Assembly: GCA_035686305.1 (NCBI GenBank)
Contig: DASRZP010000046.1
Location: 1-34,755, forward strand
Direction: 5' to 3'
Length of the DNA: 34,755 nucleotides
DNA from: Thermodesulfovibrionales bacterium
Lineage (GTDB): Bacteria; Nitrospirota; Thermodesulfovibrionia; Thermodesulfovibrionales; UBA9159
How positions within the stretch are numbered: the first letter of the stretch is position 1; every line of letters begins with the position of its first letter. A program made the position numbers and the translations under genes. A model generated the notes under the pieces. That model did no database searches. It saw nothing but the letters and a program-made list of their open reading frames with translations, and was not told the origin of the DNA. Below, piece after piece: positions 1 to 34,755 of this stretch.

Positions 1-1050
1 TCCGAAAAGGAGGTGAGGAGGGCCTTTGAGGATATCTTCTCAAAGGCAAAGGGCAGGATAATCATCGCAACCTTTGCGTCGAATATCCACAGGATACAGC
101 AGGCGGTCGACGTGGCGGGCATGTTCGGAAGGAAGGTGATCCTCTGCGGCAGAAGCATGATCTCGAATGCTCAGATAGCCCTTGACCTCGGTTATCTCAG
201 GATACCCCGCGATACCTGGCTGCGGCTCGAGGACCTGAAAAACCTCAGGGACGAGGAGACGGTGATCATCACTACCGGCAGTCAGGGTGAGCCGATGAGC
301 GTGCTTTCGAGGATCGCAACAGGCGAGCACAAGACGATCCAGGTGGCTGAGGGAGATACGGTCATCCTCTCCGCCAAGATCATTCCCGGGAATGAGCGCT
401 CCATCGGAAGGATCATCAACCATCTCTTCAGGCGTGGTGCGACGGTCATCTATGAGAAGGTCTCGGAGATCCACGTTTCGGGCCACGCATCAAAGGAGGA
501 ATTGAAGCTCATGCTGAACATGGTCAGGCCGAAGTACTTTATGCCGATCCATGGGGAGTTCAGGCACCTCTCCTACCATGCCCTGCTCGGAGAAAAGGTC
601 GGGATACCGAAGGAGAATATTTTTATCCTCGAAAATGGTGAGGTCCTCGAAATATCAGAAAGCGGCGCGAGAAGAAACGGTAAAGTCAATGCGGGGAGGG
701 TCTTTATCGACGGCAAGGGAATGGGCGATGTGGAGGATATGGTCCTCCGCGACAGGCGCAGGCTTGCTCACGACGGCATTGTCCTCATCCTCGTAACGGT
801 CGAGAAACATACCGGGACGATTGCCTCGGGGCCTGAGATCATATCGAGGGGATTTATCTTCGAAGACGCCTCTCCTGAGGTGATGAACGACGTGAGGGAG
901 CTTGTGTCAAATACGCTGAAGGACCTCGACAAGGAGATCATCACCGATACATCATTGCTCCAGGCAAAGCTGAGGAGCGTCCTCAAGAAATACCTCAGGA
1001 ACACCATGGAACGGAGGCCCATGATCATGCCGATCATCGTCGAGGTTTGA
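1..1050 (+). CDS. rnj: Ribonuclease J, C-terminal part (5' end outside window)
   Basis: The reading frame is open from the first base, so the gene starts upstream; 349 codons are visible against about 550 for the family. RNase J is a cytoplasmic metallo-beta-lactamase/beta-CASP nuclease that degrades and matures RNA by endonucleolytic and 5'-3' exonucleolytic cleavage. Visible landmarks are the beta-CASP motif TTGSQGEPMSVLSRIA, the stretch GNERSIGRIINHLFRRGA, then VSGHASKEEL and PKYFMPIHGEFRHL, which carry late His ligands of the active site. A C-terminal domain follows. The N-terminal HxHxDH metal motif lies outside the window. The next gene starts 22 bases later in the same direction. Confidence 0.93.
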   Translation, partial: SEKEVRRAFEDIFSKAKGRIIIATFASNIHRIQQAVDVAGMFGRKVILCGRSMISNAQIALDLGYLRIPRDTWLRLEDLKNLRDEETVIITTGSQGEPMSVLSRIATGEHKTIQVAEGDTVILSAKIIPGNERSIGRIINHLFRRGATVIYEKVSEIHVSGHASKEELKLMLNMVRPKYFMPIHGEFRHLSYHALLGEKVGIPKENIFILENGEVLEISESGARRNGKVNAGRVFIDGKGMGDVEDMVLRDRRRLAHDGIVLILVTVEKHTGTIASGPEIISRGFIFEDASPEVMNDVRELVSNTLKDLDKEIITDTSLLQAKLRSVLKKYLRNTMERRPMIMPIIVEV

Positions 1051-1072
1051 TGCTTGGTGAAGGGAGAGGACC

Positions 1073-1270
1073 GTGGAACAGGATGAAGGCATAGATACCG
1101 GAAAGCACGACGGAAAGGAAAGGAAGAGGTTTTTTGACAGGTATGGACCACCCATTGTTCTGGCCGGCATCGTCATATACCTTGCCCTCTTGATAACAGG
1201 GGTTATTGCGGAGATCTTCAAGATACAATCCATCCTGGACTGGTGGATATGGCGTCCGCCGGGGAAGTAG
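1073..1270 (+). CDS. Small single-pass membrane protein
   Basis: A 65-residue protein with a GTG start preceded by a good Shine-Dalgarno (GGGAGAGG, 1062-1069). The N-terminal 24 residues are highly charged (acidic, then KERKRFF). One hydrophobic segment (about residues 28-48, IVLAGIVIYLALLITGVIAE) should span the membrane, followed by a short Trp-rich tail (ILDWWIWRPPGK). It sits 22 bases after the RNase J gene and is probably cotranscribed with it. I do not recognise a named family. The ribosome-binding site, the codon use and the clear membrane segment make it likely real. Confidence 0.6.
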   Translation: MEQDEGIDTGKHDGKERKRFFDRYGPPIVLAGIVIYLALLITGVIAEIFKIQSILDWWIWRPPGK

Positions 1271-1403
1271 ACCGGCATCCCCCCATATTACAGCCCACAA
1301 GATAATGGCACCCTACTTCTTATCAATGCTGTATTTGCCCGGCTCGAGTGAAGAAGGAAGACTTTTTGCGCATTGTAAATGAGAACATGGTCTAAATTCA
1401 ATC

Positions 1404-1412
1404 TGTTATAAT
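1404..1412 (+). promoter_or_regulatory. Putative extended -10 promoter upstream of ftsK
   Basis: A perfect TATAAT hexamer (1407-1412) is preceded by TGT, giving the extended -10 pattern TGnTATAAT. It lies 44 bases upstream of the ftsK start codon. No good -35 hexamer is present at 16-18 bases, which extended -10 promoters tolerate. Assigned from sequence pattern only. Confidence 0.45.
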
Positions 1413-1456
1413 CAAGGCGTTAATCTTTTATGATACGCGCATGGTCCTGCTAATAC

Positions 1457-3574
1457 ATGGATGAACGGCTGAAAAGGATAAGGCAGGAGGTCGCCGGGGT
1501 CGTCGCCCTCCTCTGCAGCGTCTATATTCTCCTGAGCCTCGTCACCTACTCGAAGTGGGATCCTTCCTCCTTTGTCTTTTCGACCCTTCCTGCGAAAAAT
1601 TACGGGGGCGTCGTCGGTTCATATATCTCCGACCTCCTGATATCGGCCATGGGTCTCGTCGCCTTTGCAATCCCCGCTGTCCTCGCTGTCTATGGCATGA
1701 AGAGATTGCTCGGAAGGGAAGGCCATTGGATTTACGTCTTCGGCACGTTCCTCTTTCTGCTCTCTTCTTCGCTCTTTTCAGCCTTGGTCGCCTTTACCTT
1801 CGGCTTCGCTTCACCGAATGATGCGGGCGGCGTGGTCGGCCAGATGCTCTCGGACCTGCTGAAAGGCCTCCTGTCTCTCCCGGGTGCATACATATTTTCT
1901 TTGGCACTCTGGCTTTCTTCTCTCATAATCCTCAGTCCTGTCTCGCTGGTATCGGTCATCATGAACATGAAGAGGCCCGGAATCCCTGAGGATGCCGGAA
2001 CATCAGCTAAGGCCGAAGAGCTTGTCATTGTTTCTTCAGAGAGTGAAACAGTGAGCGATGAGCCGATTATCCACGGAGAGCCTCTTGCTTTCGAAGAGGT
2101 CGAACTTTCCCGTCCTCCTCAGGAGAAGCCTTCGAAAGAAGCCCCTTCCCTCCCCGACTCAGGCACCAGGGCGCTGAAGGAGGGGGAATACGCTCTGCCA
2201 CCTCTTGAACTGCTCAAAGCGGCTGATTCGATATCGTCGAGGCCTTCGAAGGAAGACATGCTTTCGAGTTCGTCGCTCCTTGAACGGAAACTCAAGGACT
2301 TCGATGTTGAAGGTAAGGTGACCCAGGTCCATCCGGGGCCCGTTGTCACCATGTATGAATTTGAACCGGCGCCCGGTGTGAAGATCAACAGGATTGTTTC
2401 CCTTTCCGACGACCTTGCCCTCTCTCTCAAGGCCCAGAGCGTGAGGGTATCGACCATTCCGGGCAAGGCAGCCATCGGTATAGAGGTTCCGAACAGAAAC
2501 CGGGAAACGGTCTCGATCCGTGAGATCATATCTTCGGAAAACTACAAGAAGAGTCATACGAAGCTCACCCTTGCCCTCGGTAAGGACATCTTCGGCAACC
2601 CGATTGTTGCAGACCTTTCGAAGATGCCCCACCTCCTCGTAGCAGGAGCTACCGGTTCCGGGAAGAGCGTCTCGATAAACTCGATGGTGGTGAGTATCCT
2701 CTACAAGGCGACGCCAAGGGAAGTGAAGATGCTCATGATAGACCCCAAGCTCCTTGAACTCTCATATTACGAGAATATACCTCACCTCATCTCTCCGGTG
2801 ATAACGGGCGCAAAAGAGGCTGCCGAGGCATTGAGGAAGATGGTCTTTGAGATGGAGCGGCGATACCGGCTCCTCGCAGAAAAGGGTGTGAGGAATATCG
2901 AGGGATTCAACAGGGTCGTGCCCGACGGTGAGCAGCTCCCGTATATCGTGATATTCATTGATGAGCTTGCAGACCTCATGTTTGCGTCGGGTAACGAAGT
3001 TGAGGATGCTATTGCGAGACTTGCCCAGATGGCGAGGGCCTCCGGCATTCATCTCATCCTCGCGACTCAGAGGCCTTCCGTCGATGTCATAACGGGCGTC
3101 ATAAAGGCAAACTTTCCTGCGAGGATAGCCTTTCAGGTTACATCGCGGATCGATTCGAGGACCATCATCGACTGCCAGGGGGCCGAACAGCTCCTCGGAA
3201 AGGGGGATATGCTCCTTATGCTGCCCGGCTTGAGGATCATCCGCGTCCATGGGGCGCTTGTAACGGAGGAGGAGATAAAGGGGATTACCGATTTTATAAC
3301 TCCCCAGGGGATCCCTGACTACTCGATCTTCGAGAGCATACGGATCGAGGAGGCAGGACAGGAGAACGACGGTGCGGAAAAGGATGATATGTACGACAAG
3401 GTCCTGGAATTTGCCGAGTCCGTCGGCGAGGTCTCGATATCATCGATACAGAGGAGATTCAAGATCGGCTACAACAGGGCCGCTAGGATCATGGAACTCA
3501 TGGAAGACGACGGTCTTGTTGGTCCGCCGCGGGGAGCCGGAAAGCCGAGGGATTACCTTGGAAGAAAGAGATAG
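1457..3574 (+). CDS. ftsK: DNA translocase FtsK
   Basis: A septal DNA pump that moves chromosome ends through the closing division site and activates dimer resolution. The 705-residue protein has several hydrophobic segments in residues 1-170 (four predicted membrane spans), then a short acidic/Ser-rich linker (about 175-260), a shortened form of the long E. coli linker. The motor follows: an alpha-type domain (KVTQVHPGPVVTMYEFEPAPG), Walker A GATGSGKS near residue 398 and Walker B YIVIFIDELADLM near residue 498. A C-terminal winged-helix gamma domain (about 637-700) should read KOPS-like polar DNA signals. The ATG start is the only one in frame near the promoter; no strong Shine-Dalgarno is seen. 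It appears to be transcribed alone; 184 bases without a gene follow. Confidence 0.96.
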   Translation: MDERLKRIRQEVAGVVALLCSVYILLSLVTYSKWDPSSFVFSTLPAKNYGGVVGSYISDLLISAMGLVAFAIPAVLAVYGMKRLLGREGHWIYVFGTFLFLLSSSLFSALVAFTFGFASPNDAGGVVGQMLSDLLKGLLSLPGAYIFSLALWLSSLIILSPVSLVSVIMNMKRPGIPEDAGTSAKAEELVIVSSESETVSDEPIIHGEPLAFEEVELSRPPQEKPSKEAPSLPDSGTRALKEGEYALPPLELLKAADSISSRPSKEDMLSSSSLLERKLKDFDVEGKVTQVHPGPVVTMYEFEPAPGVKINRIVSLSDDLALSLKAQSVRVSTIPGKAAIGIEVPNRNRETVSIREIISSENYKKSHTKLTLALGKDIFGNPIVADLSKMPHLLVAGATGSGKSVSINSMVVSILYKATPREVKMLMIDPKLLELSYYENIPHLISPVITGAKEAAEALRKMVFEMERRYRLLAEKGVRNIEGFNRVVPDGEQLPYIVIFIDELADLMFASGNEVEDAIARLAQMARASGIHLILATQRPSVDVITGVIKANFPARIAFQVTSRIDSRTIIDCQGAEQLLGKGDMLLMLPGLRIIRVHGALVTEEEIKGITDFITPQGIPDYSIFESIRIEEAGQENDGAEKDDMYDKVLEFAESVGEVSISSIQRRFKIGYNRAARIMELMEDDGLVGPPRGAGKPRDYLGRKR

Positions 3575-3758
3575 GGACCGATATCCTGCCGCCTGCATTC
3601 TTGTTCTTGCAGGGCCGTCATAACCCAGCCCTTTTCGGGGACCTTCAAGGATGTCATCACGAAAGGGAGCATTGAATCATGTCCGTGAGCATATAACCCG
3701 GGACGGTCCGGAATGGCCTGACGATGAAGAAGCCCATTACCGGTATAGCTGAGGCCCG

Positions 3759-6323
3759 ATGGACCTAGATGAACTTCGGGAACTCTTGCGGAAGGGGTAC
3801 AACGGCAGGCAACTGACATCCCTCTTGACGGACAGGACCGATTCCCTGCTGAGTGAGATCTTTTCGTCAATCGACTCTTCGTCAGGCCTCTGTCTTATGG
3901 CTGTCGGCGGGTACGGCAGGGGAGAACTGTCGCCCCATTCCGATATCGACATCATGCTCTTTGCCAGGGACAGGTCTTCCTCGGAAAGGGCGTCTGAGGT
4001 CCTCTATAAACTCTGGGACACGAAACTGACGATCGGCCATTCCTTCAGGACTGCCGCGGACTGCATCAGCGAGGCGAGAAAGGATGTAAGGACGAGGACC
4101 TCCCTCCTCGAGCACCGGTACATTGCGGGAGATGAGGGCCTTTACCGGTACTTCCTCCATGCCGTTTATCCGGAGATAGCCTTCAGGGAGCCGAGGAGAT
4201 TCATAGTCGAGAAGCTGAGGGAGGTCGAGCAGCGGCACAGGAAGATCAGCGACTCGGTCTTTATGCTCGAGCCTCATGTAAAGGAAGGGAGGGGCTGCCT
4301 GAGGGACATCCATACGATGATATGGCTGGCGGGCGTTAAACTGAGAATGCGGTCTTTTGACGACCTCGCAGCTGTCCTCACGAAAGAAGATTTCCGAAAA
4401 CTGAACAGGGCCTACAGTTTCATCCTGAAGGTGAGGTTCTGCCTCCACCTCCTCGGCGGGCGGAGAAATGATGTCCTCTCATTCGAATTCCACGATGCCA
4501 TTGCAGAGATGCTGCAATTCAGAGCATCGAAGGGTTTTCTTTCATCGGAGCGGTTCATGAGGTATTTCTATCTCAAGACATCGATCATCAATGACGTGAC
4601 GTCACGGACCCTTGATATGTTCAGCTCCCCACCAAGAGATCCTGAAGGGGGTAGGGAGAGCAGGATAGCGCATTTCTTCTATGCAAAGAAGGCGATAACG
4701 GACCATTTTTCGCTCTCGAGGAACTGCATCGTTGCAAATAACGGTGACCTGAGAGCACGGCCCGAAAGAATCATCGAGGCATTCTACTGCATGTCGAATA
4801 CAGGGAAGCGATTCAGTCCGAGGCTGAAGGCCGAGATCAGGAAGAGCCGTCTTCACATCAACAGGGCCTCCAGGAGATCACATCATGCTGTCGAGCTCTT
4901 TATGAAGATCGTCAGGGGTGACAGGGCTTATGAGACCTTGAGAGAGATGCACAACAGCGGCGTCCTCGGCAGGTTTGTCCCTGAGTTCGGAGGCCTCAGC
5001 TTTCTTGTCGTCTATGAACCCTATCACCGGTACACGGTAGACGAGCATACGCTCCATGCCATCAGGAAGTTGGAGGAACTGAGAAACACGAAATACCGGA
5101 ACCTCGAACATCTCTCGGCAGTATTGAAAAAAGTCCGGTTGAAGGAGGTCCTCATTCTCGCCCTCCTCCTCCATGACATCGGGAAGAAGGGGATCGCACG
5201 GAGCTTTCGTTACGGCGCCGGGGGCGGGCATCATGACGAGGCCGGATACCGGGAGCTCAAGATTGTTATTGAAAGGTTCAATCTTTCTCTTGACATGAGA
5301 TCGATGATCGAGTTCCTCGTGAAGAACCACCTCCTTATGTCAACGGTCGCATTCAAGACGGAGCTCGATGATCCTGAGGTCATTGCGAGGTTTGCCGATG
5401 AAGTAGGAGACAGGGAAAACCTCGATGCCCTCTATCTTCTGACGTACGCAGACATGGCTTCGGTGAGTCCTGATTTCTGGTCGGAATGGAAGGCCTATCT
5501 GCTCAAGGAGCTCTACGAGACCACTTCGCGGTATCTCGAAGGGTCCGGGGACCGTTCCTCAGAGCGTCTGAGGAGATTGTCCGATATGGTCCACCTCTCG
5601 GAGGAGGAGATCGAAGGCATCAGACGCTTTCTCTCGTTCATGCCCGAACGCTACGCCATCTCTACGATCCCCGAAAGGGTATGCGAGGATTACCGGCTCC
5701 ATTCCGGTGTCCTCAAGAAAGGTTTCGGCATGGGACTGCGTGAAGAAGGGGGCGGCACCGCCGAGATATGCGTGGGGGCATGGGACAGGCCCGGCATCTT
5801 TTCGCGGATCGTGGGCGTCCTTTCCTCGCTGAGGATGAATATCTACCGATCGAGAATATACACCGGCAAGGACGGAGTCATCCTTGATAAAATCCAGATC
5901 TCGAACTGGAAGGAACTTTTTTGGGAAGGGATGTTCGAGACATTGGAGGAGAGAATGAGGAAAGCCATCTGCGCCGATGAGGGCGGGGAAGATGATGAGA
6001 GGGTCCTTCACTATATCCGGGAATCACAGGCTTACACGGGCATGCCGTCGGAAGCCTTCGGCAGGTTCGGAGCCTTTATCGAGCTTGACAATGAAAGCTC
6101 AGCTGAATCGAGTATTCTCGAATTTTTTGCCCAGGACAGAATCGGACTCCTTTATGACGTTACGAGTCTGATGCATAGGAAGGATATTGATATAATATCA
6201 GCGAGGATCAATACGGAATCAGGGATCGCCCACGACATCTTCTCGATTCAGCAGAAGGGAAAAAAGGTAGAAGGTAGAATGGTTCACGAGTTGTTGCTGT
6301 CATTATGGGAAAGATTACAATAG
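3759..6323 (+). CDS. glnD: Bifunctional PII uridylyltransferase / uridylyl-removing enzyme
   Basis: GlnD senses glutamine and adds or removes UMP on PII proteins, controlling nitrogen assimilation. The 854 residues match the family length (about 850-900). The nucleotidyltransferase motif GGYGRGELSPHSDIDIM lies at residues 49-65. A GlnD-specific linker region follows, including VDEHTLHAIRKLEEL. The HD hydrolase motif LLLHDIGKKG is near residue 471, and two ACT domains lie at about 668-735 and 786-854 (FFAQDRIGLLYDVTSLM). All domains are intact. A GAGG sequence just before the ATG supports this start. Its end overlaps the longest form of the next gene by 19 bases. Confidence 0.96.
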   Translation: MDLDELRELLRKGYNGRQLTSLLTDRTDSLLSEIFSSIDSSSGLCLMAVGGYGRGELSPHSDIDIMLFARDRSSSERASEVLYKLWDTKLTIGHSFRTAADCISEARKDVRTRTSLLEHRYIAGDEGLYRYFLHAVYPEIAFREPRRFIVEKLREVEQRHRKISDSVFMLEPHVKEGRGCLRDIHTMIWLAGVKLRMRSFDDLAAVLTKEDFRKLNRAYSFILKVRFCLHLLGGRRNDVLSFEFHDAIAEMLQFRASKGFLSSERFMRYFYLKTSIINDVTSRTLDMFSSPPRDPEGGRESRIAHFFYAKKAITDHFSLSRNCIVANNGDLRARPERIIEAFYCMSNTGKRFSPRLKAEIRKSRLHINRASRRSHHAVELFMKIVRGDRAYETLREMHNSGVLGRFVPEFGGLSFLVVYEPYHRYTVDEHTLHAIRKLEELRNTKYRNLEHLSAVLKKVRLKEVLILALLLHDIGKKGIARSFRYGAGGGHHDEAGYRELKIVIERFNLSLDMRSMIEFLVKNHLLMSTVAFKTELDDPEVIARFADEVGDRENLDALYLLTYADMASVSPDFWSEWKAYLLKELYETTSRYLEGSGDRSSERLRRLSDMVHLSEEEIEGIRRFLSFMPERYAISTIPERVCEDYRLHSGVLKKGFGMGLREEGGGTAEICVGAWDRPGIFSRIVGVLSSLRMNIYRSRIYTGKDGVILDKIQISNWKELFWEGMFETLEERMRKAICADEGGEDDERVLHYIRESQAYTGMPSEAFGRFGAFIELDNESSAESSILEFFAQDRIGLLYDVTSLMHRKDIDIISARINTESGIAHDIFSIQQKGKKVEGRMVHELLLSLWERLQ

Positions 6324-9300
6324 GGTCTGTTAAGGCGATGATCAAGAAACCGGGGAAAAAGGTTCTCTTTTGCCTGTCCCTTGCTCTTGCCGTTCTGGCC
6401 CTTGTCCTCGTCACAAGGGGACCCTACATCTCAAATCAGCTCAAGAAACTTGTCCTCCCAGAACTCTCCTCTGCAACAGGCAGGCAGGTGATGGCACGGA
6501 AGATCTCCATCAGCCTCTTCCCCCTTTACATCGATGCCCGGGGACTGAAGGTCTCCGAACACGGAAAGGAGATCCTCCAGGTCCCGAGGATCAAGGGTTA
6601 TGTGGCATTACAGGGACTCCTCAGGAAAGAACTTGTCCTCAAGCGGCTGGTCATCATGGAGCCCTCTGTCAGGACGGATGAATCCCAGGTAAGGGACATC
6701 ATCAGGAGCATAAAGAAGTATCTCGAGGCCGAGAAAAAAGCCCCGTTGAAGGTGGTCGTAAAGGCGATCGTGCTGAATAAGGGGACCTTCGTCTTCAGAT
6801 ACGGTGAGAACTCTTTTTCCGGAAACGGGTTTCGTGGAGAGGCTGTTATCAATCCTGCCGGGGAGCCGGATTCGGCCCGGCCATCGATCCCCAAGCTGAA
6901 CTTCGCGCTTGAGGACCTTTCCTCGAATATCAAGGGCTGGCCTGAGATCAAGAGTGAAGTCAGGGGGTCTCTCGCCGTGAAGGATGATGGAACTGTCGAT
7001 ATTAAGGGAATCCAGGTTGGTGTTTACGGTTCGCTGATGAATGCAAGTGGCACATACGGAAAGGCGGAGGGGAACTTCCAGGTCCGGCTGGGCCTCTTCA
7101 TGGATTCCCTGAAAAGGCTCTTTGGGCTGAAGCGGCGTGGCGAAGGCCAGGTTTCTGCAAAGGGCTCGATCCGTCTCCGTCCCGACGATTTTGCCCGCTC
7201 AGCCGTCGACATGGAGATCAAGGGAGACCTCTACCTCCAGACACTCATGGAGTTGCTTAAGGTGAAGGAGAGGGTTGAAGGAGCGTTGACTTTTAGCGGC
7301 AGTCTCAAAGGCTCTCCTGATCAGCTCATTGGCATGGGAAAGACGCGTCTGAAGAGGGGGAACCTCTTTGATGTCGATCTCGACGAACTGACCTGCACCA
7401 TTACCTACGGGGACGGGAAGCTGAATTTCACCGACGGAAAAGGATCTCTCTATGGAGGGAATGCCGACGCCGAGGCGATTCTCTCAGTCCGCGGACCTGC
7501 ATATTATTCTCTCCATGTGACGTTCTCCGACGTCCAGAGCCCCTCTGCATTCAAGCTTATTCGATGGGATCCGGGGATCCCCCGTGGGAAGGTAAAGGGT
7601 GAATTAAGCGCTTCAGGAGAAACATTCAACCCCTCAGGTTGGTTTGATTATGAGAGCGCTATGGAGGGAAAGGATTTCCTCGGAAGGGTGAAAAAGGTGA
7701 GGGGTTCCTTCAGGTTGAACAATGATCTCCTTACCCTCACCGATACTGAAGTGAATACCCCGAAGACCTCTATCAAGGGCAATGGCGATGTCGACCTCAG
7801 ATCTTCTCTCCTGTCGCTCAGGACGGAGATGAAGACCGCTGATATTACTGATTTGACCCTGCCCTATCTTGAGGACTTCAGAGGCTCGGGGACTGTGTCA
7901 GGAACGGTGACGGGGAAGTTCGATAACCCCGTGATCAGCGCCAAGGCCCGCTTTCAGAACACTTCGTTCATCGGTTATTTTCTCGGGGCTGCGGAGGGCG
8001 AAGTCGAATACCGGAAGGACCTCCTGGACGTTAAGGATCTCGTTGCCGTAGACACCGGAGGCTCTGCAGGGCCTGTAACGACGGTGCTGAAGGGCTCTGT
8101 CGGATTCCCCGAGGCGAAGGAGATCTTCGACTTTAAGGGACCGAAATACGCCCTCAAGGTCTCGGTAAGAAACGGTGATGTGGAGAGGATAACGCGCTTT
8201 GTCTACAAAAGGAAGCTTGAGCCCTATCCATCGGGAAGAGCTGACGTAGATTTCAGCATAACCGGAAAATCTCCGGCGCAAAGGTATCAGGGCTTTCTCA
8301 AGGCAAGGGCCCTGAAGATGGGCGATCTTTCGGCTGATTCCCTCTCCTCGGAATTCTCTTATGACTCTCATGACCTCACCATCAAGAATACGCTCGTGAA
8401 GAAAGGCGATTCCACGGTGACTATCGACGGAAGTGTCTCCCATGATGACCGCTTCAGTTTCAAGGTGTCAGGGAGCAAGGTATTCCTGAAGGACGCGGCA
8501 CTGAAGAACCTCCCTTTTGATGCATATCTCACGTTTAGGGCGGAAGGCAGGGGGACCGTCGACAACCCCGAGATAGATCTGACCGGGACCATCGAGGGAG
8601 GAAGATTCAGAGACGTCCCTGTTGGAGACGGAAGCGTAAAGGCATCCCTCAAAGGCAGGGCGTTGTCCCTGGAAGCGGCCCTCTTTAACGATAGGGTCTT
8701 GCTGAGCGGCAAGGCCGATCTGACGAACACGATGCCGTGGACTGCTCACCTCGATGTCAGATCAGGGAGATATGATTTCCTTCTCGGGTCGTTTCTCAAG
8801 GATCTGCCAGAAGACCTGCTGATAAACCTCAGGGGCTATGCGGAGCTTTCGGGGGACCGGGACCACTTTGCGGCAAAAGCTCTTGTGGACCGTTTAAACA
8901 TGACGGTCTTCGGGAACAGCTTTTCAAATGATTCTGAGATACTGTTTGAAGTGAGGGACAAGAGACTCGCGCTTTCGCCGTTCACGATCAGGGGCGGCAG
9001 CATCTTTTTCAGGATGAGCGGAAGCATGGAAGTGAATAGGGACTATGACCTTGTGATAGAGGGAAGTTCGTCCATGGCGCCGCTGAAATTTTTTTGGAAG
9101 AAGATCGACACCGCGAGGGGTGACGCACAGTATGTCTTTGCCATAACGGGCAACTGGGACAACCCGAAGATCAGCGGCGGCATGCATATCTCGGACGGCG
9201 TCTTCAGTCTAAAGGACCTGCCCTACCATATCAGCTCGCTTAACGGCTATGTCTCGATGGATGAAGACAGGATCATGATAGAGAAACTGTCCTGCAAGAT

Positions 9301-10309
9301 TGGAGGCGGAAGCGTCGAGCTTTCGGGTGTCGCCTATCTTAAGGCGCTGAAGTTACAAAGGTTTCACACCGATGCCGTTCTCAACAATGTGGGACTCGAG
9401 CTCGCAAAGGACTTCCCTGCGAACATAAGCGGGAACCTCCTTTACACCGGCACCCGTGACTCCCAGACGCTGAGCGGGGATGTCAGGATCAACCGTGCTG
9501 CTTACCGGCAGCCCATTGAATGGAAAAGCTGGCTGCTCAAGGCAAAGGCCATGGAGAAGCCCCGCGGCGAGATAGGGGCCCTTGAGAAGACACGGCTGAA
9601 TGTAAGGGTAGAGGGTGCAGACGACATCATCATAAACAATAACATGGCGAGGGCATCGCTGAAGGTGGATATGGTCTTGAGGGGTACCCTTGCCAGCCCC
9701 CTGCTCTTCGGCCGCGTCGAGACGAAGACCGGCATTGTCTTTTTCAGGAATAATGAATTCAGGATCCTCAACGCTACCGCTGATTTTTCCGATCCGAAAC
9801 GGATAAACCCCGTCATGAATATCACTGCCGAGACAACGGTTCAGGGATATGACATACGGATGAGCCTTGAAGGCCAGCTCGACCATTTCACCATGGCGCT
9901 GAGCTCCAACCCCTCTCTCGAAGAGATCGAGATCCTCAGCCTGCTCACCGTCGGCACCCTCTCCAAGGGCGTCCAGGGCGGAATGGGCTACAGTGCAGCA
10001 ACGTCCTTTCTCTCCGGACAGGTCCAGGACCTCGCTCAAGAGCGGGTAAAGAGCATAACGGGCCTCGACAGGATCGGCATGGAGTCTTCTGTCTCAAAGG
10101 TGACGGGAAAACCAGAACAGCGGCTCGTGGTCGCAAAACGTCTTATCGGGGACAAGCTGTCGGTCACCTACTCCACATCGTTCAGTTCCGTTGCAACCGA
10201 CATAATCAGGATTGAGTACAATATCGGTACCAACGTCTCTCTCATCGGGCAGAGGGATGAAGCAGGCGGCTTTGGCGGCGGCATCAAATTCCGGTTCGGC
10301 TTCAAATAG
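6305..10309 (+). CDS. tamB: TamB-family translocation and assembly module protein
   Basis: A long (1334-residue) AsmA/TamB-like bridge protein, anchored in the inner membrane and spanning the periplasm; family members help insert outer-membrane proteins or carry phospholipids across. The N-terminal anchor is KKVLFCLSLALAVLALVLV (about residues 19-37). The middle consists of repeating beta-rich segments. The C-terminal DUF490 region contains FRNNEFRILNATADFSDP and SNPSLEEIEILSLLTVG, hallmark TamB sequences. The first ATG overlaps glnD by 19 bases and has no Shine-Dalgarno. The second ATG at 6338 (preceded by AAGGCG) would remove the overlap and place the anchor closer to the N-terminus, so it may be the true start. 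The BamA-like partner follows 6 bases later. Confidence 0.93.
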   Translation: MGKITIGSVKAMIKKPGKKVLFCLSLALAVLALVLVTRGPYISNQLKKLVLPELSSATGRQVMARKISISLFPLYIDARGLKVSEHGKEILQVPRIKGYVALQGLLRKELVLKRLVIMEPSVRTDESQVRDIIRSIKKYLEAEKKAPLKVVVKAIVLNKGTFVFRYGENSFSGNGFRGEAVINPAGEPDSARPSIPKLNFALEDLSSNIKGWPEIKSEVRGSLAVKDDGTVDIKGIQVGVYGSLMNASGTYGKAEGNFQVRLGLFMDSLKRLFGLKRRGEGQVSAKGSIRLRPDDFARSAVDMEIKGDLYLQTLMELLKVKERVEGALTFSGSLKGSPDQLIGMGKTRLKRGNLFDVDLDELTCTITYGDGKLNFTDGKGSLYGGNADAEAILSVRGPAYYSLHVTFSDVQSPSAFKLIRWDPGIPRGKVKGELSASGETFNPSGWFDYESAMEGKDFLGRVKKVRGSFRLNNDLLTLTDTEVNTPKTSIKGNGDVDLRSSLLSLRTEMKTADITDLTLPYLEDFRGSGTVSGTVTGKFDNPVISAKARFQNTSFIGYFLGAAEGEVEYRKDLLDVKDLVAVDTGGSAGPVTTVLKGSVGFPEAKEIFDFKGPKYALKVSVRNGDVERITRFVYKRKLEPYPSGRADVDFSITGKSPAQRYQGFLKARALKMGDLSADSLSSEFSYDSHDLTIKNTLVKKGDSTVTIDGSVSHDDRFSFKVSGSKVFLKDAALKNLPFDAYLTFRAEGRGTVDNPEIDLTGTIEGGRFRDVPVGDGSVKASLKGRALSLEAALFNDRVLLSGKADLTNTMPWTAHLDVRSGRYDFLLGSFLKDLPEDLLINLRGYAELSGDRDHFAAKALVDRLNMTVFGNSFSNDSEILFEVRDKRLALSPFTIRGGSIFFRMSGSMEVNRDYDLVIEGSSSMAPLKFFWKKIDTARGDAQYVFAITGNWDNPKISGGMHISDGVFSLKDLPYHISSLNGYVSMDEDRIMIEKLSCKIGGGSVELSGVAYLKALKLQRFHTDAVLNNVGLELAKDFPANISGNLLYTGTRDSQTLSGDVRINRAAYRQPIEWKSWLLKAKAMEKPRGEIGALEKTRLNVRVEGADDIIINNNMARASLKVDMVLRGTLASPLLFGRVETKTGIVFFRNNEFRILNATADFSDPKRINPVMNITAETTVQGYDIRMSLEGQLDHFTMALSSNPSLEEIEILSLLTVGTLSKGVQGGMGYSAATSFLSGQVQDLAQERVKSITGLDRIGMESSVSKVTGKPEQRLVVAKRLIGDKLSVTYSTSFSSVATDIIRIEYNIGTNVSLIGQRDEAGGFGGGIKFRFGFK

Positions 10310-10315
10310 GAGAGC

Positions 10316-12988
10316 ATGAAACGGCTCTTTTTCCTCGCGCTCATAATACTTTTTCTTCTCATGGAAGTCTCTGTAAGCGCAGTTCAGCAGTTTGTAGAAC
10401 GGATAGACGTCGAAGGCCTCTCTTCCAGCGACAAGGAAGAACTCCTCAAGCTCCTGGCCATGGAAGTCGGCAACGTCCTCGATCCTGAGAAGGTGAGGCT
10501 CGGGATAAAGAGGGCCTTCTTCAAAGGGATCTTCGAAGATATAGAGGTCTCTGCCGATCCTGAATGGACGAAGGTGACGGTTTTCGTAAGAGAGAGAGAC
10601 CGCATCAGGGATATCAGCATCATCGGAAATGAGTCCCTTTCCGACCGGTGGATACGGAAGGTCTTCCTCCTGAAAGAAGGGCGGATCATGCGATACGATC
10701 TCCTCGATGATGCGGTGAAGGGGCTGGAAAGCGCCTTTGCTGAGAGAGGGTTTCCAGGCGCAAGGGTATCTGTTGCAGTCTCAGGAACATCAAGGCCCTA
10801 TATGAAGGATCTGACCATTACGGTCAACGAGGGGAGGCCTCTCATCATGGGGCAAATGATTATCCATGGTGCGCCGGAAGATGAGGTGAGATGGGTGATG
10901 AACATGACGGAGGGGCAGATCGCCGACCAGGAAGTCCTCAAGGCGGATGTGAAGAAAATCAAGGAGTACTACAGGGACCGGCGATACTTGAATCCCGTTG
11001 CCTCCTACCGGCTTTCCGACAACAGGGTCGATATCGATGTGGAGAGGGGGAAGAGGCTCATCGTTCGGTTTGAGGGAAACACTGTTTTCGGGTCAAAGCG
11101 GCTCCTGAAGGAGCTCCCGTTCTTCGAGGCCGGGGAGGTGAGGGATGATCTTATTGAAGAGGCTTCAAGGAAGATCATATCTCTCTACCACAGCAAGGGA
11201 TATGCCCTTGCCCAGGTGGCGCCGATCATGCCTGAAACAGCGGAAACGTCAGGTGACACTGTAGAACTCAATTTCTTCATCTTCGAAGGAGAACGGATCA
11301 CCGTTGATTCCCTGACATTCACCGGTCTGACCCTGCCCGAGAAGAAGCTCAAAGAGGTCCTCCCCCTCAAAGAGTCCGATGACTATAATCCTGAACTCCT
11401 CTCTTCCGATGTCGACGTGGTGAGAGAGTTTTATGTAGCCCTTGGGTATCTGAGCGTGGAGGTGGAACCGGCCCAGGTCAAGATAGAGAAGGATAAGGCG
11501 ATGATAACCATAGCGGTAAAGGAAGGGCCAAGAACGCTTATCGACTATGTCGGCGTTACGGGTGCCGTCTCCGTCACAGAAGAAGAGATCAGGAAGGCGG
11601 TGAGGTTGAAGCACGGAGACCCTTACAATGAAGTGGACATTGCCGATGGGCGGTCACGGGTCATCGACGTCTACGGTGAGAGAGGATTTCTCGACGCAGA
11701 AGTCAATGCTCATGTGGAGTTTGTCCCTGAAGGAGCGCGGCTGACTTTTGAGATCACCGAGGGGGACAGGACGTTCTTCGGCAAGACGATCATCACCGGA
11801 AACATCGCGACAAAGCGTCAGGTTATCGAGAGGGAACTTTCCCATCGGGAATTTGAACCCTTCAACGCCGATCTCCTTGCGAAGGAGCGCCAAAAACTTC
11901 ACAAGCTGGGCCTCTTTACGGATGTCCGGATAGAAGGTCTCGACCGTTACGACCATCAGCGTGATGTCCGCATCGATGTCGTGGAGGGGGAGGCAGGTTT
12001 CGTCGAATTCGGCTTCGGATACAGCAATTATGACAGACTGAATGCCGTCATCGATATCGGGTATAAGAACCTCTTCGGAATGAACCGGCAGGCATCGCTC
12101 AGGATCGGTTACAATTCACTCGAGAAGCTCTATTCCTTGAATTATGTCGATCCCTGGTTTTTGGACCGGAAGCTGCAGTTGAGGGGGACCCTCTTCCATT
12201 CGGACAGGGAAGAAAAGAATATCGACACCAAGGTGATCCTCTACCGGTACCGGAAGAACGGGTTGTCCCTCGGCATCGAAAAGCAATACACGAGCGCCAT
12301 CAAAGGTGAACTTTACTATGAGTACGTTCTCTCGAAAACCCGCGATGTGCAGCCTGATATGATCCTCACAGACAGGGATTCCGGGAAGGTCGCCGTCAGC
12401 AGCCTGCGGCCCGGGATCGCCTTTGATACGAGGGACAACCCCTTTGATCCCCACCATGGTGTGCTGGCGGGGTTGACGCTGAAAGTGGCCTCTTCAGCGC
12501 TCGCTTCCCAGGTAAACTTCGGTAAGGCCATCTTCAACGGCAGCATTTACCATGAGATCTCGAAGCCTTTTGTCCTCGCGGTTGCTGTCCGGTATGGTGT
12601 TGCGCAGGGTTGGGGTCCCACGACGATCCTGCCCCTCGTGGAGAGATTCTTTCTCGGAGGAAGGAGCACGGTAAGGGGATATGCCCAGGACACCCTCGGA
12701 CCGAGAGGGATCTTCGGTAATCCGACGGGCGGCAATACCTTTGTCGAGACGAACCTCGAGCTCCGCACGTCTCTTGGCAAGGGGCTCGGCCTCGTCAACT
12801 TCCTGGACAGCGGCAATGTCTGGCAGAAAGTGGGAGACATCGACTGGTCCCTGAAACACGCCGTGGGGATTGGTGTACGATACAATACGCCCGTGGGACC
12901 GCTGCGTGTCGATTACGGTTACAAACTCAAGAAGGAGGAAGGCCTGGGCAGGAGCGAGATATTCTTCAGCATCGGCCAGGCATTTTGA
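10316..12988 (+). CDS. BamA/TamA-family outer-membrane assembly protein with seven POTRA repeats
   Basis: An Omp85-family beta-barrel insertase of 890 residues. A signal peptide (MKRLFFLALIILFLLMEVSVSA) is followed by about 540 periplasmic residues. By eye these divide into seven POTRA-like units beginning near RIDVEGL, DISIIGNES, GQMIIHGA, VRFEGNTVF, DSLTFTGL, DYVGVTGA and GKTIITGN. The barrel starts near residue 560 (FVEFGFGYSNYDRLNAVIDI), contains the loop motif FFLGGRSTVRGY, and ends in aromatic Phe (IFFSIGQAF), the Omp85 C-terminal signal. BamA has five POTRAs and TamA three, so the long array makes BamA versus TamA uncertain; position directly after tamB suggests joint work. A near 10-base gap and a weak Shine-Dalgarno (GGAGAGC) separate it from tamB. 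Confidence 0.92.
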   Translation: MKRLFFLALIILFLLMEVSVSAVQQFVERIDVEGLSSSDKEELLKLLAMEVGNVLDPEKVRLGIKRAFFKGIFEDIEVSADPEWTKVTVFVRERDRIRDISIIGNESLSDRWIRKVFLLKEGRIMRYDLLDDAVKGLESAFAERGFPGARVSVAVSGTSRPYMKDLTITVNEGRPLIMGQMIIHGAPEDEVRWVMNMTEGQIADQEVLKADVKKIKEYYRDRRYLNPVASYRLSDNRVDIDVERGKRLIVRFEGNTVFGSKRLLKELPFFEAGEVRDDLIEEASRKIISLYHSKGYALAQVAPIMPETAETSGDTVELNFFIFEGERITVDSLTFTGLTLPEKKLKEVLPLKESDDYNPELLSSDVDVVREFYVALGYLSVEVEPAQVKIEKDKAMITIAVKEGPRTLIDYVGVTGAVSVTEEEIRKAVRLKHGDPYNEVDIADGRSRVIDVYGERGFLDAEVNAHVEFVPEGARLTFEITEGDRTFFGKTIITGNIATKRQVIERELSHREFEPFNADLLAKERQKLHKLGLFTDVRIEGLDRYDHQRDVRIDVVEGEAGFVEFGFGYSNYDRLNAVIDIGYKNLFGMNRQASLRIGYNSLEKLYSLNYVDPWFLDRKLQLRGTLFHSDREEKNIDTKVILYRYRKNGLSLGIEKQYTSAIKGELYYEYVLSKTRDVQPDMILTDRDSGKVAVSSLRPGIAFDTRDNPFDPHHGVLAGLTLKVASSALASQVNFGKAIFNGSIYHEISKPFVLAVAVRYGVAQGWGPTTILPLVERFFLGGRSTVRGYAQDTLGPRGIFGNPTGGNTFVETNLELRTSLGKGLGLVNFLDSGNVWQKVGDIDWSLKHAVGIGVRYNTPVGPLRVDYGYKLKKEEGLGRSEIFFSIGQAF

Positions 12989-12998
12989 AATCCTGAAG

Positions 12999-13520
12999 AT
13001 GAAAGGGCGAAACACGAAGATCGCGGTTTTCTTGAGTCTCTTTTTCTTTACTCTGCTGTTCTTATGGTATAGCGGCGAAGCACAGGCAGAACTTATAGAC
13101 CGGAGCGTCGCCTTTGTGAACGATACCGTCATCACCCTGAGTGATCTGAAGGAGATGTACGAGAAGACGAGGAAGGTCCGGCCCGACATCTCGATGAAAG
13201 AAGTGCTCGCTACCATGATCAACAGGGTCCTGATCCTCAACGAGGCGAAGAGACTGAAGTTCGAGGCAAAGACCGATGATGAACTTTTCAATGATTACGT
13301 AGAACTGAAAGTCAGGGCCTTCATAAGAATCAAGGAGGAAGAGACAGCGGACTTTTATGCGAAAAACATACAGGACTTCAAGGGAGCACCCTATGAGGCG
13401 GTGAGAGACAAGATTGAGGAGTACCTCACGGAGAAAGAGGTGAACAGGTTGTTAAAAGAACAGATCGCCGAGCTGCGGGCGAGGGCCTACGTGAAGATCG
13501 TCATGGAAGAGTTGCGATGA
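12999..13520 (+). CDS. SurA-like periplasmic chaperone lacking a PPIase domain
   Basis: A 173-residue secreted protein. The chosen ATG is the one directly after the BamA-like gene (10-base gap); a longer in-frame opening would overlap that gene heavily. A signal peptide (KIAVFLSLFFFTLLFLWYSGEAQA) precedes ELIDRSVAFVNDTVITLSDL, the typical opening of SurA/peptidyl-prolyl isomerase N-terminal chaperone domains. Helical segments follow, including MINRVLILNEAKRLKFEAK. No parvulin domain is present, so it should bind unfolded outer-membrane proteins without isomerase activity. Its place after tamB and the Omp85 gene fits an outer-membrane biogenesis operon. Confidence 0.75.
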   Translation: MKGRNTKIAVFLSLFFFTLLFLWYSGEAQAELIDRSVAFVNDTVITLSDLKEMYEKTRKVRPDISMKEVLATMINRVLILNEAKRLKFEAKTDDELFNDYVELKVRAFIRIKEEETADFYAKNIQDFKGAPYEAVRDKIEEYLTEKEVNRLLKEQIAELRARAYVKIVMEELR

Positions 13521-13543
13521 GGCGGTGAATCTTTGAGAAAGTA

Positions 13544-13765
13544 TTGCAAGGGATCCCTTTCGGGAAGGTCCTCCCGAACTTCGGTGATTCGGTGAGAAGA
13601 GGCCATGGAGAAGAGAAGGCTCCTCAAAAGTATCCCTGTCCTGATTGCGTCTTCTGCCAGTGCTGCAGCGAGGCCCGCTGCTCCCTCTGCCGCCCCTCGT
13701 CCGGGAAGAAAAAGAAGAAGGACAGTAAGGCAGCTCCCCACAGGCCCCTTTTCCTCAAGTTCTGA
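13544..13765 (+). CDS. Possible small cysteine-rich metal-binding protein
   Basis: This frame contains seven cysteines within 18 residues (CPDCVFCQCCSEARCSLC), then a Lys-rich run and a short tail. The spacing suggests a zinc or iron-sulfur knuckle. The start is uncertain: TTG at 13544 gives 73 residues and GTG at 13592 gives 57; neither has a strong ribosome-binding site. I believe I have seen similar short Cys motifs in uncharacterised proteins of anaerobes but cannot name a family. Two other frames are also open here because of base composition, so this is only moderately supported. Confidence 0.4.
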   Translation: MQGIPFGKVLPNFGDSVRRGHGEEKAPQKYPCPDCVFCQCCSEARCSLCRPSSGKKKKKDSKAAPHRPLFLKF

Positions 13766-13810
13766 CGGGCTGCACGGAGAGGATTTACTCCTGATCATCG
13801 CACGTAACTT

Positions 13811-13969
13811 CTATGTCCGTAATTCCAGCACCCATCGCGCCTCCTCCTCAATATCGTTCCACACAATGCTTTCGGCCTCCAGCCAGTTGTCGAGGTCGCG
13901 ACCCTCTATCTGTCCGCTCTTCACATAGAGTTCGCATGCCATCTGTTCAATGAAATCATGCAGGTTCAC
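13811..13969 (-). CDS. DUF2934-like small protein
   Basis: A 52-residue protein. The GTG at 13969 is chosen because an excellent Shine-Dalgarno (GGAGGTGAGG) lies just upstream; an in-frame TTG further out has none. The core ACELYVKSGQIEGRDLDNWLEAE fits DUF2934, a short family of unknown function with the pattern A-x-ELY-x-x-G-x-x-x-G-x-DLDNW-x-x-AE. It is a lone gene between the core region and the CRISPR array, on the same strand as the cas genes and downstream of the array. No function can be assigned. Confidence 0.7.
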   Translation of the reverse strand: MNLHDFIEQMACELYVKSGQIEGRDLDNWLEAESIVWNDIEEEARWVLELRT

Positions 13970-14065
13970 GTTCCTCACCTCCCTTCGGGCTAACAAAGGT
14001 AATGGCGTTTCTTAAAGCGTAACATCATTTGAATTACTCTATTATGAAGATACTGTTAAGTTTTT

Positions 14066-14366
14066 GTGAAATCTGCAACGGCGGAGCAGAGAGCGACAAC
14101 ATATCTCCCTGCAATAGTCCGAAGGTTCATAACATTTCAATCCACGCTCCCGCGCAGGGAGCGACTTTTCAGCATTGACAACTTCGGCGTTGTCTTCCAG
14201 TATTTCAATCCACGCTCCCGCGCAGGGAGCGACGTAACTTTCCGGTAGCCGTACACATAAATACCTCATTTCAATCCACGCTCCCGCGCAGGGAGCGACT
14301 CAGGGGGACTCCACGGCGTGGGGATTTCAGTTGTATTTCAATCCACGCTCCCGCGCAGGGAGCGAC
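14066..14366 (-). CRISPR. Type I-C CRISPR array: four perfect repeats plus one degenerate terminal repeat
   Basis: Four identical 32-base repeats lie at 14134-14165, 14202-14233, 14268-14299 and 14335-14366. Read on the minus strand, each begins GTCGCTCCC, contains a GCTCCC/GGGAGC stem and ends TGGATTGAAAT, the type I-C signature. Spacers are 36, 34 and 35 bases. A fifth, decayed repeat lies at 14066-14097: its first 14 bases in array orientation match the consensus except for two changes, while the rest has diverged. It adds a 36-base terminal spacer (14098-14133). This polarity puts the leader end next to cas2 and the old end at the left. The array is very short for a locus with intact adaptation genes. 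Confidence 0.96.
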
Positions 14367-14549
14367 TGCCAAGCCAAAACCAACTGAACTTAAAGAGCAA
14401 AATGTCCGCTATTTGCGGAAGTGTCTTTTTCGCTCCCGCGAATCCTTATGTTGTCAAAGAACAATCTGCAAAACTCTCTGTTTTTCAAAGTTATATTACG
14501 CTCCGCGAACTTCCCATGAAAATCATGTACGCTGCAGGTTCGCACACGT
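14367..14549 (-). promoter_or_regulatory. CRISPR leader
   Basis: An A+T-richer stretch between the cas2 stop codon and the first (newest) repeat, the expected place for promoter and integration signals. In array orientation it carries two near-copies of a motif, GTTCGCGGAGCG (14499-14510) and TTCGCGGGAGCG (14431-14442). Both resemble the repeat stem and lie 68 bases apart. A TTGACA-like hexamer (TTTGACAAC, near 14455-14463) is present without a clear -10. Confidence 0.65.
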
Positions 14550-14840
14550 TCAGACAAGCAAAGGTCCTTCCTGGTCTAAAGGCTCTTTGGCTCCCACATG
14601 TTCAACGCGATGCTTCCAGTTCGAGCCCAGGTAATAAAACCTCAGGCTGTCCTTTTCAGGATCGATCTCTCCTATCAGCCTATTACGCAGCATAGTCCAC
14701 TGCGCGGGGTCCACGATGCATTCAAATACAGAGTACTGGACTCTCTGGCCGTAATCCTGACAAGCCTTCGCAACTCTGCGCAGCCGCTTCTGTCCCGCAG
14801 GAGTTGTAGTCGCGACATCGTAGCTCACAATCACAAACAT
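14550..14840 (-). CDS. cas2: CRISPR-associated endonuclease Cas2 (type I-C)
   Basis: Cas2 forms the core of the Cas1-Cas2 integrase that inserts new spacers. The 96 residues are full length. The fold signature MFVIVSYDVATTTPAGQKRLRRVAKACQ opens the protein, with the conserved Asp at residue 8; RVQYSVFEC and LRFYYLG follow. It starts 9 bases after the cas1 stop with a GAGG ribosome-binding site, and its stop borders the leader. All key positions look intact. Confidence 0.96.
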   Translation of the reverse strand: MFVIVSYDVATTTPAGQKRLRRVAKACQDYGQRVQYSVFECIVDPAQWTMLRNRLIGEIDPEKDSLRFYYLGSNWKHRVEHVGAKEPLDQEGPLLV

Positions 14841-14849
14841 GGGTAATCC

Positions 14850-15881
14850 TCATTTCCATAGAAAGGGAGGATAATTGTCGATATCCCCCCTGAGATAACG
14901 CGCCATAAGCAGCGCCTGCGCATAAGGGAGAAGACCAATTGCTACCTTCTCCTTAAGAAAGGGGTGCTCTATTTCTTCCTGCTTGCGCTTCTGATAAGCA
15001 ACGAGGACCGTCTTCCTTGTATCATCGTCCATCCACACTGCCCCCGATTCTTTTTTCTTGAATCCCTTTGCCTGCACCTGCGCAAGATTGACTAACGAGA
15101 GCACAAGACGGTCAGCAAGAAAAGGACGGAATTCCTCCATCACGTCAAGCGCAAGACCGTAACGCCCCGGACGGTCTCTGTGCAAAAATCCCACGGCCGG
15201 ATCGAGCCCCACTGATTCAAGGGCCGAACGTACATCATGCATCAGAAGGGTGTAGATGAACGACAGCAGGCAGTTCAAGTTGTCGAGCGGCGGTCTGCGG
15301 TTGCGTTCTTGGAAGGTGAAGTCGTCTTTCTGTGACGTGATCAAATGGTCAAAGACATCAAAATAGGCATTCGCCGATTCCCCTTCTATCCCCCTGATGA
15401 TGTCGAGATGAGATTCATTTTGCAAACGTCGTATCGAGTTTGATAGTTTCTGTGAAGTTTGAGAAAGCTCATCAGTGTCAATTTTCTCCGAATGATCGCG
15501 CAATGCGCGTTGAAGCACCGTGCGGCAGTTCGCAATCTTGCCAGTCAATACCGCACGCGCAATAAATGCAGATGCCTTCAGGTCATCAGCGCGACGGTAC
15601 TGCTCGCGCCTGAGAAGGACATTGCCCGACACAGGCCCCTGGACTTTTGCGAGGAAATCGCCGTTCTCGGTAAGGAAGCTGATGGCGACCCGATTTTCGG
15701 CGCAAAACCCCATGAGATATGGACTGCACGAAACCTGACCGAAACAGACGATTCCTCCAAGAGTGTGTACAGGCAAGCGCAGCGCGATTTCGCCGTCTAT
15801 CTTTACCGCAACAGTTTCACCTTCTTTCGAAAGATACGCTCCCTGCGTCGTAACAAAGAGAGTGTTAAGAAGCTTTTTCAC
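14850..15881 (-). CDS. cas1: CRISPR-associated integrase Cas1 (type I-C)
   Basis: Cas1 catalyses spacer integration. The 343 residues match the I-C form. The N-terminal beta domain opens with MKKLLNTLFVTTQGAYLSKEG. The alpha domain carries the metal-binding Glu in RGIEGESANAYFDVF (near residue 167), the His in VGFLHRDRPGRYGLALDVMEEF (near 233) and the following acidic residues (near 245). The start codon overlaps the stop of the DUF5615 gene by 4 bases, so translation is probably coupled to that TA pair rather than to cas4, as would be usual. No disruption is seen. Confidence 0.97.
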   Translation of the reverse strand: MKKLLNTLFVTTQGAYLSKEGETVAVKIDGEIALRLPVHTLGGIVCFGQVSCSPYLMGFCAENRVAISFLTENGDFLAKVQGPVSGNVLLRREQYRRADDLKASAFIARAVLTGKIANCRTVLQRALRDHSEKIDTDELSQTSQKLSNSIRRLQNESHLDIIRGIEGESANAYFDVFDHLITSQKDDFTFQERNRRPPLDNLNCLLSFIYTLLMHDVRSALESVGLDPAVGFLHRDRPGRYGLALDVMEEFRPFLADRLVLSLVNLAQVQAKGFKKKESGAVWMDDDTRKTVLVAYQKRKQEEIEHPFLKEKVAIGLLPYAQALLMARYLRGDIDNYPPFLWK

Positions 15882-16246
15882 TTGTCTTTACCGCGTTTTT
15901 TGGCTTTCCAGACGCTGTGAAATGTATCCTGCATTGCAACAGTTAATCCCTTCCAGTCCTCTTTCTTGAAAAGACCCATTGCCTTCATGACCTTGAGATG
16001 AATGTTCAATCTGTTGGGCTGCTTGAGCCGGACAATCAAAATACCGTAATGATCTTCACGGCGTTTCTCTAAAAAACCCTTATCTGTGGTAATCAGAAGC
16101 CTCTTGTCTTTTAGCAGCATTTTCCATATATCTTCGTCCGTCATGCCTTCGCTTTCTGTGCCCCGAATATCCTTCACATCGTGGCCGTGCTTGCGTAATT
16201 CCTTAACCGTCACAGCCGGTATGTTTTCGTCCACGAAAATCTTCAT
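15878..16246 (-). CDS. DUF5615 PIN-like toxin of a DUF433-DUF5615 pair
   Basis: A 122-residue protein opening MKIFVDENIPAVTVKELRKHGHDV, with RLLITTDKGF in the middle: the two acidic motifs (DEN and TTDKGF) of DUF5615/COG4634 PIN-like nucleases. Such proteins are thought to be VapC-like toxin ribonucleases. It overlaps its upstream DUF433 partner by 4 bases and the downstream cas1 by 4 bases. The C-terminus is strongly basic (KAKKRGKDK). Its position inside a cas operon is unusual. Confidence 0.85.
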   Translation of the reverse strand: MKIFVDENIPAVTVKELRKHGHDVKDIRGTESEGMTDEDIWKMLLKDKRLLITTDKGFLEKRREDHYGILIVRLKQPNRLNIHLKVMKAMGLFKKEDWKGLTVAMQDTFHSVWKAKKRGKDK

Positions 16247-16470
16247 GCTACCACTTCGTCCGGAACAATCTGCTCTTCGGTCAGTTCGGCAGCGTACTCA
16301 ATACAGGCAAGAATATCCTTGCGAGTGATTGAAGGATATTCCTCAAGAAGCTCATCAATAGTGTCTCCATTTGCTAACATGTGGAGAATTTGATGAACAG
16401 GAATGCGAGTCCCCTTAATACATGCCTGCCCGTGACAGATTTTGGCGTCAACTGAAATGCGCTTAAACAT
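16243..16470 (-). CDS. DUF433 antitoxin
   Basis: A 75-residue protein of the DUF433 (COG2442) family: ISVDAKICHGQACIKGTRIPVHQIL and EEYPSITRKDILACIEYAAE. This family contains a small winged-helix-like DNA-binding fold and pairs with DUF5615 toxins. An excellent ribosome-binding site (GGAGGTGCAAGT before the ATG) makes it the first gene of a translational unit DUF433-DUF5615-cas1-cas2. The 137 bases separating it from cas4 hold no gene and may hold its own promoter. Confidence 0.87.
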   Translation of the reverse strand: MFKRISVDAKICHGQACIKGTRIPVHQILHMLANGDTIDELLEEYPSITRKDILACIEYAAELTEEQIVPDEVVA

Positions 16471-16607
16471 ACTTGCACCTCCATATTTTGAAAGTTTCGT
16501 CTTCTATTTTGTCGTATCTCATTATATCCTCGACAATGAATTTGCAATACTCGCCGCTGCGTGATCCGTCATACCCTAGGCGGCATCTTTCTTTAGCAGC
16601 ACTTTCT

Positions 16608-17246
16608 TCACTTCAATTCCTTGATAACCCCTGCAAGATAGTTCCCTGCCGACGTCTTTTTCTCACAAGCCTTCGGCATGCAGAGATCGAGCAGAGAACA
16701 TTTCTTGCACTTCTTTGAGTATTCAGGTTTCGGGGTGATCCCCGATTCGATCAGCTCGTGCGTTTTCTTTGCAGCATCCTCTGTCTCCATCCGCAATGCA
16801 TTGTCGAAAACAACTTCTTCCCTTCTGCGTGTCCGCCCGTAAAAGAGAGCCCCTTGTGGTATTGCAACATTCAGCATCTCTTCAAGACAGATTGCCTGAG
16901 CGCAAAGCTGCACCCTGTCACAATCATCCATCTTGGGCTTGCCGCGTTTGTACTCAACCGGAAAAGGAATCCATTTCCCATCATCGTGCTTGTGGAATTC
17001 GACCACATCGGCCTTCCCGATGAGCCCAAGCTTCAGCGACCGCATCGGCACACCGTATTCAATGCGAACATTCCCTCTTGTCTCCCTATTCGCCGTGTCA
17101 ACCTTGTCATGCATGATCCTGCCTTCGGCAGTGAAGAGATTCTCGCTCCATGCTTGCTCGATATGTATCAGAGCGCACTGCCTCGGACAATACATGAAGT
17201 GCTGCAAGGCTGAGAGCATAACCAGGTTGTCCTCACTGTAGCTCAA
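16608..17246 (-). CDS. cas4: CRISPR-associated exonuclease Cas4 (type I-C), intact copy
   Basis: Cas4 trims prespacers and enforces PAM selection and orientation with Cas1-Cas2. The 212 residues contain YCPRQCALIH (first iron-sulfur Cys near 20), the RecB-nuclease lysine motif PVEYKRGKPK near residue 100, QLCAQAICLEEM, and the C-terminal Cys cluster KKCKKCSLLDLCMPKAC. The frame is complete. Its start overlaps by 4 bases the end of a duplicated fragment of the four-helix-bundle gene, the same junction seen in front of the second, broken cas4. Confidence 0.95.
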   Translation of the reverse strand: MSYSEDNLVMLSALQHFMYCPRQCALIHIEQAWSENLFTAEGRIMHDKVDTANRETRGNVRIEYGVPMRSLKLGLIGKADVVEFHKHDDGKWIPFPVEYKRGKPKMDDCDRVQLCAQAICLEEMLNVAIPQGALFYGRTRRREEVVFDNALRMETEDAAKKTHELIESGITPKPEYSKKCKKCSLLDLCMPKACEKKTSAGNYLAGVIKELK

Positions 17247-17310
17247 GTCTTCTTTCTCCTGTAGTGCACTTGTGAGCGCGCCTGATAAAGCCTTTCAGTA
17301 AATCCGCCCT
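17243..17310 (-). pseudogene. Duplicated 3' fragment of the four-helix-bundle gene
   Basis: The frame ending at 17243 reads GGFTERLYQARSQVHYRRKKT, matching the last 21 residues of the four-helix-bundle protein (ending at 18535) at 17 of 21 positions. The DNA similarity stops near 17310, just before the YefM-YoeB promoter. The fragment overlaps the intact cas4 start by 4 bases exactly as in the parental copy. It is the footprint of a segmental duplication that included cas4. Confidence 0.75.
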
Positions 17311-17318
17311 TGCTTGTC

Positions 17319-17363
17319 TTGACTGCCTTTATCTCATATTGTACAATAATATGTACAAGGAGG
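17319..17363 (+). promoter_or_regulatory. yefM-yoeB promoter and autoregulatory operator
   Basis: TTGACT (17319-17324) and TACAAT (17342-17347) are separated by 17 bases, a near-consensus sigma-70 promoter. Two TGTACA palindromes (17340-17345 and 17352-17357) lie 12 bases apart centre to centre; the first overlaps the -10. In E. coli the YefM-YoeB complex binds paired TGTACA cores with, as I recall, this same spacing. A Shine-Dalgarno AAGGAGG follows at 17357-17363. Confidence 0.8.
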
Positions 17364-17369
17364 TTTATC

Positions 17370-17621
17370 ATGAACACGATTACATATTCAGCTGCGCGCA
17401 CCCGTCTTGCGTCAACCATGAAAGAAGTCTGCGAAAACCATGAGCCCGTCATCATCACCAGACAGAAGGCAGAATCAGTGGTAATGCTTGCCCTGGATGA
17501 TTTCAGGGCGCTTGAGGAGACGGCATATCTTCTTCGCGTGCCCAAGAATGCGAAGAGGCTTCTGGAATCCATCGCAGAGCTTGAACGCGGCGGCGGCAAG
17601 GCCCGCAAACTGGCGGGGTGA
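17370..17621 (+). CDS. yefM: Antitoxin YefM
   Basis: An 83-residue Phd/YefM antitoxin. It binds and neutralises YoeB through its disordered C-terminus and represses its own promoter through the N-terminal domain. MNTITYSAARTRLASTM and PVIITRQKAESVVMLALDD are the conserved DNA-binding part, and LEETAYLLRVPKNAKRLLESI is nearly identical to the E. coli YefM linker. It is preceded by AAGGAGG and overlaps yoeB by 4 bases. It runs opposite to the surrounding cas genes, which marks it as inserted cargo. Confidence 0.95.
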   Translation: MNTITYSAARTRLASTMKEVCENHEPVIITRQKAESVVMLALDDFRALEETAYLLRVPKNAKRLLESIAELERGGGKARKLAG

Positions 17622-17872
17622 AGCTCATCTTCTCGGAGCACGCCTGGGAGGACTACCTGTACTGGCAGAAGACCGACAAACAGATGCTGAAACGCATCAA
17701 CCGCTTGATCCACGAGATCATGCATGACCCCTTCACCGGCGCCGGCAAGCCCGAACCCCTCAAACACGGCCTTTCCGGCTATTGGTCCCGGCGCATCAAC
17801 GACGAGCACCGCATCGTCTACCGCCCTGCTGAAGATGCAATCTTTATCGCTCAATTGCGGTATCATTATTGA
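17618..17872 (+). CDS. yoeB: Toxin YoeB
   Basis: A ribosome-dependent mRNA interferase of 84 residues, the same length as E. coli YoeB. MKLIFSEHAWEDYLYWQ, KPEPLKHGLSGYWSRRIN, DEHRIVY and the C-terminal RYHY are conserved. The catalytic residues Glu46, Arg65, His83 and Tyr84 are all present at matching positions. GTG start, overlapping the yefM stop by 4 bases. It appears fully active, so loss of yefM should be harmful to the cell. Confidence 0.96.
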   Translation: MKLIFSEHAWEDYLYWQKTDKQMLKRINRLIHEIMHDPFTGAGKPEPLKHGLSGYWSRRINDEHRIVYRPAEDAIFIAQLRYHY

Positions 17873-17904
17873 ATGTTGTGCTTATCCGTTCTCTTTGAAC
17901 CTTT

Positions 17905-18538
17905 TCACTCTTCACCCATGGCCGCCAGCAAATAGCTGCTGACCGATTTTGCCTTCCCAGAGGTTTTAGGCATGCAAAGATCAAGCAAAGAAGTTTTTTA
18001 CACTTCTTTGAGTATTCAGCTTTTGGCGTCATCCCCGATTCGATCAGCTCATGCACCTTTTTTGCCGTATCTTCCGTCTCCAGCCTCAACTTTTCATCGA
18101 AAACCACATCTTCCCTGCGGCGCGTCCGTCCATAAAAGAGCGCACCTTCCGGTATCGCAACATTCAGCATTTCCTCAAGACAGATAGCCTGGGCGCAAAG
18201 CTGGACCTTGTCGCAGTGATCCATTTTGGGCTTCCCGCGCTTGTATTCAACGGGAAAGGGTATCCATGTCCGAACTCCATCTTATGAAATTCAACCACAT
18301 CAGCCTTGCCGATGAGACCGAGACGGAGTGACCGCATGGGAACGCCGTATTCGATTCGTATACTTCCCCTCGATTCCCGATTCGCCGTGTCAACTTTGTC
18401 GTGCATGATTCTACCTTCGGCGGTGAAAAGGTTCTCAGTCCACAACTGCTCGGTGTGGATCAAGGCACACTGCCGGGGGCAGTATATGAAGTGCTGCAAA
18501 GCTGAAAGCTGGATTAAGTCGTCCTCGGTGTAGTTCAA
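17905..18538 (-). pseudogene. cas4: Second cas4 copy, inactivated by two frameshifts
   Basis: The first 86 residues differ from the intact Cas4 at only 13 positions. One base then appears lost near 18281 (a missing G after HK); shifting frame restores RTWIPFPVEYKRGKPKMDHCDKVQ. A second single-base loss near 18000 destroys the KKCKKCSLL cysteine region; shifting again restores LLDLCMPKTSGKAKS and a stop at 17905, giving the expected length of about 211 codons. The start overlaps the four-helix-bundle gene by 4 bases. Its position next to cas7 is the ancestral one, so the original copy decayed and the duplicate survived. Confidence 0.88.
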
Positions 18539-19119
18539 GTCTTCTTTCTTTCATTGCGCACTTGTGCGCGCGCCTGATAAAGTCTTTCAGTAAAGCCACC
18601 TTCTGTTAAGAATTGTTGTTCGAGCCTCTGAAGTTGCCGCCCCAAAAGATAGCTGGCCTGGTTGATCAGGCAAATAAGGGTGTTTGCCGCAATCTCAGGT
18701 GAAGCCGTCTTCAAACAATAAGGGTCCGACTTGTCGGACGCGGCAGCCCTGTCAGACGAATACTTTCTTCTCACTGCAAGAGCCTCCGGTGAATCCTTAG
18801 CCCAGATGCGCAAGCCCTTCTGGCGAAGAAAAGCATGAAAGTCCAGCAACAATTCTTCCAGGCTCGCACGGGCAACGCCGGTCAGCTTGAGTTCGGTCTT
18901 CTTCGAGGTCGCAGAGGCCGTGCTTCCCTCCGCGATGTTCTGCACCCCGCTCCGCGCCGCCTGCACCATCTGATCATGCGTCCGTGACCTCTTGTCAATA
19001 AAGCGGTCGCAAAATACTACTGTAGCGTCATAAACAATCTCCGCGGTCTGATAGGACTTAAGGTTCCGGTATCCGCCGTGAGGGGGAATGAGGTGGGGGA
19101 ATGAATTTGGGTTAGTCAT
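18535..19119 (-). CDS. Four-helix-bundle protein with suffix domain, in the cas operon
   Basis: A 194-residue protein. Residues 15-115 resemble the S23 / 23S rRNA intervening-sequence four-helix-bundle family (LKSYQTAEIVYDATVVFCDRFIDK, QMVQAARSGVQNIAEGS, SLEELLLDFHAFLRQKGL). The rest (ANTLICLINQASYLLGRQLQRLEQQFLTEGGFTERLY) resembles the four helix bundle suffix domain. It sits between cas7 (12 bases after its stop) and cas4 (4-base overlap), on the same strand, so it is part of the operon. No Cas function is known to me for this family. It could be a structural accessory or simply inserted cargo. Confidence 0.82.
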   Translation of the reverse strand: MTNPNSFPHLIPPHGGYRNLKSYQTAEIVYDATVVFCDRFIDKRSRTHDQMVQAARSGVQNIAEGSTASATSKKTELKLTGVARASLEELLLDFHAFLRQKGLRIWAKDSPEALAVRRKYSSDRAAASDKSDPYCLKTASPEIAANTLICLINQASYLLGRQLQRLEQQFLTEGGFTERLYQARAQVRNERKKT

Positions 19120-19131
19120 AGGGGTGTGCCT

Positions 19132-20028
19132 CTACACCAGCCTTGTTAAAGTCACGCCGGGAAACCCCGCTGAATCCAGCTTGCCGGGCTCGGGCTTATC
19201 GATTCTGCTTTCATATTCGGTAAAGCTCCTCGGAGAACCGCCTATCGAAGGAGTCTTGATCAGTTCAAACAGTTTGTGTGCCGGAGCATTCCCCTTTTCG
19301 TTATCGTGGGTGAAGACCCACAAACCTCGCACGGCCATTTCTCCCCGCGCCGCCGAGCGGTCGAAGTCGAAGAGGTTGGAGAGGGCTTCCCAAAGAGCCT
19401 CTAAGTCTTTCTGACTAACCCCCGTGCCCTTATCTTCCTTAGCGAGAAATGGATTGAAATATCCATGAGCACGATAGAGCCCGTAAGGTATAAGTGGCTT
19501 GCGGCCCATTTCGGTAGTACCAGTTTCCATCCGTTCCTCCGTTGTGCGGGCCTGCCGGGTAATGGCAAGATCCAAAGGTAACACCGGATCAATTGACCGG
19601 GCAAAAGTGAACTGAACCGGTCCACGTACTTGTCCGGCATTCAATCGCGCACCTTCCTCGCCGGTTGCCAGCACAGCCCCGAACATACGAATATCGAAGT
19701 ACTCTTTACACAACTGGGACTGAAGCCTGGGAATCGGCTTCTTGCCTCCCCGCTCCTCTTTGCTGAGTGGAGGCTCGACTTTGTCAGCAACTTGTTCTTT
19801 TAGCGTATTCAGAGCCACCTTGCTTTGAATGAAAATGGAAACATCGTGCGTGAGATGAAGGTAGTCACGCACTTTGCGTTTGAGCGCAACGTCCGTCACC
19901 AGCCCGTGCATAGTCTCGGGGTCCACTCGCGGCAAATTACCGGCATCGGGGTCTCCATTCGGGTTTCCACTTTTTACGTCGAATAACAAAACAAACTCGT
20001 TTCGCTTGGTAGGATCGTTATGACTCAT
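19132..20028 (-). CDS. cas7: Cascade backbone protein Cas7 (Csd2, type I-C)
   Basis: Cas7c coats the crRNA along the Cascade backbone. The 298 residues are full length. NEFVLLFDVKSGNPNGDPDAGNLPR is the family N-terminus; IRMFGAVLATG, GQVRGPVQFTFARSIDPV and RGLWVFTHDNEKGNAP follow. An AGGAGGGAATCA ribosome-binding site precedes the ATG, which overlaps the stop codon of the cas8c remnant by 4 bases. The gene is intact even though its partners cas3, cas5c and cas8c are gone, so a native Cascade cannot form from this locus alone. Confidence 0.95.
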   Translation of the reverse strand: MSHNDPTKRNEFVLLFDVKSGNPNGDPDAGNLPRVDPETMHGLVTDVALKRKVRDYLHLTHDVSIFIQSKVALNTLKEQVADKVEPPLSKEERGGKKPIPRLQSQLCKEYFDIRMFGAVLATGEEGARLNAGQVRGPVQFTFARSIDPVLPLDLAITRQARTTEERMETGTTEMGRKPLIPYGLYRAHGYFNPFLAKEDKGTGVSQKDLEALWEALSNLFDFDRSAARGEMAVRGLWVFTHDNEKGNAPAHKLFELIKTPSIGGSPRSFTEYESRIDKPEPGKLDSAGFPGVTLTRLV

Positions 20029-20114
20029 TGATTCCCTCCTTTATTCTTCTTACTTTCACGCTTAGTGCGAAATGCTGCTCGCTGATGGTAGAAGCAAAGC
20101 GGGCCACGCTCCTC
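20025..20114 (-). pseudogene. cas8c: cas8c 3' remnant (last 29 codons)
   Basis: The frame ending at 20025 reads EERGPLCFYHQRAAFRTKRE and then a basic tail with a stop in the ATGA overlap with cas7. The FYHQRAAF core resembles the C-terminal GYYHQR-AF end of Cas8c/Csd1 proteins. Its location directly before cas7 is the canonical cas8c position. The frame is closed upstream by a stop at the edge of the REP-like element. It is the right edge of a large deletion. Confidence 0.7.
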
Positions 20115-20118
20115 TTAG

Positions 20119-20182
20119 CCGGGGACAGTCCCGATTCTACGACTCCGCTTCTCTCCGTCCGTAAATCTGGGACAGTCCCCTG
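20119..20182 (-). repeat. REP-like inverted pair of GGGACTGTCCC units at the deletion junction
   Basis: Two near-palindromic units, GGGGACAGTCCC (20121-20132) and GGGACAGTCCCC (20169-20180), face each other across 36 bases. GGGGACTGTCCC-type units are common intergenic repeats in several environmental bacteria and are associated with REP-type transposases. The element lies exactly between the cas3 and cas8c stubs. Confidence 0.65.
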
Positions 20183-20251
20183 GTGTTCGTCAAGCCGATG
20201 CCATTCGTCAGGCGGCTTTCCTTCAATACTGTGGGCAAAGAAATTCTCCAT
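20183..20251 (-). pseudogene. cas3: cas3 5' remnant (first 23 codons)
   Basis: From the ATG at 20251 the frame reads MENFFAHSIEGKPPDEWHRL and then DEH, matching the start of type I Cas3 proteins (F-x-AHS, PP-x-EW, L-x-EH), where the His residues belong to the HD nuclease. Right after this EH motif the sequence enters the REP-like element. The remaining roughly 700 codons of cas3, all of cas5c and most of cas8c are absent. Confidence 0.75.
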
Positions 20252-20300
20252 CTTGACACTCTCACTATCACAGCGCTGCAATAACAGCCCGGAGGTTCAA

Positions 20301-20582
20301 TCAGTTCAACTTGCTGATAAACTTGCCTGCATCTTTTTTGCTTAACACTCGTAAAACGACAGACCTATTACCTTCGATAAAATAAAACACTCGGTATTTC
20401 TCCGCCCGCAGTCTGTAATAATCTGAAGCGGTTCCCTTAATCTTCTTTATCAGTTTGCCTCGGGGAAAGGGATTTTCTTCGAGGATCTTCATAGCTGATG
20501 TGATGCGCTTGCAGACGGCATCATTGAAAGCATCAAGGTCTCTAATAGCCCTCGGCGAAAGGATAAGATGAAACTTATCCAC
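20301..20582 (-). CDS. RelE/ParE-family toxin
   Basis: A 93-residue toxin of the RelE fold, likely an mRNA interferase. Conserved pieces are MDKFHLILSPRAIRDLDAF, NPFPRGKLIKKIKG, DYYRLRAEKYRVFYFI and VVLRVLSKKDA. It overlaps its antitoxin by 8 bases. It lies 49 bases upstream of the cas3 stub, bordering the decayed CRISPR locus on the same strand. Confidence 0.9.
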   Translation of the reverse strand: MDKFHLILSPRAIRDLDAFNDAVCKRITSAMKILEENPFPRGKLIKKIKGTASDYYRLRAEKYRVFYFIEGNRSVVLRVLSKKDAGKFISKLN

Positions 20583-20838
20583 GCTTCTTCTTCCTTTTTG
20601 ACAGGTAATCCTCCATGCTCACGCCGCCCTTGCTCTGATACTCTGCCTGGGCTTCCGCGAGCATATCATGGAGCGCAGCGCTTTTTTCGAGGAGATAGTC
20701 CTCAAAATCCTCCTCTGAAATCGCCGTCACTATCGCCCGGGGTTTTCCCTTGGATGTGATTATCACAGCTTCCTTTTCAGCATTTCTCAGAATTTCAGAG
20801 GTCTTGTTCTTAAGTTCTCTGACATTGGCAAATTTCAT
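20575..20838 (-). CDS. Phd/YefM-family antitoxin
   Basis: An 87-residue antitoxin. MKFANVRELKNKTSEILRNAEKE followed by AVIITSKGKPRAIVTAISEEDFEDY is the Phd/YefM DNA-binding domain. The C-terminal half (ALHDMLAEAQAEYQSKGGVSMEDYLSKRKKK) should bind the RelE partner. GGAGGTGAGCCA precedes the ATG. It is unlike the YefM at 17370 in sequence, so the two modules are not recent copies. Confidence 0.9.
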   Translation of the reverse strand: MKFANVRELKNKTSEILRNAEKEAVIITSKGKPRAIVTAISEEDFEDYLLEKSAALHDMLAEAQAEYQSKGGVSMEDYLSKRKKKRG

Positions 20839-20851
20839 TGGCTCACCTCCA

Positions 20852-20873
20852 TGTAGCTACATTTATAGCTACC
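20852..20873 (-). promoter_or_regulatory. Operator of the Phd-RelE pair
   Basis: Two TAGCTA palindromes (20854-20859 and 20866-20871) lie 12 bases apart centre to centre, just upstream of the antitoxin; the first is embedded in the 10-base palindrome TGTAGCTACA. A TATAAA hexamer in minus orientation overlaps the pair and could be the -10. The geometry matches that of the TGTACA pair at the other TA module. Confidence 0.6.
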
Positions 20874-21223
20874 ATGGCACAGCTTCATCACCATTGTCAA
20901 GTACCCCGAAATGTTGAACCGAGGCGAAGATTTGGTAGCCCCTTGAGTAGCTCCGAAAGGTTGGCACAAAGGCGTGGGTACGTGCGTCCGGATGTGTTGA
21001 TTATTTGATTAGCGCAGTTTGCTCGAATCCCCACTCATCCCCTCTTTAAAGTGACGAGAATTCTTTAGAGAACTTCACTTTAACTCTACACCCATTTCCT
21101 ATCTCTGTCAAATTAAGTGCTTGTCTTTTATCGGCCATTGACATCTGAACTCACTTTCCGGGCCTTCATATTCACTCCCGCATTTGATAAGATTGATTCA
21201 GAGACAGAGAGGAGGGTCGTAGC
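20874..21223. other. Intergenic region with an inverted repeat
   Basis: No gene is supported in these 350 bases. A 9-base inverted repeat, TTAAAGTGA (21046-21054) and TCACTTTAA (21075-21083), encloses a 20-base loop. It may be an operator or the hairpin end of a transcript. A TTGACA at 21138 lacks a well-placed -10. Confidence 0.4.
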
Positions 21224-22114
21224 ATGAAGATACTCTTTGCAACAGACGGATCAGACTACTCAAGGGCCGCAGCGAGATTCCTTGCACGCTTTCCCTTTGC
21301 GGCCGACGACGAGATTACGGTACTCCACGCAATAAGCTGGGTCCCCTTCAAGGATGACAAGGAATCTCATTACGCCGGTCTCAAAAGGGTCAAACAGGAG
21401 ATCGCTCCGAGGATCCTTGACGAGGCAGTAACTATTTTGAAGTCCACTAAAGCCAAGATCAGTGTCGCCCTCGAGGAGGGATACCCGGACAAGACCATCT
21501 TCGATGGGGCCGCTGCATCAGGTGCGGACCTCATCATTATGGGCGCGAGAGGATTACGAGGCTTTCAATCCCTTATCATCGGGAGTGTGACCAGGGCCGT
21601 TGCCATGACCTCGCCGAAGTCTGCCCTTATCGTGAAGGTCACCCAGGAGACTCTGCCGGGGAAGATGAGGGTCCTCTTTGCAACGGATGGTTCGGAGTAT
21701 TCGTATGCTGCTGCACGGCTCCTGAAGGTCTTACCCTTCCCTGAAGAGACGGAGTTGAGCATCCTCCATACCATATGGCCGCCGGTCTCCGATATCCCTG
21801 AGAGGTTTGTTATGGAGATCGATGAGCGGGTGAAGGACGATGTGATGAAGGCGCGGACCATCGAGTATGCAGAGTCGGAGAGGATCCTTGAAGGGGCGAA
21901 GGAGTTTCTTAGGGGACGGTTTGAAACGATCGAGGGGTTCACGAAGATTGGAGACCCATCCCTTGAAATACTCAATGCTGCAGCTACGTTTCATACCGAC
22001 GTAATCGCCCTCGGTCATAGAGGCCTCAGGGGAATCAGGGGGATGATGGGGAGTGTTTCACGGAACGTCCTGATCCATGCTCAATGTTCCGTCCTCATCG
22101 GGAAAGGCGAATAA
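21224..22114 (+). CDS. Tandem universal stress protein (two UspA domains)
   Basis: 296 residues made of two UspA-like domains (about 1-145 and 149-296), each opening M-[KR]-[IV]-LFATDGS-[DE]-YS. ATP-binding loops of the G-x2-G-x9-GS type are present in both: GARGLRGFQSLIIGS and GHRGLRGIRGMMGS (the second one residue shorter). Such proteins bind ATP and help survival in stress or energy limitation. A strong ribosome-binding site (GAGAGGAGGG) precedes the ATG. It stands alone, 30 bases before the promoter of the pentose-phosphate operon. Confidence 0.93.
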   Translation: MKILFATDGSDYSRAAARFLARFPFAADDEITVLHAISWVPFKDDKESHYAGLKRVKQEIAPRILDEAVTILKSTKAKISVALEEGYPDKTIFDGAAASGADLIIMGARGLRGFQSLIIGSVTRAVAMTSPKSALIVKVTQETLPGKMRVLFATDGSEYSYAAARLLKVLPFPEETELSILHTIWPPVSDIPERFVMEIDERVKDDVMKARTIEYAESERILEGAKEFLRGRFETIEGFTKIGDPSLEILNAAATFHTDVIALGHRGLRGIRGMMGSVSRNVLIHAQCSVLIGKGE

Positions 22115-22144
22115 AAGGGCAGGTCGGTCTGTCGGCGATCCTGA

Positions 22145-22172
22145 TTGACAAATCTCTCCAACCTGATAGAAT
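22145..22172 (+). promoter_or_regulatory. Sigma-70-type promoter of the pentose-phosphate operon
   Basis: TTGACA (22145-22150, perfect -35) and TAGAAT (22167-22172) are 16 bases apart. TGA directly before the -10 adds an extended -10 element. It is the only strong candidate upstream of the seven-gene run from tkt to gnd. Confidence 0.7.
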
Positions 22173-22263
22173 TTAGTCACGACAGCAAGCGCTTTGATGT
22201 TCTGTAACAGCTCCTGGCGGGCTTCTCTCTCTAGGAGAAGTTTTGTTGCGAAGAAAGGGTTCT

Positions 22264-24096
22264 ATGTCAGTTAAAGAGCATCTGGAAAAACTCGCAAGGC
22301 TGATCCGTTACTTCATTCTTGTCTCGACGACTGAGGCAGGTTCCGGACATCCCACGTCTTCACTCTCCGCAACCGACCTCATGACTGCGCTCCTCTTCGG
22401 CAGGGTCTTCAGGTTCGATACCGACCGGCCCGACCATCCGAATAATGACCGCCTTATTTTTTCGAAGGGCCACGCCTCCCCCCTTTTCTATGCACTCTGG
22501 GCTGCGGCAGGAAGGGTGAGCGAGGGAGAACTGATGACGATGAGGAAATTCGGCTCCCCCCTCGAGGGGCATCCCACCCTTGCCTTCCCTTTTACTGAGG
22601 CCGCTACCGGTTCTCTGGGACAGGGGCTCTCTATCGGTCTCGGAATGGCCCTGAACGCGAAATATCTCGACAGGCTTCCTCACAGGACCTATGTCCTCCT
22701 TGGAGACAGCGAGATGGCTGAAGGTTCACAGTGGGAGGCCATGGAGATTGCCTCATACTATAAGCTGGACAATCTCATCGGTATACTCGACGTGAACCGT
22801 CTCGGGCAGCGGGGTGAGACCATGTACGGTCATGACCTCTCTGTTTACGAAAGGAGGGTTTCAGCCTTTGGTTGGGAGACCTTTGTGATCGACGGCCATT
22901 CATTCCAGGATATCCTTACTGCTTACGGCAAGGCTCTTATGACGAAGGACAAGCCGGCCATGATCATCGCAAAGACGGTGAAGGGGAAGGGGGTATCATT
23001 TATTGAGAACAGAAACGGCTGGCACGGCAAGGCTCTTACAAGAGATGAGTTGGGCCGTGCCCTTGAGGAATTGGGTCCTGTAGACAGATCAATCAGCGGA
23101 GACATACAGAAGCCCGAGGACAGAGTTCCCGAGCGAAAGGTAGCCGAGAAGGCCCGCGATCTCCCGTACGGCGGGGATAAGGCGGTTGCCACGAGGCATG
23201 CATACGGAGCTGCGTTGGCAAGGATATTCCCTGAATTTCCCGATATGGTCGTCCTTGATGCCGAGGTGAGTAATTCTACCTTTGCCGAGCTCTTCAGGGA
23301 GGCCTATCCAGACCGTTTCTTCGAGATGTACATTGCAGAACAGAATATGGTCGGAGCAGCCCTCGGCCTTTCGAGAAGGTCGAAGGTCCCCTTTCTCTCG
23401 ACCTTTGCGGCCTTCTTTACCCGCGCCTTTGACCAGATACGGATGAGCCAGTATTCCGGGGCTAATATCAAGTTCTCCGGCTCCCATGCAGGAGTCTCGA
23501 TCGGAGAGGACGGATCGTCACAGATGGGGCTCGAAGATATCGCCATGTTCAGAACGCTCCTGAACAGCGTGGTGCTGTATCCCAGTGACGCGGTCTCGAC
23601 GGAACGACTGGTGGAGGAATCTGCCAGACACAAGGGAATCGTCTATATCCGTACCACGAGAAAGGATACCCCTGTTCTCTATGGGAAGGATGAGGCATTC
23701 CCCATCGGAGGTTGCAAGGTCTTGAGGAGGAACAGCCAAGATGCAGTGACCGTTATTGCAGCGGGGATCACTCTCCACGAGGCACTTGCCGCTTATGAGG
23801 AACTGAAAAAGGAAGGGACCTCCATACGGGTCATTGACCTCTACAGCGTTAAACCGATCGATGGGGCTGTCCTGAATGAGGCAGCAGGAGAGACAAAGGC
23901 GATCATCACAGTCGAAGACCATTTTGCTGAAGGAGGGATAGGCGAGGCAGTGAGGAGCGCGCTCGCAGCGAAACCGGTATCGGTGTACTCCCTCGCAGTG
24001 AGGAAGATGCCGAAGAGCGGCAAGCCTGCCGAGCTTCTCGACTATGAGGAAATTTCACGGCATGCCATTATAAAGAAAGTAAAGGAGATCCTATGA
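22264..24096 (+). CDS. tkt: Transketolase
   Basis: Thiamine-diphosphate enzyme moving two-carbon units between sugar phosphates. The ATG at 22264 (preceded by GAAAGGG) gives 610 residues; an in-frame TTG at 22243, spaced 5 bases from AGGAG, would add seven residues. Motifs: TTEAGSGHPTSS near the start, FSKGHASP, GSLGQGLSIGLGMAL, the cofactor motif LLGDSEMAEGSQWEA through LDVNRLGQ, and in the second half the catalytic Glu region YIAEQNMVGAALG. Both the TPP-binding and pyrimidine-binding halves are present. It overlaps tal by 4 bases. Confidence 0.95.
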   Translation: MSVKEHLEKLARLIRYFILVSTTEAGSGHPTSSLSATDLMTALLFGRVFRFDTDRPDHPNNDRLIFSKGHASPLFYALWAAAGRVSEGELMTMRKFGSPLEGHPTLAFPFTEAATGSLGQGLSIGLGMALNAKYLDRLPHRTYVLLGDSEMAEGSQWEAMEIASYYKLDNLIGILDVNRLGQRGETMYGHDLSVYERRVSAFGWETFVIDGHSFQDILTAYGKALMTKDKPAMIIAKTVKGKGVSFIENRNGWHGKALTRDELGRALEELGPVDRSISGDIQKPEDRVPERKVAEKARDLPYGGDKAVATRHAYGAALARIFPEFPDMVVLDAEVSNSTFAELFREAYPDRFFEMYIAEQNMVGAALGLSRRSKVPFLSTFAAFFTRAFDQIRMSQYSGANIKFSGSHAGVSIGEDGSSQMGLEDIAMFRTLLNSVVLYPSDAVSTERLVEESARHKGIVYIRTTRKDTPVLYGKDEAFPIGGCKVLRRNSQDAVTVIAAGITLHEALAAYEELKKEGTSIRVIDLYSVKPIDGAVLNEAAGETKAIITVEDHFAEGGIGEAVRSALAAKPVSVYSLAVRKMPKSGKPAELLDYEEISRHAIIKKVKEIL

Positions 24097-24956
24097 GACC
24101 GGAAAATCTGAAGACGAAAATATTTTTGGACGGAGGAGACCCGCACGAGACGAGACAGATCATTGACCTTCTCGGGTTCCTCGACGGACAGACGACAAAT
24201 CCCACCCTCATATCGAAGAACCCCCAGGCAAAAAAACGGCTCGAAGGGGGAGGCAAGTTCAGCGAAGGGGAGATCTATAATTTCTATCACTTCGTCGTTA
24301 GGGAGATTTCTGCAATGATGCCTCAGGGGTCAATTTCGATTGAAGTGTATGCGGATGCTTCAACCCCTGCTGAGAAGATGCTCAAACAGGGGAAGGAGAT
24401 GTTTTCCTGGATACCGAACGGCAGGATCAAATTCCCCACATCCCACGAAGGACTGAAGGCAGCTGAGGAGGCCGTAAAAGAGGGGATGAAGATAAACATG
24501 ACCCTCTGCTTTACCCAGGAGCAGGCCGCTGCCGTTTATGCGGCAACGCGCGCTGCAAAGAGGGGGGATGTCTTTGTCTCTCCTTTTATCGGTCGGCTTG
24601 ACGACGGGGGAGAAAACGGAATGGGCCTCATTGCGAACATCATCAAGATGTACCGGAAGGGCAATGCCCATGTAGAGGTCCTCACCGCAAGCGTAAGGAC
24701 CATGGACCACCTCCTCTACGCGCTGAAACTCGGTTCCGATATCGTCACGTCACCTTTTGCGATTCTGAAGGAATGGGGAGAAAAGGGGATGCCCGTACCG
24801 GGGGATGAATATGTTTACCATGCAAGGAATCTTAAGGCCATGCCTTACAAGAATATCGACCTTTCGAGGAACTGGCAGGATTACGATATCTCCCACGATC
24901 TGACCGATAAGGGTATGGAGAAATTTTCTCAGGACTGGAACGCGTTGATCAAGTGA
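24093..24956 (+). CDS. tal: Transaldolase
   Basis: Transfers a dihydroxyacetone unit in the non-oxidative pentose-phosphate pathway through a Schiff base. 287 residues. KIFLDGGDPHETRQ, LDGQTTNPTLISKNP, SISIEVYADAS and GRIKFPTSHEG (Schiff-base Lys near residue 113) fit the family, followed by INMTLCFTQEQA and VFVSPFIGRLDD. It overlaps the tkt stop by 4 bases and its stop touches the rpiB start. Confidence 0.92.
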   Translation: MRPENLKTKIFLDGGDPHETRQIIDLLGFLDGQTTNPTLISKNPQAKKRLEGGGKFSEGEIYNFYHFVVREISAMMPQGSISIEVYADASTPAEKMLKQGKEMFSWIPNGRIKFPTSHEGLKAAEEAVKEGMKINMTLCFTQEQAAAVYAATRAAKRGDVFVSPFIGRLDDGGENGMGLIANIIKMYRKGNAHVEVLTASVRTMDHLLYALKLGSDIVTSPFAILKEWGEKGMPVPGDEYVYHARNLKAMPYKNIDLSRNWQDYDISHDLTDKGMEKFSQDWNALIK

Positions 24957-25411
24957 TGATGAGGATAGCGATCGGATCAGACCACGGGGGGTTTCTCCTT
25001 AAGGAAATCATGGTAAGTTTTTTGAGGCAAAAAGGCTTTGAGGTGAAAGACCTCGGCGCAAACAGTCCTGACCCCTCTGACTATCCTGACTTTGCAAGGG
25101 CCGTTGCTGAAGCTATCATGAGAAGAGACGCAGAAAGGGGCATCCTCATCTGCGGCAGCGGTGTAGGCGCGTCGGTGGCCGCGAACAAGTTTCCCGGAAT
25201 CAGGGCAGCTGTTTGCCATGACACCTTCTCAGCGCACCAGGGCGTAGAGGATGATGACATGAATCTGCTCTGTCTCGGTGAGAGGATCATCGGCCAGGAG
25301 CTGGCAAAGGAGATCGTCCTCACTTTTCTTTCGGCTGGGTTCTCGGGAGCCGAGAGGCATGTGAGAAGACTCGAGAAGGTTAAGAACATCGAGAAGGAAT
25401 TCATGAAATGA
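24956..25411 (+). CDS. rpiB: Ribose-5-phosphate isomerase B
   Basis: Interconverts ribulose 5-phosphate and ribose 5-phosphate. MRIAIGSDHGGFLLKE, LGANSPDPSDYPDFA and the active-site strand GILICGSGVGASVAANK (catalytic Cys) are conserved, as is the region ending DDMNLLCLGERIIG. Start candidates cluster: GTG 24953, ATG 24956 and ATG 24959; 24956 forms a TGATG overlap with tal and is used here. Length about 151 residues, normal for the family. Confidence 0.93.
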   Translation: MMRIAIGSDHGGFLLKEIMVSFLRQKGFEVKDLGANSPDPSDYPDFARAVAEAIMRRDAERGILICGSGVGASVAANKFPGIRAAVCHDTFSAHQGVEDDDMNLLCLGERIIGQELAKEIVLTFLSAGFSGAERHVRRLEKVKNIEKEFMK

Positions 25412-26952
25412 TGAATGAAGTCGCCATTGACAGCAGGTTCCTGCAACCCTGTGATGTCCCCGGAGAGACGTTTGCGATTGAGCCTTTCACCATGGTCATT
25501 TTCGGCGGCGGCGGAGATCTCGCAAAAAGGAAGCTCATGCCCACCCTCTTCCACCTCTGCGGGTCCGAAGGGATTCTCAAGGATTTTTCTGTCCTCGGCT
25601 TCGGCAGGTCCAAGATGAGCGATGAGGAATACCGCTCGGTGATGAAGGAGGCGGTTCAGGAATTTGGCGTGGAGCACGTCAACGAAGACCAATGGAACGA
25701 ATTCAGCAGACATCTGTTCTTCTTTTCAGGGTTTTTCGAAGATGACGATGCGTATAGAAGATTGAGAGAGACGATCGATCGCATCGCAATCCCTGCGTCA
25801 GACGGGGGCAAGGATCTCATTTTTTACCTTGCCGTTCCCCCTCAGACCGTACCAGTCTTGATCGAGAAACTGTTGCGGCATAACTTCTGCAAGAGATCCT
25901 ATCGCACCAAGATCATCGTCGAGAAACCCTTCGGTAGGGACCGGGCGTCGGCAGAGACATTGAACACGATCCTGACCGGCGCCTTTGAAGAGAACCAGAT
26001 ATACCGTATAGACCACTATCTCGGCAAGGAACCTGTTCAGAACATCCTGTATTTCCGGTTTTCCAATATGATATTTGAGCGGCTCTGGAATTGCAGATGC
26101 ATCGATAACATCCAGATAACTGTGGCAGAGGATATCGGCATCGAGCACAGAGGCGCCTTTTATGAACAGACGGGCGTTGTCAGGGACATCGTGCAGAACC
26201 ATATGCTGCAACTTATCGCGCTCGTTGGGATGGAACCCCTCGTCGGATTCAAGGCCGACTTTCTCAGGGACGAAGCGGTAAAGGTGTTCCGGTCGATCCG
26301 TCCAGTGGATGATGCATATATCGACAAATTTATGGTAAGGGGGCAGTACGGCCCCGGGAAGGTGGGGGAGGATGAGGTGCCTGGGTACAGGGAGGAAGAG
26401 AGGGTTTCACCGGAATCCAATATCCAGACCTTCTTTGCAGGGAAGTTCTATATCGATAATCTGAGGTGGGCAGGAGTCCCTTTCTATGTGAGGACCGGCA
26501 AGAGGATGCAGAGGCGCATAACGGAAGTGGCCGTCCAGTTCAAGAGGCTTCCCCTCAGGCTTCTCGGACGTACCTGTGATGTTATGGAACCGAATATCCT
26601 TCTCCTGACCATCCAACCCGATGAAGAAATAACACTGCGTTTCAACGTGGGATACCCGCATTCGCACAACCGTCTCTATTCGACAAATATGGTCTTCAAG
26701 TACCGTGATACCTTCGGGACGAAGCAGCAGGAAGCCTACGAACGGCTCCTGCTCGATTGTGTCAGAGGAGATCTCACCCTCTTCGTCAGGCAGGACGCGA
26801 TTGAGACGATGTGGGAGGTGGTTGACCCCATTGTTGCCAGATGGGCGAATCTCGCTCCGGCTGATTTTCCAAACTACGCAGCAGGCACATGGGGGCCTGA
26901 AGAAGCCCTCCTTCTCCTTAAGAATGAAGGCCGCTCCTGGATAACGGCTTGA
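25408..26952 (+). CDS. zwf: Glucose-6-phosphate 1-dehydrogenase
   Basis: First step of the oxidative pentose-phosphate pathway, reducing NAD(P)+. 514 residues. Nucleotide-binding motif IFGGGGDLAKRKLMP near residues 31-45, VEKPFGRD, and the substrate motif YRIDHYLGKEPVQNIL near residues 198-213 with the catalytic His. The N-terminus is about 25 residues longer than in many homologues before the Rossmann strand. The start overlaps rpiB by 4 bases. Fifty-one bases separate it from pgl. Confidence 0.96.
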   Translation: MMNEVAIDSRFLQPCDVPGETFAIEPFTMVIFGGGGDLAKRKLMPTLFHLCGSEGILKDFSVLGFGRSKMSDEEYRSVMKEAVQEFGVEHVNEDQWNEFSRHLFFFSGFFEDDDAYRRLRETIDRIAIPASDGGKDLIFYLAVPPQTVPVLIEKLLRHNFCKRSYRTKIIVEKPFGRDRASAETLNTILTGAFEENQIYRIDHYLGKEPVQNILYFRFSNMIFERLWNCRCIDNIQITVAEDIGIEHRGAFYEQTGVVRDIVQNHMLQLIALVGMEPLVGFKADFLRDEAVKVFRSIRPVDDAYIDKFMVRGQYGPGKVGEDEVPGYREEERVSPESNIQTFFAGKFYIDNLRWAGVPFYVRTGKRMQRRITEVAVQFKRLPLRLLGRTCDVMEPNILLLTIQPDEEITLRFNVGYPHSHNRLYSTNMVFKYRDTFGTKQQEAYERLLLDCVRGDLTLFVRQDAIETMWEVVDPIVARWANLAPADFPNYAAGTWGPEEALLLLKNEGRSWITA

Positions 26953-27003
26953 CGCAACCCTAATGATGAAAATTACTGTCAGGCAGACACCGATCGAAGC
27001 CCT

Positions 27004-27780
27004 GTGATTTGGAACCGCCAAATGGATGGTCACCGCGACATTGTTGTTCTTGATACCGCTGAGGATATCTGCCGTTTCATGATCGGGAAATGGAAAGAGA
27101 TAGCGCAGGGAGCTCTTGAAGAACGAGGGTATTTCGCGGCAGCCCTTTCAGGCGGGAAGACTCCCGTCGATTTTTTCAAGGGACTCTCCGCGCTCGGCGG
27201 AACATTTCCCTGGGAGAGGACCCATATCTTTGTCGTCGACGAGCGTTTTGTGCTTTTGACGCACCCTGACAGCAACTACGGGCTCGTGACCGCTCTCTTC
27301 CTGGACTCAGTAGGTATTCCCAGACAGAACTGTCATCCCGTTCCCGTGGATGAGCCTTCCCCGGAACTTTCTGCGAGGAAGTACGAAGAGGATATCAAAA
27401 CGTTCTTCAGACTCTCAAAGGGCGAGTTCCCTCGATTTGACCTGATTCATCTCGGGATCGGCGAAGACGGCCATACAGCGTCCCTCTTTCCGGGCAGCTC
27501 TGCGGTACAAGAAAAAAGTCGCCTCGTCGTCGGAACAGTCCCTAAAAATAAGAGACATGACAGAATCACCTTGACGCTGCCGGTGATAAACAATGGGAGA
27601 AATGTCGTATTCCTTGTCCAGGGGAAGGGTAAGGCAGGGGTCCTGAAAAGAGTGATACTGGGCGAAAGCTCTTTGCCTGCCACTCTGGTCAGACCCGGCA
27701 AGGGAAAGCTCTTCTTTGTGGCAGACAGGGCAGCAGGGGAGCTCTTAACGGCTGAAGAAATTGTGGGACTAGGGTCATGA
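27004..27780 (+). CDS. pgl: 6-phosphogluconolactonase
   Basis: Hydrolyses 6-phosphogluconolactone. 258 residues of the DevB/SOL type: ALSGGKTPVDFFKGL, HIFVVDERFV, DSNYGL and the conserved FDLIHLGIGEDGHTASLFPG containing the catalytic His. The GTG at 27004 has no clear ribosome-binding site; the ATG at 27022 is an equally possible start and would remove six residues. The stop overlaps the next gene by 4 bases. Confidence 0.93.
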   Translation: MIWNRQMDGHRDIVVLDTAEDICRFMIGKWKEIAQGALEERGYFAAALSGGKTPVDFFKGLSALGGTFPWERTHIFVVDERFVLLTHPDSNYGLVTALFLDSVGIPRQNCHPVPVDEPSPELSARKYEEDIKTFFRLSKGEFPRFDLIHLGIGEDGHTASLFPGSSAVQEKSRLVVGTVPKNKRHDRITLTLPVINNGRNVVFLVQGKGKAGVLKRVILGESSLPATLVRPGKGKLFFVADRAAGELLTAEEIVGLGS

Positions 27781-28421
27781 AGATCGTTCCGGCCCTCCTC
27801 GCTGAAGACTTTGACGAATTCCTTGCGAGGCTGAAACAGGCAGAATCATTTACCGATTACGTCCAGATCGATCTCATGGATGGGAGCTTTGTCCCGACGA
27901 GGAGCTTTGGACCAGAAAGACTGAACGGGCTTAACGCGTCCCTGACCTTCGAGGTCCATCTCATGGTGCAGAAACCTTCAGAATTCCTGAGTCAGATAAC
28001 GAATCCGAAGCTCAGGAAAGTGATCTTCCATGTCGAGGTGGAAGAGAACCATTCAGAGATTATCAGGGAAATAGAGCGACGGGGACTGACTGCAGGCATT
28101 GCACTTAAGCCCGAGACAGGCATTGATGATCTCGGGGATATCTCATCCCGCGTTCAGAGCCTGCTCTTTCTCACGGTCGACCCCTGCTGTTACGGGAATC
28201 CCTTCAGGACGGAAGTATTGGATAAGGTTGCGAAGGCAAGGGCGGTGTTCCCTGACAAGGCAATTTCCGTTGACGGTGGAGTTTCGCTCGATAATCTGAA
28301 GACCTTTTTGGGGATAGGGGTTGATTCTGTCTGTGTGGGAAGCAGGATATTCTTGCATGGCGATCCGAAGGAGAATTACCGACGCTTCGCAGAGCGTCTT
28401 CGTGAACTTCAAGGAGGTTAG
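27777..28421 (+). CDS. Ribulose-phosphate 3-epimerase-like protein, divergent
   Basis: A 214-residue TIM-barrel protein of the RPE superfamily in the position expected for rpe. FEVHLMV, IFHVE and ISVDGGVSLDN retain the His, His and Asp positions of the canonical enzyme. However YVQIDLMDG replaces the usual V-H-x-DVMD, so one metal-binding His is Gln; PALLAEDF replaces PSILSADF; and VDPCCYGNPF replaces the NPGFGGQ-F phosphate loop. It may be a divergent epimerase or act on another sugar phosphate. It overlaps pgl by 4 bases and gnd begins 4 bases later. Confidence 0.75.
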   Translation: MKIVPALLAEDFDEFLARLKQAESFTDYVQIDLMDGSFVPTRSFGPERLNGLNASLTFEVHLMVQKPSEFLSQITNPKLRKVIFHVEVEENHSEIIREIERRGLTAGIALKPETGIDDLGDISSRVQSLLFLTVDPCCYGNPFRTEVLDKVAKARAVFPDKAISVDGGVSLDNLKTFLGIGVDSVCVGSRIFLHGDPKENYRRFAERLRELQGG

Positions 28422-28424
28422 GAT

Positions 28425-29333
28425 ATGCAGATAGGGATGGCAGGTCTCGGCCGGATGGGAATGAATATGGCGAGAAGGTTGATGAGAGGCAGGCACAGGG
28501 TCGTTGCCTACAACCGTTCTCCGGAACCCATAAGGGAGATCGTGAAAGAGGGCACAGATGGAGCATTCTCCCTCGAAGAACTGGTCGGAAAACTGAAACC
28601 TCCCCGGGCAGTCTGGTTGATGATACCCGCGGGAAACGCTGTTGATGAATTGATAGAGAGCCTTCGTCGTCTCCTTTCGAAGGGAGACACGATCATTGAT
28701 GGCGGAAACAGTTTTTACCGGGACGACGTCCGTCATGAGAAGGAACTCAGACCAGACGGGATTCATTACATGGACGTTGGCGTGAGCGGCGGTATCTGGG
28801 GGCTCAAGAACGGATATTGCCTCATGATTGGAGGAGAGAAAAAGGACTATATGCGGTTTGAGCCTCTCTTCAAGACCCTTGCGCCGAAGGACGGCTATCT
28901 CTACTGCGGACCTGTGGGAGCCGGCCACTTTGTGAAGATGGTCCACAACGGCATCGAGTACGGCATGATGTCTGCCTATGGCGAGGGCTTTTCGATCCTC
29001 AATGCTTCGCCTTACGCAAAGGGCATGGACTTCTCGAAGATCGCCCATCTCTGGAACCAGGGCAGCGTCGTCAGGTCATGGCTCCTTGAACTGGCAGAAG
29101 CCGCATTCAAGAAAGACAGGGACCTTTCTCATATCGAGGGATACGTCGAGGATTCAGGGGAAGGCCGCTGGACAGTCCAACAGGCGATAGAGACGGCCAC
29201 TCCTTCCCCCCTGATTGCGCTGTCGCTCTTTCAGCGCTTCCATTCCCGTGAGACCGACGCCTTTTCAGACAGGCTTCTGGCCGCACTGCGAAACGAGTTC
29301 GGCGGTCATGCGGTAAGAAAGAAGAAAAAGTGA
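28425..29333 (+). CDS. gnd: 6-phosphogluconate dehydrogenase (short form)
   Basis: Oxidatively decarboxylates 6-phosphogluconate to ribulose 5-phosphate. 302 residues, the short bacterial type rather than the 470-residue E. coli type. GMAGLGRMGMNMARRL is the Rossmann motif; VVAYNRSPEP follows strand 2, and its Asn-Arg-Ser suggests NADP preference. GVSGGIWGLKNGYCLMIGG and GAGHFVKMVHNGIEYGMM carry substrate and catalytic residues (Lys near 170). AAGGAGG precedes the ATG. Last gene of the operon; a weak hairpin (AGTCCT/AGGACT, 29401-29425) follows. Confidence 0.94.
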   Translation: MQIGMAGLGRMGMNMARRLMRGRHRVVAYNRSPEPIREIVKEGTDGAFSLEELVGKLKPPRAVWLMIPAGNAVDELIESLRRLLSKGDTIIDGGNSFYRDDVRHEKELRPDGIHYMDVGVSGGIWGLKNGYCLMIGGEKKDYMRFEPLFKTLAPKDGYLYCGPVGAGHFVKMVHNGIEYGMMSAYGEGFSILNASPYAKGMDFSKIAHLWNQGSVVRSWLLELAEAAFKKDRDLSHIEGYVEDSGEGRWTVQQAIETATPSPLIALSLFQRFHSRETDAFSDRLLAALRNEFGGHAVRKKKK

Positions 29334-29415
29334 TGTGCCACAGAGTGACAAGGGCAAAGAGTACTAAGTCCTCGGGCGTGGTTACCTATAAGCCCTAATG
29401 AGTCCTAACAATCAA

Positions 29416-29436
29416 CAACAGGACTTTCGGATATCT
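29416..29436 (+). repeat. Left terminal inverted repeat of the IS
   Basis: Begins CAACAGGACTTTCGGA; pairs with the reverse complement of 31353-31373 at 19 of 21 positions. It lies 40 bases beyond the transposase stop codon. Confidence 0.72.
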
Positions 29437-29475
29437 AAGCTGACAACAGGGCACAAATGGTTGATAATGGCTGGT

Positions 29476-31191
29476 TTACAGCTTTGAATTTTGTAAGATC
29501 CAACCGTCCTTTACTGCATATCCAAAGATCTTTAGGACTTCGGATTGGGTCTTCGTTAGGTCTTCAAGACGCCTGTTAAGTTTTTTGCTGCCCTTGGCCA
29601 TATAGAGAGCTGTCCTCAGCTCCCTCAATTCCTTCAGTACGTCCTCAGCGGAAAGGTTTATCCCTGCTGTCTTGAGCTTGTTTCTGAAGATGCTGAAGTA
29701 AACCATAGCCACCACGCAGGTCAGGATATGAAGCCGTATCTTGGAATCTGTCCAGTGGTATTGAGGGGTCACTGCTATGCTGAAGGGTGATTTGCTCTTT
29801 CTGAACTGTCTTTCGATTTTACTGCGCTCATTATAGGCCAGATAAATCTCTTCTGTGCTCCAGTCGATATTGTCGGTGATGATGATGTTCTTTCCAAAGC
29901 GGTCCATGGCGATCTTTATCTGATACTGGTGCTGTCTGAAACTCATCTCCCCGCTGGCAAAGGAAATCTCGTAGTACTGTGAACCGATATGGAGATCCTC
30001 ACAAAGACGATAGTACCTCTCCCGTATGGACTCCTCATCCTTCCAGTGAGGTCTCTGTTCCCGATAGTTTCTCCGGTACAGGAGAAGTTCCTCCCTCACG
30101 CTGTTAAGTTTCTGCTCGAAGTCCATCTTCTTTTTCCGATGCGTCCTCGGATTATAGGTGACCACGACCGCCCGATCTTTTCCCCAGTACTGTCCGGTGT
30201 TTCTGTATGCCAGGATTTGTTCTCCTTCCTCTCCCCGTTCCCTGAGGTCCTGATTCTTCGGTATCGATAACGGTGAGAAGTGTTTCAGATCTTTCCCTGC
30301 AAGATCCTCAGCGAAAAAGGGAGAGTAGCTCGTAATAAAATGGACCCGCTGGTTCTCATCGATATATTCAACGTTGTCCTCTGAGTTCATGCCCTTGTCA
30401 AAGACAACGGTCAACCGTTCCTTGGTCTTTCCCCAAGAACAGATCTCCCTAAAAAGCTCCTCGATACTTTCATGCAACACCTTGCTGTCGTGCCTGTTTC
30501 CCGGATACAGACGGTAGTAAACCGGAATGTTCCAAGAGCGTTCTACGAGAAGAGCTAGCCCCAATTGCCTCAGATGATGTTTGCCGTCCTTATTCTTTCC
30601 CCTGACCGCTAGATCGGATTCTGTTTTGCTTGAAAGATAGGTGTAATAATTCGTCGTATCAAACAAAAAACAATCCGCAGACACCGGAACAATTTCCCTC
30701 ACTTTGCGAAAGAACCTCTGCGAGATTTCTTTTACCGACCCCTCATCTACCTTATCCCATTTGTCCCAGAAGGCTTTGGAGTTCAGTCGCTCTATCGCGA
30801 CAGGGCGAATATGCTGAATGTCGGTCTTCTTGTACCATTCAGGAAGCCTCAGTTTGCTTAACGGTTCAATGATCCTGTTCAGTACAGCGTAGTAACAGTA
30901 TTCCCCTACCGTGGGCCTTTCCTCATTGCCCTTGGCAGGAACGACCGAGTCCACGATCTCGGTAAACCCGACCTCCTTGTCGATTTCGTTGAAGATAAAC
31001 AGAGCGCCAAACTCTCGGGACGAAAGCGATGTCAATGTCCCCTTCTGATCCGTTGTAAACAGCTCGAGGATCCTTTCGGGTGAGCCGAGGTACACCTGGT
31101 TCACGACAGTAGGCTTGCCGTTAACGCGCTGAATCTCGCGGATGTAATAATAGGGTCTTCCCGATTTCATCTTCTTATGCAAGTGAGCCAT
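29476..31191 (-). CDS. IS1634-family transposase
   Basis: A 571-residue DDE transposase of the IS4 superfamily. MAHLHKKMKSGRPYYYIRE opens the family. The catalytic triad is visible: FLFDTTNYYTY (near residue 177), VVFDKGMNSEDN (near 261) and SKIERQFRKSKS with the conserved Glu (near 455) in the Y-x5-IE-x-FR context. The frame is intact, so the element may still be active. Its stop is 40 bases from the left inverted repeat, and about 160 bases of leader separate its ATG from the right one. Confidence 0.94.
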   Translation of the reverse strand: MAHLHKKMKSGRPYYYIREIQRVNGKPTVVNQVYLGSPERILELFTTDQKGTLTSLSSREFGALFIFNEIDKEVGFTEIVDSVVPAKGNEERPTVGEYCYYAVLNRIIEPLSKLRLPEWYKKTDIQHIRPVAIERLNSKAFWDKWDKVDEGSVKEISQRFFRKVREIVPVSADCFLFDTTNYYTYLSSKTESDLAVRGKNKDGKHHLRQLGLALLVERSWNIPVYYRLYPGNRHDSKVLHESIEELFREICSWGKTKERLTVVFDKGMNSEDNVEYIDENQRVHFITSYSPFFAEDLAGKDLKHFSPLSIPKNQDLRERGEEGEQILAYRNTGQYWGKDRAVVVTYNPRTHRKKKMDFEQKLNSVREELLLYRRNYREQRPHWKDEESIRERYYRLCEDLHIGSQYYEISFASGEMSFRQHQYQIKIAMDRFGKNIIITDNIDWSTEEIYLAYNERSKIERQFRKSKSPFSIAVTPQYHWTDSKIRLHILTCVVAMVYFSIFRNKLKTAGINLSAEDVLKELRELRTALYMAKGSKKLNRRLEDLTKTQSEVLKIFGYAVKDGWILQNSKL

Positions 31192-31352
31192 GATAGAAGC
31201 ATATCATAAGGGTCTTACAATGTCAAGCACAAAATGCACGCAGTCAATAACGACAACTATTTCTAAAGGAATTTCCCGGTGCTTAGGTGGGTCTTACATC
31301 TTTGATGCAGAATTTATCATAGTTTTCAACGGGTTGTCGACTAAATCACGAG

Positions 31353-31373
31353 AGATCTCCGAAACTCCTGTTG
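31353..31373 (-). repeat. Right terminal inverted repeat of the IS
   Basis: On the minus strand it begins CAACAGGAGTTTCGGA, matching the left end at 19 of 21 positions. Between it and the transposase start, a 10-base direct repeat GGGTCTTACA occurs twice (31210-31219 and 31289-31298). Confidence 0.72.
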
Positions 31374-31376
31374 GTC

Positions 31377-31439
31377 ATGCCCGAGATCCTTAGTCGGGCA
31401 TCCATTCTGTTCAAAGTGGATTCCCGCCTTCGCGGGAAT
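31377..31439. repeat. Composite of two intergenic hairpin repeats
   Basis: ATGCCCGA (31377-31384) pairs with TCGGGCAT (31394-31401). Then ATTCCCGC and GCGGGAAT (31420-31439) form an 8-base stem with a 4-base loop, in the pattern ATTCCC-N8-GGGAAT that matches the Neisseria dRS3 layout and other widespread bacterial repeats. They sit directly between the IS and the first attC. Confidence 0.6.
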
Positions 31440-31474
31440 GACGGCCAAGAATGTGCAGACTATTATGAGACCAT

Positions 31475-31532
31475 TAATAACGACGGAACTGTGCGGTGGC
31501 TATTAGCCATCCGCGTGAGTGATTTGTTAGGC
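31475..31532 (-). other. attC site 1
   Basis: On the minus strand it starts GCCTAAC (R'' box, 31526-31532), continues AACAAATCACTCACGCGGA in close match to the attC consensus, folds through GATGGCTA/TAGCCACC and ends at GTTATTA. Unpaired C and A lie in the first arm. About 58 bases. It is the leftmost site of the array. Confidence 0.7.
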
Positions 31533-31733
31533 GTTTGTTTTTTCCATTTGTAGAAAAGAAACTTCGGAGAGACCCGCCTTCTCTCTCGCATGTTCGATGG
31601 TCATGCTTACAAGATTGCCCTTCTCATCCAAATCGATATAAAGATTCTCGGATATTTCCTTTGTTTCAACAACAGCAACATTTGAAAACTCAATCAAGGC
31701 TGTGTCCGTATCTGTGAAATAACGAATCTTCAT
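31527..31733 (-). CDS. DUF2283 protein, cassette 5
   Basis: A 68-residue DUF2283 protein (MKIRYFTDTDTALIEFSNV, then ENLYIDLDEKGNLVSMTIEHA). It overlaps the end of the upstream gene by 4 bases and its stop codon TAA lies inside the attC R'' box GCCTAAC. AAGGAGG precedes the ATG. DUF2283 genes commonly pair with RelE-like or DUF4258 genes and are suspected antitoxins; function unproven. Confidence 0.85.
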   Translation of the reverse strand: MKIRYFTDTDTALIEFSNVAVVETKEISENLYIDLDEKGNLVSMTIEHAREKAGLSEVSFLQMEKTNA

Positions 31734-31972
31734 TTTTCTTCCTCCTTAAAACTTCTATCAAAGAAAGCATTATGGACGGTTTCGCCGTCCTCCAAAAGGA
31801 TCACTCTTAGATATTTCCCGACTTCATCTATAAATTTACATTTTCTTATCCTTCCATCAGCCTGCACGTCTTGCTGAAGAGGATTTTTCATTGCATCCAA
31901 AATCCATTCTTCCTTAATTGGCGCCCTGTCGGGACGATTCTTCATAAACAAGAAATATTGCGTACATTTCAT
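31730..31972 (-). CDS. Small protein partnered with DUF2283 (DUF4258-like)
   Basis: 80 residues: MKCTQYFLFMKNRPDRAPIKEEWI and KYLRVILLEDGETVHNAFFDRSF. The last part resembles small DUF4258-type proteins that precede DUF2283 genes. I assign the family only tentatively. The 4-base overlap with the DUF2283 gene suggests a TA-like pair carried as one cassette. Confidence 0.7.
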   Translation of the reverse strand: MKCTQYFLFMKNRPDRAPIKEEWILDAMKNPLQQDVQADGRIRKCKFIDEVGKYLRVILLEDGETVHNAFFDRSFKEEEK

Positions 31973-32054
31973 GGCTTATTTTATCATTTTTCTTATCTTA
32001 GTGCCGTGTCGAAGCTACAATCTGACCAGCAGCCAAACGTGCAATGATGCCCGG

Positions 32055-32144
32055 CGGGAACGTTGCCTTAACCAGCGCAGGCAATCCCCTATGCCAAAAC
32101 CAAATCAGCGCTAATCCGCGTCTGGGTTGAAGGCTGTGTTATGC
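32055..32144 (-). other. attC site 2
   Basis: 90 bases. On the minus strand it starts GCATAAC (32138-32144), has the arm GCCTTCAACCCAGACGC and the return arm GCGCTGGTTAAGGC, and ends at GTTCCCG (32055-32061). The first arm carries the extra C of TTCAACC and another extra base, as in true attC sites. Confidence 0.75.
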
Positions 32145-32363
32145 TGTCTTTTGTAATAATTTATTGTCGAGTTCAAGTTCATATGAGAGAATTGTCTTGA
32201 TATTCATTTTCTTGGAAGCATGAAGTATTTCGATGCCGACTATTTTATCTTCAGAAGTTGTATCCAAATTGACACCTTCAGAAATTTCAATTACCCCGTC
32301 TGGCTTTTGAGACCCCAATTTAATATAGATAGCATCAACTTCTTTATCGTAATGCACTTTCAT
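32139..32363 (-). CDS. DUF2283 protein, cassette 4
   Basis: 74 residues: MKVHYDKEVDAIYIKLGSQKP, then EISEGVNLDTTSEDKIVGIEIL, the DUF2283 pattern. Its TAA stop lies in the GCATAAC box of attC 2. It overlaps the DUF4258 gene by 4 bases. It differs strongly from the DUF2283 protein at 31527, so the two cassettes were gathered separately. Confidence 0.87.
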   Translation of the reverse strand: MKVHYDKEVDAIYIKLGSQKPDGVIEISEGVNLDTTSEDKIVGIEILHASKKMNIKTILSYELELDNKLLQKTA

Positions 32364-32584
32364 TTTTTCCTTCCTTTCTTCAAAGGATAATTTGTTATGA
32401 CTGACAAAGTATCCTTTTTGACGGAGACAACAATTTTCAAAGGATACTTTTGCCCTATATCTTTGATAATTTCATGTTCGCCCTGAGACAAGTTCATTTT
32501 TGCCAAAATAGCAGCTACCGTGGATTCAGGAATTCCATAGAGTTTCGCCCGTCGCTTAGCATGTCGTGAAAATTTTATCTCCAT
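32360..32584 (-). CDS. DUF4258 protein, cassette 4
   Basis: 74 residues opening MEIKFSRHAKRRAKLYGI, the DUF4258 signature F-S-x-HA-x-x-R, and ending YPLKIVVSVKKDTLSVITNYPLKKGRKK. The family has a RelE-like fold and is a suspected toxin of DUF2283. The 4-base overlap with its partner supports joint translation. Confidence 0.85.
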   Translation of the reverse strand: MEIKFSRHAKRRAKLYGIPESTVAAILAKMNLSQGEHEIIKDIGQKYPLKIVVSVKKDTLSVITNYPLKKGRKK

Positions 32585-32657
32585 AGTAAGAACCTATCAG
32601 AATTATACCTTATTTGCAGATTGTTGAGGCGATATCCCGGAGTTCTTGATGTTATTT

Positions 32658-32825
32658 TTAATGTGTTGTGAAGAACCGTATACTGCGGTAAGTGATGTAA
32701 ATAAGAATTCCCATCAACATTAAGAAAAATAAGCCAAGCAATACCATTGCTCCTTTTCTATTGCTTTTTTCAAAGTCCTTTACAGCTTGACCAAGTCCGA
32801 ACCAGCCAAAGAGCTCAGCAATCAA
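32658..32825 (-). CDS. Possible small membrane protein, cassette 4
   Basis: A TTG start at 32825 would give 55 residues: MIAELFGWFGLGQAVKDFEK, a basic SNRKG, then a long hydrophobic helix (AMVLLGLFFLMLMGILIYI) and RSIRFFTTH. The start is weak (no Shine-Dalgarno). It lies in the 5' part of a cassette whose other genes are DUF4258 and DUF2283. The clear membrane segment with flanking charges argues for a real gene, possibly one truncated at its 5' end. Confidence 0.4.
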   Translation of the reverse strand: MIAELFGWFGLGQAVKDFEKSNRKGAMVLLGLFFLMLMGILIYITYRSIRFFTTH

Positions 32826-32894
32826 TTCTGCAAGAAAACTCGTCTATCCCTTTCGCCGTATGGAAATTATTACTATTTCCGATTATTTATTGGC

Positions 32895-32984
32895 ACATAA
32901 CGAGATGCCTTAACCAGCGCAGGGAACAGCGCTTACAAAAAAGTGTCGCGTTTATTCAGCGTCTGGTTGAAGGCGTTGTTATGC
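32895..32984 (-). other. attC site 3
   Basis: 90 bases. On the minus strand it starts GCATAAC (32978-32984), then AACGCCTTCAACCAGACGC; the return arm is GCGCTGGTTAAGGC and the end is GTTATGT (32895-32901). The extra C (TTCAACC against TTAACC) and an extra A both lie in the first arm. It shares arms with attC 2 and is the clearest of the five. Confidence 0.82.
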
Positions 32985-33200
32985 CGCCGTAAGTTCCAAT
33001 TTGTCTTTTGTGATGCTCGGCAGGCGTATAGGAGCAAAGTACTTCTCCGGGTACAAGTAATCTTCGCCTGATTCATCAACGACCCTTATCTGATGATGTT
33101 TTTCAGCCGCCCTGTCGGTCAATACTTCGTATAGTTTTCTTTTCTCCAAGGATGCTTCGTAGCCGCGATTGTCAACACATATCATAAAATGTCTTTTCAT
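32979..33200 (-). CDS. Hypothetical protein, cassette 3
   Basis: 73 residues from the ATG at 33200, which has AGGAG 7 bases upstream; an ATG at 33215 overlapping the previous gene is the alternative. KRHFMICVDNRGYEASLEKRKLYEV and ESGEDYLYPEKYFAPI make up a small basic protein with an SH3-like look. I have seen similar uncharacterised proteins but know no function. Its stop codon lies in the R'' box of attC 3. Confidence 0.7.
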   Translation of the reverse strand: MKRHFMICVDNRGYEASLEKRKLYEVLTDRAAEKHHQIRVVDESGEDYLYPEKYFAPIRLPSITKDKLELTAA

Positions 33201-33211
33201 AGCCGTTCTCC

Positions 33212-33448
33212 TCATAAATATTTCTTAATTTTTGTTTCTCTTTTCCCGATGCCGTGCCCCTCGCACCAATGAACTTCTGCTTCAAGTACTGCACCGTCTT
33301 CCAGTTCTATACGGCAAATGCCTTTCATTTTTCTCCAGTTTGACTTTCCGTATATCTTGTTCAATCTGTTTAAATTTTCTATTCCATGTCCCGTAGCAAT
33401 TGTTTCGATTTCCCGTATCTTACCAATTATCTTGAAGTGCATGCTCAA
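33212..33448 (-). CDS. Hypothetical protein, cassette 3
   Basis: 78 residues: KIIGKIREIETIATGHGIENLN, KSNWRKMKGICRIELEDGAV and EVHWCEGHGIGKRETKIKKYL. No family is recognised with confidence; the small beta-rich appearance recalls uncharacterised proteins next to TA genes. The next gene begins at its stop codon, suggesting translational coupling. Confidence 0.65.
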   Translation of the reverse strand: MSMHFKIIGKIREIETIATGHGIENLNRLNKIYGKSNWRKMKGICRIELEDGAVLEAEVHWCEGHGIGKRETKIKKYL

Positions 33449-33495
33449 TTTTAATCATTTTTGAGAAAATTTGCATAGTTGGGCGTGTGCAAGGA

Positions 33496-33804
33496 TCAAT
33501 GGTCTATTAGCCTTAAACACAGTTTCGCAGCCAGATAGCCGCCTGCTATGAGGAAGAAAAGAAAATAAATACCAAACAATAGATAACTGAAAGCAAATAA
33601 AACACCACCCAACAAACCACTGCCGCTTATGAAAGCACCGAACAAATCGTTTACTACAAAATTAAAGGCAGGGGCGATAATGTGTTTCCAAAATGGCATG
33701 CCTACGAATAGTAATGCGGGGTAACCTGCGGCGGCTCCGATAACAAAGGAGAGAGCGACAAGGATGGTTCTTAGTATTCCGTTTCTTAGATTATCTGATG
33801 GCAT
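33496..33804 (-). CDS. Small multi-pass membrane protein, cassette 3
   Basis: 102 residues with three or four hydrophobic segments (LVALSFVIGAAAGYPALLFVG, FVVNDLFGAFISG, LLGGVLFAFSYLLFGIYFLFFLIAGGYLA). The ATG lies inside the R' box of attC 4 (GTTATGCC), so the gene begins at the very 5' end of its cassette and has no ribosome-binding site of its own. No family is recognised. Confidence 0.6.
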   Translation of the reverse strand: MPSDNLRNGILRTILVALSFVIGAAAGYPALLFVGMPFWKHIIAPAFNFVVNDLFGAFISGSGLLGGVLFAFSYLLFGIYFLFFLIAGGYLAAKLCLRLIDH

Positions 33805-33931
33805 AACGCGCCGGATGAGCCGCCGTTTGTTCGGCTGCTCGATCCGGATTGTTCGGCGTCGTCAGCAGCCGAACTCTCCGGGCGATCAGCCTCTTTCACG
33901 GCTCTGTCCTTGTCAATCCGGCGCGTTCGGC
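33801..33931 (-). other. attC site 4
   Basis: 131 bases. On the minus strand it starts GCCGAAC (33925-33931), with the arm GCGCCGGATTGAC and the return arm GGCTCATCCGGCGC, and ends at GTTATGC (33801-33807). Inside, GTTCGGCTGCT and AGCAGCCGAAC form a perfect 11-base stem. Its R'' GCCGAAC exactly complements the GTTCGGC at which the same cassette begins in attC 5, as expected for one excisable cassette. Confidence 0.65.
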
Positions 33932-34012
33932 GTCCCGGCGCTTTATAGTTGTCATATTTGTCGTATACAGTCCCTATTGGGCTGTTTATATTTCTGGTGT
34001 TGGAGGTTTGAT

Positions 34013-34078
34013 ATGATTTATTTCTTAGTAAAGTACCAGATGGCTATATCTTTAATTATATGGATAGTGCAGCTATGA
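34013..34078 (+). CDS. Possible hydrophobic mini-peptide
   Basis: A 21-residue frame, MIYFLVKYQMAISLIIWIVQL without the last residue being polar, preceded by TTGGAGGTTTGAT, an unusually strong Shine-Dalgarno. Its 3' end overlaps the 3' end of the small minus-strand gene. Short hydrophobic peptides with strong translation signals are typical of type I toxins, but no antitoxin RNA can be assigned. Confidence 0.3.
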   Translation: MIYFLVKYQMAISLIIWIVQL

Positions 34079-34202
34079 TTGCTGCGATTATTGCAATTAT
34101 TTCAGCCCGGCGTGCTCGGCGCTCAGTTGCTTTATTATCTTCTCGTATTGTTTTATGTAATTCTTCTACTGCGGCTGATACGAACTGTTCCGGTGGAGGC
34201 AT
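34056..34202 (-). CDS. Small amphipathic/membrane protein, cassette 2
   Basis: 48 residues: MPPPEQFVSAAVEELHKTI, then REDNKATERRARRAE and a hydrophobic tail IIAIIAAIIAALSI. The layout is a charged helix followed by a C-terminal membrane anchor. AAGGAG lies 12 bases before the ATG. It is the only minus-strand gene of this cassette. Confidence 0.5.
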   Translation of the reverse strand: MPPPEQFVSAAVEELHKTIREDNKATERRARRAEIIAIIAAIIAALSI

Positions 34203-34265
34203 GAAGTGATTTTCTCCTTCTTGCGGGCGTCCCTTTTAGACGTAGCCCGCACTGCCGTTATTATC

Positions 34266-34304
34266 TGCGCATCTGCGCACATGCCGACGGCATTGCGCAT
34301 GCGC
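34266..34304. repeat. Three consecutive palindromes
   Basis: TGCGCATCTGCGCA (34266-34279), ATGCCGACGGCAT (34281-34293) and GCGCATGCGC (34295-34304) follow each other almost without gaps, upstream of the 48-residue gene and just inside the cassette boundary. They could form a structured 5' leader or serve as binding sites. Confidence 0.5.
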
Positions 34305-34310
34305 CGGGAC

Positions 34311-34402
34311 GCCGAACGACATGCATCAGCCACGCCGCCCAAGACCAAAAGACGAAAGCAAAACGCACTTATTCGGCGTCGGGCTGGATGCTTTTGTTAT
34401 GT
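34311..34402 (-). other. attC site 5
   Basis: 92 bases. On the minus strand it starts ACATAAC (34396-34402), continues AAAAGCATCCAGCCCGACGCC, returns through GGCGTGGCTGATGC and ends at GTTCGGC (34311-34317). The first arm carries an extra C (GCATCCAGCC against GCATCAGCC), the standard attC polarity. Confidence 0.68.
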
Positions 34403-34416
34403 TTGTCTGCCTGTTT

Positions 34417-34614
34417 CTAATTATCAGTTTCATTGTATTTAGAGCAACCGGTGAATGTCGTCAGATCGGCACTGAGGTACATGCAGAATTTGGTCCAATG
34501 GGATTGATTGAAAATATCATCATAAGTGATAAGACCGAACATATAAAGGACGTTTTTGCCGCTGGCGAGGTCAGCAATGTCAGCTTTAGAAAAAAGTTTC
34601 TCTTTAACGGACAC
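34417..34614 (-). CDS. Hypothetical protein, possibly 5'-truncated, cassette 1
   Basis: 65 residues from a GTG start. ASGKNVLYMFGLITYDDIF and QSHWTKFC with a C-terminal YNETD resemble the C-terminal half of a family of uncharacterised proteins (pattern G-x-I-x-Y-x-D-x-FG...HWT-x-FC...YNE-x-D). The N-terminal half is missing and the frame is closed by a stop about 50 bases upstream, so this may be a decayed gene. Its stop lies 14 bases before the R'' box of attC 5, the usual cassette layout. Confidence 0.5.
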   Translation of the reverse strand: MSVKEKLFSKADIADLASGKNVLYMFGLITYDDIFNQSHWTKFCMYLSADLTTFTGCSKYNETDN

Positions 34615-34755
34615 GAAGTTGTCCCTTTCTCTCGTTGAAGTAGGAAGGACCCTGTTACTCCAAAATCGGCTTCACCAGAAGCCCCATGAGCGATTATTTC
34701 AGGCCGGGCCATATCTGAGTATCCCCCTTTAGGCAGCCTTTTGGGGGGCAAATCC

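Follow-up and report, generated by a model that had tools for sequence, protein, structure and literature searches.

Evidence for an integron cassette array, partly eroded, on a Nitrospirota chromosome

Near the right edge of a contig from a Thermodesulfovibrionales bacterium, small genes are separated by five imperfect palindromes, and the question that this locus raises is whether these palindromes are the attC sites of an integron or inverted repeats that chance to lie between genes. The window, meaning the whole stretch of 34,755 nucleotides that was analysed, is the entire contig C46 of a 3.23-Mb genome in 147 contigs that is 97.7% complete. The region between 31475 and 34402 is best read, with a probability of about 0.95, as an array of integron cassettes that lies in a Nitrospirota chromosome and is partly eroded; an IntI is presumed to act on its sites. 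This agrees with the preliminary description, whose proposals of attC sites, of one orientation throughout the array and of modular cassettes each held up in independent tests. The array is flanked on the left by pentose-phosphate genes and an IS1634-type transposase.

Table 1. Coordinates of the array, its predicted genes and its edges. R1 and R2 give the scores of the two covariance models; fold z is given for two sites.
Feature	Position	Strand	Description
MITE-like repeat, 3' 110 bp	31371-31480		terminal repeat TTATTAAYRGTCTCA; dispersed copies in own genome
attC site 1	31475-31532	-	58 nt; R'' GCCTAAC, R' GTTATTA; distal end of array; R1 24.3, R2 43.0 bits
Cassette A gene 2, DUF2283 protein, 68 aa	31527-31733	-	PF10049, E 5e-16
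Cassette A gene 1, 80 aa	31730-31972	-	4-bp overlap with gene 2
attC site 2	32057-32144	-	88 nt; R'' GCATAAC; R' region damaged, GTTCCCG; R1 14.0, R2 27.5 bits; arms partly common to site 3
Cassette B gene 2, DUF2283 protein, 74 aa	32139-32363	-	PF10049, E 1e-15
Cassette B gene 1, weakly DUF4258-like, 74 aa	32360-32584	-	PF14076, 17.3 bits, under the Pfam cut-off of 25
Possible 55-aa small membrane-protein ORF, TTG start	32658-32825	-	between unit B and site 3
attC site 3	32895-32984	-	90 nt; R'' GCATAAC, R' GTTATGT; best canonical site; R1 33.5, R2 48.0 bits; fold z -3.7
Cassette C gene 2, 78 aa	32979-33215	-	ORF
Cassette C gene 1, 78 aa, TTG start	33212-33448	-	4-bp overlap with gene 2
Putative scar of lost attC	33470-33490	-	relatives CATAG/GCATAAC (R' GTTATGCC of cassette C); window CATAG/TTGGGC
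Cassette D gene, 102 aa, membrane-like by composition	33496-33804	-	start codon within site 4 R' box
attC site 4	33801-33931	-	131 nt; R'' GCCGAAC, R' GTTATGC; weakest; R1 16.4, R2 14.9 bits; fold z -5.8
Cassette E gene, 48-aa small protein	34056-34202	-	AGAAGGAG upstream
attC site 5	34311-34402	-	92 nt; R'' ACATAAC, R' GTTCGGC; R1 22.6, R2 40.0 bits
Contig end	34616-34755		about 140 bp identical to end of contig C82

An attC site usually has the structure R''-L''-L'-R'. A symmetric box finder was too weak to detect it, matching within the array only site 3 along with many chance matches elsewhere, and covariance models were therefore used. The first, R1, was built from 30 aligned attC sites upstream of intI, taken only from genomes outside Nitrospirota to avoid circularity and leaving out class 1 plasmid integrons. 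An unfiltered search with it, covering the entire window on both strands, put the five palindromes at ranks 1-5, all on the minus strand, with rank 6 at 9.0 bits. The second, R2, was trained on 67 matches in loci of relatives with the window excluded; among these 67 a few duplicate another match or lie on the opposite strand, and some are related to site 1. It returned the same five sites at ranks 1-5 (48.0, 43.0, 40.0, 27.5 and 14.9 bits). By both models the five sites span 2.9 kb on the minus strand. An Rfam scan of the window gave no match. Folding of the plus-strand DNA gave z values of about -2.6, -0.7, -3.7, -5.8 and -0.9 for sites 1-5; sites 2 and 5 thus fold no better than shuffled sequences, and their support comes from sequence and architecture and not from energy.

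The palindromes lie where they had been reported, with the sizes given then except for site 2, which measures 88 and not 90 nt. Sites 2 and 3 do have arm sequence in common, 21 nt at 95% and 38 nt at 74% identity. The extra bases that had been noted in one arm of every site agree with the modelled structure in the alignments of sites 1, 2, 3 and 5; site 4 departs from this, its 131-nt form being without the usual unpaired spacer, and the models score a nested 57-nt form of it (33801-33857).

Insertion of cassettes at G^TT predicts that, along an array, each R'' box complements the R' box of the preceding site and not the R' box within its own site. Between consecutive sites of the window the complementarity is 7/7 from site 5 to site 4, where the R'' of site 4 pairs with the R' of site 5, 7/7 from site 4 to site 3 and 6/7 from site 3 to site 2; from site 2 to site 1 there is no match, the damaged R' of site 2 not fitting the R'' of site 1. 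The same footprint is found at 4/4 junctions in the same-family genome G006 and at 3/3 in the locus L088, in each case at 7/7, whereas the two boxes inside one site there mostly match at 3-5 of 7 positions. The complementary end boxes described for the cassette between sites 5 and 4 are part of an 18-nt perfect inverted repeat (33924-33941 and 34301-34318), and the complementarity at the ends of this cassette, cassette E, extends well past the 7-nt boxes.

The cassette ORFs are all on the minus strand, as had been claimed, and the gene pairs of cassettes A, B and C all overlap by 4 bp. No protein family was found in Pfam or NCBIfam for gene 1 of cassette A or for either gene of cassette C, and NCBIfam and PADLOC yielded no useful family for the cassette proteins and no defence family. 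Cassettes A and B each pair a DUF2283 protein with a small partner, an arrangement that may be toxin-antitoxin-like in view of the size of the proteins, their pairing and the known content of cassettes.

The DNA of the array was searched against 176 genomes from the order. Unit A (31478-32012) was matched in 31 other genomes, unit B (32139-32640) in 15 and unit C (32977-33478) in 25, together 57 other genomes, with the longer matches at 72-89% DNA identity. None of about 120 matches in the 176 genomes spans two cassettes and, in the 14 genomes that hold two of the three units, no match joins them, so that A, B and C behave as independent units. Copy edges fall at attC sites in most of the A and C loci examined, and in many genomes cassette C is flanked by GTTATGCC...GGCATAAC, the edges of the unit being the R'' and R' boxes; related genomes break synteny at the predicted points. 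The attC sequences also recur without the cassette gene (site 1 in 25 genomes, site 2 in 9, site 3 in 6 and site 5 in 5). An intact intI is found 3.4 kb from cassette A in G096:C6; in G087:C34 the intI is broken, and the attC array next to it includes cassette C. In the window's own genome contig C118 carries one diverged copy of the DUF2283 gene of cassette A and half an attC; a single gene and half a site led us to reject it as a second array.

Comparison with relatives also points to erosion. Their cassette C often ends in CATAG/GCATAAC, the complement of the start predicted by its own R'' box, and the window reads CATAG/TTGGGC at this position, indicating that the boundary after cassette C is deleted and that cassettes C and D are fused. 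Homology of unit B stops at or before 32640 and is followed, towards site 3, by the 55-aa ORF, which probably represents a further cassette whose attC was lost. Two attC sites thus appear to have been lost with fusion of the neighbouring cassettes; the array would be eroding, and probably once had more sites than at present.

At the distal end the MITE-like repeat abuts site 1 precisely where crossover at G^TT would occur, and the letters TTATTA in the R' box of that site come from the repeat. The repeat is about 150 bp long, the copy by site 1 being truncated on the left, and at least 13 other copies were compared in the same genome, many of them at contig ends. In this comparison the repeat was rejected as the source of the palindromes, save for the R' end of site 1. 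That a genuine multi-copy MITE adjoins site 1 directly, and that intergenic palindromes are common, are nevertheless the points in favour of reading all five as ends of small transposons (MITE- or REP-like) or as terminators that chance to separate small genes. We consider this extremely unlikely, since the attC models recognise the five sites and not the MITE, the sites differ among themselves yet obey the box-swap rule, and the cassettes recur as attC-bounded units. Very unlikely too is that the small-gene units spread by their own means as toxin-antitoxin modules to which the attC sites are incidental. Some copies in relatives do have no detectable attC at their edges (among them L195, L200, L205 and L208), but in many genomes the unit edges coincide with the R''/R' boxes, as in cassette C, and attC sites recur where the cassette gene is absent.

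The cassette-array reading leaves the status of the array to be weighed. By the proposed mechanism attC sites would fold as single-stranded DNA and be cleaved within the R' box, at G^TT, by a tyrosine recombinase of the IntI type; cassettes would enter beside the integrase-proximal site and could leave as circles. As had been stated, no integrase is in view, IntI being found nowhere in the 34.7-kb window; C46 has no attI either. Elsewhere in the genome contig C112 ends in an 88-aa IntI C-terminus followed by tilS (TIGR02249, 115 bits, E 1e-32); the fragment is cut by the contig end short of the IntI-specific region and over its length is 85% identical to the IntI of G006. In G006 five attC sites, an intI of 431 aa with the IntI-specific region, and tilS form a complete integron, and the intI-tilS locus is conserved between C112 and G006, that is, in two genomes. 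Further attC sites are present in contigs C29, C98, C145, C68 and C100. C145 holds one (321-409) near an intI pseudogene with an internal deletion (L014, about 1200-2300), which keeps the N-terminus and the last residues and has lost most of the catalytic domain. Three attC sites in the interior of the 28-kb C29 (L162, 17819-19791) form a second array of the genome, beside which no strong IntI match was found.

The array could be a CALIN, a cluster of attC sites lacking an integron integrase, which would be detached from a local integrase and depend on IntI in trans for any movement, with the same machinery and another status. The absence of intI from the window, the attC sites at 17.8-19.8 kb in the interior of the 28-kb C29, which lack a strong IntI match alongside, the erosion at two junctions and a distal end adjoining the MITE and the IS1634 transposase all favour this, and we put it at a little under an even chance. 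On the other side, the contig stops 350 bp past site 5, which is the side where the integrase is expected, so that its absence cannot be read from C46, and the IntI C-terminus at the end of C112 would fit in orientation. By inference, the array may be part of the tilS-linked integron and not of an integrase-less cluster, and IntI may still act on its sites. It is plausible, as had been suggested, that the array is part of a sedentary chromosomal integron; an integrase-less cluster is equally compatible.

The array resembles the sedentary chromosomal integrons of Vibrio, Xanthomonas and Treponema in having attC-bounded cassettes in one orientation, a box-swap footprint, an intI with the IntI-specific region in relatives, and small, mostly unknown cassette genes. 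It differs in that the arrays here are short and fragmented, intI stands beside tilS, and the IntI of the lineage has an extra N-terminal four-helix region relative to the short IntIs aligned. With CALINs as defined by IntegronFinder (PMC9024848) it has in common at least two attC sites within 4 kb and a contig without intI, although here the contig ends at the array. The 2022 survey with IntegronFinder 2.0 found in this phylum two CALINs, both in Candidatus Nitrospira inopinata (PMC9024848). These are likewise attC clusters, whereas the present array is probably from another order, where relatives have complete integrons and attC sites are widespread. Nitrospirota is missing from the phylum list of a 2021 review (PMC8618304), and a paper on archaeal integrons names it only as one host of similar attC sites (PMC9668308). 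The survey and the review fit the earlier remark that integrons in this lineage are poorly described, and no paper on integrons of this order was found in a literature search that most subscription journals lay outside.

Of 175 genomes in the order, 103 have attC sites by the lineage model (E <= 0.001), as do 60 of 85 genera; the 72 genomes without any speak for the specificity of the model. Strong IntI-like matches occur in 35 of 101 genomes of the order, 27 of them above the curated cut-off, and the nearest named relative of the IntI is from a Nitrospirae MAG. In this order and in several other phyla IntI is about 430 aa long with a conserved N-terminal region of about 100 aa (for example L070:237-1526 and L047:3826-5118). 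In a predicted structure (mean pLDDT 79) the N-terminal helices 8-16, 25-41, 47-59 and 66-84 repeat the pattern of the core-binding domain that follows, and this domain may therefore be duplicated.

A broader proposal, which we hold tentatively and think somewhat more likely to be wrong than right, is that integrons have a so far unreported reservoir throughout this Nitrospirota order. Its integrases would have tandem core-binding domains and be inherited vertically at a site beside tilS; their substrates would be attC families specific to the order, and the genomes would exchange two-gene, toxin-antitoxin-like cassettes from a common pool. The findings extend well-supported integrons to an uncultured Nitrospirota order where they had hardly been reported. 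The shared cassettes form a ready-made set in which to examine the genes that integrons exchange in non-clinical settings, and candidates for toxin-antitoxin function are at hand in the DUF2283 pairs.

Beyond site 5, the last stretch of the window (34616-34755) is an assembly branch or chimera and not part of the array. In C82 the shared sequence of about 140 bp continues a reading frame resembling a DNA methyltransferase.
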